Assembly (NCBI GenBank): GCA_003228175.2 | Contig: QGNQ01000005.1 | Location: forward strand, 1-64,000 | Direction: 5' to 3' | Source of the DNA: Chloroflexota bacterium | GTDB taxonomy: Bacteria > Chloroflexota > Dehalococcoidia > Bin125 | DNA length: 64,000 nt | Shown: positions 1 to 64,000 of the stretch, one piece after another | How the letters are laid out: every line of letters begins with the position of its first letter | How positions within the stretch are numbered: the stretch's first letter is position 1 | The notes under the pieces: generated by a model | What the model was told of the DNA's origin: nothing | What the model saw: the letters and a program-made list of their open reading frames with translations, nothing else | Databases searched by the model: none | Translations under genes and position numbers: made by a program

Positions 1-972
1 AAGGGGGGGCCGAGCGTCGTGATTTGCGCAGAGTACGACGCGCTGCCGGAGATCGGCCATGCCTGCGGACATAATTTGATTGCGACGGCGGCGCTTGGGG
101 CAGGCATCGGCGCGGCGGCGGGGTTATCGGGGGTGGGGGTGGCGGGCCAGGTGGTGGTGCTGGGGACGCCGGCGGAGGAGGGCGGTGGCGGGAAGGTTCT
201 GCTGATCGAGCGGGGCGCGTTCGCGGGGGTGGACGCGGCGTTGATGGCGCACCCGGCGCCGAGCGATGTGCTGCGGCCTTCGGTCAGTGCGCTGCAGCAG
301 CTCAGTGTGACGTTTGGCGGTCGCAACGCGCATGCGGCGGGGGCGCCGTGGGAGGGGCGCAATGCGTTGGATGCGATGGTGATCGCCTACAGCGCGATCG
401 CGGCGCTGCGCCAACAGTTACCGCCGGACGCGTTGGTGCACGGGGTGATTACGCATGGCGGTGAGAAGCCGAATATCATTCCGGACCGCACGACGGCGGA
501 GTTCGTGGTGCGATCACGCGGGGCGCGGCAGTTGGGGCGACTGAAGCAGCGGGTGCTGGCGTGCTTGCAGGCCGGGGCCGATGCGTCCGGCTGCGGGCTG
601 GAGGTCAAGGAGGGGGAGCATGTCTATCTGGACATGCAACACAATGAGCCGATGGTGGAGGCGTACGCGGCGCATCTGACGGCGCTGGGTGCGCCGGCGG
701 TGGACGATCCCAGGGGGTTCAACGCGTTTAGCACGGACATGGGCAACGTCAGCTATGTGGTGCCCTCCATTCACCCGGTCTATGGGATTCCAGCGGAGGC
801 GGGGAATCATACGTCGCTATTCAGCGACGCCGCCGGGGCGGACGAGGCGCATGCGGCGACGTTGGTGGTGGCGAAGGCGCTGGCGTTGACGGCGCTCGAT
901 CTGATCAGCGATCCGGAGCTGCTGGGTCGGGCGAAAGCCAGTTTTACGGCGCAGATGGCGGAGGTGGGCTGA
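1..972 (+). CDS. M20D-family amidohydrolase, 5' end missing
   Basis: This is the C-terminal part of a zinc-dependent amidohydrolase/carboxypeptidase of the M20D type (AbgB, aminoacylase and p-aminobenzoyl-glutamate hydrolase relatives). The frame is open from base 1, so the true start lies outside the window. The visible protein begins close to the metal-binding signature EYDALPEIGHACGHN. It then continues through the dimerisation (lid) segment and ends with the family's C-terminal catalytic half, in which the histidine of SIHPVYGIP and the late GNHTSLF segment fit metal or substrate contacts. The substrate cannot be told from sequence. The stop codon overlaps the next start (TGATG), so the next gene is probably translationally coupled to this one. 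Confidence 0.85.
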   Translation, partial: KGGPSVVICAEYDALPEIGHACGHNLIATAALGAGIGAAAGLSGVGVAGQVVVLGTPAEEGGGGKVLLIERGAFAGVDAALMAHPAPSDVLRPSVSALQQLSVTFGGRNAHAAGAPWEGRNALDAMVIAYSAIAALRQQLPPDALVHGVITHGGEKPNIIPDRTTAEFVVRSRGARQLGRLKQRVLACLQAGADASGCGLEVKEGEHVYLDMQHNEPMVEAYAAHLTALGAPAVDDPRGFNAFSTDMGNVSYVVPSIHPVYGIPAEAGNHTSLFSDAAGADEAHAATLVVAKALALTALDLISDPELLGRAKASFTAQMAEVG

Positions 973-1604
973 TGGCACTGGAGAGCGGACCAGTGGACCA
1001 CGTGGTGTATGCGGCGCCCGATCTGGAGGCGGCGGTCGGGGATTTGGAGCTGCGGCTGGGGGTGCGGGCCGCTTATGGGGGGTCGCACCCAGGGGCCGGG
1101 TCGCACAATGCGCTGCTGGACCTGGGAGCCGGCGCGTACTTGGAGATCATCGCGCCGGATCCAGGGCAGCCGGAGCCAGTGGGTCGAGCGCGACCGTTCG
1201 GCCTGGACGACTTGGCGGCGGCGCGGCTGGTCGGCTGGGCCGCGAAGGCGAGCGACCTGCCGGGGCGGGTGGCGGCGGCGCAGGCGGCGGGCTACGACCC
1301 CGGGGAGGCGCGGGCGATGCGTCGGCGGCGGCCGGATGGCGTTGAGTTGGCGTGGATGCTGACGACGGGCGGCCCGGGCGCGGGCGGGCTTGCGCCGTTC
1401 CTGATCGATTGGGGTGCGACGCCGCATCCGGCGGCGTCGGCGCCGCAGGGCTGCCGGCTGGTTGGGCTGTGGGGGCGGCACCCGCAGGCGGAGGCGGTGC
1501 GGGCGTCCCTGGCCGCGCTGGGGGTGGAGCTGCCGGTGGAGGCCGGTGCGGTGGGGCTGGTCGCGAGGCTGGACACCCCGAATGGTGTGGTGGAGCTAAC
1601 CTAA
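972..1604 (+). CDS. VOC/glyoxalase-like domain protein
   Basis: A 210-residue protein resembling the Glyoxalase_3 type of the vicinal oxygen chelate fold. The N-terminus DHVVYAAPDLEAAV is the typical first beta-alpha unit, and GAYLEIIAPDP is the typical metal-side strand. The C-terminal half is a divergent second VOC-like module. The ATG overlaps the stop of the amidohydrolase gene by one base, so the two are likely co-expressed. Such proteins often have no assigned reaction, and I cannot infer one here. No signal peptide or membrane segment is visible, so it should be cytoplasmic. Confidence 0.7.
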   Translation: MALESGPVDHVVYAAPDLEAAVGDLELRLGVRAAYGGSHPGAGSHNALLDLGAGAYLEIIAPDPGQPEPVGRARPFGLDDLAAARLVGWAAKASDLPGRVAAAQAAGYDPGEARAMRRRRPDGVELAWMLTTGGPGAGGLAPFLIDWGATPHPAASAPQGCRLVGLWGRHPQAEAVRASLAALGVELPVEAGAVGLVARLDTPNGVVELT

Positions 1605-1647
1605 CTGGCGCTTCCGTATGCGCGGCGGCACGGAGAGAGGACGCGGC

Positions 1648-2700
1648 ATGAAGCTGGGTTACAGCGTGGGCTACTCAGGGGCGCAGTACCGCCTGAATCT
1701 TGAAGCGATCCAGCATGCGGAGGCGCTGGGCTACGACTCGGTCTGGACGGCGGAGGCGTATGGGTCGGACGCGATCACGCCGCTGGCGTTCATCGCGGCG
1801 CATACGTCGCGGATCAAGCTGGGCACGGGCATTCTGCAGATTCCGGCGCGGACGCCAGCGATGTGCGCGATGACGATGTCGACGCTCGATCAGTTGGCAG
1901 GGGGCGGGCGGGTGATCGTGGGGCTGGGGCTGTCAGGACCGCAGGTGGTGGAGGGCTGGCACGGGCGACCCTGGGGCAAGCCAGCGACGCGAGTGCGGGA
2001 GTACATCGAGGTGATGCGCAAGATTCTGGCGCGGGAGGAGCCCGTGGAGTACCAGGGCAGGGAGTACCAGTTGCCCTACCGGGGTGAGGGATCGAGCGGG
2101 CTGGGCAAGCCGCTGAAGTCGATTCTGCACATGAAGCAGTTGCCGATCTACGTCGCGTCGCTGGGGCCAAACAACGTGAAGAACACGGCGGAGCTGGCGG
2201 ACGGCTGGTTGCCGATGTGGTTCTCGCCGTACCGGATGGATCAGTACCAGGCCTGGCTGGACGAGGGGATGGACCGCGGCAAGGCGAGCAACGCCCCGAA
2301 GGCGCTGGATCAGTTCCAGATTCAGGCCGCCGCGACGGTGATTGTCAGCGACGACGTGGGCGAGTGCATCCGGCAGATGCGGCCGAACGTGGCGCTGTAC
2401 ATGGGCGGCATGGGGGCGAAGACGAAGAACTTCCACAATGATGTGATGAAGCGGTACGGCTACGGCGAGGCGGCGGAGACGGTGCAGGATCTCTATCTGG
2501 CCGGGCGCAAGGCGGAGGCGATGGAGGCAGTGCCGGACGAGTTTATCGATGAGATGGCGCTGTTGGGCCCGGCGGACCGAATCCGCGAGCGCTACAAGGC
2601 GTGGGAGGACTGCGGCATTACGGGGATCACGGTGTCGTCGTCGCAGCCGGAGGCGCTGGAGTTGATGGCCGATCTGGCGGGCAGTCGGGCGAACGTCTAG
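1648..2700 (+). CDS. LLM-class F420-dependent oxidoreductase (Rv3520c-like)
   Basis: A 350-residue luciferase-like TIM-barrel oxidoreductase. The start KLGYSVGYSG, the segment SVWTAEAYGSDAITPLAF and the stretch RIKLGTGILQIPARTP fit the mycobacterial Rv3520c-type subfamily, which is predicted to use coenzyme F420 as hydride carrier. I place the start at 1648 because a GA-rich Shine-Dalgarno (GGAGAGAGGA) sits just upstream of it. An in-frame ATG at 1618 lacks such a site. The gene follows the VOC gene after about 40 bases and may share its transcript. The substrate is unknown. It is one of four luciferase-like enzymes in the window. Confidence 0.85.
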   Translation: MKLGYSVGYSGAQYRLNLEAIQHAEALGYDSVWTAEAYGSDAITPLAFIAAHTSRIKLGTGILQIPARTPAMCAMTMSTLDQLAGGGRVIVGLGLSGPQVVEGWHGRPWGKPATRVREYIEVMRKILAREEPVEYQGREYQLPYRGEGSSGLGKPLKSILHMKQLPIYVASLGPNNVKNTAELADGWLPMWFSPYRMDQYQAWLDEGMDRGKASNAPKALDQFQIQAAATVIVSDDVGECIRQMRPNVALYMGGMGAKTKNFHNDVMKRYGYGEAAETVQDLYLAGRKAEAMEAVPDEFIDEMALLGPADRIRERYKAWEDCGITGITVSSSQPEALELMADLAGSRANV

Positions 2701-2730
2701 CGATCGGGGGTCTCGCGCCTGAGCGGGGAG

Positions 2731-3582
2731 TCAGTCGGTGTCAGCGGGCGTCTGGTCCGGGGCCTCGCCGCTGAGCCGGGCGGGGTTCATCTGGCCGAGC
2801 AAGGTTTGCCAGCGCGCATCGACGGTGCTCCAGCCGCCGTCGACGGCGATGGCCTGCCCGGTGACGAGGGTGGATTCGTCGCCGGCGAGCCAGAGCGCGG
2901 CTTGGGCGATGTCGCGGGGGGTGCCTTCGCGGCCGATCGGGTGGATGGCAGAGAAGCGGTCGCGCATGATTTCCTCGGCGCGAGGGAAGGGCGCGGAGAG
3001 GGCGGTGATGATGCCGCCGGGGCAGATGCAGTTGGCGCGGACGCCGTGCGGTCCGCCTTCCGCGGCGGCGCTGCGGGTGAGGGAGATGACGCCGGCCTTG
3101 GTCATGCCGTAGATGGCCTGGCGCTCGAAGCCGTGCAGGCCGGCGACCGAGGCGGTGGAGATGATGGAGCCGCCGCGGCCCTGGGCGCGCATTTGGCGGG
3201 CGGCGTGCTTGATGCCGAGCCAGACGCCTTTGAGGTTGATCGCGGTGACGAAGTCGAAGGTCTCTTCGGAGGCGTCGGCGATGGGCCCTTCGATCATGCC
3301 GACGCCCGCGTTGTTGAACATGACGTCGAGCGCGCCGAAGTCGTGCACGGCGGTCGCAACGAGGCCCGCGACGGCGGCGTCGTCCCGCACGTCGGCGATC
3401 ACGGCGCGGGTGGATGGGCCGAGCTCGGACGCGAGTGCCCGGGCTTTCTCCTCTTGGATGTCGCCGATGATGACGCGCGCGCCTTCCTCCACGAAGAGGC
3501 GGGCGGCGCCTTCGCCGATGCCGGAGGCTGCGCCGGTGATCACGGCGACCTTACCGTCGAGCCGACCGTCGAGCCGTGCCAT
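2731..3582 (-). CDS. SDR-family NAD(P)-dependent oxidoreductase
   Basis: A 283-residue classical short-chain dehydrogenase/reductase. The cofactor-binding TGAASGIGEG motif lies near residue 17, FNNAGVG follows around residue 90, the catalytic serine is in IISTASVAG, and the YGMTK motif supplies the Tyr and Lys. Asp in IIGDIQ after the second strand suggests NAD preference, which is a family rule rather than something shown here. A strong Shine-Dalgarno (GGGGAGG) precedes the ATG. The gene is downstream of the aquaporin gene on the same strand, but a strong hairpin at 3658-3693 separates them. The alcohol or ketone substrate is not predictable. Confidence 0.9.
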   Translation of the reverse strand: MARLDGRLDGKVAVITGAASGIGEGAARLFVEEGARVIIGDIQEEKARALASELGPSTRAVIADVRDDAAVAGLVATAVHDFGALDVMFNNAGVGMIEGPIADASEETFDFVTAINLKGVWLGIKHAARQMRAQGRGGSIISTASVAGLHGFERQAIYGMTKAGVISLTRSAAAEGGPHGVRANCICPGGIITALSAPFPRAEEIMRDRFSAIHPIGREGTPRDIAQAALWLAGDESTLVTGQAIAVDGGWSTVDARWQTLLGQMNPARLSGEAPDQTPADTD

Positions 3583-3657
3583 GGCTGCCTCCCCTGCTGA
3601 CCGTGCCCGTGTCGCATCGGTCGCGGCAGGCTAGCGGACGCAGGACGAGCCGACCGA

Positions 3658-3693
3658 GCGTCGAGGGGGGAGGCCAACCTCCCCCCTCGACGC
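3658..3693 (-). terminator. 16-bp perfect hairpin after the aquaporin gene
   Basis: Perfect inverted repeat with 16-bp arms (3658-3673 and 3678-3693) and a CCAA loop. It lies 21 bases past the aquaporin stop codon and before the SDR gene. There is no U-tract on either strand, so this would be a tail-less terminator or an mRNA-end stabiliser. The core sequence GGGGAGGCCA recurs in the hairpin at 48667-48710. Confidence 0.7.
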
Positions 3694-3714
3694 GCAGTTT
3701 CGTCGCCGTTGAGG

Positions 3715-4533
3715 CTATTCCGACTGGGGCTCTTCCGACGGGGGTTCTTCCGCCGGGGGCTCTTCCGCTGGGGGCTCCTCCGACTCGGGCTCTTCCGCTT
3801 CCGTTTCTCGCAGGACGAACCAGTAGAGGACGGCGCCGGCTACACCGCCGACAGCCGGGGCCAGCATGTAGACCCAGACGGAATCGAAGGCGTTGGAGAG
3901 GAGCGCTGGGCCGAACGTGCGAGCGGGATTCACGGAGGCGCCGGTCAGGGGTAGGGCGACAAGTTGAATGGCGGTGATCGTGAGGCCGATGATGAGCGGC
4001 GCGAGCTTGCCGGCGCCGTTCTTGGAGACGGCGGTCGCGAAGATGACGATCAGCAGGACTGCGGTCAGGATCGCCTCCAAGACGAAGGCCCCACCGTTGC
4101 CGCTGACGGCGCTGGAGATGCGATGCGCGCCGAAGTCGGAGGCGTTGCCGACCGAGTTCTCGAGGATCAGGTAGAGCAGGGCGGTCGCGAGGATTGCGCC
4201 GGCGAATTGCGCGGCCATGTAGCAGAGGCCGGGCAGGATCTTGATTCGCTTGGTGACGATCATGCCCAGGCTGACGGCCGGGTTGAGATGCCCGCCGGAG
4301 ATGTGGCCGATCGCGTAGATCATGAGGCCGATGCCGAGACCGTGGGCCAGGGCGATGATGATGAGGGCGTCGGCGGCTTGCGATCCGACCGCGGAGATGA
4401 CCGCGCCGGTGCTGATGAAGACGAAGACCATCGTCCCGACCAGCTCCGCGAGGTAGGCGCGAATGTTGGCGCGGCTGTTCACCGCCTCCCTGCCGAGGTC
4501 TCCTGAACCCAACCGCAATTCTGCGAGCGCCAT
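3715..4533 (-). CDS. MIP-family aquaporin with acidic C-terminal tail
   Basis: A 272-residue channel of the major intrinsic protein family that would conduct water or small neutral solutes across the membrane. Both half-helix signatures are present: HLNPAVS in the first half and SVNPART in the second, with six hydrophobic helices around them. The start at 4533 (MALAELRLG) is chosen because an excellent GGGAGGATCAG Shine-Dalgarno sits before it. The last about 30 residues are an unusual low-complexity cytoplasmic tail of EEPPA/EEPPS units, encoded by 15-bp tandem repeats. The gene is followed by a strong hairpin terminator and is divergent from an alpha/beta hydrolase gene. Water versus glycerol selectivity was not resolved. 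Confidence 0.9.
   Translation of the reverse strand: MALAELRLGSGDLGREAVNSRANIRAYLAELVGTMVFVFISTGAVISAVGSQAADALIIIALAHGLGIGLMIYAIGHISGGHLNPAVSLGMIVTKRIKILPGLCYMAAQFAGAILATALLYLILENSVGNASDFGAHRISSAVSGNGGAFVLEAILTAVLLIVIFATAVSKNGAGKLAPLIIGLTITAIQLVALPLTGASVNPARTFGPALLSNAFDSVWVYMLAPAVGGVAGAVLYWFVLRETEAEEPESEEPPAEEPPAEEPPSEEPQSE
3722..3800 (-). repeat. 15-bp tandem repeats coding the EEPP tail
   Basis: About four imperfect 15-bp units of the form GGCTCTTCCGNNGGG (plus-strand reading) encode repeated Glu-Glu-Pro-Pro-Ala/Ser at the aquaporin C-terminus. Slippage of such units would change tail length in steps of five residues without a frameshift. Confidence 0.8.
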
Positions 4534-4841
4534 CTGATCCTCCCTGCTCCCTGCTGCGGCGGGCTCGTGCGGAGATCGTGACAGCAGAGACTGGCACCGG
4601 CCCGTTGGGCCGGACGCTGTTTTTATCTGGATGATGCGGAAGTGAACGGCCAGGGTCAACCCGCGGGGCCATAACGCCGGTGACAGTCTGCCCATCGCGG
4701 CGTGCGGCTGGAAGCAAGAGGCGAGACGGTCCCTGTATATTCCGGACGCGCCTGGCGCGATGTCGGGGACGCTGTCCCAGGAACGCGGGGCCCCGCACCA
4801 GGACCTCTCGCGGGTGGCGCTGGCGTGGGCAGGGGAGAGTT
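4534..4841. promoter_or_regulatory. divergent intergenic region, aquaporin/hydrolase
   Basis: This 308-base gap separates two divergent genes and should hold both promoters. A TATATT box at 4736-4741 is a reasonable -10 for the plus-strand hydrolase gene, but no convincing -35 precedes it. A 7-bp inverted repeat, CCGGCCC-GTT-GGGCCGG (4597-4613), followed six bases later by five T residues, resembles a terminator on the plus strand although no plus-strand gene precedes it. It could equally be an operator. I see no coding capacity with credible family features. Confidence 0.35.
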
Positions 4842-5807
4842 ATGCACTTGAATGAGTTCGCCGCCGATGCGGGGCCGTTGGACATGACCGCGCTGGACGA
4901 GTTCGGGAGCCTGCTGCAAAGCGCCTCTGACCTGGGCATCCCGCACTCACGCGATGTGCGCTACGTGTCACGCAATGTGGTGGTGAATCACCTCCGCATG
5001 CATTTGCTGGAGTGGGGCGATCCGGCGGCGCCGGCGGTAGTGGTGCTGCACGGGGCGAACCAGTCGGCGCACTCTTGGGATCTGGTGAGTTTGCACCTGG
5101 CGGATCGATACCACGTGTATGCGCTGGACCAGCGTGGCCACGGGGATACGGAGTGGGTGCGCGACTCGGACTACTCGGCGCCGGCGATGGCACGGGACGC
5201 GGCGGCCTTGATTGGGCTGGAGGGGATCGAGTCCCCGATCGTCTTTGGGCACAGCATGGGGGGGATGGTGACGCTGTATTTGGCGTCGACGCACCCGGAG
5301 GTCGCGCGCGGTTTGGTGATTGTGGACGTGGGGCCGACGGTGTCCGAGGCGGGGACGCGGATCATCGGCAATTTCGTGAGTAGTAACCGGGAGTTCGACT
5401 CGATCGACGAGTTCATTGAGCGGGTGGTCAAGTACGACCCGTTCCGTACACGGGAGCACATGGAGCGGACGGCGCGGTACAACTTGATTCGCCGGATTGA
5501 TGGCAAGTACATCAGCAAGTCGGACCGGGTGCTGCACGATGAGCGCTTCCGCCAGATGCGCTACGAGCATGCGCCGCGAATGCAGATGGACGACGTGCGC
5601 GTGATCTCTGCGCCGACGTTGGTGGTGCGCGGGGGGGAGTCGAATGTGTTGGAGCCGGAGGGGGCGGCGGCGTTCGTAGGGGCGCTGCCGCGTGGGGAGT
5701 TGGTAACGGTGCCGGACTGCGGGCACAACGTGCACTCGCAGAACACGCCCGGCTTCCTGGAGGCCGTGCAGCCGTTCCTGGCGTCGCTGGACGGGGCGCG
5801 GGTGTAG
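4842..5807 (+). CDS. alpha/beta-fold hydrolase
   Basis: A 321-residue alpha/beta hydrolase. The nucleophile elbow GHSMGG is intact, an oxyanion-region HGANQS motif precedes it, and the catalytic His lies near the C-terminus in DCGHNVHSQ. The acid is probably the Asp/Glu after the strand TLVVRGGES. The start at 4842 is supported by AGGGGAGAG just upstream, since longer in-frame extensions have non-coding-like composition. The protein has a roughly 50-residue N-terminal extension before the core fold. No signal peptide is seen. Ester, lactone or C-C bond substrates are all possible. Confidence 0.85.
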   Translation: MHLNEFAADAGPLDMTALDEFGSLLQSASDLGIPHSRDVRYVSRNVVVNHLRMHLLEWGDPAAPAVVVLHGANQSAHSWDLVSLHLADRYHVYALDQRGHGDTEWVRDSDYSAPAMARDAAALIGLEGIESPIVFGHSMGGMVTLYLASTHPEVARGLVIVDVGPTVSEAGTRIIGNFVSSNREFDSIDEFIERVVKYDPFRTREHMERTARYNLIRRIDGKYISKSDRVLHDERFRQMRYEHAPRMQMDDVRVISAPTLVVRGGESNVLEPEGAAAFVGALPRGELVTVPDCGHNVHSQNTPGFLEAVQPFLASLDGARV

Positions 5808-5814
5808 GGGCGCT

Positions 5815-6885
5815 CTAGTTGCCCTTGACGATCTTTTGCATCGCCTCCGGCATGCGATCGATGCGGTCGCCGAGGCCGGCGACTTTGAGCCGGTGGTAGT
5901 ACTCGGTGACTTGCTTGCGCAGGATGAGCTGTTGCAAGCGCCAGCCATCGTCGAGCTGGGCCGGGGAGGAGCCGCCGCCGAGCAAGACGGTGAGCGCTTC
6001 GACCATCTGCGGGGTCTGGGTGCCGGTAAGGCCGGAGACACGCTCGGCGCGATCGAAGTAGCCGTGGATCTCTTCGCGCCGCTCCGGTGACGACTCGAGG
6101 ATGTGCTTGAGGTGCATGACGCCGAAGGCGAGGTGCCGGGACTCGTCTTGGGCGCAGAGGCGGAAGATCGTTTTCTCGGCGGTGTTCTGGCCGATCAGTT
6201 CGCCCATGCGGAAGAGCGACTGCACGAAGCCTTCGCCCTGGACGTGGAGGATGGCGGACATCTCCGTGAAGTCCTTGGCCTCCAGGATCTGGCGCAGGCC
6301 CTCGCCCGGCCCCTGGGCGAGCAAGCCGCCGCCGTTGGCCAGGGCGCGCTTGCGGAAGACGTCCATGTGGCGGGCCTCATCCATGATTTGGGTCATGAGG
6401 AAGAGGCCGACTTCGTAGTACTCGGGTGAGAGGCGGGGGAGCCATTGGCCGGGCCCATCGGCGGCGATGAACTCGACTTCGTTGAGGAAGGTGCAGAACT
6501 GACTCATGGCGCGTTCGAGGTCGTCGGGGAGGGGTTGGAGGGTCTCCCAGGGGATGTCTGTGGCGGAGGACCACTGCCGCTGGACGGCCTCCTCGTAAAG
6601 CATGGGGACCGCTTCGGACCAACTGTCGGCTTTGCCGATGTACGAGTAGCCGTAGCGCGGGGCCCCCTCACGCGGGGCGGCGCCGCGGATGCGCATGGTG
6701 TGGTTGCCGGCCTCCGTTGCGTCCGGGGGGAAAGCGGCCTCATTGAGGCTGTCCAAGGTGAGACCGCGGCGGCTGACCTCGGCGTGCACGTCGTAGTGGT
6801 CGTCGAGGTTGAGCCAGGAGAGGTCGAGCGGGGGAGCTTGGGGGCGGGACCGGCTGCTGGTGGAGTTCGGGATGTGGGTTGTCAT
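5815..6885 (-). CDS. diiron ferritin-like / R2-like oxidase family protein
   Basis: A roughly 356-residue helical protein with the ligand set of a diiron carboxylate enzyme: Glu in LNEVEF, an ExxH in DEARH, a Glu in VQGEGF and a second ExxH in DESRH. This pattern is shared by ribonucleotide-reductase-R2-like oxidases and AurF-type N-oxygenases. Which of these it is, or its substrate, cannot be said. The start is uncertain. I chose the ATG at 6885 (MTTHIPNS) because residues upstream of it are proline/arginine-rich and look like non-coding translation, but no clear Shine-Dalgarno decides. It lies downstream of the MFS gene on the same strand, about 100 bases away. Confidence 0.75.
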   Translation of the reverse strand: MTTHIPNSTSSRSRPQAPPLDLSWLNLDDHYDVHAEVSRRGLTLDSLNEAAFPPDATEAGNHTMRIRGAAPREGAPRYGYSYIGKADSWSEAVPMLYEEAVQRQWSSATDIPWETLQPLPDDLERAMSQFCTFLNEVEFIAADGPGQWLPRLSPEYYEVGLFLMTQIMDEARHMDVFRKRALANGGGLLAQGPGEGLRQILEAKDFTEMSAILHVQGEGFVQSLFRMGELIGQNTAEKTIFRLCAQDESRHLAFGVMHLKHILESSPERREEIHGYFDRAERVSGLTGTQTPQMVEALTVLLGGGSSPAQLDDGWRLQQLILRKQVTEYYHRLKVAGLGDRIDRMPEAMQKIVKGN

Positions 6886-6988
6886 GGGGAGTGGCTTTCG
6901 CGGGCCGCGCTTTGGGATTCGCACTCTTGGTGGGGCGGGTGGTGCGGTTGGCACCGATCGTAGCCCAGATGGGTCAGGGCAGGGGGGA

Positions 6989-8308
6989 TTATTCGGCGAT
7001 TGTGGCGGTGGCGACGGGCGCGGGCGCGGGCACGGGCGCGGCGAGCTCGGGCTGGGGGGATTGGGGGTCGGTCTCGTGCCCGCGGATGGATCTGGTGTAG
7101 ACGATCGTGGCGAGGATGGTGACGGCGAGCAGGACGGCGCCTTCGAGGAGGAGCGTTTGGCGTTCGCCGATGCTGTCGGCGAGGATGCCGATGGGCAAGG
7201 CCATGGCCCCTTGGGCCCCGAAGGCGATCATGGTGAGGGCCATGACGCGACCGTAGAAGGCGGGGTCGGTGTTGCCCATGATGAGGGCGTTGTTGGTGAG
7301 CATGAAGCCGCTGATGGCGGGGCCGAAAATGAGCATCGCGACGATGGCGACGGTGAAGGTGGGGGAGACGGCGAGGAGGAGGAATGAGCCGCCCAGGACG
7401 CCGGCGGTAATGAGCATAATGGGCCAGGCGCGGGGCCCGCTGACGGCGCCGGCGAGCATCACGGCGACGATCAGGCCGGCGCCTGCCTCGATGGGGAGGA
7501 GGATGCCGAGATCTTCCGCGTCGCGCCCGAGCTCGTTCTCGAGCAGGCCGGGGAGGACGGTCATGAAGCCGAAGGAGACCGTGACCATGCCGATGAAGAG
7601 CAGGAGCAGAAAGCGGATGCGGGGGTGTCCCCAGGCGTAGCGCAGGCCGCCGATGTACTCGTGGCGGAAGGAGCGTCGTTGCTCGGGCGGGGTGCCGGGG
7701 ACAGCGGGGATGAAGAGCAGCAGTCCGGTGGCGAACATGACGAGCCCGGACATGACGAGGTAGGTGCCGCCGGGGCCGAGGACGGCGCTGCTGACGAGCA
7801 CGCCGGCGACGAGGGGCCCGCCGACGCGGCTGACGTTCATGGCCAGTTGGGAGAGGGCGACGGCGTTTTGGATCCGCTTGGGGCCGACGAGGCCGCCGAT
7901 GTAGGACTGACGGGCGGGGGCGTTGAAGGAGAAGGCGAGTCCCATGATGAAGGTGGATGCGGCGAGGAAGAGGATGGTGATTTCGTCGGTGAGGATGAGG
8001 ATGGCGGCACCGAGCATGGAGGCGCCAATCATGGATTGGCCGACGAGGATCAGGCGTCGTTTGGGGAAGCGGTCGGCGATGACGCCGCCGAAGGGGCTGG
8101 CGCCGAGCATGGCGATGCCGACGCCGAATTGGACGACGCCGACGGCGCTGTTGTTGCCTTCCAGGTCGAAGGCGACGACGGACTGTGTGACGAAGCTCAT
8201 CATGAAGGCCAGCACCGAGATGAGCTGGCCGGTCCAGAGGAAGCGATAGGCGCGATGTTCGTAGAGGGCCGCGAAGGTCGTGCGGCGCCAAGAGGTCAGT
8301 GCACTCAC
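6989..8308 (-). CDS. MFS transporter (EntS/MFS_3-like exporter)
   Basis: A 439-residue major facilitator protein with about 12 hydrophobic segments. The N-terminal FLWTGQLISVLAF, the loop motif GGVIADRFPKRR after helix 2 and the FNAPARQSYIGGLV segment are typical of the MFS_3 group, which includes the enterobactin exporter EntS and macrolide-type efflux proteins. It therefore probably exports a small molecule from the cytoplasm. The start is a GTG with no obvious Shine-Dalgarno. The C-terminus is an Ala/Pro-rich cytoplasmic tail. The LOG-family gene lies 87 bases upstream on the same strand and may be co-transcribed. Confidence 0.85.
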   Translation of the reverse strand: MSALTSWRRTTFAALYEHRAYRFLWTGQLISVLAFMMSFVTQSVVAFDLEGNNSAVGVVQFGVGIAMLGASPFGGVIADRFPKRRLILVGQSMIGASMLGAAILILTDEITILFLAASTFIMGLAFSFNAPARQSYIGGLVGPKRIQNAVALSQLAMNVSRVGGPLVAGVLVSSAVLGPGGTYLVMSGLVMFATGLLLFIPAVPGTPPEQRRSFRHEYIGGLRYAWGHPRIRFLLLLFIGMVTVSFGFMTVLPGLLENELGRDAEDLGILLPIEAGAGLIVAVMLAGAVSGPRAWPIMLITAGVLGGSFLLLAVSPTFTVAIVAMLIFGPAISGFMLTNNALIMGNTDPAFYGRVMALTMIAFGAQGAMALPIGILADSIGERQTLLLEGAVLLAVTILATIVYTRSIRGHETDPQSPQPELAAPVPAPAPVATATIAE

Positions 8309-8395
8309 CGTAGTGGATTCAGGCGGCGGCGCTGGTTGCGGGGATAGCAGAACCGGGTGCTGGGGCCCGCGGTCTCCGGGGTGATCCAGAGGCGG

Positions 8396-9229
8396 CTAAT
8401 CCTGCTCGAGCAGGCTCTCGCCGTAGTTCTCTTCGAGGAAGCCGCAGATCTGCGTGAAGGCGGAGTCGACGTCGTCAGCGAAGACGAAGAGTTCGCGGTC
8501 TTCGGGGGAGATGACGCCGTGCGCGACCATGGCGTCGAAGTCGATCACGGAGTCCCAGAAGGAGCGGCCGTAGAGCACGACGCCCATGCGCTTGCGGACC
8601 TTCTGGGTCTGGATCAGGGTGAGCAGCTCCATGAGTTCGTCCAACGTGCCGAAGCCGCCGGGGAAGTAGACGACGGCCTTGGCGGTGTAGAGAAAGTGGA
8701 ACTTGCGGACGAAGAAGTAGTGGAACTCAAAGGCGAGGTCCGGGGTGAGATAGGGGTTACCGGCGGGCTCGAAGGGCAGGCTGATGCCGAGGCCGATCGT
8801 GGGTCCGCCAGCCTCAACCGCGCCGCGGTTGGCGGCCTCCATGATACCCGGGCCGCCGCCGCTGGAGACGACGAATTGGCGCTCGCCGGGGCGGTCCTGG
8901 CTCCATTGGGTGAGTTGGCGGGCGAGCTCGCGGGCATCGTCGTAGTAAGGGGTCAAGGCGGCGAGGCCGCCGGCGTCTGGGTTGGGGTCGTTTGCAGGGA
9001 CGGCTTCCGGGATGCGGGCCGATCCGAAGAAGACGATGGTGTCTTCGATGCCGTGTCGCTCGAAGCGGAATTGCGGCTCCAGCAGCTCCGCGATGACACG
9101 GATCACGCGCGCGTCGGCGCTGCGGAGGAAGTCGAGGTCTTCGTAGGCCTTGAGTGGACCCGCGGGTGGGGGTTCTTCGCCTGGGAGGGCTTGGGGGGGG
9201 CGTTCTGGGTCTGGAGGCGTGGGTGCCAT
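8396..9229 (-). CDS. LOG-family (TIGR00730-like) Rossmann-fold protein
   Basis: A 277-residue protein with the signature of the lysine-decarboxylase-like/LOG family: SSGGGPGIMEAANRG and PGGFGTLDEL. Characterised members hydrolyse nucleoside 5'-monophosphates, including cytokinin ribotides, releasing the base and ribose 5-phosphate. The Arg and Glu of the PGGxGTxxE region needed for this are present. It is longer than the 190-residue LOG type, with an additional N-terminal region of about 70 residues, as in the larger bacterial members. The upstream context TATCCT five bases before the ATG suggests a leaderless message. The actual substrate is unknown. Confidence 0.85.
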   Translation of the reverse strand: MAPTPPDPERPPQALPGEEPPPAGPLKAYEDLDFLRSADARVIRVIAELLEPQFRFERHGIEDTIVFFGSARIPEAVPANDPNPDAGGLAALTPYYDDARELARQLTQWSQDRPGERQFVVSSGGGPGIMEAANRGAVEAGGPTIGLGISLPFEPAGNPYLTPDLAFEFHYFFVRKFHFLYTAKAVVYFPGGFGTLDELMELLTLIQTQKVRKRMGVVLYGRSFWDSVIDFDAMVAHGVISPEDRELFVFADDVDSAFTQICGFLEENYGESLLEQD

Positions 9230-9295
9230 GCCTCAGGATACGAGGCTTTGCGCGTGCGTGTTCTCCCCGGTGGGCTCTGCCGGGCGGGCACTGGG

Positions 9296-9301
9296 TAGGA
9301 T
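9296..9301 (+). promoter_or_regulatory. candidate -10 box, leaderless start
   Basis: TAGGAT lies exactly six bases before the ATG at 9308, the geometry expected when transcription begins at the start codon. The same spacing is seen at 37250, 55971 and 59726. There is no clear -35 element. Confidence 0.4.
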
Positions 9302-9307
9302 GGGGTC

Positions 9308-9883
9308 ATGACAGACCAATACGTCGCGTCCGACAAACGCACTGGTGTGGAAGTCTCGGTGACGGGGGAGTTCCCGCCGCACCCGGACGATCGGATGCGG
9401 ATCGCGCGGATGACGACGCTGTTCACGCGGCTGATGTCGACGCTGCTGGCGACGGAGAACGAGAGTGAGCGCCGGGCCGGATTCCGGGCGGTGGAAACGC
9501 AGTTGGAGCTGGCGGACGCGCTGATCCGTCGTGACACGGACGACGTGCGCCGCCTGGTGCGTCAGACGATGGAGAGCATGGGTGTGACGCAGGACCAGCT
9601 CCAGGACCTGGCACGCCAGTTGCACGATCTCAGCGGTCTGGATGACGCGACGGCGGATCAGCTGACGCGGGCGTTGGGCCTGGACGCGCCGGAAGACGGA
9701 TCAGAAGAGGGCCGCGATGTCCTTGATGCGGAGACCGGTGACGCCGGGCCGGACGCGAAGCCGGGGGGGGGCTGGCCGCCGCCACCGGGTTCGGGGCCAT
9801 CGAGTGAGGGGCCGGGCGGTGGGGAGGGCGATTCCGGCAGTGCTGATTCCGGGCGTAGTGAGGAGCCCCCAACTCTGGTGTAG
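9308..9883 (+). CDS. hypothetical protein with disordered C-terminus
   Basis: A 191-residue cytoplasmic protein that I do not recognise. Residues 1-125 are charged and helical-looking, with a motif-free pattern of Arg, Glu and Leu. The rest is Gly/Pro/Ser/Asp-rich and probably disordered, ending in EEPPTLV. Codon use matches the neighbours. A TAGGAT box ends six bases before the ATG, which fits a leaderless transcript. It is divergent from the LOG-family gene and upstream of the purine genes, but nothing links it functionally to either. Confidence 0.6.
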   Translation: MTDQYVASDKRTGVEVSVTGEFPPHPDDRMRIARMTTLFTRLMSTLLATENESERRAGFRAVETQLELADALIRRDTDDVRRLVRQTMESMGVTQDQLQDLARQLHDLSGLDDATADQLTRALGLDAPEDGSEEGRDVLDAETGDAGPDAKPGGGWPPPPGSGPSSEGPGGGEGDSGSADSGRSEEPPTLV

Positions 9884-9980
9884 TCGTTCGGGTTGAGGGG
9901 ATCGGGTTGGTTGTTGGTCAGGGGGGTTGACGGGCAGGGGTGGGCTCGATACTCAGGGAATCCGCGGTCGTACGGTTGGC

Positions 9981-11180
9981 ATGGCTGTGTCGGTGGGAAG
10001 GGTCGAAGCGGTGGGTGTTGAGATAGCGCTGCGCTACGGACTGAATCCGCATCAGACGCCCGCGCGGGCGGTGGCTCACGGCGCGAGTCCGTTCCAGGTG
10101 CTGAACGGGGCGCCGGGCTACATCAATCTGCTGGACGCGATCTCGGCCTGGCAGTTGGTGCGCGAGTTGCGCGTGGCGTTGGACCAGCCGGCGGCGGCGA
10201 GCTTCAAACACGTCAGTCCGGCGGGGGCGGCGATTGGATTGCCGCTGTCAGAGTCGCTGGAACGGGCGTACCAGGTGGAGGGCAAGGAGCTGTCCCCGGT
10301 TGCGGCGGCATATGTGCGGGCGCGCGGCGGCGACCTTGTGTCGTCGTACGGGGACTTCGCCGCGGTGAGCGATCGGGTGGACGCGTCGCTGGCGATGGTG
10401 CTCAGGCGCGAGGTGTCGGACGGGATCGTTGCGCCGGGCTTCGATCTGGACGCGCTGGAGATCCTGGGGACGAAGAAGGGCGGCACGTATCTGATCATCC
10501 AGGCGGACCCGGACTTCGAGCCGCCGCTGTTGGAGCAGCGCTCGCTGTTTGGGATGACGCTGGAGGCCCCGGCCGACCGGGCCCCGATTGTGCCGGCGCT
10601 GCTGGACACGGTGGTCACGCAGCGCAAGGAGTTCCCGCCGGAGGCGGTGCGGGATCTGATGGTGGCGACGATTGCGCTGCGCTACACGCAGTCCAATTCG
10701 GTCTGCGTGGCGGCGGACGGGCAGGTGATTGGACTGGGCGCGGGCCAACAGTCGCGGATCCACTGCTCGCGCATCGCGTGTGGCAAGGCGGACCGCTGGA
10801 TGCTGCAGCAGCATCCGCGGGTGCTCAGTCTGCCGTTCGTGGCGGGGATGAAGCGTCCGGAGCGGTTCACGGCGCGCGAGCAGTTCATCGCCTGGGCGGA
10901 GCTATCGGAGCCGGAGCGGGCGTATCTGCGCGCGCAGTTCCGCGAGGCGGTGGAGCCACTGAGCGACGAGGAGCGTGGGGATTGGATCGGCGGGTTTACG
11001 ACGTCGCTCAGCCACGACGCGTTCATGCCGTTCCGCGACAACATCGATCGGGCGCAGGCGAGCGCGGTGCGCTACGTGCTGCAGCCGGGCGGCAGCATTG
11101 CGGATGCGGGTGTGACGGCGGCGGCCGATTCGTACGGGATGACGATGGCCCTGTCTGGCCTGCGATTGTTCCGGCACTGA
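9981..11180 (+). CDS. stand-alone AICAR transformylase (purH-type, no cyclohydrolase)
   Basis: A protein of about 399 residues that matches only the formyltransferase part of PurH, with LRYGLNPHQ near the start, the KHVSPAGAA active-site strand and a C-terminal end at the conserved fold terminus. It would formylate AICAR to FAICAR with 10-formyl-tetrahydrofolate. The usual KHVNPCG signature reads KHVSPAG here, as in the single-domain family found in some clostridia. No methylglyoxal-synthase-like cyclohydrolase domain is present. That step is supplied by the coupled next gene. The start is uncertain between ATG 9981 and GTG 10011, the latter preceded by GGGAAGG. Confidence 0.85.
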   Translation: MAVSVGRVEAVGVEIALRYGLNPHQTPARAVAHGASPFQVLNGAPGYINLLDAISAWQLVRELRVALDQPAAASFKHVSPAGAAIGLPLSESLERAYQVEGKELSPVAAAYVRARGGDLVSSYGDFAAVSDRVDASLAMVLRREVSDGIVAPGFDLDALEILGTKKGGTYLIIQADPDFEPPLLEQRSLFGMTLEAPADRAPIVPALLDTVVTQRKEFPPEAVRDLMVATIALRYTQSNSVCVAADGQVIGLGAGQQSRIHCSRIACGKADRWMLQQHPRVLSLPFVAGMKRPERFTAREQFIAWAELSEPERAYLRAQFREAVEPLSDEERGDWIGGFTTSLSHDAFMPFRDNIDRAQASAVRYVLQPGGSIADAGVTAAADSYGMTMALSGLRLFRH

Positions 11181-11935
11181 TGGCCAGCAGCGACCAGATC
11201 GCCGCCGTCGCGGCCGCGAACCAGCAGCGCCATTTGGCTGCGAATGCCTATCCGGGGCGGGGGCTGATCCTGGGTCGGAGCGCGGACGGCGCGGCGTGGC
11301 TGCAGGTGTACTGGATCATGGGTCGGAGCGAGAACAGCCGCAATCGTCGCTTCGTGGTGGATGGGGCGTCGATGCGGACGGAGGCGGTCGATCCGTCCAA
11401 ACTGCGCGACCCGACGAACGTGATCTACGAGGCGATGCTGGAGTTGCCCGACCTCTACGTGGTGGCGAACGGGGATCAGTCGCGCACGATCGTGGATGCG
11501 CTGGCGTCGGGCGGTGGGTTTGAGGAGGCGCTGGAAACGCGCGAGCGGGAGGACGATGCGCCCAACTACACGCCGCGGATCAGCGGTCTGCTGGATCTGC
11601 GCGGTCGTACCCATGGGGCGGAGCCGCGCGTGGCGATCAGCATCCTGCGAGCGAACGATGCGGACGCCTCGCAGTCGGACCGGGTGACGACGCGGCCGGC
11701 GCTGCCGCCGGGGGGGTACGGGTTGGGGATCACGACGTACGCGGGCGACGGCGATCCGCTGCCGGCATACCGAGGGGATCCACTCTGGCTACCGCTATCG
11801 GGCGGCGCCGGGCATGTGCTGGCGACGTACTGGGAGGCGCTGAACGCGGAGAACCGTGTCGCGCTGGCGGTGAAGTCGATCCCGATCGATGGTGGGCCGG
11901 GGAGCATCCTGGTTCGGAATGCGCACGAAGCCTGA
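11180..11935 (+). CDS. PurO-like IMP cyclohydrolase
   Basis: A 251-residue protein matching the archaeal-type IMP cyclohydrolase family (PurO, Ntn-hydrolase-like fold), which closes FAICAR to IMP. Visible signatures include the N-terminal AYPGRGLILGRS and MGRSENSRNRRFV segments and the PNYTPRISG region. Its ATG overlaps the stop of the AICAR transformylase gene (TGATG), so both last steps of inosinate synthesis are translationally coupled. Length is close to archaeal PurO plus a modest extension. The arrangement replaces the bifunctional PurH of most bacteria. Confidence 0.85.
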   Translation: MASSDQIAAVAAANQQRHLAANAYPGRGLILGRSADGAAWLQVYWIMGRSENSRNRRFVVDGASMRTEAVDPSKLRDPTNVIYEAMLELPDLYVVANGDQSRTIVDALASGGGFEEALETREREDDAPNYTPRISGLLDLRGRTHGAEPRVAISILRANDADASQSDRVTTRPALPPGGYGLGITTYAGDGDPLPAYRGDPLWLPLSGGAGHVLATYWEALNAENRVALAVKSIPIDGGPGSILVRNAHEA

Positions 11936-11945
11936 GGGCTGGCGT

Positions 11946-11972
11946 GGTTCTCTGATCCGGGGTTCTCTGATC
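11946..11972. repeat. 12-bp direct repeat between convergent genes
   Basis: GGTTCTCTGATC occurs at 11946-11957 and again at 11961-11972, in the short gap between the convergent purine and SCO1664-family genes. A following GATCAG can pair with either copy, giving a weak hairpin that might end transcription. Confidence 0.4.
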
Positions 11973-11980
11973 GGGGGCGC

Positions 11981-12826
11981 TCAGATCAGGGGCCAGGGGT
12001 AGGGGCGGCGGGACTCGGGCGGTTGGGGGAAGGTGGGCGACTCGAGGATCTGCTGGGCGCGTTGGCGCAGTTCGGCGCACTCGTCCGCTTGGAGGTGGTC
12101 CATGAGCGATGCCCAGAGCGCTGAGTCCGGGGTGAGTGTGGTCAGGAACGCCTCCAGGTCGGTGAGGAGTGGAGCGGGGACCGGTTCGCCGGCGTAGTCC
12201 CAGATCACGGTGCGTAGTTTCTCTTCGACGTGGAAGGAGAGGGCGTTGTCGATGCCCCAGATGCGACCGTCGGCGCCCTGGAGTACGTGGCCGCCCTTGC
12301 GATCGGCGTTGTTGGTGAGCCAATCGAAGGTGGCCATGCGGCGCATGACGCCGGCGTTCGTGTCGCGCAGGTCGAAGAAGGTGCAGGTGTGGTCGGTGGG
12401 GATGAAGGCCTGCATGGAGCCGGGGCCGTGGGGCAGGCCGTCCTCGCGCAGGACGGTGGGCGGGACGAGGCCCCAGCCGAGGGCCTCGCTGACGAGATAG
12501 CTGGCGACTTCGCGGCGGTAGATGTCAGGCGGGAAGTCCCAGAGGGGGGACTCGCCGCGGGCGGGCTTGTAGACGGCATAGCCGGGCCCAATCGGTGGTT
12601 CCTGGGGTGGGGGCTCGCCAGCCGGTGCGGCGTCGCTCGGTGATTCCTGATTTGGGGCGAGCGCGAGCAGGAAGACGTAGTTCGATGCTGAGGGGATGAC
12701 GCCGGAGTCGGTGACGAGGGACTCGCGGAGGAGTCGTTCGATGTCGGGGCGGCTGGGATCCCAGGCGGTGTCGGGGAAGCTGTCCATGTGTCGTCCGTGG
12801 CGCCGGTCGGGGACGCGTGCGGCCAT
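11981..12826 (-). CDS. SCO1664-family kinase-like protein
   Basis: A 281-residue protein of the SCO1664/TIGR03843 family known from actinobacteria and Chloroflexota. It contains PLWDFPPDIYRREVA, GLVPPTVLREDG, the loop NNADRKGGHVL and GIDNALSFH. The last two resemble the catalytic and metal-binding loops of PI3K/HipA-like kinases, so an ATP-dependent phosphotransfer is plausible, although family function is undefined. The usual neighbour, a DUF3090-type gene, is absent here. The start may be ATG 12826 or ATG 12787. GTATCT six bases before 12826 would suit a leaderless start. It follows pepN on the same strand. Confidence 0.8.
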   Translation of the reverse strand: MAARVPDRRHGRHMDSFPDTAWDPSRPDIERLLRESLVTDSGVIPSASNYVFLLALAPNQESPSDAAPAGEPPPQEPPIGPGYAVYKPARGESPLWDFPPDIYRREVASYLVSEALGWGLVPPTVLREDGLPHGPGSMQAFIPTDHTCTFFDLRDTNAGVMRRMATFDWLTNNADRKGGHVLQGADGRIWGIDNALSFHVEEKLRTVIWDYAGEPVPAPLLTDLEAFLTTLTPDSALWASLMDHLQADECAELRQRAQQILESPTFPQPPESRRPYPWPLI

Positions 12827-12876
12827 CGTAGGAGATACGACCTGGCGGGCAGCCTGCGATTGCCGACGCGCCCGCG

Positions 12877-15462
12877 TTAGCTGGAGGCGAACTCTCGGCA
12901 GGCCTTGGCGCGCAGGACTTCGTCGAGGGCCTCGCGCAGGCTGCGGCGGGGCAGTTGCTCGGCGTCCGTCAACGAATCAAGGACGGCCCGGGTGCGACTG
13001 ATGGTGTCCTCAGTGGGGAGCTGCGACGGGTAGAGGTGGTTGAAGAAGGTGGCGGCGAAGTCCTTGTCGCGAGATTCGAAGGTGGAGCGGACCTCGGCGA
13101 AGAAGCGGGAGACGTACTCGCTGGTCAGGTCCGGCTGCGAGAGCCACCAGGCGCGATTGGCCCAGAAGCCACCCATGGCGGAGCGGATGACGTGCAGGGA
13201 GACGTCGTGGTCGGTGCGGAAGCGCTCCCAGGCGGCGGCTTTGACGGCGGGGTCGGGCGGTGCGACGCGGGCCGTCTGGAGGGCGCGCTGGCCGCGGTCG
13301 CTGGAATCCCGTTGCTGTTCGACGGCCAGGCGGGCGTCGGCATCGGGGAGGGCGTAGGCGGCGGATTTAACGGCGAGCGACCAGCGCATGTCCTGGTCGA
13401 GCTCGAAGCCTTGGACGCCGGCGCCTTCGTCGACGAGGCGCCAGGCGGACTGGATGGTTTCGGCGTCGGTGGCGGCGGCGACGAGGTTGCGGGCCCAGGT
13501 GATGCGCAGGTCCTGACTCTCGACGGCACGCAGTTGCTGGAGCGCGAGGTCGAAGAGGGCACGCGCTTCGACGGGGCGGCGGTCGTCGGGCAGATAGCTG
13601 GCGATGGCGTGCTGGGCGTGCCCCAGGGTGGTGGAGACGAGCTCCAGGGCGGGCTCCAGCGGCAGCTTGGTGCGGGCCATGGCGAGCCAGTCCGTGGAGC
13701 GGAACTGGCGATCGCGCACCATTTCCCAGAGCGATTGCCAGAGCTGGAGGCGGAGGAGGGGGTCGTCGAAGCCTTCCAGCCGCTCGCGGACGAAGTCGAG
13801 CGAGATTGGGTCAAGGGCGACTTTGGCGTAGCCGTGGTCGTCGTGGTTGGGGAAGACGGCGGCGGGGGTGGCTGCGCCGATCAGTTGCTCGATGACCGTG
13901 CGCTCGCCGGCGATGTCGGCGGGGAGGGCGGTGCGCAGGGTGGGAGCGCCGGTGGGGGCGGCATCGAAGACGGCGATCTCGACGCGATGGGGGCGGAGCG
14001 TCGCGTGGTCCTCCGGGGCTGTTTGCTGCACGGCGAAGGCGGCGACGGCGCCGGCCGACGCGTCCCACTGGGCGGCGAGGGTGTTGAGACCCTCCTGCTC
14101 CAGCCAGAGCTGTGACCATTCGCCCAGATCGCGCTGTGCGCCGTGCTCCAGGGCGGCGAGGAACTGGGGCAGGGTGGTGTTGCCCCAGGCGTGGGTTTGG
14201 AAGTAGTGGCGCATGCCGGCGCGGAACTCGTTGGGCCCGATGGCGGCGACGAGCTGCTTGAGGACGGAGGCGCCCTTGCCGTAGGTGATGCCATCGAAGT
14301 TTTGGAAGGTGGCGTCGGTGTCGGGCACTTGACCGGAGATGGGGTGGGTAGTGACGAGTTGGTCCTGCTCGTAGGCCCAGGCCTTCATGCGGGCGTTGAA
14401 GGCGGACCAGGCACTGGTCTGGAAGCGGGTCGCCTCATGCAGCGCGAGGTAGGCCATGTAGGTGGCGAAGCTCTCGTTGAGCCAGAGGTCGTTCCACCAC
14501 TGCATGGTGACGAGGTCGCCGAACCACATGTGCGCCATCTCATGCAGGACGACCTCAGCGCGGTTGAGGCGCTGGAGGTCCGTGGGTGGGTCGCGGAAGA
14601 CCATGCGCTCACTGAAGGTGATGGCGCCAGCGTTCTCCATGGCGCCGAAGTTGAACTCGGGCACGAAGAGTTGGTCGTACTTCTCGAAGGGGTAGGGGTA
14701 GTCGAAGAAGTCGGCGAAGAAGGTGAGGCCCTGCTTGGTGACCTCGAAGACCTCTTCCGGGTCCATGTGGTCGGCGAGGGACTTGCGGCAGTAGATCGCG
14801 AGCGGGGTGTCGCCGTGGGCGTCGTGGAAGACGTGGTAGGGGCCCGCGATGAGCGCCAGCAGGTAGGTGCTGAAGAGCTGCGTTTGGGCGAACTCGTGCA
14901 CCGTGCGGTCTGCGTCGGCGGGGGCGGCGCCGGTTTGGGGGGCGTTGGAGACGACGGCCCAGTTGGTGGGGGCGGCGACGCGCAGGCGGTAGCGGGCCTT
15001 GATGTCGGGCTGGTCGAAGCAGGGCAGCATGCGGTGGGCTTCGAAGGGCTCGAACTGGGTGTAGAGGTATTCGGCGCCGTCTTGGGGGTCGTTGAACTGG
15101 TGCAGGCCGACGCCGGTGTGGTCGTAGGCGTTGCGATAGACGATGCGGACGATGTTGCTGTCGCGGAGGAGTTTGCCGGGCAGCCGGAGGCGGTGACGGG
15201 ACCATGTGATTCCGTCTGCGGACAGGGCGTCGACGTCATTGATGTCAAGGCGCTGTATCTCGATGCCGGTGTAGTCAAGGGAGACGCCTGCCGACGGATC
15301 GCGGTGTTGGAAGCGGATCGTGACGTCGCCTTCGTACTCGGGCTGGCCGGCGCGCAGCGAGAGTGCGAGGTCGTACTCGACGCCGTGGATCTGGGCGGCG
15401 CGGTCGATGGCTTCTTGCTGCGTGAGGACGTTCGGCCCCGTGGGGTCGTGGTGGGTGATCAT
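12877..15462 (-). CDS. pepN: aminopeptidase N (M1 metallopeptidase)
   Basis: An 861-residue cytoplasmic M1 aminopeptidase that removes N-terminal residues from peptides. The substrate-binding GAMEN motif occurs as FGAMENAG. The zinc site HEMAH is followed after 18 residues by the third ligand Glu in NESFATY. The C-terminal ERAP1-like helical domain spans roughly the last 330 residues, consistent with actinobacterial-type PepN lengths. The start at 15462 (MITHHDPTG) is preceded by a G-rich stretch (GGGGG), and the upstream in-frame sequence looks non-coding. No signal peptide is seen. It lies between the amidase and SCO1664 genes on the same strand. Confidence 0.93.
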   Translation of the reverse strand: MITHHDPTGPNVLTQQEAIDRAAQIHGVEYDLALSLRAGQPEYEGDVTIRFQHRDPSAGVSLDYTGIEIQRLDINDVDALSADGITWSRHRLRLPGKLLRDSNIVRIVYRNAYDHTGVGLHQFNDPQDGAEYLYTQFEPFEAHRMLPCFDQPDIKARYRLRVAAPTNWAVVSNAPQTGAAPADADRTVHEFAQTQLFSTYLLALIAGPYHVFHDAHGDTPLAIYCRKSLADHMDPEEVFEVTKQGLTFFADFFDYPYPFEKYDQLFVPEFNFGAMENAGAITFSERMVFRDPPTDLQRLNRAEVVLHEMAHMWFGDLVTMQWWNDLWLNESFATYMAYLALHEATRFQTSAWSAFNARMKAWAYEQDQLVTTHPISGQVPDTDATFQNFDGITYGKGASVLKQLVAAIGPNEFRAGMRHYFQTHAWGNTTLPQFLAALEHGAQRDLGEWSQLWLEQEGLNTLAAQWDASAGAVAAFAVQQTAPEDHATLRPHRVEIAVFDAAPTGAPTLRTALPADIAGERTVIEQLIGAATPAAVFPNHDDHGYAKVALDPISLDFVRERLEGFDDPLLRLQLWQSLWEMVRDRQFRSTDWLAMARTKLPLEPALELVSTTLGHAQHAIASYLPDDRRPVEARALFDLALQQLRAVESQDLRITWARNLVAAATDAETIQSAWRLVDEGAGVQGFELDQDMRWSLAVKSAAYALPDADARLAVEQQRDSSDRGQRALQTARVAPPDPAVKAAAWERFRTDHDVSLHVIRSAMGGFWANRAWWLSQPDLTSEYVSRFFAEVRSTFESRDKDFAATFFNHLYPSQLPTEDTISRTRAVLDSLTDAEQLPRRSLREALDEVLRAKACREFASS

Positions 15463-15556
15463 CGGGCCCCCGTATCGGAACTGCGTGGGAGGGGTGTGGG
15501 CGGGCCGAGTATATCGACGCTGCGAATATCGATGCGGGCGCGCCCCAGGCCGCAGG

Positions 15557-16960
15557 CTATAGGCGGGGCCAGGTGTCCCAGGGCCGGGCCTCTTCGTAGG
15601 CGAGCGAGGCTTGCAGTACGCGATCGTCGCGGAAGCGCGGGCCGACGATTTGCAGGCCACAGGGGAGTCCAGCGTCGGTCATGCCGGCACGCACGTTGGC
15701 GGCGGGGTGGCCGCTGAAGTTGAAGGGGTAGGTGAGGGCGATCGGGACGAACTTCTCGCCGTAGAGCGTGCGTGGCACCGGCCCCTGAGCGGCGAAGGCC
15801 TCCGTGGGGAGGGTGGGGGTGAGGAGGAGGTCGTAGTTGGCGAAGAGGCGCGCGGTCCAGTTGGTGATCTGCTGGCGCAGATCGAGAAACTTGCCCATGC
15901 GCTCGGCGTCGAGGCCGAGGCCATGGTCGAGCATTTGCACGGCGAGCTCGCCGTATTCGTCGTGGCGGGACGTGTAGTCGTCCCAACTCGTGGCGACGTT
16001 GTTCCAGGATGCGACGTCGTTCCAGAAGCGGCCGGTTTCGGGGATCGCGTCAGTGTTCTCTTCGACGTCGTGGCCGAGCTCACGGAAGACGGCGACGGCG
16101 GTTTCCACCTCGCGCTCGACGTCGGTCTGTAGGCGGGTGACGCCGAGGGTGCGATTGAAGGCGATGCGGAGCGGGGGAAGGGGGTCCTGGAGACGCTGGC
16201 GGTAGGAGCGATCCTCGGCAGGGAGGGTGTTGCGATCGCGATCGTCGGGGCCGGAGATGACATCCATGAGCAGGGCGGCGTCGGCGACGGTGCGGGTGAG
16301 CGGGCCGAAAACGCTGGTGTCCATCCAGGCGTCGTGGCGGCGGGGGGCGATGGGGACGCGGCCGAAGGAGGGTTTGTGTCCAAACAGGCCCGTGTAGCAG
16401 GCGGGGATGCGGATGGAGCCGCCACCGTCGGAGGCGGTTGCGAGGGCGAGCATGCCGGATGCGATGGCGGCGGAGGAGCCGCCGCTGGAGCCGCCGGGGG
16501 TTCGCTCCAGGTTCCAGGGGTTGCGGGTGACCCCGAAGACTTCGTTGTCGGTGAAAGGGACGAGGCCGAATTCGGGGGTGTTGGTTTTGCCGACGACGAT
16601 GGCGCCGGCCGCTTTGAGGCGTTCGATGTGGACGTCGTCGAAGGTGGCGGGGGGGTTGTTGGCGTAGAGCGGTGATCCCTGGGTGGTGATGAATCCCTTG
16701 GCGTTCTCGAGATCCTTGATGCCGGCGGGGATGCCACCCAGGGGGCCGAGGTCTTGGCCGGCGGCGAGGCGCTCCGTCTGGGCCTGGGCTTCGCTGCGGG
16801 CGGTCTCCGCATCCAGTTGGACGAGGGCGTTGAGCGTGGGGTTGAGTTCGTTGATGCGGGCGAGGGTGTGGTCCATGAGTTCGAGCGGGGAGATCTGCTT
16901 GTCGCGGACGAGGGCGGCGAGGTGCTCGATGGAGGCGAAGTTGAGGTCGGTGTCGGGCAT
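15557..16960 (-). CDS. amidase-signature family hydrolase
   Basis: A 467-residue amidase of the AS family. The Ser-cisSer-Lys triad is visible: the Lys in GIPAGIKDLEN, the cis-Ser in the GGSSGGSSAA loop and the nucleophilic Ser in SDGGGSIRIPA. The start at 16960 follows a GAGGTACCC Shine-Dalgarno. The enzyme would hydrolyse a carboxamide. It has no GatB/GatC partners nearby and lacks clear GatA features, so it is more likely a catabolic amidase than part of the Glu-tRNA amidotransferase. It sits between rmuC and pepN, with gaps of about 90 bases on each side. Confidence 0.9.
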   Translation of the reverse strand: MPDTDLNFASIEHLAALVRDKQISPLELMDHTLARINELNPTLNALVQLDAETARSEAQAQTERLAAGQDLGPLGGIPAGIKDLENAKGFITTQGSPLYANNPPATFDDVHIERLKAAGAIVVGKTNTPEFGLVPFTDNEVFGVTRNPWNLERTPGGSSGGSSAAIASGMLALATASDGGGSIRIPACYTGLFGHKPSFGRVPIAPRRHDAWMDTSVFGPLTRTVADAALLMDVISGPDDRDRNTLPAEDRSYRQRLQDPLPPLRIAFNRTLGVTRLQTDVEREVETAVAVFRELGHDVEENTDAIPETGRFWNDVASWNNVATSWDDYTSRHDEYGELAVQMLDHGLGLDAERMGKFLDLRQQITNWTARLFANYDLLLTPTLPTEAFAAQGPVPRTLYGEKFVPIALTYPFNFSGHPAANVRAGMTDAGLPCGLQIVGPRFRDDRVLQASLAYEEARPWDTWPRL

Positions 16961-17052
16961 GGGTACCTCGGGGGCCGGGGTGCGGGGTTCTTGAGGGAAC
17001 TGCGGAGGCGAGGCTAGTGGGGTGGGGGGACGGAGACCAGGGGGTGGGGCCG

Positions 17053-18372
17053 CTAGGTTTCGGTGGCGACGGTCGGAACCTCGGTGCCGTCCGGGAGGCA
17101 GGTGTCGTCTGGGAGGCGGTAGTGGGCGGGGATGGCGAGGGCGCTCTGCTCGGCGGCCTCTTCGGGCGCGTCGGGGGGGACGCCGGATTGCTCGCGCAGG
17201 ATTTCCACTTTGTCGAGCTTGCGCTGGAGCTGGCGCGTGCGCTTGCCGCTGAGCTCTTCGTAGGCGTTCTGGGTGGAGGCGAGACGCTTGCCAACCTTCT
17301 CGACCGACTCTTGGTAGTTGCCCCACTCGCGCTGGAAGGCGCCCAGGGCGCCGAGGATCTCGTTGGCGTGCTGCTCGAGTCGCATGGAGTCGACGGACTG
17401 GCGAATCACGGCTAGGACGGCGAAGAGGGTGAGGGGGGAGCAGAGCACGACGCGGCGTTGCAGGGCCTCCTCAGCGATGGCGGCGTCTTGCTCGTGGATG
17501 AAGCCGTAGACCTGCTCGTTGGGGATGAAGACGAGCATGTAGTCGAGGGTGCCGGCGGCCGGGTTGATGTAGTCGCGGGTGGTGACTTCCCGCACGCGCT
17601 GGCGGACATCGGAGAGGAACTGGCGAATGGCGTTGTCTCGGTCGGACTCTGTTTCCGCCTCCAGGTAGCGCAGGTAGCCGGCGAGGGGGAACTTGACGTC
17701 CATGTGCAGGACGCGGTCCTGGGGCAGGAGGAAGGTGAAGTCGGGCCGGCCACCGCCCTGGGCGAGTTGGCGGTTTTTGCGGTAGTTCAGGCCTTCTCGC
17801 ATGCCGGCGACACGCAGCACATCCTCGGCCATGCGTTCGCCCCATTGCCCGCGCGTTTGCCCCCCGGCGAGGGCGCTGCGGAGGCGGGCGGTCTCCGTGC
17901 CGAGGTCGCGCATGCCGCGTCGGGACTCTTCGGCGAGTTCACGCATGGTGCGACGATTTTCCTCCATGACGGTCGTGAGGCCGGTGAGAGTCTGCCCACG
18001 GGCGGCGTCGATCTTCTGTACGTAGTCGGTGACCGAGGCCAGGGTTTGGTTCACGCGATGCAGGCCTTGTTCGATGGCGTCGCCGCGGGCGCGCAGTTGT
18101 TCGTCGCCGCGGGCGGTCTCGGTTTGGAGGCGATTCTGGGCGAGGGCGAGGAATTGGTCGTTGTTCTGGAGGAGGGCCTGTTGTTGCAGGGAGGCGAGCT
18201 CTGGGCGGAGGGCGGCGAGGAGTCGTGCGGCGGCGGCTTCGGCCTCGACTGTGGGGTCGATGGTGGGCGTGGCGGCGGGCGTCGGCCGTCGCAGGAGGAC
18301 GGTGCCGAGGGCAGCGCCGCCCAAGGCGAGCCCGATGATCAGTCCGAGTGCGATTTCCATGGCGACACCCAT
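17053..18372 (-). CDS. rmuC: DNA recombination protein RmuC
   Basis: A roughly 439-residue RmuC-family protein, predicted to limit inversions at short inverted repeats. It has an N-terminal membrane anchor (LGLIIGLALGGAALGTVLL), then a long alpha-helical coiled-coil region rich in Gln, Arg and Glu up to about residue 190. The conserved nuclease-like core follows, with RGQWGERMAEDVLR, RPDFTFLLPQDRVLHMDVKFPL and YGFIHEQD. The start is ATG 18372 (MGVAME) or 18360, with only a weak AAAAGAG upstream. It is divergent from the M3 peptidase gene. Confidence 0.92.
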   Translation of the reverse strand: MGVAMEIALGLIIGLALGGAALGTVLLRRPTPAATPTIDPTVEAEAAAARLLAALRPELASLQQQALLQNNDQFLALAQNRLQTETARGDEQLRARGDAIEQGLHRVNQTLASVTDYVQKIDAARGQTLTGLTTVMEENRRTMRELAEESRRGMRDLGTETARLRSALAGGQTRGQWGERMAEDVLRVAGMREGLNYRKNRQLAQGGGRPDFTFLLPQDRVLHMDVKFPLAGYLRYLEAETESDRDNAIRQFLSDVRQRVREVTTRDYINPAAGTLDYMLVFIPNEQVYGFIHEQDAAIAEEALQRRVVLCSPLTLFAVLAVIRQSVDSMRLEQHANEILGALGAFQREWGNYQESVEKVGKRLASTQNAYEELSGKRTRQLQRKLDKVEILREQSGVPPDAPEEAAEQSALAIPAHYRLPDDTCLPDGTEVPTVATET

Positions 18373-18525
18373 GCTCTTTTTGCGGTCCGGTAAACGCGTA
18401 CGCAGATTCTCAATCGAACAGATGTGCCACTTTAGCACTTGGCGCGGGCGAGTCCAGCCGCGGCTCAAGGCGCTGCTAGCCTGCGATGGCCGCTGGGTTT
18501 GCCGTTATTGGGAATGAGGACATTG

Positions 18526-20568
18526 ATGCCCGACGATCACGCCGTTCCGTTCACGTATGACGCGGTCGCGGCGGAGGACATTCAGGGTGGCGTGGATGGG
18601 GCGATCGCTCGTGCGGAGTCGTTGGTGGCAGAGATTGCCGCGGTGCCCGACGCGCGGCGGGATGCTGGGAACACGCTGGCGCCGATGGACGAGATCAGCG
18701 ATGTGCTGATGCAAGCGGGCGGCCGGTTTGGCTTTCTCTCGCAGGTTTCGCCGGACCCGGAGCTGCGCACGACGGCGCATGCGTCCGAGGAGAAGCTGGA
18801 CACGTTTGCGACCGGTTTGGGATTCCGGGAGGAGTTGGATGCGGCCCTGCGGGCGCTGCAGGCGAGCACGGCGGATCGTGCGATGGAGCCGGAGGCGGCG
18901 CGGTTCCTGGACTTCGAGCTGCGGGACTTCCGTCGCAATGGGATGGCGCTGGAGGCGTCGCAGCGGCGCACGCTACAAGAGCTGAAAGAGCGCCTGGTGC
19001 GATTGGGGATCGCGTTTCGTCGGAACATCGACGAGTACGAGGACGCGATCGTGGTGCCGCGCTCAGGGCTGGAGGGGTTGCCGGACTCGTACGTGGAGGG
19101 GTTGCGGACGGAGGAGGTGGAGGGGGAGAGGCGCTATCGGGTGTCGCTGGACTACCCGGAGTTGGTCCCGTTCTTGGAGAACGCCCGGGATGGGTCGTTG
19201 CGGGAGGCGCTGTTCCGCAAGAACCACAACAAGGCGGCGGAGGCGAATGTGGCGCTGCTGGAGGAAGCGATCGGCGTGCGGGACGCTATCGCGACGAGGC
19301 TGGGCTATCCGTCGTGGGCGGACTATGTGACCGAGATCCGCGTCGCGCGGTCGCCGGCGATGGTGGAGGACTTCCTGAGCGACTTGGAAGCTCGGGTGCG
19401 GCCGAAGGCGGAAGCGGACATGGCGCTGCTGCGGGAGCTGAACGGGGGCGACTTCGCGATCTGGGACTGGCGCTATCTGACGCAGCGGTTGCTGCGCGAG
19501 CGCTATCAGGTGGATGCGTTCGCGGTCGCGGAGTACTTCCCGCTGGAGGCGGTGCTGGAGGGACTCTTCCATGTCTATGAGGGGCTGACGGGCGTTCGCT
19601 TCGTGGCGCGGACGGATGCGCATGCCTGGCATCCCGAGGTGCGCTTCTTCGACATCGCGGAGGGGGCGTCGGGGGAGGTGGTGGGGCACTTCTACATGGA
19701 CCTGCATCCGCGCCCCGATAAGTTTGGGCATGCGGCGGCGTTCAGCTTGCAAGGCGGGCGGGCGGTGGCCGAAGGCAGCGGGTATCAGGCGCCGGTGAGC
19801 GCGATCGTCGCGAACTTCACGAAGCCGACGGAGACGACGCCGTCGCTGCTGCAGCACTCGGAGGTGGTGACACTGTTCCACGAATTCGGCCACATTCTGC
19901 ACCAAACGCTGACGCGGGCGGGCTACCTGCGCTTCTCTGGGACGAGCGTGGAGCGCGATTTCGTGGAGGCGCCGTCGCAGATGCTGGAGCATTGGTGCTG
20001 GCAGCCGGAGGTGCTGCGCGGCTTCACGCGCCACTACCGCACGGGCGATCCGATTCCTGAGGATCTGGTGCAGCGGATGATCGCGGCGAAGAATGTGAGC
20101 AGCGGTATTGCGACGCTGCGGCAGATCTATTTTTCGCGGCTGGACATGGCGTACCACGGTCCGCAGCGGAGCGGGGCTGGAGCGGATGGGGGCGGTGGGT
20201 CGAAGGACACGGACGCGATCGCGCGGGAGCTGCACCCGATCACGGGGTTCCCGTTCCCGGAGGGGACGCACTTCCAGGCGGGCTTTGGGCACCTGTTCGG
20301 TTATGACGCGGGCTACTACGGCTATCTGTGGTCGAAGGTCTCCGGCGACGATATGTTCACGCGCTTCGAGGAGGCGGGGCTGCCGGCAGCGGCGGTGGGG
20401 CGTGCGTATCGGGAGGGCATCCTGGAACGGGGCGGCACGGTGGATGGGGAGGAGTTGGTGCGTGAGTTCCTGGGCCGTGAGGTTTCGCCGGGCGCGTTTC
20501 TGCGTGACCTTGGTCTGCCTGACGGGGTTCTCAGTGACGTGGGACAGGACGGGGGCGCGAAGGCCTGA
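18526..20568 (+). CDS. M3-family oligopeptidase
   Basis: A 680-residue zinc oligopeptidase of the thimet/oligopeptidase A (M3) family, acting on short peptides in the cytoplasm. The zinc motif HEFGH is in LFHEFGHILHQ, and the third ligand Glu is in FVEAPSQMLEHW about 25 residues on. The N-terminal helical half and the C-terminal HFQAGFGHLFGYDAGYYGYLW segment are typical. The start at 18526 (MPDDHAVPF) is chosen from GAGGAC upstream. A short Gly/Ser-rich insertion (SGAGADGGGGSKDT) occurs before the C-terminal part. The next plus-strand gene begins 170 bases later. Confidence 0.92.
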   Translation: MPDDHAVPFTYDAVAAEDIQGGVDGAIARAESLVAEIAAVPDARRDAGNTLAPMDEISDVLMQAGGRFGFLSQVSPDPELRTTAHASEEKLDTFATGLGFREELDAALRALQASTADRAMEPEAARFLDFELRDFRRNGMALEASQRRTLQELKERLVRLGIAFRRNIDEYEDAIVVPRSGLEGLPDSYVEGLRTEEVEGERRYRVSLDYPELVPFLENARDGSLREALFRKNHNKAAEANVALLEEAIGVRDAIATRLGYPSWADYVTEIRVARSPAMVEDFLSDLEARVRPKAEADMALLRELNGGDFAIWDWRYLTQRLLRERYQVDAFAVAEYFPLEAVLEGLFHVYEGLTGVRFVARTDAHAWHPEVRFFDIAEGASGEVVGHFYMDLHPRPDKFGHAAAFSLQGGRAVAEGSGYQAPVSAIVANFTKPTETTPSLLQHSEVVTLFHEFGHILHQTLTRAGYLRFSGTSVERDFVEAPSQMLEHWCWQPEVLRGFTRHYRTGDPIPEDLVQRMIAAKNVSSGIATLRQIYFSRLDMAYHGPQRSGAGADGGGGSKDTDAIARELHPITGFPFPEGTHFQAGFGHLFGYDAGYYGYLWSKVSGDDMFTRFEEAGLPAAAVGRAYREGILERGGTVDGEELVREFLGREVSPGAFLRDLGLPDGVLSDVGQDGGAKA

Positions 20569-20737
20569 CTTGGGGGCGGGCGGTTGCGCGGCGACCCGCC
20601 ATGCAGCACACTCCGGACGCGCCCCGGGGAGTGATGCGGCGCAGGGATCGTCGCGAGCGGACGGCTTGGGGGCCGTCGGCGGACGCGCGAGCTCCCGTTG
20701 GCAGTTCAACATGGCAGATCAGTACGGAGGTACCAGG

Positions 20738-21955
20738 GTGGCGGAAGTTCAGACCATTGCCGAGGCGACGGCTCATTTCGGGGCGATTCTTGAGGCGCAA
20801 GCGGCGCGGGTGGCGAAGGTGCGGCAGTCTCCGCCCCCGACGGATTTCTCGGCGCTGGAGACGATCCGGATTGGGATCATCGGTGGGGATGGCATTGGCC
20901 CAGCGATCGCGGCCGAGGCGCAGCGCCTGTTGGAGGAGTTGCTGGCCGAGCAGGTGGCGGCGGGGAAGGTGGAGTTCGGGACGATCGAGGGCTTGACGAT
21001 CGAGAATCGCGCGGCGCAGGGCAAGGCGATCCCGGATGATGTGCTGGCGGACATCCGCACGTACCAGGTGACGCTGAAGGGCCCTACGACGACGCCGGAG
21101 CAGGGCGACGGATGGCCGAACATTGAGAGCGCGAACGTGGCGATGCGCAAGGAGCTGGACCTGTTCGCGAACGTGCGACCGGTGCGGGTGCCGCGCCTGG
21201 GGATTGACTGGACCTTCTTCCGCGAGAATACGGAGGATCTGTACGCGCTGGGCAGCCAGGGCCTGACGCTGGGTGACCTGAACATTGACTTCCGCCTGAT
21301 CTCGAGGCCGGGCTCCGAGCGCATCATCCGGGCGGCGTTTGAATTCGCGCAGGCGAATCACAAGGACTCCCTGACGGTTGTGACGAAGGCGAACGTTGTG
21401 AAGACGACCGATGGGGCCTTCCTGGACGCCGCGCGGAAGGTGGGGGCGGACTTCCCGGAGATCCCGTGGGAGGGCTGGTACATCGACATCATGACGGCGA
21501 AGCTCGTGGACGAGAAACGACGCACGGCGTTCGGGGTGATGGTGCTGCCGAACCTCTACGGCGATATTCTGTCGGACGAGGCGGCGGAGTTTCAGGGCGG
21601 GGTGGGCACGGCGGGGAGCGCCAACATTGGCACGGAGTTCGCGATGTTCGAGGCGATCCATGGCTCGGCCCCGCGGATGGTCACGGAGGGGCGGGCGCAG
21701 TACGCGAACCCGGGCTCGATGATCCGTGCGAGCGCGATGCTGCTGAGCCACATTGGCTTGCCGGCGCTGGGCCAGAAGCTGGATCAGGCGATGGACCTTT
21801 GCAGCCAGTACGAAAAGAAGATCGAGATGACGGGCCGTGACACGGGCGCGACGTCGCGCGAGTTCGGCGACTACGTGCTGGAGACGATGCGCTCGGCCGA
21901 TCTGGAGTCGCGCTGGCAGGCGGCGGTGGACGCGGAGGCGGCTGCTGCGACGTAG
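20738..21955 (+). CDS. icd: isocitrate/isopropylmalate-family dehydrogenase, probably isocitrate dehydrogenase
   Basis: A 405-residue beta-decarboxylating dehydrogenase. Signatures are IIGGDGIGP, the LKGPTTTPEQG loop, RENTEDLY, TKANVVK, LYGDILSDEAAEFQGG and HGSAPR. The stretch SANVAMRKELDLFANVRPVR keeps the serine (compare S-x-NVxLR-ELDL in isocitrate dehydrogenases) rather than the LLxLR of isopropylmalate dehydrogenase. This favours isocitrate, though homoisocitrate or tartrate relatives remain possible. Start choice: the GTG at 20738 has an ideal GGAGGT eight bases upstream. The ATG at 20711 has none. The protein has an unusually long N-terminal helix before the Rossmann-like core. NAD versus NADP use is not decided. 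Confidence 0.78.
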   Translation: MAEVQTIAEATAHFGAILEAQAARVAKVRQSPPPTDFSALETIRIGIIGGDGIGPAIAAEAQRLLEELLAEQVAAGKVEFGTIEGLTIENRAAQGKAIPDDVLADIRTYQVTLKGPTTTPEQGDGWPNIESANVAMRKELDLFANVRPVRVPRLGIDWTFFRENTEDLYALGSQGLTLGDLNIDFRLISRPGSERIIRAAFEFAQANHKDSLTVVTKANVVKTTDGAFLDAARKVGADFPEIPWEGWYIDIMTAKLVDEKRRTAFGVMVLPNLYGDILSDEAAEFQGGVGTAGSANIGTEFAMFEAIHGSAPRMVTEGRAQYANPGSMIRASAMLLSHIGLPALGQKLDQAMDLCSQYEKKIEMTGRDTGATSREFGDYVLETMRSADLESRWQAAVDAEAAAAT

Positions 21956-21971
21956 TCGACGGCTGCGGTCA

Positions 21972-21992
21972 CGGGCCCCGGTCGTGGGCCCG
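21972..21992. terminator. candidate bidirectional hairpin between convergent genes
   Basis: CGGGCCC and GGGCCCG arms flank a seven-base loop in the 80-base gap between the convergent isocitrate dehydrogenase-like gene and metK. A further GC-rich repeat follows. There is no U-tract, so the assignment rests on position only. Confidence 0.35.
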
Positions 21993-22035
21993 GCGGTCTT
22001 CGAGTCCGGGTGGAGGGGCGCCCGCGGGGCGCGGG

Positions 22036-23247
22036 CTAGAGGCCGGCGGCGTGTCGCAGCCCGGCGGCCATCGCGGTGCTCTCCCAGGGCAGCTCAATGT
22101 CTGTGCGCCCGAAGTGTCCGTAGGCGGCGGTCTGGCGGTAGATGGGCCGGAGCAGGCCGAGCGATTCGATGATCGCGCCCGGGCGCAGGTCGAAGTGGTC
22201 GCGGATGAGCTGAGTGATGGTCTCTTGGGGGACGTGCTCGGTGCCGAAGGTCTCGATGGAGACGGAGGTGGGGCGGGCGACGCCGATGGCGTAGGAGATC
22301 TGGATCTCGAGGCGATCGGCGAGGCCGGCGGCGACGAGGTTCTTGGCGACCCAGCGGGCGGCGTAGGCGGCGGATCGGTCGACCTTGGAGGGGTCTTTGC
22401 CGGAGAAGGCGCCGCCGCCGTGACGGGCGACGCCGCCGTAGGTGTCGACGATGATTTTGCGGCCGGTGAGGCCGGCGTCGCCCTTGGGGCCGCCAACGAC
22501 GAAGCGGCCGGTGGGGTTGATGTAGACGTTGGTTTTGTCGTCCATGAGGGCGGCCGGGATGACGGGGTCGATGACTTGGCGGCGGATCTCGTTGTGGATT
22601 TCGGCGTTGCTGACGGCGTCGTCATGCTGGGTGGAGATGACGACGGTGTCGACGCGCTTGGGCACGCCGTGCGCGTACTCGATGGTGACCTGGGATTTGC
22701 CGTCGGGGCGCAGCCAGGGGAGGGCGCCGTCGCGACGGACCTGGGTGAGGCGGTGGCAGAGCCGGTGCGCGAGGGCGAGGGGCAGCGGCATGAGCTCGTC
22801 GGTCTCGGTACAGGCGAAGCCGATCATCATGCCCTGGTCGCCGGCGCCCTGGCGCTCGTGGGGGTCCTGGGCGGATTCTTCCTCGCGCTGCTCCCAGGAG
22901 CTGTCGACGCCGATGGAGATGTCGGGGGACTGTTCTTTGATGGAGGAGATGACGCCGCAGGTGTCGCAATCGAAGCCGAGGCGGGAGTCGGTGTAGCCGA
23001 TTTCGCGCACGACCTGGCGCACGATTGTGTCGACATCGACGTAGGCCTTGGTGGTGATTTCGCCGTAGACCATGACGAGCCCGGTGGTGATGGAGGTCTC
23101 GCAGGCGACGCGCGAGTGGGGGTCCTGACGCAGGCACTCGTCCAGGATGGCGTCCGAGAGTTGGTCGCAGATTTTGTCGGGGTGGCCCTCCGTGACGGAC
23201 TCGGAGGTGAAGAGGAGGGAGGGGGAGGTGGAGAACGTGGTGGTCAT
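22036..23247 (-). CDS. metK: S-adenosylmethionine synthetase
   Basis: A 403-residue methionine adenosyltransferase making SAM from methionine and ATP. Motifs: [16 protein letters not shown] at the N-terminus, the flexible-loop region with GAGDQG, and [19 protein letters not shown] near residue 270. Length and collinearity match bacterial MetK, apart from a short charged insertion before GAGDQG. It is the last gene of a metF-ahcY-metK operon, and its ATG comes one base after the ahcY stop codon. Together with the divergent metH this closes the activated methyl cycle. Confidence 0.96.
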
Positions 23248-23248
23248 G

Positions 23249-24541
<1,293 letters not shown>

Positions 24542-24567
24542 GGGGGATCCTCCGGGGGTGGGGGTGC

Positions 24568-25479
24568 TCAGGCGCGCAAGCGGCGCACGACTTCAATTGC
24601 GCCGCCCAGGCGGCCGAGGGTGGGGATGAGATAGACGCCGGCCGAGAGCGGCCGGACCTGCTCAACGAATTCTTGGGCGAGGTCGACGGCGACTTCGGCG
24701 GCGCCGTCGCCGGCGGCGTCGAGGCGCTCGATGATGGCGTCGGAGACGGCGATGCCGGGGACGTTCTGGGCCATGAAGCGGGCGTTGCGAGCGTGGGCCA
24801 GCACCATGACGCCGAGCACCACGGGGCGCCCCACCGATGCCGCGCGTTCGGCGAAGCGTTCGACGGCGGCGATGTCGAAGGTGGGCTGAGTGAAGAAGAC
24901 GTGCGTGCCGGCGTCGGCCTTCTGCTGCAGGCGCGCGATCTCGGCGTCGAGATCCGGGTTGTTGGGGTTGGCGGCGGCGGCGATGGTGAACTCGGCCTGC
25001 CCGCCGATCTGGTTGCCGGCGGAGTCGTGGCCGGCGTTGAGCATGGCGATGAGCTCGATCAGGCCCTCCGCTTTGACGTCCCAGACGGCGGAGGCGCCTT
25101 CGTACTTGCCCAACGAGGGGGGGTCGCCGGAGAGGGCGATGACGGAGCGCAGGCCCAGCATGTGCGCGCCCATGAGGTCGGATTGGAGGGACATGAGGTT
25201 GCGGTCGCGGGAGGCGAAGTGCAGTACGGCTTCGAGGCCGGTCTGCTGCTGAACGCGGGCGGCGAAGGCGACGGCGCTCATGCGTACGGAGGCCATGGGG
25301 CTGTCGCCGACGTCGATGCAGTCGGCGCCGGCGTCGCGGAGGGCGGTCGCGGCCTTGAGGCCGGCCTGCGCGGAGAGGCCGTGGGGCGGGTCGAGCTCGA
25401 CCGAGAGCAGCCACTCGCCCCGCTCCAACTTGGAGCGCAGGCGGTAGTCGGTCTTGGGGGTTGGATCAGCGGTGGTCAT
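24568..25479 (-). CDS. metF: methylenetetrahydrofolate reductase
   Basis: A 303-residue FAD-dependent TIM-barrel reductase converting 5,10-methylene- to 5-methyl-tetrahydrofolate. Features are the N-terminal VELDPPHG strand, [28 protein letters not shown] and FFTQPTFDI. The sequence is nearer to the MTHFR domain of Chloroflexota/Firmicutes fused homocysteine methyltransferase-MTHFR proteins than to E. coli MetF, but here it stands alone. The ATG at 25479 has AAGGA upstream. It leads the metF-ahcY-metK operon and is divergent from metH. Confidence 0.9.
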
Positions 25480-25703
25480 GCAGCGTCCTTGGCGGCGCGG
25501 GGGCGATCGTGGCGGGTTGCGCCGTCCCCCCGATCTTCGGTGAGGGTACGCGCGAGGCGCAGCGATGCGTACTACCCGGGTGGGGGAGGGGGTGTGTGGC
25601 TCCGTAGACTGGACTCCGACGATCCCGTCGTAGGACCGACTCCTGGGCACGATCCGTTGCGTGCGCAGCTTGGCTGGTTGATCCGTGGCCCACTGGCTCA
25701 GCC
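25480..25703. promoter_or_regulatory. divergent metF/metH promoter region
   Basis: This 224-base gap must drive both arms of the methyl cycle. I looked for SAM-I, SAM-II, SAM-IV and SAH riboswitch cores on both strands and found no convincing match. A TAGACT at 25605-25610 could be a -10 for metH, without a clear -35. A 5-bp inverted repeat, CGACG-ATCC-CGTCG, lies just downstream of it. Confidence 0.4.
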
Positions 25704-28700
25704 ATGATCGTCTGGAGCATGAACGTGCCGGCCTTGCCCTCCCCGCCCCTGTCGGAGACCACGCGCGCAGGCCTGCTGGAGACGGCGCGCGAGCGCGTGG
25801 TGATCTTTGACAGCGCGACCGGGACGGGCATCCAGGGCTTCCAGCTGACGCCCGAGGATTTCGGCGGGCTGGACGGCTGCAACGAATACCTGAACGTGCA
25901 CAGTCCGGACATCGTGCGGCGGCTGCATCAGATCAACCTGGATGCGGGCGTTGATGTGGTGCTGACGAACACGTTCGGGGCTTCGTCGATCACGCTGGCC
26001 GAGTACGACTTGGCCGAGCGGGCGTACGAGATCAACGTGGCGGGGGCGCGGCTGGCGCGTGAGGTGGCGGACGCGTACGCGGGGCAGGACGGCCGGCCGC
26101 GCTGGGTGGCGGGGTCGATGGGGCCGGGCACGAAGCTGCCGACGCTGGGCCAGATTGACTTCGACACGCTGAGCGCGTCGTACCGGGAGCAGGCGCGGGG
26201 GCTGCTGGATGGTGGCGTGGACGTGCTGCTGGTGGAGACGGTGTTCGATCTGCTGCAGGCCAAGGCGGCGATCATTGGTGCGCAGGACGCGTTCGCGGAT
26301 GCGGGCCGGGAGGCGCCGATTCTGGTCTCGATCACGATTGAGACGACGGGGCAGATGCTGGTGGGGTCGGAGATCGGGGCGGCGGTAACGTCGCTCGTGC
26401 CGCTGGGTATCGATGCGCTGGGGGTGAACTGCGCGACCGGGCCGGAGCTGATGCATGAGCACCTGCGGTATCTGTCGGCCTACTCGCCACTGCCGATCCT
26501 GTGCCAGCCCAACGCTGGGTTGCCGCGCGTGGAGAACGACCTGGCCGTCTACGACTTGACGCCGGAGGGCTTGGCCGACGCGCACAGCACGTTCGTCGGC
26601 GAGTACGGCGTGTCGCTGATCGGCGGCTGCTGCGGCACGACGCCGGCGCACATGCGAGCGGTCGTGGAGCGGCTGCGCGACGCCGTGCCCGCGGCCCGGG
26701 AGCCACAGCCGGAGCCCGGGGTCTCATCGCTGTTCACGCCGGTGCCGTACGCGCAGGATGCGAGCGTGCTGATTATCGGGGAGCGGGCGAACGCCAATGG
26801 GTCGCGCCGGTTCAGGCGACTGCTGGAGGCCGAGAACTTCGACGAGATGGCGAACGTGGTGCGGGATCAGGCGGCCGAGGGGGCGCACATCGTCGACATC
26901 TGTGTTGACTATGTGGGCCGGGACGGCGCGCCGGACATGGATCGGCTGGTGTCGGAGGCGCGGGGCCGGACGACGTTGCCGATGATGCTCGATTCCACGG
27001 AGGGGCCGGTGCTGGAGGCCGGGTTGAAGTTGATCGGCGGCAAGCCGATTGTGAACTCGATCAATTTGGAGGACGGGGGCGAGCGTTTGGACCGCACGCT
27101 GCGGGCGGCGCGGCGGTACGGCGCGGCGGTTGTGGCGCTGGTGATCGACGAGGAGGGGCAGGCGCGCACGGCGGATCGCAAGCTGGCGATCGCGCATCGG
27201 ATCTACGACCTCGTTACGGGTACGTACGGCCTGCCCGCGGAGGACTTGTTCTTCGATGCGCTGACGCTGCCGCTGGGCTCGGGCCAGGAGGAGTTGCGCA
27301 ACGATGGCCGCGAGACGCTGGAGGCGGTGCGCCGGATCAAGGCGGAGCTGCCCGGGGTCCACACGGTGCTGGGCGTGAGTAACGTGTCGTTCGGCCTGAA
27401 CCCGGCGTCGCGACAGGTGCTGAACAGCGTGTTTCTGCATCGGGCGGCGGAGGCGGGACTGGACGCGGCGATCGTGAACGCGCGACAGATTCTGCCGGAG
27501 CACCAGATTGAGCCGGAGCAGTTGCTGGCCGCGCAACGCTTGATCGACAACGAGTGGGTGACGGGGCCGGACGGCGCGCCGGTTGACCCCCTGCAGACGT
27601 TCCTGGCCGTGTTCGAGGATGCATCGGAGAAGCGGGAAGCGGTGGATCTGACCGAGATTTCTCTGGAGGAGCGGCTGCATCATCGGATCTTGGATGGCCT
27701 GCGGGACGGTCTGAGGGACGATTTGGACGCGGCGCTGGGGGAGCGGGCGGCGCTGTCGATCATCAATGACACGTTGCTGCCGGCGATGCAGGTGGTGGGG
27801 GATCTGTTTGGGTCAGGCAAGATGCAGCTTCCGTTTGTGCTGCAATCAGCGGAGACGATGAAGGCGGCGGTCGCGCATTTGGAGCCGCACATGGAGAAGA
27901 GTGCGGCGGCCGGCAAGGGCACGATCGTGCTGGCGACGGTGCGCGGCGACGTGCACGATATCGGCAAGAACCTGGTGGAAATCATCCTCAGCAACAACGG
28001 TTTCGAGACGGTGAACCTGGGAATCAAGCAGCCGATCGCCAACGTGATCGAGGCGGCGGACCGCGAGGGCGCGGATGCGATCGGGCTGTCGGGGCTGCTG
28101 GTGAAGTCGACGGTGGTGATGAAGGAAGATCTGCGAGAGCTGAATCGCCGGGGGCTGGCGGATCGGTATCCGGTGCTGCTGGGCGGGGCGGCGCTGACGC
28201 GTCGGTACGTGGAGCAGGACCTGCGGGATATCTACGAGGGCGCGGTCTACTACGGGCAGGATGCGTTCGAGGGGCTGGCGATCATGAATGCGATCAGCGC
28301 CGGGGAGGTGCCTGCCGGACAAGATCGGACGGCGCCCGCGCCCGCGCCGGCAGTGGTGGCGCCGAGCGGCGAGACGAGTGGGGTCGGGACGATTGCGCGG
28401 TCGCGATCGGCCGTCGCGAGGGATGCCCCGCTGGTAACGCCGCCGTTCTGGGGGCGCCGGGTGCATACGGGGATTTCGGTCCAGGAGGTCGCGGGCTATC
28501 TGAATGAGGTGGCGCTGTTCCGCGGGCAGTGGGGCTTTCGCAAGGGCGATCAGTCCGAGGCGGAGTTCGAGGCGTCGATTGAGCGGGAGGCGCGGCCGGT
28601 GCTGCGTCGTCTGCGGCAGGAGGCGATCGCGGAGGGGCTGCTGGAGCCGGCGGTGGTCTACGGTTATTTCCCGGTGCAGTCGGATGGGGATGAATTGATC

Positions 28701-29222
28701 GTGTACGACGATGCGGGGCAGACGGAGCGGCTGCGCTTCCGGTTCCCGCGCCAGGCGGACAAGCAGCGCCTCTGCCTGGCCGACTACTACCGGTCGGTGG
28801 AGAGCGGCGAGATGGACGTGGCGGGATTCCACGTGGTCACGGTGGGGTCGAAGGCCAGCGAGCATGCGCAGCGGCTGTACGCGGATAATGCGTACCAGGA
28901 CTACCTCTACTGGCACGGCTTCGGTGTGGAGATGGCGGAGGCGTTGGCGGAGTATTGGCACGCGCGGGTGCGCCGGGAGTTGGGTATCGAGGGAGCGGAT
29001 GGCCCCACGGCGCGCGACCTGTTCGCGGGCCGGTACGGCGGCGCGCGGTTCAGTTTTGGCTATCCGGCCTGCCCCGATCTGGCGGACCAGGAGAAGTTGT
29101 TCACGCTGCTGCGACCGGAGGAGGTGGGGATCTCGTTGTCGGAGGAGTTCCAGCTGGTGCCGGAGCAGTCGACGAGCGCGATTGTCACGGCGCATCCGGC
29201 GGCGGCGTACTTCAGCGTCTGA
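25704..29222 (+). CDS. metH: cobalamin-dependent methionine synthase
   Basis: A 1172-residue full-length MetH that transfers the methyl of 5-methyl-THF through cobalamin to homocysteine. Modules in order: the homocysteine domain, residues about 30-330, with zinc cysteines C243, C309 and C310 (VNCATG, GGCCGTT). The pterin domain, about 352-620, begins at LIIGERANANGS. The B12 cap and Rossmann domains follow, about 645-880, with the cobalt-ligand His in DVHDIGKN near residue 751. The reactivation domain, about 905-1172, ends YPACPDLADQEKLF and SLSEEFQLVPEQSTSAI. The start could also be ATG 25719. No Shine-Dalgarno decides. It is divergent from metF-ahcY-metK. Confidence 0.96.
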   Translation: MIVWSMNVPALPSPPLSETTRAGLLETARERVVIFDSATGTGIQGFQLTPEDFGGLDGCNEYLNVHSPDIVRRLHQINLDAGVDVVLTNTFGASSITLAEYDLAERAYEINVAGARLAREVADAYAGQDGRPRWVAGSMGPGTKLPTLGQIDFDTLSASYREQARGLLDGGVDVLLVETVFDLLQAKAAIIGAQDAFADAGREAPILVSITIETTGQMLVGSEIGAAVTSLVPLGIDALGVNCATGPELMHEHLRYLSAYSPLPILCQPNAGLPRVENDLAVYDLTPEGLADAHSTFVGEYGVSLIGGCCGTTPAHMRAVVERLRDAVPAAREPQPEPGVSSLFTPVPYAQDASVLIIGERANANGSRRFRRLLEAENFDEMANVVRDQAAEGAHIVDICVDYVGRDGAPDMDRLVSEARGRTTLPMMLDSTEGPVLEAGLKLIGGKPIVNSINLEDGGERLDRTLRAARRYGAAVVALVIDEEGQARTADRKLAIAHRIYDLVTGTYGLPAEDLFFDALTLPLGSGQEELRNDGRETLEAVRRIKAELPGVHTVLGVSNVSFGLNPASRQVLNSVFLHRAAEAGLDAAIVNARQILPEHQIEPEQLLAAQRLIDNEWVTGPDGAPVDPLQTFLAVFEDASEKREAVDLTEISLEERLHHRILDGLRDGLRDDLDAALGERAALSIINDTLLPAMQVVGDLFGSGKMQLPFVLQSAETMKAAVAHLEPHMEKSAAAGKGTIVLATVRGDVHDIGKNLVEIILSNNGFETVNLGIKQPIANVIEAADREGADAIGLSGLLVKSTVVMKEDLRELNRRGLADRYPVLLGGAALTRRYVEQDLRDIYEGAVYYGQDAFEGLAIMNAISAGEVPAGQDRTAPAPAPAVVAPSGETSGVGTIARSRSAVARDAPLVTPPFWGRRVHTGISVQEVAGYLNEVALFRGQWGFRKGDQSEAEFEASIEREARPVLRRLRQEAIAEGLLEPAVVYGYFPVQSDGDELIVYDDAGQTERLRFRFPRQADKQRLCLADYYRSVESGEMDVAGFHVVTVGSKASEHAQRLYADNAYQDYLYWHGFGVEMAEALAEYWHARVRRELGIEGADGPTARDLFAGRYGGARFSFGYPACPDLADQEKLFTLLRPEEVGISLSEEFQLVPEQSTSAIVTAHPAAAYFSV

Positions 29223-29387
29223 TCAGCGGCGGCGGCACTCGCGAGCGAGGTGGCGGAACGTCGCGATGATTGGTCGTAGTCGATTGGGCTGTCATCGAGC
29301 AGGCCGGATCGACCAGACTGGGGCGCGGCCATAGGCTGCTCGGACTAGCCTCCGCGCACGCGGCGGCCGGGGAGGGCGCCCCCGTCT

Positions 29388-30839
29388 ATGCAGGATTTGT
29401 TTGAGCCTCGCTGGCGTACCAGTCGTGGTCCTTTGACCCGCTATGTGTTGCAGCCCACCGAACAGTTCATGCGGGTGGAGGCGGCGGGCGGCATTGTGCT
29501 GGTCATCGCCGCGGTGGCGGCGCTGATTTGGGCGAACGCGTTCGGCTCGTCGTACGAGGACTTTTGGCAGACCGAGATCGTGTTGGATCTGGACATCCTG
29601 ACCCTCAGCGAGCCGCTGGTGGGCTGGGTCAACGACGCTCTGATGACGATTTTCTTCTTCGTGGTGGGGCTGGAGATCAAACGCGAGGCGGTACACGGTG
29701 AGCTGCGCGACCGGCGGCAGGCGGCGTTGCCGATCATGGCGGCGCTGGGCGGCATGGTGGTGCCGGCGTCGATCTACGCGGTGATCAACGCGGGCGGTGC
29801 AGGCGGCGCGGGTTGGGGCATCCCGGTTGCGACGGACATCGCGTTCGCGCTGGGCGTGCTGTCGCTGGTGGGCAACCGGGTGCCGGTGCAGCTGAAGGTG
29901 TTCTTGCTGACGCTGGCGGTGGCGGATGACGTGGGGGGGATTCTGATCATCGCGGTGTTTTACGCCGAGGACGTGTCGCTGTGGTGGCTGCTGGCTGGAG
30001 CGCTGAGCGTGGGCGTTGTGATCGCGATGCAGTACGTGGGGATTCGGCCGGTGCTGGCCTATCTGCCGGTGGGGATCCTGCTGTGGTTGTGCCTGTTCGA
30101 ATCTGGGGTAGAGGCGACGATCGGTGGGGTGATTTTGGGGCTGATGACGCCCGCCAGCGCTCTGGTGAAGCGCGAGCGCTTTGGGGTCTCGATGACGGAG
30201 TTGTTGGACGACTTCCGGGGGGCGATGGGCCGGGGGCCGCTTCAGGATCCGCATACGCGGCCGGAGGCGGATCCGCACGCGCAGATGCACCCGGGTGAGT
30301 TGGCGGAGCGGTCCATGCGGGAGGACTTAGCGGACTCTGCGGTTCACCGCATCGCTGAGCTGGCGCGAGAGACGCAGAGCCCGTTGCATCGGGTGGAGGA
30401 AGCGGTGGGGCCCTGGAGTGCATTCGTTGTGGTGCCGATCTTCGCGCTGGCGAACGGGGGGATCGCGCTGACGGGCGACTCGATCTCCGATGCCCTGGCG
30501 TCCGATGTGGCGTTGGGGATTTTCCTGGGGCTGGTGGTGGGGAAGTTCATGGGTGTGCTGCTGTTCACCTTCGTGACGGTGGAGCTGGGGATCTCGCGCC
30601 TGCCGGAGGGCGTTCGCTGGGCGCATGTGGGGGGTGTGGCGCTGTTGTCCGGGATCGGCTTCACGGTTGCGATCTTCATTGCCACCCTGTCGTTCGATGA
30701 GGCGGTGCTGGTGGAGGGCGCGAAGATCGGCATCTTCGCGGCGACGATCGTGGCGGCGGTAGCGGGCTTCTTGACGCTGCGCTTTGCGCCGTCGTCGGCG
30801 CGGGCGGAGGATTTGGACGGGGGCGGGCGGGATTTGTAG
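29388..30839 (+). CDS. nhaA: NhaA-type Na+/H+ antiporter
   Basis: A 483-residue inner-membrane sodium/proton antiporter. The ion-binding paired aspartates are in LAVADDVGGILI, and the family segments FFFVVGLEIKRE, VATDIAFALGVL and VVVPIFALANGG are intact. Eleven to twelve hydrophobic helices can be counted. A charged cytoplasmic insertion of about 60 residues, rich in His, Pro and Asp (around DPHTRPEADPHAQMHP), interrupts the middle. Inserts of this kind occur in some high-GC lineages. The gene would remove sodium and regulate cytoplasmic pH, suggesting a saline habitat. The ATG has GGGGAGGG about 13 bases upstream. Confidence 0.95.
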   Translation: MQDLFEPRWRTSRGPLTRYVLQPTEQFMRVEAAGGIVLVIAAVAALIWANAFGSSYEDFWQTEIVLDLDILTLSEPLVGWVNDALMTIFFFVVGLEIKREAVHGELRDRRQAALPIMAALGGMVVPASIYAVINAGGAGGAGWGIPVATDIAFALGVLSLVGNRVPVQLKVFLLTLAVADDVGGILIIAVFYAEDVSLWWLLAGALSVGVVIAMQYVGIRPVLAYLPVGILLWLCLFESGVEATIGGVILGLMTPASALVKRERFGVSMTELLDDFRGAMGRGPLQDPHTRPEADPHAQMHPGELAERSMREDLADSAVHRIAELARETQSPLHRVEEAVGPWSAFVVVPIFALANGGIALTGDSISDALASDVALGIFLGLVVGKFMGVLLFTFVTVELGISRLPEGVRWAHVGGVALLSGIGFTVAIFIATLSFDEAVLVEGAKIGIFAATIVAAVAGFLTLRFAPSSARAEDLDGGGRDL

Positions 30840-30963
30840 CGGGGCGGGCGTGTCAGCGCGCCTCGGGTCAGGCCGTAGCCATGCGGAGGGGGGCTCGTTA
30901 TCCTGCGCTGGGCGTTGGAGTCCGGCGCCCCTGGACGAATGAGCTTCACACGAGGGGGGTCGG

Positions 30964-31830
30964 GTGCAGGATCTGCGATATGCGAAGGTCAGCACGGTGG
31001 ATGACGCCGTGGCGGCACTACAGGCGGGTGGGTCCACGGCACGGGTGCTGGCGGGCGGGACGGACGTCATTGTGCAGGCGCGGGCCCGTACCCGCGCGAT
31101 CGATATGTTGATCGATATTAAGGGCATCGATGAGGTGCTACAGGTTGCGTTTGACGCGGATGGCGGGCTCACGATTGGGGCAGCGGCGCCGTGCTACCGC
31201 ATCTACGGCGACGCCGACGTGCGCGAGCACTACCCGGCCCTGATCGATTGCTCGACGCTGATCGGCGGGACGGGCGTGCAGGGCCGCGCGAGCTTGGGCG
31301 GGAACCTGTGCAACTCGTCGCCGTCCGGGGATTCGATCCCGGCGATGATCGTGCTGGAGGGTCGGGCCGAGATCGCGGGACCGAACGGTCGTCGGACGGT
31401 GCCGGTGGAGGACTTTTGCACGGGTCCGGGCCGCAACGTGCTGGAGCCGGGCGAGTTGCTGGTCTCGATTCACTTTCCGGCGCCGGCGCCGAACAGTGGC
31501 GCGGCCTTCCTACGATTCATTCCGCGCAACGAGATGGACATCGCGGTGGTGAACGCGGCGACGCAGCTGCGCTTCGACGGGGACACGGTCTCCTGGGCGC
31601 GTGTCTCGCTTGGGGCGACGGCGCCAACACCGCTGTTCGTGACCGCGGCCGGGGAGGCGCTGGTGGGCGCTGCGCTGAGCGACGAGACGATCGCGGCGGC
31701 GGCGGCGGCGTCGAAAGCGGCCGCGAGCCCGATCGACGACATGCGCGGGTCGATCAAACAACGCAAGCATCTGTCGGCGGTGTATACGCAGCGGACGATC
31801 GCCATCGCGGCCGAACGGGCGCGCGGGTAA
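30964..31830 (+). CDS. FAD subunit of a xanthine-dehydrogenase-family Mo hydroxylase (CoxM type)
   Basis: A 288-residue medium subunit that carries FAD and passes electrons from the iron-sulfur subunit to the acceptor. The FAD-contact motifs are LAGGTDVIVQAR and the TIGAAAPCY region, and GGNLCNSSPSGDSIPA is the hallmark second FAD loop. A C-terminal CO_deh_flav_C domain follows from about residue 175. It starts with GTG behind a GAGGGGGG Shine-Dalgarno. It is the first of three consecutive genes in the order M-S-L, as in coxMSL-type clusters. Confidence 0.92.
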   Translation: MQDLRYAKVSTVDDAVAALQAGGSTARVLAGGTDVIVQARARTRAIDMLIDIKGIDEVLQVAFDADGGLTIGAAAPCYRIYGDADVREHYPALIDCSTLIGGTGVQGRASLGGNLCNSSPSGDSIPAMIVLEGRAEIAGPNGRRTVPVEDFCTGPGRNVLEPGELLVSIHFPAPAPNSGAAFLRFIPRNEMDIAVVNAATQLRFDGDTVSWARVSLGATAPTPLFVTAAGEALVGAALSDETIAAAAAASKAAASPIDDMRGSIKQRKHLSAVYTQRTIAIAAERARG

Positions 31831-31877
31831 GCAGCGCGATTCGTGAGCGAAACGAGCAGTCAGGGAAACGGGGCATC

Positions 31878-32360
31878 GTGAGCGACAAAATCATCGTCAG
31901 CGCCACCATCAACGGCGACCCGACGGACATCCTGGTCTCCTCGCGGGACAGTCTGCTGGAGGCGCTGCGTGAGCGCGCCGGGGTGCTGGGGGTCAAAGAG
32001 GGCTGCAACGACGGCAACTGCGGCGCTTGCTCCGTTCTACTGGACGGGCGGCTGGTGAACTCCTGCCTCGTGATGGCGGCGGAGGTCGAGGGGTCGGATG
32101 TGACGACCGTGGAAGGTCTCGCAGAGGCGGACCACCTGCACCCGCTGCAGCAGGCGTTCCTGGAGGACGCGGCGCTGCAATGCGGCATCTGCACGCCGGG
32201 CTTCCTGGTGGCGGCGAAGGCGTTGTTGGACGAGAATCCGAGCCCCAGTGAGCACGAGATTCGTTACTGGCTGGCGGGCAATCTTTGCCGCTGCACGGGC
32301 TACGACAAGATTGTGCGTGCGGTGCAGCACGCGGCGGAGACTTTGCAGACCACTTCTTAG
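31878..32360 (+). CDS. [2Fe-2S] subunit of the Mo hydroxylase (CoxS type)
   Basis: A 160-residue small subunit with two [2Fe-2S] clusters. The plant-ferredoxin-type cluster is bound by CNDGNCGACSVLLDG plus the Cys in LVNSC. The second, helical cluster is bound by CGICTPGF and NLCRCTGY. It starts with a GTG at 31878, and the coding frame runs far upstream only as out-of-family sequence. It relays electrons from the molybdenum subunit to the FAD subunit. It is in one operon with the flanking genes. Confidence 0.93.
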   Translation: MSDKIIVSATINGDPTDILVSSRDSLLEALRERAGVLGVKEGCNDGNCGACSVLLDGRLVNSCLVMAAEVEGSDVTTVEGLAEADHLHPLQQAFLEDAALQCGICTPGFLVAAKALLDENPSPSEHEIRYWLAGNLCRCTGYDKIVRAVQHAAETLQTTS

Positions 32361-32416
32361 CCGCGCAGGCCGCGCGGCGATCGACCCCAGAGAGACTCGC
32401 ACTGAAAGGCTGGCCC

Positions 32417-34669
32417 ATGGTCACGACCGAGAAGCCCAAGTACAAGGTTGTTGGTACCCGCCCGATTCGCCCCGACGGGGTCGAGAAAGTGAACGGTCGG
32501 GCGGAGTACGGGGCGGACGTGAGTTTGCCGGGACTGTTGCCGGGCGCCGTGCTGCGCAGCCCTCACGCGCATGCCCGGATTCTTTCGATCGACACGTCGA
32601 AGGCGGAAGCGATGGCGGGCGTTCGGGCGGTGGTGACCAGCGCGGACTTCCCCCCGCGCGAGGGCGACGGCCCGCAGGCCCGCGACAACGTTCTGGCGCA
32701 CGACAAGGTGCTCTACGTGGGGCATGCGGTCGCGGCCGTGGCGGCGGTCGATCTGCATACGGCGGAGGACGCCGTAGAGCTGATCGAGGTGCAGTACGAA
32801 GTGTTGCCGCACGTGATGGATGTGCGCGACGCGATGCTGGACGGCGCTCCGATCCTGGATGCGACGTTGCGCACGGGGGAGCCGGACGGTTCCAAGGGGG
32901 ACAGCGCAACGAACGTGGCGCAGCACATTCATTACGAGAAGGGTGATCTGGCGGCGGGCTTCGCGGAGGCGGACATCGTCATTGAGCGGGAATACGAGAC
33001 GACGATGGCCCACCAGGGCTACATCGAGCCGCAAAACGGCACGGCGCTGTGGGGTCCCGACGACCAGATTCGGATCTGGACCAGCACGCAGGGACTTTTC
33101 GCGGTGCGCGACACCGTGGCGGGGATGCTGGGTCTGCCGGTGAAGAGTGTCAAGGTGGAACCGGTGGAGATCGGCGGCGGTTTTGGAGGCAAGATTCCCA
33201 CGTACCTGCCGCCGGTCGCGGCGTTGCTTTCGCGGAAGTCCGGGAAGCCGGTGAAGCTGACGATGTCCCGCAAGGAGGTGTTGGAGGCGACGGGTCCGAC
33301 GTCTGGGACGTACATGCGCGTCAAGATGGGCGCGAAGAAGGACGGCACGTTGACGGCCATGGAGGCCTGGCTGGCGTTCGAGGCAGGGGGCTACCCGGGG
33401 TCGCCGGTGGGCGCTGCGACGATGTGCGTGTTCGCGCCGTACGCCTGTGCGAATCAGGTGATCGATGGCTATGACGTGCTCGTCAACAAGCCGCAGACGG
33501 CGGCGTACCGGGCGCCGGGCGCGCCGGCGTCGGAGTACGCGGCGGAATGCTTGATCGACGAGATCGCCGAGGCGCTGGATCGGGATCCGCTGGAGCTGCG
33601 CCTGCAGAACTCGGTCAAAGAGGGGGACAGCCGGGCGGACGGGTTCACCTACGGTCCGGTAGGGCACGTGGAGTGCCTGCAGGAGGCGCAGGAGAGCCCG
33701 CACTACCAGTCGGAGCTGAGCGGCGAGAACCGCGGGCGCGGGGTGGCCTCCGGCTTCTGGTTCAACATTGGCTTCGAGACGAGCATGGCGGCGCAGATTC
33801 AGTCGGACGGGACGGTGCCGCTGGTGATGGGCGCGGTCGATATCGGTGGCAGCCGGGCCTCGGCGGCGATGCAGTTCGCGGAGACGCTGGGGATCGCGTC
33901 GGAGGACATCAAGCCGCACATCGTCGACACGGACTCGGTGGGCTTCACGTTCCTGACGGGTGGCAGTCGGACGGCGTTCGCGAATGGCTGGGCCGCGTAT
34001 GAGTGCGCGATGGACATGCGTCGCCAGATGGAGGAGCGCGCCGCGACGATCTGGGACTGCGACCGCGAGTCCGTGCGCTACGACGACGACGGCGTGATCC
34101 GCGGCCCCGCCGCCGCCGCCGGCGCGCCGCAGGAGTTCACGTTCAAGGAGTTGGCGGCGGAGCTGCCGAACACCGGTGGCGGCATCGTGGGGCGGGCAGA
34201 CGTGTCGAAGACGACGCACGGGCCGGCCTTCGCGACGCACATCGTGGATGTGGAAGTTGACGCGGAGACGGGCAAGGTTGAGGTGCTGCGCTACACGGCG
34301 ATTCAGGATGTGGGGACGGCGATCCACCCGTCGTACGTGGAGGGGCAGATGCAGGGTGGCGCGGCGCAGGGCATTGGGATGGCGCTGAACGAGGAGTACA
34401 TCTGGGACGACAAGGGCCGGATGGTGAACTCCAGCTTGCTGGACTACCGGATGCCGACGGCGCTTGACCTGCCGATGCTGGACACGATTATTGTGGAGGT
34501 GCCGAACCCGGGGCACCCGTACGGCGTGCGTGGTGTTGGCGAGGTGCCGATTATTCCGCCCGCGCCGGCGCTGCACGCGGCGATCTACAACGCGATCGGC
34601 GAGCGTATGCGCACCCTGCCGATGTCGCCACGTCGGATCTTGGAGCGCACGCTGCCGGACGACGAGTAG
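32417..34669 (+). CDS. molybdopterin-binding large subunit (CoxL/XdhB type)
   Basis: A 750-residue catalytic subunit holding the molybdenum-cytosine-dinucleotide or related cofactor. It has the N-terminal KVNGRAEYGADV start of the family, the Moco motif EIGGGFGGK and the active-site glutamate in GVRGVGEVP near the C-terminus. The loop over the metal reads AYRAPGAP, not the AYRCSFR of form-I CO dehydrogenase, so CO oxidation is unlikely. A hydroxylase of a purine, nicotinate-like heterocycle or aldehyde is more probable. The ATG at 32417 is assigned because the upstream sequence overlaps coxS. The next gene is a small CysO-like protein. Confidence 0.92.
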   Translation: MVTTEKPKYKVVGTRPIRPDGVEKVNGRAEYGADVSLPGLLPGAVLRSPHAHARILSIDTSKAEAMAGVRAVVTSADFPPREGDGPQARDNVLAHDKVLYVGHAVAAVAAVDLHTAEDAVELIEVQYEVLPHVMDVRDAMLDGAPILDATLRTGEPDGSKGDSATNVAQHIHYEKGDLAAGFAEADIVIEREYETTMAHQGYIEPQNGTALWGPDDQIRIWTSTQGLFAVRDTVAGMLGLPVKSVKVEPVEIGGGFGGKIPTYLPPVAALLSRKSGKPVKLTMSRKEVLEATGPTSGTYMRVKMGAKKDGTLTAMEAWLAFEAGGYPGSPVGAATMCVFAPYACANQVIDGYDVLVNKPQTAAYRAPGAPASEYAAECLIDEIAEALDRDPLELRLQNSVKEGDSRADGFTYGPVGHVECLQEAQESPHYQSELSGENRGRGVASGFWFNIGFETSMAAQIQSDGTVPLVMGAVDIGGSRASAAMQFAETLGIASEDIKPHIVDTDSVGFTFLTGGSRTAFANGWAAYECAMDMRRQMEERAATIWDCDRESVRYDDDGVIRGPAAAAGAPQEFTFKELAAELPNTGGGIVGRADVSKTTHGPAFATHIVDVEVDAETGKVEVLRYTAIQDVGTAIHPSYVEGQMQGGAAQGIGMALNEEYIWDDKGRMVNSSLLDYRMPTALDLPMLDTIIVEVPNPGHPYGVRGVGEVPIIPPAPALHAAIYNAIGERMRTLPMSPRRILERTLPDDE

Positions 34670-34702
34670 CCGCCGGCGAGAGGAAGCGCGAGCGGCGAGA
34701 CG

Positions 34703-35014
34703 ATGGCTGTCGTCATTGTGCCGCCGCTGCTGCGTGCGCTGACGGGCGACATCGATCGCGTGGAGGTGCCGGGCAATTCGCTGCGCAAGGTGATCAATGA
34801 GCTGGAGGCGCGCTATCCGGGCGTGAAAGAGCGCTTGGTTGTTGGCACGCGGATCCGGCCGGAGATCTCGATCGCGGTGAACGGCGGTATCGTCGCGGCG
34901 GGGTTGGTGGAGCCGATTGGCGAGCACGACGAGATTCTGATCATTCCGGCGATCTCGGGCGGGGCCGCTTTCGTCGCCGATGCGGTTGTCTCGACGATGG
35001 CCTGGGGCCACTGA
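34703..35014 (+). CDS. CysO/MoaD-like ubiquitin-fold protein with C-terminal tail
   Basis: A 103-residue beta-grasp protein similar to mycobacterial CysO and to MoaD/ThiS sulfur carriers: VVIVPPLLRALTG at the start, then NELEARYPGVKERL and ILIIPAISGG. In working carriers the chain ends at the Gly-Gly so that it can be activated. Here GG is at residues 86-87 and a further 16 residues (AAFVADAVVSTMAWGH) follow in frame. The stop overlaps the start of the next gene (TGATG). It lies directly behind the Mo hydroxylase genes, so a role in Moco or sulfur chemistry is plausible, but the tail would have to be removed first. Confidence 0.8.
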   Translation: MAVVIVPPLLRALTGDIDRVEVPGNSLRKVINELEARYPGVKERLVVGTRIRPEISIAVNGGIVAAGLVEPIGEHDEILIIPAISGGAAFVADAVVSTMAWGH

Positions 35015-35805
35015 TGGCGACACTGCAGCGCGACGCGTCGGTGCGCATCCCCTACGCGGTGCAGGGCGAGGGCCCGGCGATCCTGCTGATCAACGGCGCG
35101 ACGCTGCCGCTTGGCTTCTGGGATCCCGTCGTGAAGCGGCTGGCGTCGCGCTTTCGCGTGATCCGGTTCGACCAGCGCAACGCGGGCGCAAGTGACTTCA
35201 CAGGCAGTTTCACGCTGCTGGATGTCGCGGCGGACATCGCGGCGCTGCTGACGGCGTTGGAGATTGAGCGCGCGGTGATCGTCGGGCACGCCTGGGGCGG
35301 TCGTGTGGCGCAGGTGTTCGCGCGAGACTACCCGCATCGCACGCGGGGGCTGATCGTGTGCGGGACGGGCGGACAGTTTCCGCCCGATCTGGATCCGGCG
35401 TGGCTGTCGGCGATGGGGGCGGCTCGCAAGGCGGGGGAGCGGGCGACATGGGACGATTTGCTGGAACGGATCTACTGCGCACCGGGGTATTCGTTGCGGG
35501 ATGCGGCGGGCTTCGTGGCGACTGGGGATGTGATCTGGAACGCGCCTCGCGTGCGGGGTGCGAAGCCGGACATGCGGGTCGCGCCGAGCTCCAGCTATTG
35601 GGGCACGGCGATGGGACCGGCGTTGTTAATCTACGCGGAGCACGATCGATTCGGGACGCCGGCGAATGCGCGGGATCTCTCGTCACGGCTGCCGGAGGCT
35701 CGGCTGGAGGTGCTCACGGGGGCGGGGCATTTGCTGGTGCGTGAGCAGTCGGAACGGGTGGTTGCGCTGGTGGGGGACTTTATGGAGGCGCTGCCGGTCG
35801 AGTAG
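35014..35805 (+). CDS. alpha/beta-hydrolase-fold protein lacking the nucleophile
   Basis: A 263-residue alpha/beta hydrolase-fold protein, coupled to the CysO-like gene by a one-base overlap. The nucleophile elbow reads GHAWGG, with Ala93 where Ser, or Asp in the epoxide hydrolase/dehalogenase group (GHDWGG), is required. The other triad members appear kept: Asp211 in YAEHDRFG and His239 in GAGHLL. It is therefore either a non-hydrolytic member, a binding protein, or an enzyme using another mechanism. The fold is otherwise complete. Composition is like its neighbours, so recent transfer is not indicated. Confidence 0.8.
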   Translation: MATLQRDASVRIPYAVQGEGPAILLINGATLPLGFWDPVVKRLASRFRVIRFDQRNAGASDFTGSFTLLDVAADIAALLTALEIERAVIVGHAWGGRVAQVFARDYPHRTRGLIVCGTGGQFPPDLDPAWLSAMGAARKAGERATWDDLLERIYCAPGYSLRDAAGFVATGDVIWNAPRVRGAKPDMRVAPSSSYWGTAMGPALLIYAEHDRFGTPANARDLSSRLPEARLEVLTGAGHLLVREQSERVVALVGDFMEALPVE

Positions 35806-35815
35806 CGGTCGCGGA

Positions 35816-37156
35816 TCAGTCCTCGTGGGCGGTGGTGGTGAGGAGGGCGATGCTGGCGGTGAAGCCGTGCAGGTAGTTGCTGCCGCCGACGGGGCCGATT
35901 TCCCCGTTGCAGAAGAGGCCGGTGGTGGGGATGGGCCCGAGCGCTTCGGCGACGGCGGCGGCGTCGTGGTGGGGGGCGCCGAAGAGTCCCTGCCCGCGGC
36001 TGTTGCAGGCGCAGAGCACGGAGCCGAGCACGACTTCGCCGTCCGGGAGCGCGTCGCGGGCGGCGAGGAGGTGCTCGCGCAGGTCGTCGTCGGCGGCGGC
36101 GGCGTCGCGGAACTGGAACTGGAAGGTCTGGCCGACGCGCGGGACGGCGTTGATGGCGATGGCGCCGGTCCGACGGTCGACGCCGGTGATGTTGCGAATG
36201 AGGAAGTCGCCGCGGCCGTGCTCGGCCTGGTACTCGTTCATGGCGAGGCCGACGAGGAGGTTGTGGCCGACGCGCTCCTGGGTGGCTTCGTCGAGCGCGA
36301 CCATGGTCTCCTTGAGGACGTCTAGCGCTGGCCGCGAGCCGATGGTTTTGACGAGGTTCTTGTCGCAGTCGGTGATGGTGAGGGGACGGCCGAGCGGTTC
36401 CGCGCCTTGGGCGACGATGGGTGTGACGCCGAGTCCCTTGATGCCGAGGAGGACGGCGCCGTCCTCGTAGGCTTTGCCGTCGAGGAAGACGGCGGTGCCG
36501 GTCCCGCGGTTGTGCGACGAGGCCATGCCACCCAGCAGGACGATGTCGGAGAGGCGGCCCTGCAGGCCCTTGACGAGGTTGTCGGTGTTGAGGCTGAAGG
36601 GGTCGGCGAAGATCAGCCAGGTGCCGGTTCCGGCCTGGGTGAGAGCGGCGAGATCCTCTTCTTTGGTGATACCGGGGATGACGGGGATGGGGGTGAAGTG
36701 TGCGCCGGGCAGTTGCAGGGTGAGGACGGACAGGGCGGCCCCGTCTTCCGCCTCAACGCCGCTGCCGATCACGCTCTGGCCGGTGCAGCCGATGAGGTGC
36801 CGGGCACGGAGGCCCTCTTGCAGCCGCTTGGTGAGTTCTCGGTGATGCCCGAAGAGCGAGTCGGCGAAGACGATCGCCAGATCCACCGGTTCGTCGCTTC
36901 GGAGGTCCGCGAGGACGGCCTCGACGGCGTCCTCCCAGGTGTCGCCGCCGCGGAGCGCGGAGCGGGATCGGGCGGCGCCGGCGGTAACGCGGGCGGACGC
37001 TGCGAGCGGGGTCTCGTCCTCGTTTTGGTCCGGCTGCGGCTGCTCCAGGTCTGGCTCGCCGGCGGCGGGGAGGTTCACGTCCTGTGGGGTGAGGTCATTG
37101 CTGCGGCTGCTGGGCGCGCCAGGATCGGTGGTGGGGGTGGGGTCGCCGTTGGGCAT
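35816..37156 (-). CDS. FIST-domain sensory protein
   Basis: A 446-residue protein with FIST_N and FIST_C domains, the extracytoplasmic-type ligand sensor proposed to bind small molecules such as amino acids. The N-terminal about 65 residues are polar and probably disordered. FIST_N begins near DLAIVFADSLFGHHRE. FIST_C carries CNSRGQGLFG and the conserved FCNGEIGPVGG near the end. No kinase, GGDEF or chemotaxis output domain is fused, so it is a stand-alone form. No signal peptide is visible. The ATG at 37156 follows GAGAGGAAC. It is divergent from the inositol-phosphatase-like gene. Confidence 0.9.
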   Translation of the reverse strand: MPNGDPTPTTDPGAPSSRSNDLTPQDVNLPAAGEPDLEQPQPDQNEDETPLAASARVTAGAARSRSALRGGDTWEDAVEAVLADLRSDEPVDLAIVFADSLFGHHRELTKRLQEGLRARHLIGCTGQSVIGSGVEAEDGAALSVLTLQLPGAHFTPIPVIPGITKEEDLAALTQAGTGTWLIFADPFSLNTDNLVKGLQGRLSDIVLLGGMASSHNRGTGTAVFLDGKAYEDGAVLLGIKGLGVTPIVAQGAEPLGRPLTITDCDKNLVKTIGSRPALDVLKETMVALDEATQERVGHNLLVGLAMNEYQAEHGRGDFLIRNITGVDRRTGAIAINAVPRVGQTFQFQFRDAAAADDDLREHLLAARDALPDGEVVLGSVLCACNSRGQGLFGAPHHDAAAVAEALGPIPTTGLFCNGEIGPVGGSNYLHGFTASIALLTTTAHED

Positions 37157-37249
37157 GTCGTTCCTCTCGCTCCGGGCGATTGTAGCGAGGCAGGCGGGGA
37201 CCGGGAGTCGCGGGGGGACGCTCCAGGTGCGCGTTGGCAGTCCGGTCCT

Positions 37250-37255
37250 TAGGGT
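37250..37255 (+). promoter_or_regulatory. candidate -10 box, leaderless start
   Basis: TAGGGT ends six bases before the GTG at 37262. This geometry matches three other genes in the window and favours 37262 over the preceding in-frame GTG at 37259 as the start. Confidence 0.35.
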
Positions 37256-37261
37256 GGCGTG

Positions 37262-38182
37262 GTGCCCAACGAGAGTGTGTTGCCCGACGCCGAGACATTG
37301 AAGCCCATTGAGGAGGCGGCGATTGCGATCGCCCGGGAGGGCGGCGCGCTGATCCTGGACCGCTTCCGGTCGGCGCTGAACGTGGAGTTCAAGTCGGGCA
37401 ACAACGACGATCCGGTGACGGAGGTCGATAAGGCGGTCGAGGCGCAGGTGCTGGCGCGGGTGAAAGCGGACTTCCCGGACCACGCGGTGTTAGGCGAGGA
37501 GGGGACGAACCACGGCGCCCCGGGCGCGGACTTCGTCTGGGCGATCGACCCGCTGGACGGCACGACGAACTTCATCAATGGGCTGGGGATCTTCTGCTGT
37601 TCGATTGGCGTTCTGTGGCGCGGGGCTCCGGTGGTGGGTGCGTTGTTTCTGCCCGAGGGGCGGCACATCGGTTCCGGCGTGTACCACTCGCGCCGCGGCG
37701 GTGGCGCGTACTTCGAGGACGAGCGCTTCGAGTTTCGCACGCCGACGCTGCCGGTGGGGTCGCGGATCAGTTCGGTGCCGGCGGGGCTGACGGGTGTCGA
37801 CGGTCGCAAGGGGCGGTATGCGTTCGGCACGGTGCGCACGCTGGGGAGTTCCGCGGCGGAGCTGGTCCTGACGGCGGAGGGGACGTTCCAGGTAGGCGTA
37901 TTTCACAGCCTGCGGATCTGGGATGTGGCGGCGGGGGCGGCGATCTGCAAGGAGTCGGGCGCGGCGGTGTGGGTGCGTCGGGACGGCGGGGCGCCCTGGG
38001 AGGAGTTGCAGCACTTCCGCGGGGGTCTCGATCGGGCGCCGAGCCTGGAGGAGCTGCGCGGTTGGAACGATTGGCTGGCGGCGGGCGAGCCCAGCCTGCT
38101 GCCGGAGCTGCCGCAGAGTTTGCAGCGGGCGCAGTCGCGGCGGTCGGTGGTGAAGCGGATGATCTTCGGCAAGGACGACTGA
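37262..38182 (+). CDS. inositol-monophosphatase family protein
   Basis: A 306-residue magnesium-dependent phosphatase of the IMPase/FBPase/CysQ superfamily. Metal-binding motifs are complete: GEEG after strand 3, DPLDGTTNF and the C-terminal WDVAAGAAICKESGA. The substrate might be myo-inositol phosphate, histidinol phosphate, fructose bisphosphate or PAP; the sequence does not decide. The C-terminus carries about 60 extra polar residues (after VWVRRDGG) compared with short family members. A GTG start is likely, probably on a leaderless message. Confidence 0.88.
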   Translation: MPNESVLPDAETLKPIEEAAIAIAREGGALILDRFRSALNVEFKSGNNDDPVTEVDKAVEAQVLARVKADFPDHAVLGEEGTNHGAPGADFVWAIDPLDGTTNFINGLGIFCCSIGVLWRGAPVVGALFLPEGRHIGSGVYHSRRGGGAYFEDERFEFRTPTLPVGSRISSVPAGLTGVDGRKGRYAFGTVRTLGSSAAELVLTAEGTFQVGVFHSLRIWDVAAGAAICKESGAAVWVRRDGGAPWEELQHFRGGLDRAPSLEELRGWNDWLAAGEPSLLPELPQSLQRAQSRRSVVKRMIFGKDD

Positions 38183-38246
38183 GGCTGGTTGCCAAGGCCT
38201 CAGTTCGACGGTCCGTACGATATCCGCAGCCTAGGGGGGCGTGGCG

Positions 38247-38918
38247 ATGCGGGTGGTGACGGGCAAGTCGAGCGTAGAGGTGAGCGCCCGGGAGTTTCGC
38301 GCGCGCGCGGCCGGCTATGACGCGTTGTGGCTCGATATCGGTACGGGGGATGGGGCGTTGCCTTATCGGCTGGCGGGATCGTTTCCGGATGTGCTGTGCG
38401 CGGGCCTGGATCCGAACGTGGAGGGGATGGCGGAGAACGCGCATCGGGCGGGGCGCAAGCCCGCGCGGGGCGGCCGGGCGAATTGTGTCTACGTGGCGGC
38501 GTCGGTGGAGGAGCCGCCAGGGGCGCTGGCGGGAGCGGCGCAGGCGATCACGATCAACTTTCCCTGGGCGGCGCTGCTGGCGATCGTGCTGGGGGAGTCG
38601 GATGGCGGGACGCTGACGGGGCTGGGCGCGTTCGCGGCGGAGGACTGTGTGGCGCAACTGTTGGTCAATGAGGTCACGGACCTTCCCGGCGTGCCGTCGG
38701 TGGCTCCGGAGATGCTGCGTGAGCGCGTTGGGCCTAATTTGGCTGCCGCTGGATTCGTCATCGAAAGCTGCGAGTGGCTGGAGCGCGAGGCGCAGGTGCG
38801 CAGCCGATGGGGTGGCCGCCTGATCCGCGGCAGCGGACGTCGGGTGGTGCGGCTGCGGGCGTTGAGGGGGACACCGCCGGCGCGCGCGCTGGCGCTTGTG
38901 GAGGCCGTGAGCGACTAG
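38247..38918 (+). CDS. KamB/NpmA-like 16S rRNA (adenine-1408-N1) methyltransferase homologue
   Basis: A 223-residue class I SAM methyltransferase strikingly like the aminoglycoside-resistance enzymes KamB and NpmA. The N-terminus MRVVTGKSSVEVSAREF parallels that of KamB. The SAM motif WLDIGTGDGALPYRLA is near-identical in pattern. The diagnostic FPW (Trp107, in INFPWAALL) and the second tryptophan (Trp188, in RSRWGGRL), which in the known enzymes clamp the flipped A1408, are both present. Total length equals the family's. The start at 38247 has AGGGGGG eight bases upstream. The GTG at 38241 is less well placed. Native targets and any resistance phenotype are unproven. Its stop overlaps the convergent gene. 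Confidence 0.82.
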   Translation: MRVVTGKSSVEVSAREFRARAAGYDALWLDIGTGDGALPYRLAGSFPDVLCAGLDPNVEGMAENAHRAGRKPARGGRANCVYVAASVEEPPGALAGAAQAITINFPWAALLAIVLGESDGGTLTGLGAFAAEDCVAQLLVNEVTDLPGVPSVAPEMLRERVGPNLAAAGFVIESCEWLEREAQVRSRWGGRLIRGSGRRVVRLRALRGTPPARALALVEAVSD

Positions 38919-39760
38919 CGGCGTGCCTCGACGAGCTTTGACAGGCGGTCGAGCTCCGGCATCACGACGGAGGCGTCGTCTGAGGGCAGTGTGAAGATGA
39001 CGCGTTCGACGCCCATCTGCTCGTAGGCGTCGAGGTCGTCCGGGCTGCCACCGAAGACGGAGGTCGGGATGGTGTCGGGGTCGCGACCGGCGGCGGCGGC
39101 GCGCTCGCGGATGTCGGCCATGCCGCGCTCGATGCGATCGGGGCGGGGGCTGTTGGGCAGCCAGCCGTCGCCCCACTCGGCGACGCGCTGGCGGGCCCAG
39201 CGGCTGCCGGCGCCGATGTAGACGGGGGGGTGCGGGGTTTGGGCAGGCTTGGGGTAGCTGTAGGTCTTGGGCACGGAGACGTAGTCGCCGTGGTACTCGG
39301 CCTCCTCCTGGGTCCAGAGCGCCTTCATGGCGGCGACGCGCTCGGCGGTGACCTGCCAGCGCTTCTCGAAGGGGGTGCCGAGCGGCTCCATCTCCTCGCG
39401 TAGCCAGCCGGCGCCGATGCCGAAGAGGAAGCGGCCACCGGAGAGCAGATCGAGGGTCGCGACGCGCTTGGCGAGGTCGATGGGCTCGTGCTGACTGACG
39501 AGACAGATGCCGGTGCCGATCTTGAGCGTGCTGGTCACGGCGGCGACGCCAGCCAGCAAGGTAAAGGGGTCCTGGCAGCGGAAGTAGGGATCGGGCAGGG
39601 AGCCGTCCGGGGTGCCTGGGAAGGGCGTCTCGCGCTTGACCGGCATGTGCACGTGCTCCGGGACCCAGAAGGAATCGAAGCCGCGCGACTCCACGTCCGG
39701 GGCGAGTTCGAGTACCGGCACGGCCTTATCCGTCGCGAAGATGAAGATGCCGTAGTCCAT
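38915..39760 (-). CDS. LLM-class F420-dependent oxidoreductase (TIGR03619-like)
   Basis: A 281-residue luciferase-like TIM-barrel enzyme, probably using F420. Visible features: MDYGIFIFATD, SFWVPEHVHMP, LKIGTGICLVSQHEPI, DLLSGGRFLFGIGAGW and the C-terminal GVERVIFTLPSDD. This matches the TIGR03619 subfamily of high-GC actinobacteria and Chloroflexota. An AGGAGG Shine-Dalgarno precedes the ATG. The 3' end overlaps the end of the A1408 methyltransferase gene by four bases in a CTAG that supplies both stops. The substrate is unknown. Confidence 0.88.
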   Translation of the reverse strand: MDYGIFIFATDKAVPVLELAPDVESRGFDSFWVPEHVHMPVKRETPFPGTPDGSLPDPYFRCQDPFTLLAGVAAVTSTLKIGTGICLVSQHEPIDLAKRVATLDLLSGGRFLFGIGAGWLREEMEPLGTPFEKRWQVTAERVAAMKALWTQEEAEYHGDYVSVPKTYSYPKPAQTPHPPVYIGAGSRWARQRVAEWGDGWLPNSPRPDRIERGMADIRERAAAAGRDPDTIPTSVFGGSPDDLDAYEQMGVERVIFTLPSDDASVVMPELDRLSKLVEARR

Positions 39761-39820
39761 GGGTCCTCCTAGCGGAACGGGATGGGGGCCGAGACTAACG
39801 CCTGTCGCGCGGAAAGGGGA

Positions 39821-40591
39821 TCAGGCGTCGCTGGGCTTGCGCGCGACGTGCAGGGCGACGCTACCCATGCCCATGCGCTCATAGCGTGCATCGGTGAAGC
39901 CGGTGGCGCGGAGCAGGTCGACGATTGCGTCGGCGGCGGGATGGCCTTCGAGGGACTGGGGCAGGTAGCGATAGGCGGCACGGCTGCCGGAGAGCCAGCC
40001 GGCGACGGGCGTGACGAGTCGTTCGACGCCGAAGCGCGTGACTTGGCCGAGGAGGCCGGGCGGGGGGTGTGTCATGTCGAGGGCGACCATGCGTCCCGCG
40101 GGCCGCAGTACGCGCATCATTTCGGCCAAGGCGGCGGGCAGGTCGACGAGGTTGCGCAGCAGGAAGCCGCTGGTGACGGCGTCGAAGCTGTCGTCCGCGA
40201 AGGGGAGGTGCAGAGCGTCGCTGAGCAGCCAGGTGACGCCACTATCGGCGGCGAGCCCCGGTTTGCCGCGCCCGGCGACGAGCATGGGGCGGGCGAAGTC
40301 GCTGGCGATGACCTGAGCGACGCCGGCGGCGCGCAGATCGCGGGCGAGGTCGCCGGTGCCGGTACCGAGATCGAGCACGATGCCGCCGCGCGGGTCGGCG
40401 TCGACGAGGGCCTCGCGTACGGTCCGTCGTCGCCAGCGGCCATCCATGCCGCCGGTCATGAGACGGTTCATAAGGTCGTAGCGGGGCACGATGCGCGAGA
40501 ACATGGTTTGCACTTCCGCCGCGCGCTGGTCAGGCGGGAGTGGCGTGTCGGAGCCGGGGGCCGGCCGCAGGGGTGGGTGGGACGGCGCCAC
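39821..40591 (-). CDS. menG: demethylmenaquinone methyltransferase (UbiE/MenG)
   Basis: A 256-residue SAM-dependent C-methyltransferase for the last step of menaquinone synthesis. Typical features are MFSRIVPRYDLMNRLMTGGMD, LDLGTGTGDLARDL, SGFLLRNLVDLPAALAEMMRVLRPAG and LPQSLEGHP. The start is set at GTG 40591, because AAGGAG lies seven bases upstream and no better codon precedes the family start. It is divergent from tetR-menB-menA, and the palindrome at 40726-40749 lies between the two, so both arms may answer to the same repressor. Confidence 0.92.
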   Translation of the reverse strand: MAPSHPPLRPAPGSDTPLPPDQRAAEVQTMFSRIVPRYDLMNRLMTGGMDGRWRRRTVREALVDADPRGGIVLDLGTGTGDLARDLRAAGVAQVIASDFARPMLVAGRGKPGLAADSGVTWLLSDALHLPFADDSFDAVTSGFLLRNLVDLPAALAEMMRVLRPAGRMVALDMTHPPPGLLGQVTRFGVERLVTPVAGWLSGSRAAYRYLPQSLEGHPAADAIVDLLRATGFTDARYERMGMGSVALHVARKPSDA

Positions 40592-40725
40592 GCGAGGTCT
40601 CCTTGTCTTTTGGGGCTGGGGATCTGGGGCTGGAGTTCTGCGGATTGGGGATACGGGGCGGTGGGTCGGGCGGTCCCGGGGAGGCCGATGGATTGTGCCC
40701 CCAAATGGCGGCTGATAGCGTAGCA

Positions 40726-40749
40726 AAAACCGACTGATGAGTCGGTTTT
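40726..40749. promoter_or_regulatory. palindromic operator, TetR type
   Basis: A perfect inverted repeat, AAAACCGACT-GATG-AGTCGGTTTT (10-bp arms, 4-base spacer), sits between the divergent menG and tetR-menB-menA arms. It has the length and symmetry of TetR-family operators, and the tetR gene starts about 25 bases away, so autoregulation is likely. The outer bases GC also nearly match. Confidence 0.75.
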
Positions 40750-40774
40750 GCGACGATCGATGGCGGAGTTTTCG

Positions 40775-41458
40775 ATGCCGGTTCAGCAAGCCCGGGCGCG
40801 CAGCCGACAGCAGAAGATCCTGCGTGCGGCGGCGTCGGTGATCTCGCGTCGCGGGTACCAGGAGGCGGGTATCGAGGAGATCGCGCGCGAGGCGGAGACA
40901 TCCAAGGGGGGCGTGTACTTCCACTTCCCGGGCAAGGAGTCGATCCTGCTGGCGTTGCTGGACCACACGTCCGGGCTGGTACGCGGCAAGGTGGAGCAGG
41001 CGATCGCGGCGGAGTCGGATCCGGTGGCGAAGGCGGACGCGGCGCTGCGCGTGTTGCTGCGCACGCTGGCGAAGCATCGCAGCCTGGCGCGGGTGTTCGC
41101 CGTGGAAGCGGCGGGGGCGGGACCACAGTTCAATGCGCGGGTGGCCGAGATCCAGGACGAGTTCGTGGCGCTGGTGCGAGAGCAGTTGGATGCCGCGGTC
41201 GCGACGGGCGCGATTGTGCCGATGGATACGGCAATCGTCGCGCAGGCCTGGATGGGGGCGCTGGACGCGGTGTTACTGCGCTACGTGACGAGCCGGCCGG
41301 GGCCGGGCCGTCGGTCGCTGGACGAGATTCACGAGACCTTGCGTGCGACGCTGCTGCGCAGCATCGGCGCGCCGGTGCCCGGGGCGGCAGTATCCGTGGC
41401 GGGGGGATCGCCACGTCCCACTAATTCGATCGAAACGAATGGACTGGAGAGACGATGA
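40775..41458 (+). CDS. TetR-family transcriptional regulator
   Basis: A 227-residue repressor. The N-terminal helix-turn-helix has the standard pattern: [18 protein letters not shown], then [19 protein letters not shown], then [10 protein letters not shown]. The C-terminal ligand domain is variable. The start at 40775 is preferred because GGAG lies six bases upstream, but ATG 40760 is in frame as well. The stop overlaps the menB start by four bases (ATGA), so it is the first gene of a tetR-menB-menA operon and probably regulates menaquinone synthesis through the palindrome upstream. The ligand is unknown. Confidence 0.92.
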
Positions 41459-42297
41459 CCACCGAGCAGGCCGTTCCGGCCGTTCCCGCCTGGCAATCGG
41501 AGGGCGACTACGGCGACATTCGCTATCACACCGCGGAAGGCATCGCGAAGATCACGATCAACCGGCCCGAGGTGCGCAATGCGTTCCGGCCGCAGACGCT
41601 GTTCGAGCTGAAGGACGCGTTCACGCGCGCGCACGAGGACCAGGATGTGGGGGTGATCATCCTGACGGGGGAGGGCCCGGACGCGTTCTGCTCAGGCGGT
41701 GACCAGCGCATCCGCGGACATGGCGGCTACGTGGGCGATGACGGAGTGCCGCGGCTCAACGTGCTGGAGTTGCAGCGACAGATTCGGACGCTGCCGAAGC
41801 CGGTGGTGGCGATGGTCGCGGGGTACGCGATCGGTGGCGGGCACGTGCTGCACATCGTGTGTGATCTGACGATCGCGGCGGACAATGCCCGTTTCGGGCA
41901 GACGGGGCCGAAGGTGGGCAGTTTTGACGGGGGCTACGGGGCGACGCTGCTGGCGCGCATCGTGGGCCACAAGAAGGCGCGCGAGATCTGGTACCTGTGC
42001 CGCCAGTACGACGCGCAGCAGGCGCTGGAGATGGGCCTGGTCAACACGGTGGTGCCGCTCGATGAGCTAGAGGCGGAGACGGTGCAATGGTGTCGGGAGA
42101 TGCTGGCGATGAGCCCGACGGCCCTGCGCTTTCTGAAGGCGTCGTTCAACGCCGACACTGATGGGCTGGCGGGGATCCAGCAGTTGGCGGGCGACGCGAC
42201 GCTGCTCTACTACCTGACGGACGAGGCGAAGGAAGGGCGCAACGCGTTCGTGGAGAAGCGCAAGCCGGACTTCAAGCAGTTCACGCGCTTCCCATAG
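41455..42297 (+). CDS. menB: 1,4-dihydroxy-2-naphthoyl-CoA synthase
   Basis: A 280-residue crotonase-fold enzyme. The MenB-specific signatures [29 protein letters not shown] and [13 protein letters not shown] separate it from ordinary enoyl-CoA hydratases. It cyclises O-succinylbenzoyl-CoA. The usual upstream genes menC, menE, menD and menF are not in the window. It is coupled to tetR by ATGA and to menA by an overlap of one base (TAGTG). Confidence 0.95.
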
Positions 42298-43235
42298 TGG
42301 CTGACGCTGGTTCGTCGATGCGTTCAACGGCACCTCCCTCCACGGGACCGCGGGCCCCGATGGGAGCGCGCGTTTGGCTGCTGGCCGCGCGACCGGCGAC
42401 GTTGCCGGCGGCGATCGCGCCGGTGCTGGTGGGCACCGCGGCGGCCACGGTGATTGTGGACTTTCGTGTGGGGCCTTTCGTGGCGGCGCTGATCGCGGCG
42501 ATCTTTATCCAGATCGGGACCAACTACGCGAACGACTTCTCCGACTTCCGGCACGGGGCAGACGATGAAGGGCGGCTGGGTCCGACGCGGGCGACGCAGG
42601 CGGGCTTGGTCAGCGCCAAAGCGATGGCGATGGCGACGAGCGTTGCATTCGCGGTGGCGGGGGGCTTGGGCATCTATCTCACGATTGAGGCGGGCTGGCC
42701 GGTGCTGGTCGTGGGGGTGGGGTCGATCGTGGCCGGGTATCTCTACACGGGCGGCCCTTGGCCGTATGGCTATCACGGTCTGGGCGACCTGTTCGTCTTC
42801 ACCTTCTTTGGTGTGGTGGCGGTGATGGGCAGCTTTTTCGTGCAGGCGGAGCATCTGACCTGGGAGGCGGCGGCGGCGGCGATACCCGTGGGCTGCACCG
42901 TCACGGCGATTCTGGTGGTGAATAACCTGCGCGACGTGCCGACGGACCGTCGGACGGGGAAGCGCACACTGGCGGTGATCTTGGGGCCCGTGTTCGCCCG
43001 GGTCGAGTATGCGTTGCTGTTGATCACGGCGTTCGCGCTTGCGCCGATTTTCGCGGCGGCGGAGCTCATGCCCTGGTGGTCGATGGAGACGTGGCTCGCG
43101 CTGCCGCTGGCGGCGCTGCTGCTGCGCTTGGTGGTGGGTGGGATGGAGGGCGGGGGCTTGAACAAGGTGCTGAAGCTGACGGGGCAGTTGCATCTGCTGA
43201 TGGGCGTGCTGCTGGCGCTGAGCTATCTCTGGTAA
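42297..43235 (+). CDS. menA: 1,4-dihydroxy-2-naphthoate polyprenyltransferase
   Basis: A 312-residue integral-membrane UbiA-family prenyltransferase that joins DHNA to a polyprenyl chain. The first prenyl-diphosphate site is NYANDFSDFRHGADDEGR. The second Asp-rich motif is the NNLRDVPTDRRTGKRTL segment. About eight to nine helices are seen. It starts with GTG overlapping the menB stop. The pathway position follows menB, although DHNA-CoA thioesterase (menI) is not nearby. With menG across the operator this makes a partial menaquinone cluster. Confidence 0.94.
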   Translation: MADAGSSMRSTAPPSTGPRAPMGARVWLLAARPATLPAAIAPVLVGTAAATVIVDFRVGPFVAALIAAIFIQIGTNYANDFSDFRHGADDEGRLGPTRATQAGLVSAKAMAMATSVAFAVAGGLGIYLTIEAGWPVLVVGVGSIVAGYLYTGGPWPYGYHGLGDLFVFTFFGVVAVMGSFFVQAEHLTWEAAAAAIPVGCTVTAILVVNNLRDVPTDRRTGKRTLAVILGPVFARVEYALLLITAFALAPIFAAAELMPWWSMETWLALPLAALLLRLVVGGMEGGGLNKVLKLTGQLHLLMGVLLALSYLW

Positions 43236-43347
43236 CGCAGCCTGGCTGCTGCACATTGGTGCGGTCTGAGCGCTCACTCCCGCTCCGGGCGTTAGACTTC
43301 GGCGCAACCCGGCCGACGCGCGCGCCGCGTCGTAGGAGGAGGCCCGT

Positions 43348-44631
43348 ATGAAGTTCGAGTTCTTCCAGCTCACGCCCTACCGCGATTTGCCCGCGGACTT
43401 CGCGGAGCGCCACAACTCGGTATGGGTCGATATCCCCAGCGAGCTGTTCGATCCCGAGAAGGGCAACGTCATGTTCAATGACGCCCTGGACGAGATGGAG
43501 GCGGCGGCGCGGGCGGGCTACGACGGTGTTTGCATCAATGAGCATCACCAGAACGGCTACGGGATGATGCCGTCGCCGAACATCATGGCGGCGACGATGA
43601 CCCGCCGCACGCGGGACGTGGCGATCATTGTGCTGGGCAATTCGATCGCGCTGTACAACCCGCCGATCCGGGTGGCGGAGGAGATGGCGATGCTGGATTG
43701 CATCAGTGGTGGCCGGATGATCTCTGGCTTCCCAGTGGGGACCGGGATGGACGATAACTACGGCTATGGGATTAACCCGTCGCAGTTGCGGGAGCGCTAC
43801 TACGAGGCCGAGGAGCTGATCGTCAAGGCCTGGACGACGCCGGAGGTGTTCAGCTTCAACGGCAAGTTCACGCAGCTGCGCTACGTGAACATTTGGCCGC
43901 GCCCGGTGCAGAAGCCGCACCCGCCGGTCTGGATTCCGGGTGGGGGCTCTGTGGAGACGTGGGAGTGGTGCGCGGAGAAGGAGTACGTCTACTGCGCGCT
44001 GTCGTACAGTGGCTACAAGGCTGGCAAGAAGAACACGGATGGGTTCTGGAACGTGATGCAGGCGCAAGAGCGCCCGCTGAATCCGTACCATCTGGGCTTC
44101 CTGCAGTTAGTCGCGGTGGGGGACAGCGAGCAGGAGGTGGCGGACAAGTTCGGCCCGCACGCCGAGTACTTCTACAACAAAATGCTGCACGTGGATCCGC
44201 GCTACGCGGACCCGCCGGGCTATCGCACGCTGCGCACGATCGACGAGGGCTTCGGTCGGAGCCAGGGGCTGAAGCCGATCTTTGGGGAGTCGAAGAAGGC
44301 GGAGGGTGACGGCACGGCGGAGAAGATGAAGGCGGGGAAGACGAAGGAGATCACCTGGGCGGATCTGCTGCGCGAAGGCAACATCGTGGCGGGAACGCCG
44401 AAGCAGGTGACGGAGCAGCTGGAGGAGGTCATTGACACCCTGCATGTGGGGCATCTGATGATCCTCAACCAATTTGGCAGCGTGCCGAAGGAGCTGGCGA
44501 TCCCGAACATCGAGAAGACGGCGCGCGAGGTCCTGCCAAACCTGCGTCACATTTGGGATGCCGAGGGCTGGGAGGACAAGTGGTGGCCGCAGGGGCTCTC
44601 CAATGCGGCCCAGCCGGCGGCTTTGGGGTAG
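43348..44631 (+). CDS. LLM-class flavin-dependent oxidoreductase
   Basis: A 427-residue luciferase-like monooxygenase or reductase. The barrel motifs CINEHHQNGYGMMPSP, LGNSIALYNPPIRVAEEMAM and the ISGGRMISGFPVGTG loop are typical. It is longer than the F420 reductases elsewhere in the window, with an additional C-terminal region of about 80 residues (from DLLREGNIVAGTP) common to the FMN-type monooxygenases. An AGGAGGAGG Shine-Dalgarno precedes the ATG. It stands alone, 113 bases after menA. Substrate unknown. Confidence 0.88.
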   Translation: MKFEFFQLTPYRDLPADFAERHNSVWVDIPSELFDPEKGNVMFNDALDEMEAAARAGYDGVCINEHHQNGYGMMPSPNIMAATMTRRTRDVAIIVLGNSIALYNPPIRVAEEMAMLDCISGGRMISGFPVGTGMDDNYGYGINPSQLRERYYEAEELIVKAWTTPEVFSFNGKFTQLRYVNIWPRPVQKPHPPVWIPGGGSVETWEWCAEKEYVYCALSYSGYKAGKKNTDGFWNVMQAQERPLNPYHLGFLQLVAVGDSEQEVADKFGPHAEYFYNKMLHVDPRYADPPGYRTLRTIDEGFGRSQGLKPIFGESKKAEGDGTAEKMKAGKTKEITWADLLREGNIVAGTPKQVTEQLEEVIDTLHVGHLMILNQFGSVPKELAIPNIEKTAREVLPNLRHIWDAEGWEDKWWPQGLSNAAQPAALG

Positions 44632-44672
44632 CTCACGGGGCGGTAGCTGCACGGGGTGTAGCTGCGGGCGGC
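44628..44672 (+). repeat. three imperfect 15-bp tandem repeats
   Basis: Units GTAGCTCACGGGGCG, GTAGCTGCACGGGGT and GTAGCTGCGGGCGGC follow each other and begin within the stop of the luciferase-like gene. Function is unclear. Confidence 0.55.
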
Positions 44673-44688
44673 AGTTGCCGGGGCTGGC

Positions 44689-46011
44689 TCAGGCGAGGAC
44701 GCGCGCGGCGGTCTGGACGGGATCCCAGACGCCCGAGAAGGGGGGCGCGTAGGCCAAGTCCAGGTCGATCATGTCCTGCACGGAGAGCCCAGCGGTTATC
44801 GCAGTCGCGATAGAGTCGATGCGCTTGCCTGCGCCGGGCCCGCCGAGGATCTGCCCACCCAGGAGGCGGCCCGATGTGGCCTCTGCGACGAGTTTGAGAT
44901 GCATCGGGGTGGCCTCCGGCATGTAGCCCGCGGTGGTGGATGTTTCGATGCGGCGCGCGCGCACGGGGATGCCGAGCTCGGCCGCCTCCGTCTCGGTCAG
45001 GCCGGTCCGCGCGCCTTCCGCACTACAGGTGCGGGAGATGGCGGTGCCGAGCACGCCCGGAAAGCGGGCGTCGCCGCCGGCGACGTTGATGCCCGCGACG
45101 CGTCCGGCCTTGTTGGCGATGGTGCCCAAGTGATAGTTGACCCAGCGCTGCTGGACGCGGTGCCAGGCTTCGGCGCAGTCGCCGGCCGCGTAGATGCCTT
45201 CGACGCGGGTGCGCTGCGCGTGATCGACGGCGAGGGCGCCGGTAGCGCCCAGGGGGATGCCAGCTTCGTGCGCGAGTTTGGAGCGCGGGCGACTGCCGAG
45301 CCCCATGACGACGAGATCCGTCTCGATCTCGCCGTCGTCGGTGTGGGCGAGGAAGCGCGGGCCATGTTGCTCGATGCCGGTCAGCGTGACGCCGCAGCGA
45401 ACGCCCACGCCCTCCGAGACCAGCGCCGTTTCGATCAAGCCGGACATGTCGGGGTCGAAGGTGCGGCGCATGATGCGTTCGGATCGGGTGACCAGCTCCA
45501 CGGCGGCGCCGCGGCGGAGGAAGGCCTCCACCATCTCCAGGCCGATATAGCCACCACCGGCGATCAGCACGTGCTGGACGCCGGCCATGGCCGATCCGAG
45601 CCGTTGCGCCTGCCGTGGCGAGTGCACGAAGTGACCCAAGTCGACGCCGGGGATGTCGGGGCGGCGCTCGGCGGCGCCGGTGGCGTAGACGAGCCGGTCG
45701 AAGCCGTCGCGACCCTCGCGCCCGGATTCGAGATCGCGCCAGTGCACCTCACGGCGGGCGGTGTCGATATGGGTGACGTCCGTGTTGATCCGGACATCGA
45801 TACCGCGCTGGCGGTGCTGCGCCGGCGAGCGGGCGATGAGGGCGTCCCAGCCGCGGACGTGCTCTCCGAGCACGTAGGGGAAGCCTCAAGCGGAGTAGGA
45901 GGTCCAGGGTCCGCGCTCAAACATGACGATTTCGAGGCTGGGGTCGGTCCGGCCCGCGTTTGCTACGGCCGATCCGCCCGCTGCGTCGCCACCCACCACA
46001 ACCAACCGCAT
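44689..46011 (-). CDS. FAD/NAD disulfide oxidoreductase with in-frame UGA at the catalytic Cys (candidate selenoprotein)
   Basis: A pyridine-nucleotide disulfide oxidoreductase of the CoA-disulfide reductase/NADH oxidase group, 440 residues if UGA is read. It starts at the second of two ATGs (46011) behind AAAGGAGG. FAD binding is by VVVGGDAAGGSAVA. The NAD site is IAGGGYIGLEMVEAF, a second FAD contact is YAAGDCAE, and the C-terminal dimer domain has WVNYHLGTIANKAGR. The frame is continuous except for one TGA (45888-45886, residue 42), in SYSA-TGA-GFPYVLG. This is exactly where the family has its single redox Cys (Cys43 in S. aureus CoADR). A strong hairpin follows 10 bases later. I infer selenocysteine; a point mutation or sequencing error is the alternative. 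Confidence 0.75.
45857..45875 (-). promoter_or_regulatory. SECIS-like hairpin after the UGA
   Basis: Perfect 8-bp stem (ACGTGCTC / GAGCACGT) with a GGA loop, starting 10 bases after the in-frame UGA on the minus strand. The apical loop lies about 18 bases from UGA and its first two bases are G, which fits what I recall of the bacterial SECIS model: loop 16-37 bases from UGA, a G in the first two loop positions. Confidence 0.65.
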
Positions 46012-46331
46012 CATGCGCCTCCTTTGGAGTCGTCAAGGAATGAGTCGCCGAGGCGACCGCTTGGGCCCGACGCCGTTGGACTCATCGCACCCATCGGTGG
46101 TCCTGGCCGGTTGACCAGCCGCGACGGTGAGTGGTGCGCAGGCCCTGCCGCCTTGCGCTGCCATGCTAGGTGGGCGTGGTTCTGCGGACGGTGATCTGGG
46201 TCGCAGTGCGCGGGGGCGTCGGAGCGTCAAGATGGTCGAGCCCGCTGGACGCGTCGCGTAGAATGAGCGAGGCTGCTCGTCTTGGATCGCCCATCGATCC
46301 GGACGCTGATCGAAAGTGCTGGAGGCGACCC
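46012..46331. promoter_or_regulatory. divergent intergenic region, flavoprotein/CBS gene
   Basis: A 320-base gap between divergent genes. A TAGAAT box at 46259-46264 is a fair -10 for the plus-strand CBS gene and would give a leader of about 60 bases, supporting the start at 46332. No good -35 precedes it. Open frames continue through much of the gap on the plus strand, but the implied peptide has no family features, so I take it as non-coding. Confidence 0.35.
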
Positions 46332-46778
46332 GTGCTTGACACCCCAGTCTCCGTCCTGGCGCGACGGCCCCCGGTGCGCGTGCAACGCAGGACGCCGATC
46401 GCGGAAGCGGCGCGCTTACTGCGAGAGGAGAAGACGCGCTGTCTCGCGGTGATGGATGGGGATGCGCTGGTTGGGATCTTCACGGACCGCGATATGGCGG
46501 AGAAGTGCTTTTCCGCAGCCGTCAGCGGGGAGACCGAAGTGGGTCTGGTGATGAACTCGCCCGTGATCAGCGTTGCGCCGGACTCCAGCATGCGTGAGGC
46601 ACTGCAGTTGCTCGATCGCGAGCGGATGCGCCACCTGCCGTTGGTGGAGGCGGATGGCACGCTGCGCGCGATCATCCGGGCGCGCGACATTCTGAGCTAC
46701 ATGGCGGAGGCGATGCCGGAGGCGATTTTGAACCAGCCGCTGGCGCCGTTGTCCCCCTGGACCCGAGAAGGCGCCTAG
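46332..46778 (+). CDS. CBS-domain-pair protein
   Basis: A 148-residue protein made of two CBS motifs forming one Bateman module, which usually binds adenine nucleotides. Repeat 1: IAEAARLLREEKTRCLAVMD then ALVGIFTDRDM. Repeat 2: MREALQLLDRERMRHLPLVE then AIIRARDIL. The start at GTG 46332 is taken because GGAGG sits six bases upstream and the result, VLDTPVSVLARRP, parallels the next gene's LETPVSEV. Longer in-frame starts exist. No effector domain is fused, so it would act on a partner. It shares a likely operon with the CBS gene 56 bases downstream. Confidence 0.8.
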   Translation: MLDTPVSVLARRPPVRVQRRTPIAEAARLLREEKTRCLAVMDGDALVGIFTDRDMAEKCFSAAVSGETEVGLVMNSPVISVAPDSSMREALQLLDRERMRHLPLVEADGTLRAIIRARDILSYMAEAMPEAILNQPLAPLSPWTREGA

Positions 46779-46834
46779 TCCTGTCAGCGGCTCGCCAAGG
46801 CGAGACGCGCTGAATAGATCGATGCGGGAACGCG

Positions 46835-47365
46835 ATGACCTCTGAGACTCAGTACACCGCTCTCAACGACGAGAACCCGTGGGAAGACTCGGATTGGATT
46901 CCGTCAACGGCGGAGTTTCTGCTGCCCAAGGATCGTTTGGAGCACATGCTGCTGGAGACGCCGGTGTCCGAGGTCACGAGCGACGTCTTCGTCACCGTGG
47001 CTCCCGAGGACACGATGGAGCGCGCGCTGTGGCGGATGCGCCAGCACCAGGTGCGGGCGGCGCTGGTCATGGAGGGGGAGGCGCTGGTGGGCATCGTGAC
47101 GGAGCGTGACGCGGTGATGGAGATCAAGCCGGGCGAAACCGGCGCGGATGTGCGCGTTCAGGAGGTGATGACGCCGGATCCGGTGCTGATCGGTTCCGCA
47201 GAGCCGATCGGCTGTGCGATCCAACGCTTGGCGTTTGAAGGGGTGCACCATTTGCCGGTGGTGGATGAGATGGAGGCGAAGGTGGTGGGGATCGTCACAC
47301 AGGGGCCGCTGTTGCACCGGATCATCGAGACGATCCTGAACGAGGAGTGGGCCGCGGAGGCCTAG
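46835..47365 (+). CDS. CBS-domain-pair protein
   Basis: A 176-residue second CBS protein. After a roughly 40-residue acidic N-terminal region come two CBS repeats, the first with MERALWRMRQHQVRAALVME / LVGIVTERDA and the second with GCAIQRLAFEGVHHLPVVDE / VVGIVTQGPLL. It looks like a diverged paralogue of the preceding gene, and the two may form a heteromeric nucleotide sensor. A GGGAAC Shine-Dalgarno precedes the ATG. No DNA-binding or channel domain is present. Confidence 0.85.
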   Translation: MTSETQYTALNDENPWEDSDWIPSTAEFLLPKDRLEHMLLETPVSEVTSDVFVTVAPEDTMERALWRMRQHQVRAALVMEGEALVGIVTERDAVMEIKPGETGADVRVQEVMTPDPVLIGSAEPIGCAIQRLAFEGVHHLPVVDEMEAKVVGIVTQGPLLHRIIETILNEEWAAEA

Positions 47366-47369
47366 CCGG

Positions 47370-48602
47370 TCAGCCGTCGCCCGGATCGTCCATGTCGCCG
47401 GTAGCGTTCGGGGCGGTCCGAGCGGCGAGCGCGGCGGCGGCCGCGGCATCGTCGAGGGGGAGCGCTTCGATGACGCCGGCGGCGTCGATCAACACGTACT
47501 CCACGCTGGCGCCGGCGCCGAAGACGGCGGCGCTCTGCCGCTCCCAGACGAGGGTGGTGTAGGGAGATTCGGTGGGGAGCGGTGTTGAGGCCGTACGGAT
47601 GATCGTGGGGCGTACGCCGGCCGCCGTGGCCGCATCTACCGCCCGCGCGAGTTCGTCGTCGCAATTGGTGCAGTTGGGCCGCACGAAGACGAGCAGGAGC
47701 GCGGTGCCGCGTTGGCCGGAGAGCCGCCAGCGCAGTCCGGGGTTGATGGCGTCCGCGAGCACAAAGTCGGGCGCGGTGGCGCCGACGCTCGCCGCTACAG
47801 GGGAGTCGTTGACAGTCGCGAGGAGTTCGGCGGGCAGCGCCTTGGGGCCGGGCAGGATCTGCGGGCCGACGGGCTCCGCCAGGGTGTCGAGGAGCGCGGC
47901 GACGGTCGCTTCAAAGACGGCGTCCGGTCCCTGACCGCGGAAGATCTGCTGAATGACTCCGTCCGGCCCGATGAACATGGTGTGCGGCGGTCCTAGCTGG
48001 CCATCTATGCCGTAGCGCCGGGTGACGCTGCCATCGAAGTCCATGGGGAGGGCGAAGTTGATGCCGAACTCGTCGGCGAAGTCTTGCGCCGGCCGCCGCG
48101 CCTCTTCGATGTTGACCCCGACGATGATCAAGCCGGCCGCCCGATGTTGCTCTTGCAGCCGGATGAGGACGGGCACCTCACGCCGGCAGGGGGTGCACCA
48201 GGAGGCCCAGAAGTTGACAACGACGGGGTGCCCCGCCCAGTCCGAGAGCCGGAAGCGGTTTCCGTCCAGGGTCTCGAGCTCGAAGTCGGGGGCGAGCCGG
48301 CCGACAGTGTCATCGGTGTCGAGGGCACCCGGCGGGAGGTCGGCGGGGAGCAGATAGGCGGGTCGCGTGGCGAGTCCGAAGTCGCCGTCGCGGGAGGGGC
48401 TGTCGCCGCCAGCCAGTGTGAGCCAGAGCGGGACCGCGACGGCGGCCAGTACCAGCAACGCCACGATGACTGTGCGGGCGCCGTGGTATTCGCGGGGGCG
48501 ATTGGGATTCTCGTGGGGGAAGCCGGCCTCGCCGGGCGAGGCGCCAGGTTGGCCTTCGTCGGTTGATCGCGGTGACGGGGTCGCTGGCCGGTCGCTGGTC
48601 AT
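47370..48602 (-). CDS. membrane-anchored tandem thioredoxin-fold protein (TlpA-like)
   Basis: A 410-residue protein with a cytoplasmic Ser/Pro-rich N-terminus and one membrane helix at about residues 42-63. Two extracytoplasmic thioredoxin-like domains follow. Domain 1 (about 100-240) is TlpA/ResA-like with an active-site WCTPC (C136, C139). Domain 2 (about 270-400) has a separate CTNC (C311, C314) in FVRPNCTNCDDEL. It would reduce disulfides outside the membrane, for example in cytochrome c maturation or protection of secreted proteins. The electron donor may be the CcdA-like protein at 56.0 kb. The ATG follows AGGAG at 11 bases. It converges on the CBS genes. Confidence 0.85.
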   Translation of the reverse strand: MTSDRPATPSPRSTDEGQPGASPGEAGFPHENPNRPREYHGARTVIVALLVLAAVAVPLWLTLAGGDSPSRDGDFGLATRPAYLLPADLPPGALDTDDTVGRLAPDFELETLDGNRFRLSDWAGHPVVVNFWASWCTPCRREVPVLIRLQEQHRAAGLIIVGVNIEEARRPAQDFADEFGINFALPMDFDGSVTRRYGIDGQLGPPHTMFIGPDGVIQQIFRGQGPDAVFEATVAALLDTLAEPVGPQILPGPKALPAELLATVNDSPVAASVGATAPDFVLADAINPGLRWRLSGQRGTALLLVFVRPNCTNCDDELARAVDAATAAGVRPTIIRTASTPLPTESPYTTLVWERQSAAVFGAGASVEYVLIDAAGVIEALPLDDAAAAAALAARTAPNATGDMDDPGDG

Positions 48603-48666
48603 GCAGTCGCGCTCCTGCGCGATTCTACGATCGGAACGCGGGTGCGTATGTCGCGGGACGCCCGGT

Positions 48667-48710
48667 GGACGAGAAGAGGGGAGGCCATCTGGCCTCCCCT
48701 CTTCTCGTCC
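48667..48710 (-). terminator. 21-bp perfect hairpin
   Basis: A perfect inverted repeat with 21-bp arms (48667-48687, 48690-48710) and a two-base spacer, located 47 bases past the stop of the secreted repeat protein and before the tandem thioredoxin gene. There is no U-tract. It contains the same GGGGAGGCCA core as the hairpin at 3658-3693. Confidence 0.75.
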
Positions 48711-48756
48711 TGGACCCTGAGCCATGCGCCCGGATAGGCGCGAGCTGAGCGGGGCG

Positions 48757-50571
48757 TTAGTTCACGGCGACGCCGTCGACCGGGCGGTCGATTGTCCGAT
48801 CGAGCGCGCGGTCGCCGATGACGGTCAGCAGGACGCGATCGGTCACGCTGTGACCGTCGCGCGAGGTGGCGCTGGCGACGCTGGTGAACTCGCCGCGACG
48901 TTCCGGTGTGGCAACGCCGCTGACGCGAACGAAGACGGCCTCCTGGGCGTCAATGTCGCCCAGGGGCAGGCTGAGCGTGCCGCCGCGACCGCCGAGGGTG
49001 AGGGAGTCGCCCGGTCGCGATTCCAGGTCGAGGCCTGCGGGGCCGCGGAAGATCTGGATGGAGTCGATGAGGAAGAACGGCGGTAGCCCGCTGAGCTCCA
49101 GTTGGACGCCGTGGGCGGTCTGAGCGCCGAAGTTGGAGATGGTGACGCCGTAGCTGACGCGGCTGATCTCGCCCACGCTGATCTGCGCGGGAGCGACGCG
49201 TGCGGCGATGGTCAGGTCCGGACCGCCGGTGACGGTGAGGGTCATGCGCGTTGAGGCGGGTCGGGCGTTGTCGGCGCTTGCGGTGGCCGTGGTGCGGTGG
49301 TCGCCGACCGAGTCGGAGCCCGGCAAGACGACGCCGTGGATGCGGACCAGCGCCGCGAAATGCGGGTCGATGTCACCCAGCGGCAGGCTGAGGAAGCCGT
49401 CGGCGGGGGCGAGCGCCTGGGGCGCACCGTCGCGCGCTTCGAGGTTGTCACGGATGGGTCCGCGCACGATTTCTATGCCGTCGATGCGGAAGAAGCGCGG
49501 CAGTCCGGCGACCTGCAGTTGCACGTTCTCGGCTGCGCCGTTGCCCTGGTTGGCGACGAGCACGTTGTAGGTCACGCGCGTGTCCTCGCCAGCGGGGACG
49601 ATATTCGGCACGGGCCGTCCACTGACGGTCAGCTCCGGGCCAGCGCCGACGGTGAGCGTTACCCGCGCGGTCTGCGTGCGGGCGTTGCGGGCGCTGGCGA
49701 CGGCGACACTGGTGTGCTCGCCCGCCTGCGCGTCGTCCGGGGAGGCGGCGCCATCGACGCGGACGAAGACTGAGGCGTTGGGGGCGAGGTCACCCAGGGG
49801 CAGGCTGAGGCCGGGCCCGACGCTCGTTGGCGCGATCGGGGCGGCGTCGAGCGCTTCGAGGTCGTCGGTGAGGTGACCGCGCACGATGGTGATTGAGTCG
49901 ATGCGGTAGAAGTCGGGCAGGTCGCGCAGGTCCAACTCCACGCTTCGCGCGGTGCGGTCGCTGGTGTTGTCGATGCGGACGCCGTAGTCGACTCGGGTCG
50001 TTTCGCCCGCGTTGATGGTGTTGGGAATGACCCGGGCGGCGACGTCCAGCGTCGCGTGGCGGACGCTCTCCGCTTTCCACTCGCCGGAGCCCTGGCCGCT
50101 CACCCAGCGGCCCTCGAGGACGATGGCGGTGCTGGTGCGACTGATCGCGCCGAACCAGAACTCGGCCGGGTTGCTGAAGCGGATGAGGTAGAGGTTGTCG
50201 CCATCAACGATGCCGAAGAGCCGGTCGCCGATGAGGGCGTCGGTGGCGGCGTCGAGGAAGGCGTCGTCGGAGGTCTGGGGCAGGGGCTGCACGATGACGC
50301 CGTGCAGGAGGTTGCCTGCTTGCGTCAGCGCCATGCCGAAGCGCTGGTCGTCTTGCGTGCCGAAGTAGCGACCGCTGAGGTCGCCGTCGCGGTCGGGCTG
50401 GATGGGAACCGGCGAGACCGGTGTTGGGATCTGGGCAGCGACGCTGCTCGTGCCCAAACTGAGGCTGGCGGCCCCGATCGTCGCGATGAGCAGCGCGATG
50501 GCCGCCAGCAGCAGCACGGTGCGCGCGCGGCTGACTGCTTGGCTGATTCCTGCTTGATGGCGTTGGTGCAT
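48757..50571 (-). CDS. secreted protein with three DUF11/CARDB-like repeats
   Basis: A 604-residue protein with an N-terminal signal sequence or anchor (TVLLLAAIALLIATIGAASL, ending near VAAQ). A roughly 130-residue unique domain follows, then three copies of a roughly 125-residue beta-rich repeat. Each repeat has GExTRVxYxV, LPxFxxIDSIxIxRG, LSLPLGD and a TSVAxASA-like end. This is the pattern of DUF11/CARDB-type adhesion or surface proteins, so it is probably extracellular. The start at 50571 follows AAAGGAAC. Its promoter carries the same motif as that of the upstream sigma operon, making it a likely target of that ECF sigma factor. Confidence 0.75.
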   Translation of the reverse strand: MHQRHQAGISQAVSRARTVLLLAAIALLIATIGAASLSLGTSSVAAQIPTPVSPVPIQPDRDGDLSGRYFGTQDDQRFGMALTQAGNLLHGVIVQPLPQTSDDAFLDAATDALIGDRLFGIVDGDNLYLIRFSNPAEFWFGAISRTSTAIVLEGRWVSGQGSGEWKAESVRHATLDVAARVIPNTINAGETTRVDYGVRIDNTSDRTARSVELDLRDLPDFYRIDSITIVRGHLTDDLEALDAAPIAPTSVGPGLSLPLGDLAPNASVFVRVDGAASPDDAQAGEHTSVAVASARNARTQTARVTLTVGAGPELTVSGRPVPNIVPAGEDTRVTYNVLVANQGNGAAENVQLQVAGLPRFFRIDGIEIVRGPIRDNLEARDGAPQALAPADGFLSLPLGDIDPHFAALVRIHGVVLPGSDSVGDHRTTATASADNARPASTRMTLTVTGGPDLTIAARVAPAQISVGEISRVSYGVTISNFGAQTAHGVQLELSGLPPFFLIDSIQIFRGPAGLDLESRPGDSLTLGGRGGTLSLPLGDIDAQEAVFVRVSGVATPERRGEFTSVASATSRDGHSVTDRVLLTVIGDRALDRTIDRPVDGVAVN

Positions 50572-50614
50572 TGCGTGTTCCTTTCTCTCGTCTGGTGTGG
50601 TGCTCTGTCTGAAA

Positions 50615-50640
50615 GACACATGACGAGGCCCGGCGTTACA
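50615..50640 (-). promoter_or_regulatory. ECF-type promoter of the secreted repeat protein
   Basis: Minus strand: TGTAACG (50640-50634), 14 bases, GTGTC (50619-50615), then TTTCAG. The same elements with the same spacing stand before the sigma operon at 53125-53100. AAC in the -35 and GTC in the -10 are typical of ECF sigma factors. Confidence 0.7.
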
Positions 50641-50717
50641 GCCGAGCGCAGGAAGGCGCGAAATCATCCGATCTGGGACCAGCGGGCAGGGGGCGGCCCC
50701 CCGGTGGGGGGGCGCTG

Positions 50718-51326
50718 TCAGATGGCGCCGACGGCGGCGCCGGCGGTGGCTTCGTCGTAACCGGCTTGTTGGAGGATGTCGCGCAGGCGGCGCAAGGCGC
50801 GGTGTTGCAGGACGCGGACGTTGTTCTCGCTCTTGCCGACCTGCACGGCGACGGCGGCGTGGCTGAGCCCGGCGAAGTAGCGCAGGACCAGCACTTCCCG
50901 CTGAGGATCGGGGAGCTCCTGCATCGCGGAGCGGACGGCTTCGGCGTCGTCTTTGCCGTTGAGCACCCGGGCGGGGTCTTGGAAGCGATTGGTGTCGATG
51001 AGCTCGGGCGCGTCGTCGATGGGGGTGGGGTGGGTGCGGCGCAGTTCGTTGAGGGCGAGATTGTGCGTGATGCGCAGCAGCCAGGCCTCGAAGCGCTCGG
51101 GCTTTTTGAGGCCGTCGATCCGACTCCAGGCCTGGAGGAAGGTTTGTGCCGTGACATCCTCCGCGACGGTGGCGTTCCGGACGATGCTCTTGGCGTAGCG
51201 AAAGACCGACGAGACGGTGTGCTGATAGAGCGCCCCGAAGGCGGCCTGGTCGCCGGACTGGGCGCGTCGCACGAGGGCGAACGCGTCGTCCCGGTCGCGC
51301 GGCCTGACGACCGCTTCGAGGGTCAT
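50718..51326 (-). CDS. ECF-family RNA polymerase sigma factor
   Basis: A 202-residue sigma-70 of the extracytoplasmic-function group. Region 2 runs from AFGALYQHTVSSVFRYAKSI to AEDVTAQTFLQAW. Region 4 is PDPQREVLVLRYFAGLSHAAVAVQVGKSENNVRVLQHRALRRLR, a complete helix-turn-helix. A loose linker joins them. The start overlaps the end of the upstream membrane protein gene (ATGA), which probably encodes its regulator. It most likely recognises the TGTAACG-N14-GTGTC promoters found before its own operon and before the downstream secreted protein gene. Confidence 0.93.
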   Translation of the reverse strand: MTLEAVVRPRDRDDAFALVRRAQSGDQAAFGALYQHTVSSVFRYAKSIVRNATVAEDVTAQTFLQAWSRIDGLKKPERFEAWLLRITHNLALNELRRTHPTPIDDAPELIDTNRFQDPARVLNGKDDAEAVRSAMQELPDPQREVLVLRYFAGLSHAAVAVQVGKSENNVRVLQHRALRRLRDILQQAGYDEATAGAAVGAI

Positions 51327-53077
51327 CGGGCCGGATCTCCGAGCGCTGAGACGTTGTTGTCGGTCTCGACGGGGCCCGCACTGTCTGGGGTTGGCTGGGG
51401 AGCGCTGGTGCTCGTTTCGGGGGACGAGCTCGGGGTCTCGTTGGACGGTTCTGAGGGGCCGGTTTCGGGCTCAGGGTCCGGTGAGGCGAGTTCGACGGAC
51501 TCTGCGGACGTGCCGAGGGAGCCGTCTTGCGGCTCCCCGTCTTCGCTGGTCGTGTGCTCCGCGGGAGCTGTCGTATCCGCCCCTTCCGTGATGGCGCTTC
51601 CCTCGATCTCGCGGTCGGGATCGACCGTGTCCCGTGGTGGGTCGGTTGGCTCTTCTTGCGGCGGCGCCGGCTCAGGCGCGGGACGGGTTGGGTCCGGAGG
51701 GTGCGGTTCCCGGCTGGGCGGCGGGGGCCGGCGCTGGTCACCGGCACCGGCGTCGTCCGGGGCGACGGAATCGCCGTCGTCCGTCTCGACCTCGCTTTCG
51801 CCCCTCTCGACATCGCTGTCGCCCGTCACGGTGTCGCGGGAGTCGCCGTCGGCTGTGCTGTCGGGATCGCGCTCCGAGTCGACGCCGGCCACGTCCGTTG
51901 GCGGCGACTCGACGGGGGCGCTGTCGGTTGCGGTGTCATTGGGCGGGGCAGGATTGAGGGGAACGCGAATCGGATCCGTGCGATCCGCATCGGTGGCGGG
52001 ATCGGCCAGGTCGGTTTCGGATTCGCGAACACCGTCCACGGCCGCCGGGCGGTCCAGTTCGCCCGAGCGGTCATCACCGTCGGCGGTTGGCTGGTCGGTC
52101 GTTGGCTCGCTGGGACGGGTGCCGGTGGTCGGGTCGTCGCGGGAATCGGCGGGGTCGGCTGCTTCGTCGTCCACGACGGCGCCAGGCCGTGCCGGGCCCG
52201 ACCCGTCCGGAGTGGTGGTGTCGTTGCCGGCGGGTGCGTCGCCGGAGCGGTCGATCGCTGGGCGGCTCGATTCGCCTTGGCCAACGACCGCCGCGACCGT
52301 TGCGGCAACCGCGTCGAGCTGGGCGAGGGAGGCGGCGAGGACGGCGGCGGTCGTGACGGCGCTGGCAGCGGCCCCAGCGGGGCTGGCGCTGTCCAGCGCG
52401 ACGCGCACGCGGTTAATCGCCCGCAGGGCCGCGCGGGTCTGATCGGGCGCGATGTTGGTGAGCGCCTCCGGGTTCGAGGCGAGCGCCGCGACAACGGCGT
52501 CCACCCGGCGTTGGAGGGTGGTTGCTTCGTCCGCGCTGATTGAGGCGTCCGCGAGGGCGGTGTCGGAGGTGGCGGTGAGTTCTTGGACGGCGTCGAGGAA
52601 GCTGGCCTCGGCGCTGCCGCCAGGCAGCACGAGCACCGATAGCGCCGCGACGATGGCGAGCACGAGGACGGCTGCGAATGACGAGGCGGCGCGGGACCAG
52701 GGGGTAAAGGCGAGGCGGCGGCGCGGGCCGGGAGCGGCGAAGGGCGTCATGACGGCCGCGCGGAGGCGACTGAGGGGGCCAGTGGGGAGGGGCGCGGGGG
52801 CCTGTATGCCGGCGCTGATCCGCGCCCAGGTGCGATCAACATGGAGGCCGGTCTCGTCCGCGGCGGTGTCGCGGACGGCGAAGGCGACTTGGGCCAGGGA
52901 CTCCATCTCAGAGCCGGACGCCAGCGCGCCGGCCAGCGCGCCGACGGGAGGGTGCGGAGGCCGCCCGCCCCGGATCAGTCGATCGAGTGCGTCGAGTTCG
53001 ATGGTGCTTGGGTCGGACACGGCGCGCTCCTCGCCCTTGGGACGTTCGGACGAGGTTCTGGGTTCCTCGCTCGACAC
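51323..53077 (-). CDS. membrane protein with long acidic tail, probable sigma-factor regulator (DUF5667-like)
   Basis: A protein of about 584 residues. Residues about 20-115 are soluble and cytoplasmic, a single membrane helix lies at about 129-151 (FAAVLVLAIVAALSVLVLPG), and a helical segment like DUF5667 covers about 155-250. The last about 320 residues are extremely Asp/Glu/Pro/Thr/Ser-rich, with little structure, and would lie outside the membrane. I infer an anti-sigma-like sensor, because it is coupled to the ECF gene, but no zinc-binding anti-sigma motif is visible. Start: GTG 53077 has AAAGGAG nine bases before it. GTG 53020 with GAGGAG is equally good. Any start further upstream falls inside the promoter. 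Confidence 0.65.
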   Translation of the reverse strand: MSSEEPRTSSERPKGEERAVSDPSTIELDALDRLIRGGRPPHPPVGALAGALASGSEMESLAQVAFAVRDTAADETGLHVDRTWARISAGIQAPAPLPTGPLSRLRAAVMTPFAAPGPRRRLAFTPWSRAASSFAAVLVLAIVAALSVLVLPGGSAEASFLDAVQELTATSDTALADASISADEATTLQRRVDAVVAALASNPEALTNIAPDQTRAALRAINRVRVALDSASPAGAAASAVTTAAVLAASLAQLDAVAATVAAVVGQGESSRPAIDRSGDAPAGNDTTTPDGSGPARPGAVVDDEAADPADSRDDPTTGTRPSEPTTDQPTADGDDRSGELDRPAAVDGVRESETDLADPATDADRTDPIRVPLNPAPPNDTATDSAPVESPPTDVAGVDSERDPDSTADGDSRDTVTGDSDVERGESEVETDDGDSVAPDDAGAGDQRRPPPPSREPHPPDPTRPAPEPAPPQEEPTDPPRDTVDPDREIEGSAITEGADTTAPAEHTTSEDGEPQDGSLGTSAESVELASPDPEPETGPSEPSNETPSSSPETSTSAPQPTPDSAGPVETDNNVSALGDPAR

Positions 53078-53099
53078 TTGAGTGGGCTCCTTTCTGAAC

Positions 53100-53125
53100 G
53101 ACACGCGAGTCGCGAAAACGTTACA
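53100..53125 (-). promoter_or_regulatory. ECF-type promoter of the sigma operon
   Basis: Minus strand: TGTAACG (53125-53119), 14 bases, GTGTC (53104-53100), then GTTCAG. It is identical in core and spacing to the promoter at 50640-50615, so the sigma factor probably drives its own operon. Confidence 0.7.
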
Positions 53126-53238
53126 ACCGCGCCCTGGCGACTGGTGGGATGGGCTCTGGCGCGACGAGACGGCTATCCTGCGGCGGTCGCCCAGGACAAG
53201 CGGGTGCCAGCGGGCTCCCGCGTCGTAAGGATCGGTCG

Positions 53239-53751
53239 ATGACGATGATTGCGCAGTCGGTTGCCGCCACGGAACTACTCGAAGCGCTGCTGGATGCCGG
53301 CGTGCAGGATGTGGTGGCGGTGCCGGACACGCATCAGCGCACGCTGATCGCGTCGATCGAGGCGGATCCGTCGATGCGCTTCATCCAGGCGACGACGGAG
53401 GATGAGGGGACGGCGATCTGCGCCGGTCTGATCGTGGGCGGCCGTCGCCCGATCTTGCAGATTCAGCACGCCGGGCTCTACGCCTGCGTGAACAACTTGC
53501 GCGGTCTGGGTATCGATGGGGCGTTCCCCATCGTGCTGATGGTGGGGCTGCTGAGCCGGGACCGGGCGAAGGCGCCGCAAGCGGACTTCGGGTCGATGGT
53601 GCGACTTGCGGAGCCGCTGCTGGACGCGCTGGAGATACCGCATCACCTGATTGATGGGCCTGCGGATGTGGGGCAGATCGGGGCGGCGTACAGGGAGGCT
53701 GAGCAGCGAGGTGGCCCGGTTGCGCTGCTGATCGGCGCGGAGACGGTCTAG
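53239..53751 (+). CDS. TPP-dependent decarboxylase, alpha (PYR-domain) subunit
   Basis: A 170-residue protein equal to the N-terminal half of a thiamine-diphosphate decarboxylase of the sulfopyruvate/phosphonopyruvate type (ComD-like). The catalytic Glu that activates TPP is in TTEDEGTAICAGL, and the segment RRPILQIQHAGLYACVNNLRGL matches the alpha-subunit pattern. It must pair with the following gene, two bases downstream, which carries the TPP-diphosphate site. No coenzyme M pathway is nearby, so the 2-oxo-acid substrate remains open. AAGGATCG precedes the ATG. Confidence 0.82.
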   Translation: MTMIAQSVAATELLEALLDAGVQDVVAVPDTHQRTLIASIEADPSMRFIQATTEDEGTAICAGLIVGGRRPILQIQHAGLYACVNNLRGLGIDGAFPIVLMVGLLSRDRAKAPQADFGSMVRLAEPLLDALEIPHHLIDGPADVGQIGAAYREAEQRGGPVALLIGAETV

Positions 53752-53753
53752 CG

Positions 53754-54368
53754 ATGCCGAATACCAACCCCGATCCCGAACGACGCATGACGCGAGACGC
53801 GGCCTTGGATGTGCTCGCGCGGCGGCGCACGAATGAGGTCGTGGTGCCGGCGATGACTGCGCTGGGGCCGTGGGTGCGGCGCTCAGGGAGCGATCGTAAT
53901 TTGCTGAACTTGGGCTTCATGGGCGGCGCGTCGACCTACGCACTGGGCGTGGCGCTGGCGCGGTTGGATGTGGGCGTGTGGGTGATCGACGGGGACGGGT
54001 CGCTTCTGATGCAGTTGGGCTCGCTGGCAACGATCGCACACGCAGCCCCGTCGAACTTCCTGCACATCGTGATGCATAACGGGGTCTACGAGACCAGTGG
54101 CGCGCAGGCGATCCCGAGCGAGGGGCGGATTTCGTTCGCAGGACTGGCTCGTGAGGCGGGCTACGCGCAGGTGGCCCGGTTCCATGATGTCGAGGCGTTC
54201 GATGCGCAACTGGACGAGATCCTGGCGCAGGACGGGCCGACGTTGGTGGAGTTGATCACGGCGCCGACGGAGTCGTTCTACAAGCCCGGCCCGCCGCCCA
54301 GCGAGCGGCCGACGCCGGCGGTCGCGCGGAATTGGCCGACGGTTCGCGACGCGCTCCGGGACGACTAG
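53754..54368 (+). CDS. TPP-dependent decarboxylase, beta (PP-domain) subunit
   Basis: A 204-residue partner subunit with the TPP/Mg signature GDGSLLMQLGSLATIAH...MHNGVYE (the GDG-N motif), as in ComE and the C-terminal part of phosphonopyruvate decarboxylase. Together with the preceding alpha gene it forms one active site at the subunit interface. The C-terminal about 25 residues are Pro-rich. The ATG lies two bases after the alpha stop. Decarboxylation of a sulfo-, phosphono- or simple 2-oxo acid is possible. Confidence 0.82.
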   Translation: MPNTNPDPERRMTRDAALDVLARRRTNEVVVPAMTALGPWVRRSGSDRNLLNLGFMGGASTYALGVALARLDVGVWVIDGDGSLLMQLGSLATIAHAAPSNFLHIVMHNGVYETSGAQAIPSEGRISFAGLAREAGYAQVARFHDVEAFDAQLDEILAQDGPTLVELITAPTESFYKPGPPPSERPTPAVARNWPTVRDALRDD

Positions 54369-54401
54369 CCGCGCGCGCTGGTCCGCAGTTTCGCCAGAGG
54401 A

Positions 54402-55151
54402 TTAGTCATCGGCGGGCAGGTCAATCGCCATTGCGAGCGCGCGGGTGCGCGGGCCGGCTGCGGGTCCGTGGTCGCCGGGCGTGTTGAGTCGTGCGCGCAG
54501 GTCGGCCAGGTCGGCGGCGGTGTCGATATCGGTGAGGGTTTCGATTCGGACAGCGCGCAAGCCGGCGGCTGCCGCGACGGCCTCTGAGCGGGCCAGCACG
54601 TGGTCGGTGCTCCAGGCGATCGTGTGATGGAACAGGCGGGCTTCGCGGCCGGGGCGGAGCTGGTTGAGGCCGATCAGGTAGTAGCCACCATCGTGAGCCG
54701 GTCCGAAGACGACGTCAGCGTCGTTGTGGGCGAGGGCGCGGAGCGCGTCATGGATGGCGGTGGCGCGGAGCGCGGGGATGTCGGTCCCGACCAGGACGAC
54801 CGGACGGTGTTCGTCGTCGAACAGGGTGGCGGCGGCGGACTGCATGCGGCGGCCAATGTCGCCGGCGGTCTGGGGGAGCGCGTCGGGGTGGCCGGTGAGG
54901 GTTCGGACGGCATCGAGGGCGGGCCCGGGTTCGACGAACAGCGCTGTGCGCCAGTCGTGGGAATGGAGCGCTTGCACGGTGTCTTGCAGCATCGCGGTGG
55001 CCAGGGCGGCGGCGGCGTCGTTCCCGATGACGCGCGCGAGACGGGTCTTTGTCGTGCCGGGGTGCGGTGCGCGCGTGAGGATGCCCAGCGCCGGCCCGGG
55101 TTGGGCGTTTGGGGGAGGGACGTTTGGATGAGCGCCGTGGGGGTGGGGCAT
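54402..55151 (-). CDS. TIGR04282-family transferase (rSAM/selenodomain-associated transferase 1)
   Basis: A 249-residue nucleotidyltransferase-like GT-A-fold protein of the DUF2064/TIGR04282 family. Features: LGILTRAPHPGTTKTRLA (nucleotide binding), VVLVGTDIPALRA and FGPAHDGGYYLIGL. The family is named for co-occurrence with an arsenosugar radical-SAM (seleno)protein and the companion transferase in the next gene upstream. That radical-SAM protein is not in the window. It begins one base after the stop of the companion gene. It probably acts on a sugar or alcohol in arsenosugar-like or unknown secondary metabolism. Confidence 0.85.
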   Translation of the reverse strand: MPHPHGAHPNVPPPNAQPGPALGILTRAPHPGTTKTRLARVIGNDAAAALATAMLQDTVQALHSHDWRTALFVEPGPALDAVRTLTGHPDALPQTAGDIGRRMQSAAATLFDDEHRPVVLVGTDIPALRATAIHDALRALAHNDADVVFGPAHDGGYYLIGLNQLRPGREARLFHHTIAWSTDHVLARSEAVAAAAGLRAVRIETLTDIDTAADLADLRARLNTPGDHGPAAGPRTRALAMAIDLPADD

Positions 55152-55152
55152 G

Positions 55153-55848
55153 TTAGCGGATCTGCTTGTAGAGGCGCGCCAGCCGATGCGGCGAGACGCG
55201 CAGGAAGTACGCCGCCTGGATGACGAGCCAGGAGGCCCAGGCGGCGGCGACGCCGCCCTGCTCCCAGCGTCGCGGGGAGGCGGTGACGCGGGGCGAGAGA
55301 TAGGCCATGCGGCCGATGCGATGCAGGCGGTGGACGAACTTGAGGTCCTCCATGAGGGGGAAGGGCGGGAACCCGCCAACGGCCGCGAATGCCTCCGGGC
55401 GGCAGAAGATGGCGGAGTCGCCGTAGTAGACGCGGAGGCGTCGGATGACGTGGTAGAAGGCGGCCAGGAAGCGGCCGTGGGCGGTGGCACCAAAGTGGAT
55501 GCGATGGTTGCCGCCGACGACGCGTGGGTCGCGCAGGGCGTCGCGCATGGCCCGGCCGGAGTCTGGGTGGAGTTGGGCGTCGGCGTGGAGGAAGCAGTAA
55601 ATCTGTCCGCGCGCCGCTTGCGCGCCGAGATTGAGTTGCGGCCCGCGGCCCTTGGCGCCTTGGACGAGGCAGACACCCAGCGATTCGGCGATGGAGACGG
55701 TGGCGTCGTGGGAACCGCCGTCGCTGACGATGACTTGGTCGGCGCCGGCGGCGAAGGCGCTGGCGACCGCGGCCGCAATGTGGTCTTGTTCGTTGAGTGT
55801 GGGAATGATCACGCTCAGCGCGGCGTTCCCGTCGTTTCCCTCCCCCAT
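55153..55848 (-). CDS. TIGR04283-family glycosyltransferase (rSAM/selenodomain-associated transferase 2)
   Basis: A 231-residue GT2-family glycosyltransferase. LSVIIPTLNEQDHI, VIVSDGGSHDAT, the FLHADAQLHP (DxD-like) site and GGFPPFPLMEDLKFVHRL are diagnostic of the TIGR04283 type. A C-terminal hydrophobic segment (AAWASWLVIQAAYFL) suggests membrane association. It is the first gene of a two-gene operon with TIGR04282, one base apart. Known context is arsenosugar biosynthesis, but the acceptor here is not known. Confidence 0.88.
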   Translation of the reverse strand: MGEGNDGNAALSVIIPTLNEQDHIAAAVASAFAAGADQVIVSDGGSHDATVSIAESLGVCLVQGAKGRGPQLNLGAQAARGQIYCFLHADAQLHPDSGRAMRDALRDPRVVGGNHRIHFGATAHGRFLAAFYHVIRRLRVYYGDSAIFCRPEAFAAVGGFPPFPLMEDLKFVHRLHRIGRMAYLSPRVTASPRRWEQGGVAAAWASWLVIQAAYFLRVSPHRLARLYKQIR

Positions 55849-55970
55849 TGTCCGATCAACCCCCGATCTGCTGCGCTGCGGGCAATCCCTCCCGTCGATC
55901 GGGGCCGTATCGCCTGATGAGGATGGGTGGGGCTGGGTGGATGTCCGCTTCCGCAGCGCACCGACCGGAT

Positions 55971-55976
55971 TAGGAT
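55971..55976 (+). promoter_or_regulatory. candidate -10 box, leaderless start
   Basis: TAGGAT lies six bases before the ATG of the CcdA-like gene, with the same sequence and spacing as at 9296. No Shine-Dalgarno is present in between. Confidence 0.4.
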
Positions 55977-55982
55977 AGGGCC

Positions 55983-56828
55983 ATGGCTATCGCGCAGATC
56001 GCAGCGCCTGCACAACCGCTGGTGCCACCGCGTCGAGCAACGTTCCTACACGCTGTCGCCTTCGTGGGCGGCTTCTCCGTGGTCTTCGTGGTCTTGGGGG
56101 CCTCCCTGGGCGTGGTGGGGTTCGCGCTGCAGGACAACATCATTTGGTTCCAGCGGGTGGCAGGGGTGACGCTGATCGTTCTGGGGCTGCATCTGGCCGA
56201 GCTGGTTACGATTCCGTTCCTGATGCGCACCTACCAATTCGGCGCCGATACCCCGGTGGCGACGAAAGTCGCGCCCCGGGGCCGGTTGCGAAAGTACAGC
56301 CGGTCGGTCTTCGTGGGGTCCGCGTTTTCGTTGGGCTGGACGCCCTGCGTGGGGCCGATCCTGGCGGGCATTCTGACGCTGGCGGCGGACGGCGGATCGG
56401 TCGCGCAGGGGACGTTGCTGTTGGTCTTCTACGCGGCGGGCCTGGGCATTCCCTTCTTGCTGGCAGGGGCGGCGTTGGGATCGTCGACATCTGTGTTGAA
56501 GAAGATCGGTCCGCACATGTCGAAGATTTCGATCGGCAGCGGCATTCTGATCGTGTTCATGGGGATGCTGATCTTCCTGGATAACGTCAGCGTGTTGAAT
56601 GACTATTTCGGCTTCGCCAACTCGGCCGATTCGACGACGGAGGGGAACATCACCGGGGTGTTTGGCTTTGGCGTTGCGTTCTTGGGTGGCGTGCTCTCTT
56701 TCGTGTCGCCCTGCGTGCTGCCCCTGGTGCCGATCTATCTCAGCCATTTGGCGGGGGTGGGGGCAGAGGAGGCGCTGTTGCTGCAGCAGGAGGGCGGGGG
56801 GCCTCCCGCCGTCGACGCTCTATCGTGA
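55983..56828 (+). CDS. CcdA-like thiol transporter with permuted helix order
   Basis: A 281-residue, six-helix membrane protein of the CcdA/DsbD-beta family, which carries reducing equivalents from cytoplasmic thioredoxin to outside thiol proteins. Both redox cysteines are present but in unusual order. The protein opens with what is normally helix 2 (FLHAVAFVGGFSVVFVVLG). It continues through GWTPCVGP (Cys122, normally helix 4) and ends with the helix that is normally first, containing LSFVSPCVLPLVP (Cys244). The standard first helix is absent from the N-terminus. This reads as a circular permutation. A partner could be the tandem thioredoxin protein at 47.4 kb. The tail is short and Gly/Pro-rich. 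Confidence 0.85.
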   Translation: MAIAQIAAPAQPLVPPRRATFLHAVAFVGGFSVVFVVLGASLGVVGFALQDNIIWFQRVAGVTLIVLGLHLAELVTIPFLMRTYQFGADTPVATKVAPRGRLRKYSRSVFVGSAFSLGWTPCVGPILAGILTLAADGGSVAQGTLLLVFYAAGLGIPFLLAGAALGSSTSVLKKIGPHMSKISIGSGILIVFMGMLIFLDNVSVLNDYFGFANSADSTTEGNITGVFGFGVAFLGGVLSFVSPCVLPLVPIYLSHLAGVGAEEALLLQQEGGGPPAVDALS

Positions 56829-56861
56829 CGCTGACCCGCCGCTGACCCGCCGCTGACCCGC
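56829..56861 (+). repeat. three exact 11-bp tandem repeats
   Basis: CGCTGACCCGC occurs three times in a row, starting directly after the ccdA-like stop codon. Expansion by slippage is likely. It overlaps the hairpin at 56849-56876. Confidence 0.8.
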
Positions 56862-56876
56862 TTGTGGGCCAGCGGC
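56849..56876 (+). terminator. candidate hairpin after the CcdA-like gene
   Basis: GCCGCTG pairs with CAGCGGC and an inner CCC with GGG, separated by one mismatch and a six-base loop. It lies 20 bases past the stop and 22 bases before the next GTG. There is no U-tract. Confidence 0.35.
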
Positions 56877-56898
56877 ACTGATCGCGAAGGAGGCTTCC

Positions 56899-57468
56899 GT
56901 GACGACACCCGCCGCAGACCACCGCAGCGATTCTGCGGCGGAGCTCGCCGACCCTAGTGCGTTGGAGCAGGGCCTCCGCGGGGAGGAGGCGCAGGCCGCC
57001 GACCCTCACGGGCACGGTCCGCAGCCCAGCTACGAGTGGATGATTGAGGGCGAGGATGCGATGGTCATCCCGCATCTGAAGTCGATCGCGCCGACGCTGA
57101 CGTGGAAGGAGGAGCACTTTCACGTTCGCGATGTGGAGGTGGCCGACCCCGATCTGCCGGCCCTGCACCAAGTGGAGTTGGGCGATGAGCCGGTGGGCGC
57201 GCTGGATTTCCTGCCACTGCCGCAGAAGCGCACTCTGATGCGCCTGTTCCTCTGCTCTGACTTGGGGACGACGTGTTCGCTGGAGTCCGGCAATGACGTC
57301 ATGCAAGGCTTCGCGACGGCGTGGATTCAGCGCTTGGCGGCGTTGGGTTTCATGACGATCCAGAGCAGTCCCGGCGCGGAGCGCCGACCGATGGGGTTCG
57401 CGATCCCCAGTCCACCGGCGCCGGAGAATGCGACGCCGGAAGGCCCGGCGGCGGCGGCGCTCGATTAG
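56899..57468 (+). CDS. hypothetical protein
   Basis: A 189-residue protein that I do not recognise. The first about 45 residues are polar and acidic, and the last about 35 are Pro/Ala-rich. The central part (EWMIEGEDAMVIPHLKSIAPTL to GFMTIQS) looks like a compact alpha/beta domain with two close cysteines (LFLCSDLGTTC). No signal peptide or membrane helix is seen. It starts with GTG behind AAGGAGG. It follows the CcdA-like gene, so a redox link through its cysteines is conceivable but unsupported. Confidence 0.65.
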   Translation: MTTPAADHRSDSAAELADPSALEQGLRGEEAQAADPHGHGPQPSYEWMIEGEDAMVIPHLKSIAPTLTWKEEHFHVRDVEVADPDLPALHQVELGDEPVGALDFLPLPQKRTLMRLFLCSDLGTTCSLESGNDVMQGFATAWIQRLAALGFMTIQSSPGAERRPMGFAIPSPPAPENATPEGPAAAALD

Positions 57469-57497
57469 TCGCTCGCCCCAGGGTTGCGGTTGCGGGC

Positions 57498-58688
57498 TCA
57501 GCCGGCTTCGTTGAAGCGAGGCAGCACCTGGGTCGCGAAGAGTTCCAGCGAACGCATCAGCTTGTTGTGGGGCACGAGGCCGATGTACTGCCAGGCGACG
57601 ATGCGTTGTACGGGCAAGTAGGCGAGCATGGCTTCGATCTGACGGCTGACGGTGTCTGGGCTGCCGACGAGGAGCAGGCCGGTGTCGAGCATTTCCTGCA
57701 CGCTGGGCCGCTGCCCGGTATTCGGATCGACGAGGGCGTCGCCGAAGTGGAAGGGCTCGAACCAGGCGGCGCCAACGAAGGCGCCGGAGTCGCGCCAGAG
57801 GGCATAGGCTTCCTCGTCGGTGTCGGCGACGATTACGTCACGCAGCACGCCCAGGCCCTGCCCCGGCTGGAGATCGCGACCGCAGGCGAGGGCCTCTTCG
57901 CGGTAGACCTGGAAGAGCTCTTGCTCCAGGGCGGGCCGCAGGGGTGCGAGGATGGCGGTGACTTCTTCGCGGGCACACCAGCGGATCGTGCGCTCGCTTG
58001 CGGCGAAGGGCTGGAAGATGGGGGGGTGGGGCCGTTGCAGCGGCTTTGGCACGACGCCGATCTGCTGGACGATGCCGTCGCTGACGCCGGCGCCGTAGCG
58101 CTGTGTGGCTTCCAGGTCCCAGGGCGTGCCGGGGGGCGGGATCTGCCAATAGTCGCCCTGGAAGTCGAAGAGGTCCTCTGTCCAGGCGCGCTTGATGATG
58201 CGGAAGTGCTCTTCGAAGGCGGCGCGATTGGCGGCGTCGATGGCGTCGTGCTGGCCGGGGGTTGCGCCGTGGATGCCGTGCAGCTGCTGGGCCATGGTGT
58301 CGACCCAGCGTCGCTGATAGCCGCGCGCGAAGCCCGCAACGGCCCGGCCGCCACTCATGTGGTCCAGCATGGCGATGTCCTCGGCGACGCGGATCGGGTT
58401 GTGGGTGGGCAGGACGAGGCCGAGCTGGCCGACGCGAATGCGCTCTGTCTGCATGGCGACGAAGAGGTCCAGCAAGATCGGGTTGGTGGAGAGTTCAATC
58501 CCTTCGACGTGGAAGTGGTGTTCCGTGAAGGCGATGGAATCGTAGCCGAGTTGGTCGGCGAGGCGGGCCTGCTCGCCCAGCTCACGCAGCATCTGTTGGT
58601 AGATCTGGGGGTCGAGACCGGCCAGGCCGCGCTCGATCTGGGCGCGTGAGCCGCTGGAGGGGAGGTAGAAGACGCTCGTTTCGATCAT
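57498..58688 (-). CDS. LLM-class flavin-dependent oxidoreductase
   Basis: A 396-residue luciferase-like enzyme. SIAFTEHHFHVEG, LGLVLPTHNPIRVAEDIAML and the MSGGRAVAGFARGY loop define the flavin site, and RPHPPIFQPFAAS is the usual mid-barrel segment. The length suits FMN-type monooxygenases rather than the smaller F420 reductases. The C-terminus DTVSRQIEAMLAYLPVQRIV is family-standard. No clear Shine-Dalgarno precedes the ATG. The PPOX gene upstream on the same strand, 78 bases away, may share its transcript. Substrate unknown. Confidence 0.88.
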   Translation of the reverse strand: MIETSVFYLPSSGSRAQIERGLAGLDPQIYQQMLRELGEQARLADQLGYDSIAFTEHHFHVEGIELSTNPILLDLFVAMQTERIRVGQLGLVLPTHNPIRVAEDIAMLDHMSGGRAVAGFARGYQRRWVDTMAQQLHGIHGATPGQHDAIDAANRAAFEEHFRIIKRAWTEDLFDFQGDYWQIPPPGTPWDLEATQRYGAGVSDGIVQQIGVVPKPLQRPHPPIFQPFAASERTIRWCAREEVTAILAPLRPALEQELFQVYREEALACGRDLQPGQGLGVLRDVIVADTDEEAYALWRDSGAFVGAAWFEPFHFGDALVDPNTGQRPSVQEMLDTGLLLVGSPDTVSRQIEAMLAYLPVQRIVAWQYIGLVPHNKLMRSLELFATQVLPRFNEAG

Positions 58689-58766
58689 CGGGGGGGTCGA
58701 TCGGGAGGGCGTTCGATGATGGGGTTCCGATCCCTGGGTGGGCGCCGATGATGGGAGCGCGCGCCG

Positions 58767-59180
58767 CTACATCTTGAGGACGCCGAAGACGCGCTCCGGC
58801 TTGATGCGGACGACGAGCCGGCCCTGATCCTTGAGCAGTTGGTCGAAGTTGCCCGGGGGTTCCCAGGAGGCATCGCCGCGCATGGCGCGGTTGAGTTCGA
58901 CGTGGGTGGGGATGATGTTGTCGCGCTGGATGGAGCCGCTGCCCTCGACGGTGACGTAGCCAAAGGGATCGCCGGCATCGGAGAGCGTGACGGCGACGCG
59001 GGCGTCGTTTTCGATCGTGCGGGTCTTGAGCCGGTCCTCTGTGGTCGAGAAGGTGATGTCGTCGCCATCGATGACGACGAAGACGCCGCTGCTGGAGGGG
59101 CTGCCGTTCTTCCGCAGCGTGGTGACGACGGCGAACAGGTGGTCGCGGATGAACTCGTCCTGCTCCGTGGTTCCGATCAT
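58767..59180 (-). CDS. PPOX-class, probably F420-dependent, oxidoreductase
   Basis: A 137-residue split-beta-barrel protein of the pyridoxamine-phosphate-oxidase-like superfamily. HLFAVVTTLRKNGSPSSSGVFVVIDG, FSTTEDRLKTRTIENDARVAVT and the ending VRIKPERVFGVL match the F420-binding TIGR03618-like group. It would transfer a hydride between F420 and an unknown substrate. The start at 59180 is preceded by GGGGGGATC. It is adjacent to a luciferase-like gene on the same strand and divergent from the ABM-domain gene. Confidence 0.85.
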   Translation of the reverse strand: MIGTTEQDEFIRDHLFAVVTTLRKNGSPSSSGVFVVIDGDDITFSTTEDRLKTRTIENDARVAVTLSDAGDPFGYVTVEGSGSIQRDNIIPTHVELNRAMRGDASWEPPGNFDQLLKDQGRLVVRIKPERVFGVLKM

Positions 59181-59300
59181 GCGATCCCCCCTTCGCGCCT
59201 GGCGGCGCGTCGCGACAGGGTATCGGATCACAGAGGAGAGCCGGTCGGTCCGGGTCCGTAGGGTGGGGGCAGGCGTATGCGTTGGTAGAGGGGGTTGCAG

Positions 59301-59663
59301 ATGTTCGTGGCGATGAACCGATTCCGTGTGGTGCCGGAGCGGGAGGCCGATTGGGAGCGGATCTGGAAGGAACGCGAGACGCATCTGCAAGAGGCGCCAG
59401 GGTTCGTCCAGTTCGCGCTATTGCGCAGCGATGAGGTGGGGGAGTACATCAGCCACAGCATTTGGCTGGACCGGGCGGCGTTCGAGGCCTGGACGCGGTC
59501 CGATGCCTTCCGGACGAGCCACGCGCAGGGATCGTTGGAGGGGGTGCTGGCGGGGCCGCCAGAGCTGGGCCTGTTCCAGGCGGTGGTGCGGGAGGAACCC
59601 GGCGGGCAACGCGAGTTGGATGACAGCGCCCCGGCGCCGGACCGGCAAGGCCCGCGACACTGA
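59301..59663 (+). CDS. ABM-domain protein, heme-degrading monooxygenase-like
   Basis: A 120-residue antibiotic-biosynthesis-monooxygenase (ABM) fold protein. MFVAMNRFRVVPEREADWERIWKERETHL and GFVQFALLRSDEVGEYISHSIW resemble IsdG/HmoB-type heme oxygenases, where Asn in the first strand and a later Trp contact heme. Asn7 and Trp57-like residues are present. The start at 59301 has AGAGGGGG upstream. An earlier TTG at 59295 is in frame. The C-terminal about 20 residues are polar. The role in heme or iron use is an inference. Confidence 0.75.
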   Translation: MFVAMNRFRVVPEREADWERIWKERETHLQEAPGFVQFALLRSDEVGEYISHSIWLDRAAFEAWTRSDAFRTSHAQGSLEGVLAGPPELGLFQAVVREEPGGQRELDDSAPAPDRQGPRH

Positions 59664-59701
59664 GGGGTGGATGCGATTTTGGGGGCGCCAGCACGTCGGG
59701 T

Positions 59702-59731
59702 TTGACCGGACGGTAAGCATCCGCTTACGGT
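59702..59731 (+). promoter_or_regulatory. arsR promoter with internal operator
   Basis: TTGACC (59702-59707), 18 bases, TACGGT (59726-59731) form a promoter whose transcript would begin at the ATG at 59738. A perfect repeat, GTAAGC-ATCC-GCTTAC (59713-59728), lies between and over the boxes, ideally placed for repression by the ArsR protein encoded next. Confidence 0.6.
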
Positions 59732-59737
59732 GGGCGG

Positions 59738-60061
59738 ATGGATACGACTTTGCACGCCATCGCCGATCCGCGCCGCCGCCGCATCCTGGAGTTGGTCGCG
59801 CACGAGGAGCTGTCGGCGGGGGACATTGCGTCGCACTTCGAGGTGAGCCGACCGGCGATTTCGCAGCATTTGGGAGTGCTGAAGAACGCGCACCTGCTAA
59901 TCGAGCGTCGGGAGGGGACGCGTCGTTTCTACCGCGCGCGGCCGGACGGTCTGGACGAGTTGCGGGGCTATCTGGAGCATTTCTGGGATCACCACTTGGA
60001 CCAACTCAAGCGGGCGGCCGAGTTGAGGGAGAGGAGCGTGGCCGATGGCGCCGACGGATGA
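59738..60061 (+). CDS. ArsR-family HTH regulator
   Basis: A 107-residue winged helix-turn-helix protein. MDTTLHAIADPRRRRILELVAHEELSAGDIASHFEVSRPAISQHLGVLKNAHLL is the full DNA-binding domain, and the wing ERREGTRRFYRARP follows. There is no Cys pair for metal, as usual for members paired with SRPBCC proteins. The 3' end overlaps the next gene by 17 bases. It probably represses its own operon through the palindrome at 59713-59728. Confidence 0.92.
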   Translation: MDTTLHAIADPRRRRILELVAHEELSAGDIASHFEVSRPAISQHLGVLKNAHLLIERREGTRRFYRARPDGLDELRGYLEHFWDHHLDQLKRAAELRERSVADGADG

Positions 60062-60533
60062 GAGCGCGGAAGCGCTGACCGAGATTGAGCGAGAGTTGGA
60101 TATCGCGGCGAGTCCGGAGACTGTGTTCTCGCTGCTGACGGACAGTAGGGAGCAGATCCGCTGGATGGGCACGGAGGCGAGCCTGGAGCCGTACGCGGGC
60201 GGTCTCTACCGCGTGAATTGCACGGGCAACGATGTTGCGCTGGGTGAGTTCGTGGAGGTGGTGCCGTACTCGCGGGTCGTGTTTACGTTCGGCTGGGAGG
60301 GTCCCGATAAGCCGGTGCCGCCGGGCAGCAGCACGGTGGAGATCACCTTGACGCCCACGGACGCGGGCACGCACTTGCATTTCCTGCATCGGGGCTTGCC
60401 GACGCCGGCGGCGGAGCAATTCGGGCAGGGTTGGGATCATTTCCTGGAGCGGTTGCAGATCGTGGGCGACGGTGGCGAGCCCGGCCGCGACCCGTGGGCG
60501 ACGACCCCGGCGGAGACGGCCGCCGACGGGTGA
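60045..60533 (+). CDS. SRPBCC/AHSA1-domain protein
   Basis: A 162-residue START-like protein of the Aha1-C group. TEIERELDIAASPETVFSLLTDSREQIRWMG opens the fold, and VVFTFGWEGPDKPVPPGSSTVEITL and THLHFLHRGLP are typical. Such proteins bind hydrophobic ligands. Paired with ArsR regulators they are often induced together, but no reaction is known. Its start lies within the end of arsR, in another frame, so the two are translationally coupled. It converges on a VOC gene. Confidence 0.88.
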   Translation: MAPTDESAEALTEIERELDIAASPETVFSLLTDSREQIRWMGTEASLEPYAGGLYRVNCTGNDVALGEFVEVVPYSRVVFTFGWEGPDKPVPPGSSTVEITLTPTDAGTHLHFLHRGLPTPAAEQFGQGWDHFLERLQIVGDGGEPGRDPWATTPAETAADG

Positions 60534-60541
60534 CTGCGCGG

Positions 60542-61105
60542 CTAGAAGTGCGGGGTCTGGGGATCCGCGAGGGCGTCGTCGCCGTCGCGGGGGAGGACAG
60601 TGAGGTGGTTGAGGGCGGCGTTGATGTCGCCCTGCCATTGGTCCGGGGGCAGCGAATACATGACCTCGACGTCGTGCCCGTCCGGATCCTGGACGTACAC
60701 GCTGTGGCTGGTGCCGTGGTTGATCCGTCCCTGGAAGGCTACGCCCGCCGCCTGCAGCCGGCGTAGCTGCGCCAGCCAGGATTCCTGGTCGCCGTATTCG
60801 ATGGCGACGTGGTTGAGGGCCGGTTGGGAGGGCGCTGTGGCGGCGTCCGAATCGGCTGGGGCGGCCAGCTGCGTCAATGCGATGTCATGGTGATTGCCGC
60901 CGCGGCCGGCGTAGAAGCGCATTGTCCCGGCGCCGGTGCGATCCAGTGTGCCGACCTGCCGGAAGCCGAGGATGTCTGTCCAGAAGGTGTGCGAGCGGTC
61001 GATGTCGTGAACGTTGAGCACGATGTGGTTGACCCCCACGGGACCCGCCGTCGCGCTCTCGGTGGGTGTGCGTTGGGGGCTTGTTGAGACGGGATCCTGT
61101 GGCAT
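60542..61105 (-). CDS. VOC-family metalloprotein (extradiol dioxygenase/glyoxalase-like)
   Basis: A 187-residue vicinal-oxygen-chelate protein. VGVNHIVLNVHDIDRSHTFW is the first beta-alpha-beta unit with metal His, NHVAIEYGDQESW the second, and VYVQDPDGHDVEVMY carries the C-terminal Glu ligand. This two-module pattern is seen in glyoxalases, catechol-2,3-dioxygenase-like proteins and fosfomycin-resistance relatives. The start at 61105 is set by CAGGAGCG seven bases upstream. It converges on the SRPBCC gene. The specific reaction is unknown. Confidence 0.85.
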   Translation of the reverse strand: MPQDPVSTSPQRTPTESATAGPVGVNHIVLNVHDIDRSHTFWTDILGFRQVGTLDRTGAGTMRFYAGRGGNHHDIALTQLAAPADSDAATAPSQPALNHVAIEYGDQESWLAQLRRLQAAGVAFQGRINHGTSHSVYVQDPDGHDVEVMYSLPPDQWQGDINAALNHLTVLPRDGDDALADPQTPHF

Positions 61106-61116
61106 GGGGCGCTCCT

Positions 61117-61162
61117 GTGATCCTGCGGTGGGTGATCCCGCAGGGGTGCGATCCCGCAGGGG
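61117..61162. repeat. imperfect short repeats upstream of the VOC gene
   Basis: Three copies of a GTGATCCTGCGGTG/GTGATCCCGCAGG/TGCGATCCCGCAGG-like unit follow each other in the 187-base gap upstream of the VOC gene. Each unit contains the half-palindrome CCCGCAGG or a variant. They could be regulator-binding repeats or slippage products. Confidence 0.45.
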
Positions 61163-61292
61163 GGTGGGTGCGCAGGATAGGCGCAGCGGAGCTCCTCTGC
61201 TCTTCTTGTCTCGGCGATTCAGGGCTGCCGGGACGATGATGGGGCCGTGCAGTTGCGCGAGGTTGGCGGTGGTTCGCGGGGAGGGGGGCCGG

Positions 61293-62225
61293 TTAGGCGG
61301 AGCGTGCGACGGGTAGGGTATCGGCGACGACGACGCGGTTGCGGCCGCTGCGTTTGGCCTCGTAGAGGGCCTTGTCCGCTTCGACCAGGAGGCCGACGAG
61401 GTTGCCCCGGCCGCCGGGATGCTGTGTCGCGACGCCGAGGCTTGCGGTGACTTGAATTGGTTCGTCGCCATCCAGCGTGATTTGGATTTGGCTAATCGCC
61501 TGTCGCAGGCGGTCGGCAACCATTTTGCCGTGTTCCGGGGTTGCGCCGGGGAGGACGACCAGGAACTCTTGGCCGGACCAGCGGCCAATCCAGTCATAGG
61601 GGCGCTTGTTGGAACGCAGGGCGTCGGCGATTGCCTCCAGCACTTCGTCGCCGACGGCGTGGCCGTAGGTGTCGTTGATCACCGTGAACCGGTCGACGTC
61701 CAGCAGGGCGACGCTGACGGGCTTGGCGTCACGTGCGCCGCGGTCGAGTTCGGCGTCGGCGTGGGCGTGGATTGCCTGGCGGTTGAGCAAGGTGTCGAGT
61801 CCGTCGTCCGGGGTGAGGCGGCGGATGCGCTTGGAGGAGGCGCGCAGGCGATCTTCCAGGTCCAAGATGCGCTCGCCCAAGGCCAGCCGCGCGCGCAGCT
61901 CTCGCGGGTCGACGGGCTTGGTGAGGTAGTCATCGGCGCCGGCGCCGAGTCCCTCGACGATCTCATCCTTGGCGTCCATGGCCGCCATGATCAGGGTGTA
62001 GGTGTAGGCGGAGGAGTTGGCGGTGCGGATGCGTCGGATCAGATCGGCGCCGCTGATCACGGGCATGGACCAGTCGGTGACGACGAGGCGCGCTGGGTCC
62101 TGCTGCAGTGAGGCCCAGGCGGCGTCGCCGTCGGCGAAGCCCTGCACTTCGTATCCGGTGGAGCGCAGATGCTGCTCCAGGATTCCGCGCTGGATGGCGT
62201 CGTCCCCAACGATTACGACCCGCAT
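61293..62225 (-). CDS. response regulator with degenerate GGDEF domain
   Basis: A 310-residue PleD-like protein: a receiver domain (residues about 1-120, phosphoacceptor Asp51 in TDWSMP, Lys103 in LTKP) joined to a GGDEF-fold domain (about 145-300). The signature reads SGQEF (217-221) instead of GGDEF/GGEEF, losing the metal-binding acidic residue, so c-di-GMP synthesis is doubtful. An intact inhibitory site RPYD (208-211) sits exactly five residues before it, so it may act as a c-di-GMP or GTP sensor. AGGGAA precedes the ATG. It lies 26 bases downstream of the hybrid kinase gene and probably receives its phosphate. Confidence 0.9.
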   Translation of the reverse strand: MRVVIVGDDAIQRGILEQHLRSTGYEVQGFADGDAAWASLQQDPARLVVTDWSMPVISGADLIRRIRTANSSAYTYTLIMAAMDAKDEIVEGLGAGADDYLTKPVDPRELRARLALGERILDLEDRLRASSKRIRRLTPDDGLDTLLNRQAIHAHADAELDRGARDAKPVSVALLDVDRFTVINDTYGHAVGDEVLEAIADALRSNKRPYDWIGRWSGQEFLVVLPGATPEHGKMVADRLRQAISQIQITLDGDEPIQVTASLGVATQHPGGRGNLVGLLVEADKALYEAKRSGRNRVVVADTLPVARSA

Positions 62226-62251
62226 TGCGTTCCCTTGCTAGCGCCCAGACG

Positions 62252-64000
62252 TCAGGCGGCTTCCAGCCAGGCTGCCAGCGCGGTGAGTGTGCGCTGGTAC
62301 AGCCCTTCGATCTCTGTCAGTTGATCGTCGGCACGTTCGGTCGTTCCGTTCGCCCCCAGGGTTTCCACTAGGTGCGCCCGCTGTGCCATTGCGGTGGCGC
62401 CGATGTTGGCGCTGCCGCCTTTCAGCGTGTGCGCGGCACGGCGCAACGTGTTGGGATCTTGGGCCAGGACGGCCCCCCGGCATTGCGCGATGAGCTGCGG
62501 GACTTCCTGCGCGTATTGGGCCAGCAGTTGCCCAACGAAGCTGTCGTTGCTGGAGCCAAGCGCGCTGAGTTCTTCGAGTACGGCCGGGTTGAGGAGGTCG
62601 CTGGTGATGGACTCGCCAGTGGCCGGCGGGGGCGAGGCCTGTTCGTGGTCGAGGCCGCGCGGCCGGGTCCAGCTGTCCAGGATGCGTTGTAGATCGGCAC
62701 GGGTGATGGGTTTTGAGAGGTAGTCGTCCATGCCGGCCTGGCGGCACTTCTCCGCGTCCCCGGGCATGGCGTTGGCGGTCATGGCGACGATTGGGGTGTG
62801 CTGCTGCGATCGGATCTCCTGCTCGCGGATCGCCCGGGTGGCGGCGTAGCCATCCATGACGGGCATTTGGCAGTCCATGAAGACCAGGTCGTAGTCTGCC
62901 TTGCTGAGGGCGTCGACGGCCTCAGCACCGTTGGCGACCAACTCCGCTTCGATGCCCAGATGTTCGAGGTGTTTGACCGCCACCATCTGGTTTACGAGGT
63001 TGTCCTCTACGACAAGGACGCGCAGGTTCCCCGCGAGAGAGGTGGGTGGGGCGACGGGGTGCGGAGCTCGCTGCTCGCTGACGGAGGCTCCGGTCGCGGT
63101 CGGGGGACGCTTGGCGCCGTTGGGATCCGCGGCCGAGAGCACGTTGGTGATGGTTTCGATCAGGGCATGGCCGCGCACGGGTTTGGCGATGAAGTCGTCG
63201 AAGCCGCCGCGGTGCGCCCGCTCGCGCTGCCCCGCCTGATTGAAGGCGGTCAGCAGGATCAGTCGCGTCTGCTGCAGGCGCACGTCCGCGCGGATGTGCT
63301 CCGCAAGCGCCCAGCCATCCATGCCCGGCAGGGCGCGATCGATGAGCGCGACGTCGAACGGGGGTTGCTGCCTCGACTGGCGGTCCTGGATGAGTGTGAG
63401 GGCGGATTGGGCATCTTCCGCTTGGGCGACCTCTGCGCCGGCCGTGATGATGTAGGCGGAGATCGCCGTGCGGGCAGGGGCCAGATCGTCGACGACGAGT
63501 ACGTGCCGTCCCTTTAGCGCGCCGTCGTCTTGACTGCTCTTGGCGATGCCTGCGGCGGCGCTATCGGCGGGGGATCGCTCTGCGCCGCTGGCCCCGCCGG
63601 GGTTGGCGCGTAGCAGAGGGACCGTGAACCAGAAGGTGGAGCCTTCGCCTTCGACGCTCTGCAGGTCGATTTCGCCACCCATCAGTTCTACGAGGCGACG
63701 GGAGATGGCGAGACCGAGGCCGGTGCCGCCGTGGGTGCGCGTGGTGGAGCCGTCCGCCTGCCGAAAGGGATCGAAGAGGTGGCCGCGTGCGGCCGGGGGG
63801 ACGCCGACGCCGGTGTCCTGCACGGCGATCCGAACACGCGGCCCGGTGTCGTCTTCCTCCAGCGCTGAGGCCCGGACATCGATGTGGCCCTGATCGGTGA
63901 ACTTGACGGCGTTGCCAATCAGGTTGAGCAGCACTTGGCGGATGCGGGCCGGATCGCCACAGAGGACGCCGTCCAGGGCGGGCTCGACGAACGAGACGAG
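62252..64000 (-). CDS. hybrid histidine kinase, N-terminal part missing
   Basis: The C-terminal 582 residues of a BarA/EvgS-type phosphorelay kinase; the frame is open to the right edge, so the sensor, membrane and dimerisation parts lie outside. The ATPase domain has N ([15 protein letters not shown]), G1 (DTGVGVPP) and G2 ([19 protein letters not shown]) boxes. Receiver 1 follows, with Asp in [14 protein letters not shown], and receiver 2 with Asp in [12 protein letters not shown]. An Hpt domain ends the protein with the phospho-His in [15 protein letters not shown]. Phosphate would flow to the GGDEF-type response regulator encoded next. A stand-alone start inside the window is not needed. 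Confidence 0.9.

Follow-up and report, generated by a model that had tools for sequence, protein, structure and literature searches.

The ubiquitin-fold gene examined here encodes, in frame, 16 residues (AAFVADAVVSTMAWGH) behind its Gly-Gly pair at positions 86-87, and we propose, with a probability of roughly 0.6, that this tail is a dispensable pro-segment that arose through a local insertion and is cut off by a JAMM protease, after which the Gly-Gly would be usable. Among the readings weighed below, proteolytic exposure of the Gly-Gly is the best explanation. Two ideas are separated in this proposal: the tail in the window (the whole 64,000-nucleotide stretch analysed) appears to be an accident; tolerating tails is widespread in the phylum and makes most sense if tails are trimmed. 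The proposal yields a prediction, cheap to make, for every ubiquitin-fold carrier of these bacteria, most of them uncultured, and points to a carrier linked to a Mo hydroxylase that has no assigned job.

A ubiquitin-fold carrier with residues beyond its Gly-Gly

Translation and a Pfam match confirm the ubiquitin-fold ORF and its in-frame extension described in the first-pass annotation (Table 1). The ThiS profile PF02597 matches up to its last position (76/76, E = 2.1e-9), which coincides exactly with the Gly-Gly of the carrier, and the score of 38.2 bits lies above the cut-off of 22.5. The thresholds of the NCBIfam models moaD_arch (44.8 against 49.5) and SAMP1 (36.4 against 60) were not reached. 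By sequence, the closest solved relatives are the CysO proteins of Amycolatopsis (4n6e_B, E = 1.3e-9) and M. tuberculosis (3dwg_C, E = 7.7e-9), and the same two chains are the top Foldseek matches of the AF2 model (CysO E = 4.2e-7, TM 0.76/0.87). Built from 2 sequences only, this model has a mean pLDDT of 73.3; its body, mostly at 80-90, is predicted to adopt the beta-grasp fold, and residues 86-103 fall below 50, with a helix drawn in the tail at very low confidence, so that the tail has no confident structure in the prediction. The encoded C-terminus lies 16 residues beyond the Gly-Gly. The protein can be assigned to PF02597 by its sequence, and it would act as a sulfur carrier only if processed. 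Comparison with the sister species over 87 codons, a stretch that ends before the tail, gave dN = 0.146 and dS = 0.64 (dN/dS about 0.23); this divergence marks the ORF as a genuine gene kept by purifying selection.

The annotation had also coupled the carrier to a hydrolase lacking its nucleophile and placed it behind a Mo hydroxylase, and both statements hold. The hydrolase ATG at 35014 shares one base with the carrier stop codon (a TGATG overlap), its nucleophile elbow reads GHAWG with Ala where serine is expected, and the FAD, FeS and Mo subunits of an enzyme of the xanthine dehydrogenase family lie upstream.

Table 1 Features of the carrier gene and its neighbourhood in the window
Feature	Position	Strand	Evidence or remark
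FAD subunit, xanthine-dehydrogenase-family enzyme	30964..31830	+	PF00941, PF03450
2Fe-2S subunit (approximate start)	31860..32360	+	PF01799, PF00111
Mo-binding large subunit, xanthine dehydrogenase family	32420..34669	+	PF02738, PF20256, PF01315
Carrier ORF	34703-35014	+	ATG start, 103 aa, TGA stop at 35012-35014
ThiS/MoaD-family beta-grasp domain, carrier residues 1-87	34703..34963	+	Pfam PF02597 10-87; AF2; Foldseek
Gly86-Gly87, putative functional terminus of the carrier	34958..34963	+	GG in 212/212 class-wide relatives
Lineage-specific tail of 16 residues (Ala at P1' and P2') with TGA stop	34964..35014	+	blastn against sister; pLDDT
Inserted alpha/beta hydrolase, Ala replacing the nucleophile (GHAWG)	35014..35805	+	PF00561, E 3.5e-25
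FIST N/C-domain protein, convergent neighbour, marker of the ancestral junction	35816..37483	-	PF08495, PF10442

The tail coincides with an inserted hydrolase gene

Alignment of the window by blastn with the corresponding contig of the sister species (G001:C265) covered 30954-34962 and then 35837-37021. Homology therefore breaks at the Gly-Gly (34962) and resumes 875 bp further on, within the FIST gene (35837); the 16 tail codons, the stop codon and the hydrolase are missing from the sister, whose own carrier ends GG-GDRPPRAG. In members of the same family from genus g4, the gene order is Mo subunit, carrier and convergent FIST gene (FIST domains confirmed), with no hydrolase between them. Across the 212 distinct carriers that we compared, the FIST gene converges on the carrier in 13 loci, and a hydrolase of this kind lies directly downstream in one, that of the window. 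Since the hydrolase is absent at this junction in the sister and the g4 outgroups and stands behind 1/212 carriers, it entered in the lineage of the window. As far as the alignments indicate, the tail is either sequence brought by the insertion or a rewritten junction, and in either case a local, young feature private to the species. The first-pass annotation had suggested looking for homologues that share the tail, and none of the other carriers among the 212 does.

Three other accounts of this junction were rejected. The tail is not a conserved pro-peptide, as no relative shares it. Nor is the hydrolase an ancient operon member lost in the sister, given that outgroups keep the carrier and FIST genes adjacent without it and that it follows no other of the 212 carriers. 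Within 34850-35950, the trace expected of a mobile-element scar amounted to one 16-nt imperfect direct repeat, located inside the hydrolase gene, with no inverted repeats.

From these comparisons we propose the following course of events. The insertion that brought the hydrolase gene between carrier and FIST removed the old stop codon and left 16 encoded residues behind the Gly-Gly, as the sister and the outgroups show; these residues would have no function of their own. A Mec-like JAMM metallopeptidase would then cut after Gly87, and the exposed Gly-Gly would be adenylated and thiocarboxylated by a MoeB-type E1.

Gly-Gly is fixed and the sequence behind it is free

A profile built for the purpose yielded the 212 distinct carriers from 242 loci; most of these loci had been found through P0001 searches, which biases the set towards this family and class. 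GGG ends (IGGG) were counted as bare GG, and the second domain of L090, cut by the end of its locus, was excluded. The Gly-Gly is kept in all 212 carriers, of which 105 end there and 107 continue into unrelated sequence: by 1 residue in 20, 2-3 in 36, 4-20 in 30, 21-120 in 5 and more than 200 in 16, the last being E1 fusions. On the tree of these carriers, the bare or tailed state changed at least 51 times and E1 fusion just twice. All four carriers found in the genome of the window extend past the Gly-Gly, by 16 residues, by 7 (AARPPSE), by 4 (ATVA) and as a MoeB fusion; so do all four found in the sister (8, 3 and 14 residues, and a fusion), which has a MoaD-MoaE fusion besides. According to our proposal, tails would come and go across the phylum because cutting makes them irrelevant, and selection would keep only the Gly-Gly and small residues right behind it; the pattern itself is observed.

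Directly behind the Mo large subunit, 65 of 103 carriers end bare and 38 are tailed, 18 with 1-3 residues, 15 with 4-20 and 5 with more. These counts bear on the possibility that the tail is purely a local accident, in which the insertion destroyed the stop codon, the tail stays on, the carrier is impaired or dead and the gene is being lost. That the tail is private to the species and coincides with the insertion would agree with such a history, as would the 65 bare relatives, but the purifying selection measured against the sister would not, nor would the residues that the sister itself carries past its Gly-Gly; moreover, the many kinds of tail in the other 38 argue that tails are not rare accidents. 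We consider this reading unlikely. The annotation had held that homologues ending at the Gly-Gly, with the tail explained by a local stop mutation, would speak against it: 105/212 do end there and the tail came with an inserted hydrolase gene, which together largely bear this out, but the other 107 carry tails of other kinds.

The same invariance weighs on the idea that the protein has no C-terminal carrier role and is instead a Mo-enzyme subunit or chaperone with a structural Gly-Gly. Although the gene is tied to the Mo subunit (103/212) and not to ThiG, MoaE or CysM, a structural role would be hard to reconcile with a Gly-Gly kept in every carrier while the sequence behind it is free, and found at the flexible terminus (pLDDT under 50 from residue 86 onwards) of a fold that matches sulfur carriers. 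The non-carrier role that the annotation had offered as an option thus finds no support, and the protein is probably not a non-carrier; this account seems to us somewhat less plausible than the accident. Less probable again is a tail selected as a pro-peptide that delays activation or couples the carrier to hydrolase synthesis: the TGATG overlap permits translational coupling and P1' and P2' are both Ala, but no relative has the tail sequence and the hydrolase neighbour occurs in 1/212. A sequencing or assembly error, conceivable in a draft of 76 contigs, is scarcely credible given that homology breaks exactly at the Gly-Gly, that a whole intact hydrolase ORF is included and that no frameshift is required.

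In two loci (L253 and L263), the ThiS reading frame stays open for another 181 residues, which are hydrophobic and resemble a membrane protein, with an internal Met soon after the Gly-Gly; this would represent either a fusion or a stop codon lost before the next gene.

Small residues predominate at P1'

Ala, Ser or Gly follows the Gly-Gly at P1' in 75/107 extended carriers, and their share falls to 42/87 at P2', 13/57 at P3' and 14/51 at P4'. With one tail drawn per 65%-identity cluster (53 clusters), their share is 0.68 at P1' and 0.27 across P3'-P6'; over 1000 draws, p had a median of 9e-7 and was 1e-4 at worst. Such a residue stands at P1' in 28/35 free tails that are at least 4 residues long. 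Of all 107 tails, 32 start with other residues (V, R, Q, E, D, H, I, K and others). ThiS of the phylum, meant as a bare-GG control, proved unfit, as 35/95 ThiS also extend past the Gly-Gly; used as a replicate, it gave A/S/G in 24/35 at P1' versus 9/33 at P2'. No stop codon becomes an Ala codon through a single base change, and the P1' bias is therefore not simple stop loss. The small P1' residues could in part be inherited rather than selected.

Mutational data on a JAMM site are available for CsRpn11, in which Glu at P1' or Trp at P2' stops cutting and Gly at P1' speeds it (PMC6043591). The tail in the window starts with Ala-Ala, which fits this tolerance. Fixed Gly-Gly, free tail turnover and small P1' residues together may be read as a sequence-only signature of JAMM processing, one that agrees with the published mutational test. 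Tails are frequent and not conserved, and all that they share is a cuttable residue directly after an invariant Gly-Gly; this makes trimming by a JAMM peptidase likely. A literature search, largely of open-access journals, turned up no account of such tails, or of a P1' rule, for the carriers of Chloroflexota.

A single intact JAMM peptidase is encoded beside a CysO–MoeB fusion

The genome of the window is a draft (84.7% complete), and its only Prok-JAB match, on contig C46 (C46:18005-18370; L053:8982-9527 in the numbering of that locus; PF14464, 73.6 bits), has all residues of the JAMM motif HSHx7SxxD (HSHTMTEARPSPTD) and the upstream Glu, and is predicted to be catalytically intact. The search for JAMM/Mec-like peptidases and MoeB that the annotation had recommended thus found one intact JAMM, and beside it a ThiS-ThiF (CysO::MoeB) fusion that is the sole ThiF match in the genome; the cluster further comprises a free carrier (CysO), a PLP-dependent enzyme of the CysK/CysM type and a rhodanese. 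No cysteine synthase or Mec-type JAMM is encoded alongside the carrier of the window; the cluster that holds these, its own CysO included, lies on C46. MoaE was not found in this incomplete genome, leaving no MoaE partner nearby or fused. As JAMM paralogues differ in substrate choice, the C46 peptidase may not serve the carrier of the window.

The fusion on C46 (L053:5118-6221) joins a CysO-like carrier in frame to a MoeB/ThiF E1 (GG-SVMTAEQ...) and is conserved in the sister and across the class (16/212). A MoaD-MoaE fusion is found on another contig of the sister (L113:1-714) and in four other family members viewed (L110, L112, L117 and L118).

Nearly all carrier-bearing relatives have a JAMM, so that the two are linked by presence and a comparison with JAMM-less genomes is powerless. 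JAMM absence was called at an E-value cut of 1e-8 in the phylum set and, for the 64% complete genome of L292, from a separate search. Free tails occurred on 0/6 ThiS from genomes without a match and on 29/89 of the rest (p = 0.17), with only six in the first group and the second checked for JAMM in part. One of these six is a ThiS-ThiG fusion, which counts against a strict JAMM rule.

Taken together, the cleaved pro-form suggested in the annotation is plausible, on grounds other than those given there: tails in 107/212 carriers, Gly-Gly in 212/212, small P1' residues and the presence of a JAMM and a MoeB-type E1. The tail is not a conserved pro-peptide. The MoeB-fused carrier and the MoaD-MoaE fusion of the sister would depend on the same JAMM cut. 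More tentatively, and at less than even odds, Chloroflexota sulfur carriers might as a rule be JAMM-activated pro-proteins in which the sequence past the Gly-Gly is free except for small P1'/P2' residues, with every carrier found in the genus of the window (free, MoeB-fused and the MoaE-fused one of the sister) needing the same cut. If so, the supply of sulfur for the molybdenum cofactor, for cysteine and for the Mo hydroxylase would all pass through one JAMM peptidase.

Relation to known processing systems

In the QbsE/QbsD system of Pseudomonas, a JAMM trims the residues after the Gly-Gly of a sulfur carrier. The short tail and the JAMM partner resemble the present case; the siderophore pathway does not. 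The Thermus "MoaD related protein" 1v8c (168 aa) likewise has a MoaD domain whose chain continues past the Gly-Gly, but its extension is about 80 residues long.

CysO of M. tuberculosis and Amycolatopsis, with the Mec+ JAMM, is nearest in fold and sequence, and the genome of the window has a CysO/cysteine-synthase/MoeB/JAMM cluster of its own. CysO is thiocarboxylated at its last glycine, and Mec+ frees cysteine from it (PMC3227635). The carrier of the window, in contrast, stands outside that cluster, in a Mo-hydroxylase operon, and the matched CysO chains end at the Gly-Gly. The "CysO-like" label is accordingly apt for fold and sequence but not for the pathway.

Cutting behind a MoaD-type Gly-Gly is described for fusions: MoaX of M. 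tuberculosis is cut at Gly82|Ser83, and the cleavage is needed (PMC4326299), while DRJAMM of Deinococcus cleaves MoaD-MoaE (PMC8832034). In these proteins, too, a chain stands behind the Gly-Gly and is cut for activity, as we infer for the carrier of the window, but their extension is a working enzyme domain rather than a short private tail. Release of fused ThiS/MoaD by JAB peptidases was predicted by Iyer et al. (PMC1779556). The CsUb and CsSAMP precursors of Caldiarchaeum, processed by CsRpn11/CsJAMM, are also ubiquitin-fold precursors; they are cut precisely after Gly-Gly and blocked by bulky P1'/P2' residues, although the system is an archaeal one for protein modification. In that study, CsRpn11 did not cut the SAMP precursors, a difference in substrate choice between JAMM paralogues (PMC6043591).

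The Mo-linked carrier and the hydrolase family

A MoaD/ThiS-type carrier directly after the C-terminal part of a xanthine-dehydrogenase-family Mo large subunit forms a conserved pair in the class (103/212 loci), and this linkage changed 11 times on the tree. From this gene order we would guess that the Mo-linked carrier is a dedicated sulfur donor to the Mo enzyme. Iyer et al. (2006) link MoaD with a tungsten aldehyde oxidoreductase; the words "xanthine" and "molybdenum hydroxylase" are both absent from their text (PMC1779556).

The GHAWG elbow recurs in 6 of the 11 other hydrolase loci viewed (L032-L037), all from genus g4. Its presence in six genomes argues against a local Ser-to-Ala mutation; the nucleophile-less hydrolase of the window belongs with them to a small family in which the elbow Ala is conserved. 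Of four g4 regions inspected, three (G009, G015 and G008) have the hydrolase gene beside a putative flavin-monooxygenase-like gene, named from its sequence.

Follow-up and report, generated by a model that had tools for sequence, protein, structure and literature searches.

The gene at positions 38247-38918 of the window (the whole analyzed stretch of 64,000 nucleotides, from an uncultured member of the Chloroflexota) is a real gene whose product is a genuine member of the m1A1408 16S rRNA methyltransferase family. In the taxonomic family of its host, hereafter the query family, it is chromosomal, vertically inherited and under purifying selection. Antibiotic producers are known to protect themselves by methylating A1408 to m1A1408, and in clinical bacteria this methylation is known as an acquired form of resistance. 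Environmental, non-clinical enzymes of this type (Kmr, CacKam and UncKam) are already known; what seems to be new is that a whole family of Chloroflexota keeps an inherited chromosomal Kam gene with residue changes of its own. Our literature search found no publication linking Chloroflexi with A1408 methyltransferases. From sequence comparisons and a predicted structure, we infer that the inherited Kam enzyme is probably active, that its substrate is A1408 on the 30S subunit and that it is kept either for ribosome protection or as a resident modification of the decoding site.

Gene, family assignment and predicted fold

38247-38918, forward strand: gene of an m1A1408-type (Kam/NpmA family) 16S rRNA methyltransferase, 223 aa (open reading frame, profile, PDB and fold evidence)

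The original prediction was a homologue of KamB and NpmA, and this homology was borne out by profile, fold, catalytic residues and tree. The length, the KamB-like N-terminus (MRVVTGK compared to MRRVVGK in KamB), the SAM motif and the two tryptophans W107 and W188 on which it relied were all found in the 223-aa translation. The Pfam profile NpmA (PF24675) matches the protein with 168.3 bits (E = 1.9e-49; cut-off 60) over positions 1-212 of its 214 and residues 2-205 of the query. The NCBIfam scores (KamB 110 bits, WarA 86, NpmB 65 and NpmA 62) are well under the strict cut-offs of all four models. Among PDB sequences, the protein matches Kmr (E = 3e-36), CacKam (4e-24), KamB (2e-22) and NpmA (5e-18), as well as NpmB1.

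The structure comparison that had been proposed as a check ranked solved Kam/NpmA members, including NpmA, first. The AlphaFold2 model, built from 44 aligned Chloroflexota sequences, has a mean pLDDT of 93.8 and a pTM of 0.91. In the Foldseek search, solved m1A1408 methyltransferase structures (Kmr, CacKam, NpmA, KamB, NpmB1 and UncKam) occupy ranks 1-19 with E-values from 1e-22 to 2e-14 and TM-scores, by query length, of 0.69-0.83. The first match outside the family is a TrmB-like protein (1.6e-8, TM 0.55). A class I fold is thus predicted, including the additions specific to this family at the N-terminus and in the beta5/6 and beta6/7 regions; the beta5/6 region is shorter than that of NpmA. 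Profile searches also gave a weak, sub-threshold similarity to TrmB/Methyltransf_4 over residues 26-71, as would be expected of an unrelated class I methyltransferase, for example a TrmB-like one, resembling the family by chance. However, the full-length Pfam match, the invariant W188/R191 linker and the fact that every solved family structure outranks any other fold make this extremely improbable, and we consider it ruled out by profile, motif and fold.

Comparison with characterized enzymes

The best match in both sequence and fold (36-38% identity) is Kmr from Sorangium cellulosum So ce56 (PDB 4RWZ and 4RX1), an environmental myxobacterium. Both proteins carry the FPWA motif and the RKPARGG linker but they differ at R37, S193 and Q196-H197 of Kmr, which correspond to A37, R187 and G190-R191 of the query. 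CacKam from Catenulispora acidiphila (PDB 4X1O, 5BW4 and 5D1N) resembles the query in its fold, SAM pocket, paired tryptophans and most docking residues, but has the essential residues R43 and S202 where the query has A37 and R187, and it groups with KamB in the tree. KamB from Streptoalloteichus tenebrarius (PDB 3MQ2) shares the N-terminus, the fold and the tryptophans (W105 and W193 in KamB); however, it comes from a tobramycin producer and belongs to another branch of the tree, whereas the query genome shows no sign of a 2-deoxystreptamine pathway. NpmA (PDB 3MTE, and 4OX9 with the 30S subunit), NpmB1 (7EHF) and WarA have the same fold, tryptophans and linker positions as the query, which is 26-28% identical to NpmA and NpmB1 in the fold alignment. 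These three are acquired or pathogen-borne resistance genes, whereas the query gene is chromosomal and syntenic. UncKam (PDB 7JLZ), which comes from an uncultured bacterium and is titled an A1408 methyltransferase, is a precedent for environmental members but is more distant from the query (21% identity, TM 0.69).

Active-site and docking residues

38331-38354, forward strand: codons of the SAM-binding motif LDIGTGDG, residues 29-36, including D30 (translation and alignment)
38355-38357, forward strand: codon of A37, which aligns with R43 of CacKam
38409-38411, forward strand: codon of D55, SAM ribose ligand, D61 in CacKam (alignment and published CacKam work)
38445-38474, forward strand: codons of the basic beta2/3 linker RAGRKPARGG, residues 67-76, a 30S-docking segment in NpmA and CacKam
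38565-38567, forward strand: codon of W107, first A1408-stacking tryptophan, W107 in NpmA and W113 in CacKam (alignment)
38796-38843, forward strand: codons of the beta6/7 linker, residues 184-199, with S186, R187, W188, R191 and R198 (alignment)
38808-38810, forward strand: codon of W188, within the beta6/7 linker

The published mutagenesis of CacKam (PMC4705659) served as the yardstick for functional residues. According to the alignment, the query keeps D30 (D36 in CacKam), D55 (D61), E88 (E94), W107 (W113), S186 (S201), W188 (W203) and R191 (R206) and, in the beta2/3 linker, R67, R70, K71 and R74 (R73, R76, K77 and K80); R198 is aligned to R207 of NpmA. It therefore has the tryptophan pair (W107/W188) and the two SAM-binding aspartates (D30 and D55) that are universally conserved in this enzyme family. 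Nine positions are invariant in the 44 Chloroflexota sequences: D30, G32, G34, G36, N79, P106, W107, W188 and R191.

Some residues are peculiar to the query family: (i) A37, where the other Chloroflexota sequences have R (19 of 25) or K (2 of 25) and the four reference enzymes all have R or K, (ii) G190, where others have K or R, and (iii) a basic residue (R or K) gained at position 194. Residue 187 is R or Q in genera g1-g3 and S or T otherwise. Overall, the 30S-docking surface keeps the beta2/3 linker and R191, is devoid of the usual basic residue at A37 and G190, and has gained R/K194. Two of the changes seen in the query, A37 (R43) and R187 (S202), fall at positions that are essential in CacKam. 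Since the R43A and S202A mutants of CacKam lost resistance in an MIC assay (PMC4705659), activity of the query enzyme cannot be assumed. However, the basic pattern is also broken in Kmr (Q196 and H197), which is described as resistance-conferring, judging from a title cited in PMC4705659, so that the query enzyme may still be active.

The beta2/3 linker itself is not present in all homologues. Eleven of them (L038, L076, L078, L079, L080, L081, L082, L083, L084, L085 and L090), from families f61, f63, f71, f74 and f91, keep both tryptophans and lack an eight-residue stretch with the basic docking linker (RKPxKGG); they form a single clade (support 98/92).

Distribution in Chloroflexota

The gene was detected above the cut-off in 19 of the 20 sampled genomes of the query family, which represent five genera. 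From the remaining genome (G010), two flanking genes are missing as well: the enoyl-CoA hydratase orthologue (best match 38% identity, compared to 73% in its congener G009) and the 406-aa upstream neighbour typical of its genus. For this reason, an assembly gap is likelier and a real loss of the gene in this genome is unsupported.

In the rest of the class, only two of 41 further genomes gave a match above the cut-off, and 40 of 400 genomes carry a homologue phylum-wide. The gene is present in all eight sampled genomes of family f17 (one copy being fragmentary and below the cut-off) but only in 12 of 61 genomes of f63 and 19 of 61 of f77. Its retention is therefore nearly fixed in some Chloroflexota families and patchy in others. 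The patchiness in f63 and f77 is what repeated loss or transfer would give, in contrast with f1 and f17. In one f17 genome (G035), the homologue (L110) adjoins uvrA, and another genome (G446) harbors two copies.

Neighbourhood and inheritance

37259-38182, forward strand: gene of the inositol monophosphatase family, immediately upstream at a distance of 64 bases from the methyltransferase gene
38915-39760, reverse strand: luciferase-like gene, convergent, with a 4-base overlap with the methyltransferase gene at the stop codons (38915-38918)
39821-40550, reverse strand: ubiE/COQ5-type methyltransferase gene (approximate start), a neighbour conserved across the query family
40748-43235, forward strand: remainder of the conserved block, with genes for a TetR regulator, an enoyl-CoA hydratase and a UbiA prenyltransferase

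The convergent ubiE-type gene lies 0.7-4.6 kb from the methyltransferase gene in 14 of the 19 genomes, with all five genera represented. Thirteen of these genomes continue past ubiE with tetR, enoyl-CoA hydratase and ubiA, always in that order; the contig of the fourteenth (G002) stops in tetR. In three genomes of one sub-branch, ubiE is 8-10 kb away on the opposite side. As for the last two genomes, the contig of G006 ends too soon and G019, from the same sub-branch as these three, has no ubiE within 9 kb. The displacement of ubiE corresponds to a rearrangement in genus g4 (G004, G012 and G017 against the rest) that, in this one sub-branch, places the ubiE block on the opposite side of the gene. 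The inositol monophosphatase gene is a possible operon partner of the methyltransferase gene, the adjacency being found only in genera g1 and g3.

A simple Nei-Gojobori count gave dN/dS ratios of 0.17-0.25 in the six closest pairs. Taken together with the synteny and the single clade formed by the query family (see below), these ratios indicate a resident gene, inherited from the ancestor of the family and kept by selection. Therefore, the housekeeping character proposed in the original prediction holds insofar as it means a resident, vertically inherited gene of its family (19 of 20 genomes, synteny and purifying selection).

The other neighbours encode luciferase-like oxidoreductases and subunits of xanthine-dehydrogenase type. 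In agreement with what had been noted initially, no resistance or antibiotic-cluster gene was found near the gene; its neighbours are metabolic. KamB-type genes of producers lie within aminoglycoside biosynthesis clusters and acquired genes of NpmA/NpmB type are mobile and patchy, whereas this gene has metabolic neighbours, is syntenic and is nearly universal in its family. Furthermore, the query genome (85% complete) carries a single gene of DHQ-synthase type, read as aroB, which argues against 2-deoxystreptamine synthesis. Searches of 72,556 plasmids and 50,697 phages gave no homologue; since distant mobile members such as npmA were not matched either, they exclude only close mobile relatives. 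The idea that the gene is a reservoir of resistance thus receives no backing from mobility. A PADLOC search for an anti-phage role gave no match for the query.

Phylogeny

The tree covered Chloroflexota homologues and four reference enzymes (KamB, CacKam, Kmr and NpmA). Proteins of the query family form one clade (support 100/99), split by genus group and carried by a long stem (0.56 changes per column). KamB and CacKam group with a sequence from Chloroflexota family f75 (97/94), then with f17 (92/89). Kmr joins the query family weakly (63/59) and the placement of NpmA is unresolved. A single clade of the four reference enzymes was rejected (AU test, p = 0.016). Since these enzymes do not form one group opposed to the environmental sequences, the environmental pool appears broader than the resistance set. 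The query family being a branch of its own, and KamB and CacKam grouping with other Chloroflexota homologues, the tree does not favour the proposal that the gene represents an ancestor of the resistance enzymes. On these sequences, the query family appears as a separate branch of environmental diversity rather than as a lineage from which the clinical enzymes demonstrably descend.

The position of KamB and CacKam among Chloroflexota sequences indicates that transfers occurred in the wider enzyme family. Together with the patchy distribution in f63 and f77, it would fit a specialized resistance gene that came by horizontal transfer from a producer of aminoglycosides and was retained under exposure to drugs from neighbouring bacteria. 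However, in the query family the gene is monophyletic, keeps its synteny and is present almost everywhere, and no mobile homologue was found, so this origin is quite improbable; a transfer could still have preceded the ancestor of the family.

Proposed activity and role

Under the preferred reading of an active A1408 methyltransferase, the basic beta2/3 linker would dock the enzyme onto the assembled 30S subunit. A1408 would be flipped out of helix 44 and held between W107 and W188, and the methyl group would be moved from SAM to N1 of A1408. Constitutive resistance of the native ribosome to drugs of the kanamycin, neomycin and apramycin types would follow.

The long stem of the query family, the residues A37, R187 and G190 at positions that are otherwise R/K, S/T and K/R, and the universal retention with no antibiotic genes nearby could also point to a diverged member. 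In such an enzyme, fold and tryptophan clamp would have persisted while the substrate changed or the activity weakened, and its function would be ribosome assembly or tuning rather than resistance; it could modify another nucleotide of the decoding region, act on a precursor 30S or methylate A1408 partially. We regard this as unlikely, because all base-clamping and SAM-binding residues are kept and because Kmr is also off the basic pattern despite being presented as resistance-conferring in the title mentioned above.

If the enzyme does methylate A1408, m1A1408 could even be a standing mark of every ribosome in the query family, with a native role at the decoding site that has nothing to do with making antibiotics or with the clinic; this extension is tentative and rather doubtful. 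The query family, apparently made up of non-producers, holds the enzyme almost without exception, in conserved synteny and under purifying selection, and so makes it possible to test whether m1A1408 has a native function.

In the query genome, a contig end truncates the 16S rRNA gene near position 741, and its 3' end is absent from the assembly. The decoding region is ordinary, with A1408 and A1492/A1493, in the ten relatives whose 16S sequence is complete at the 3' end, and loss of the substrate base was therefore rejected.
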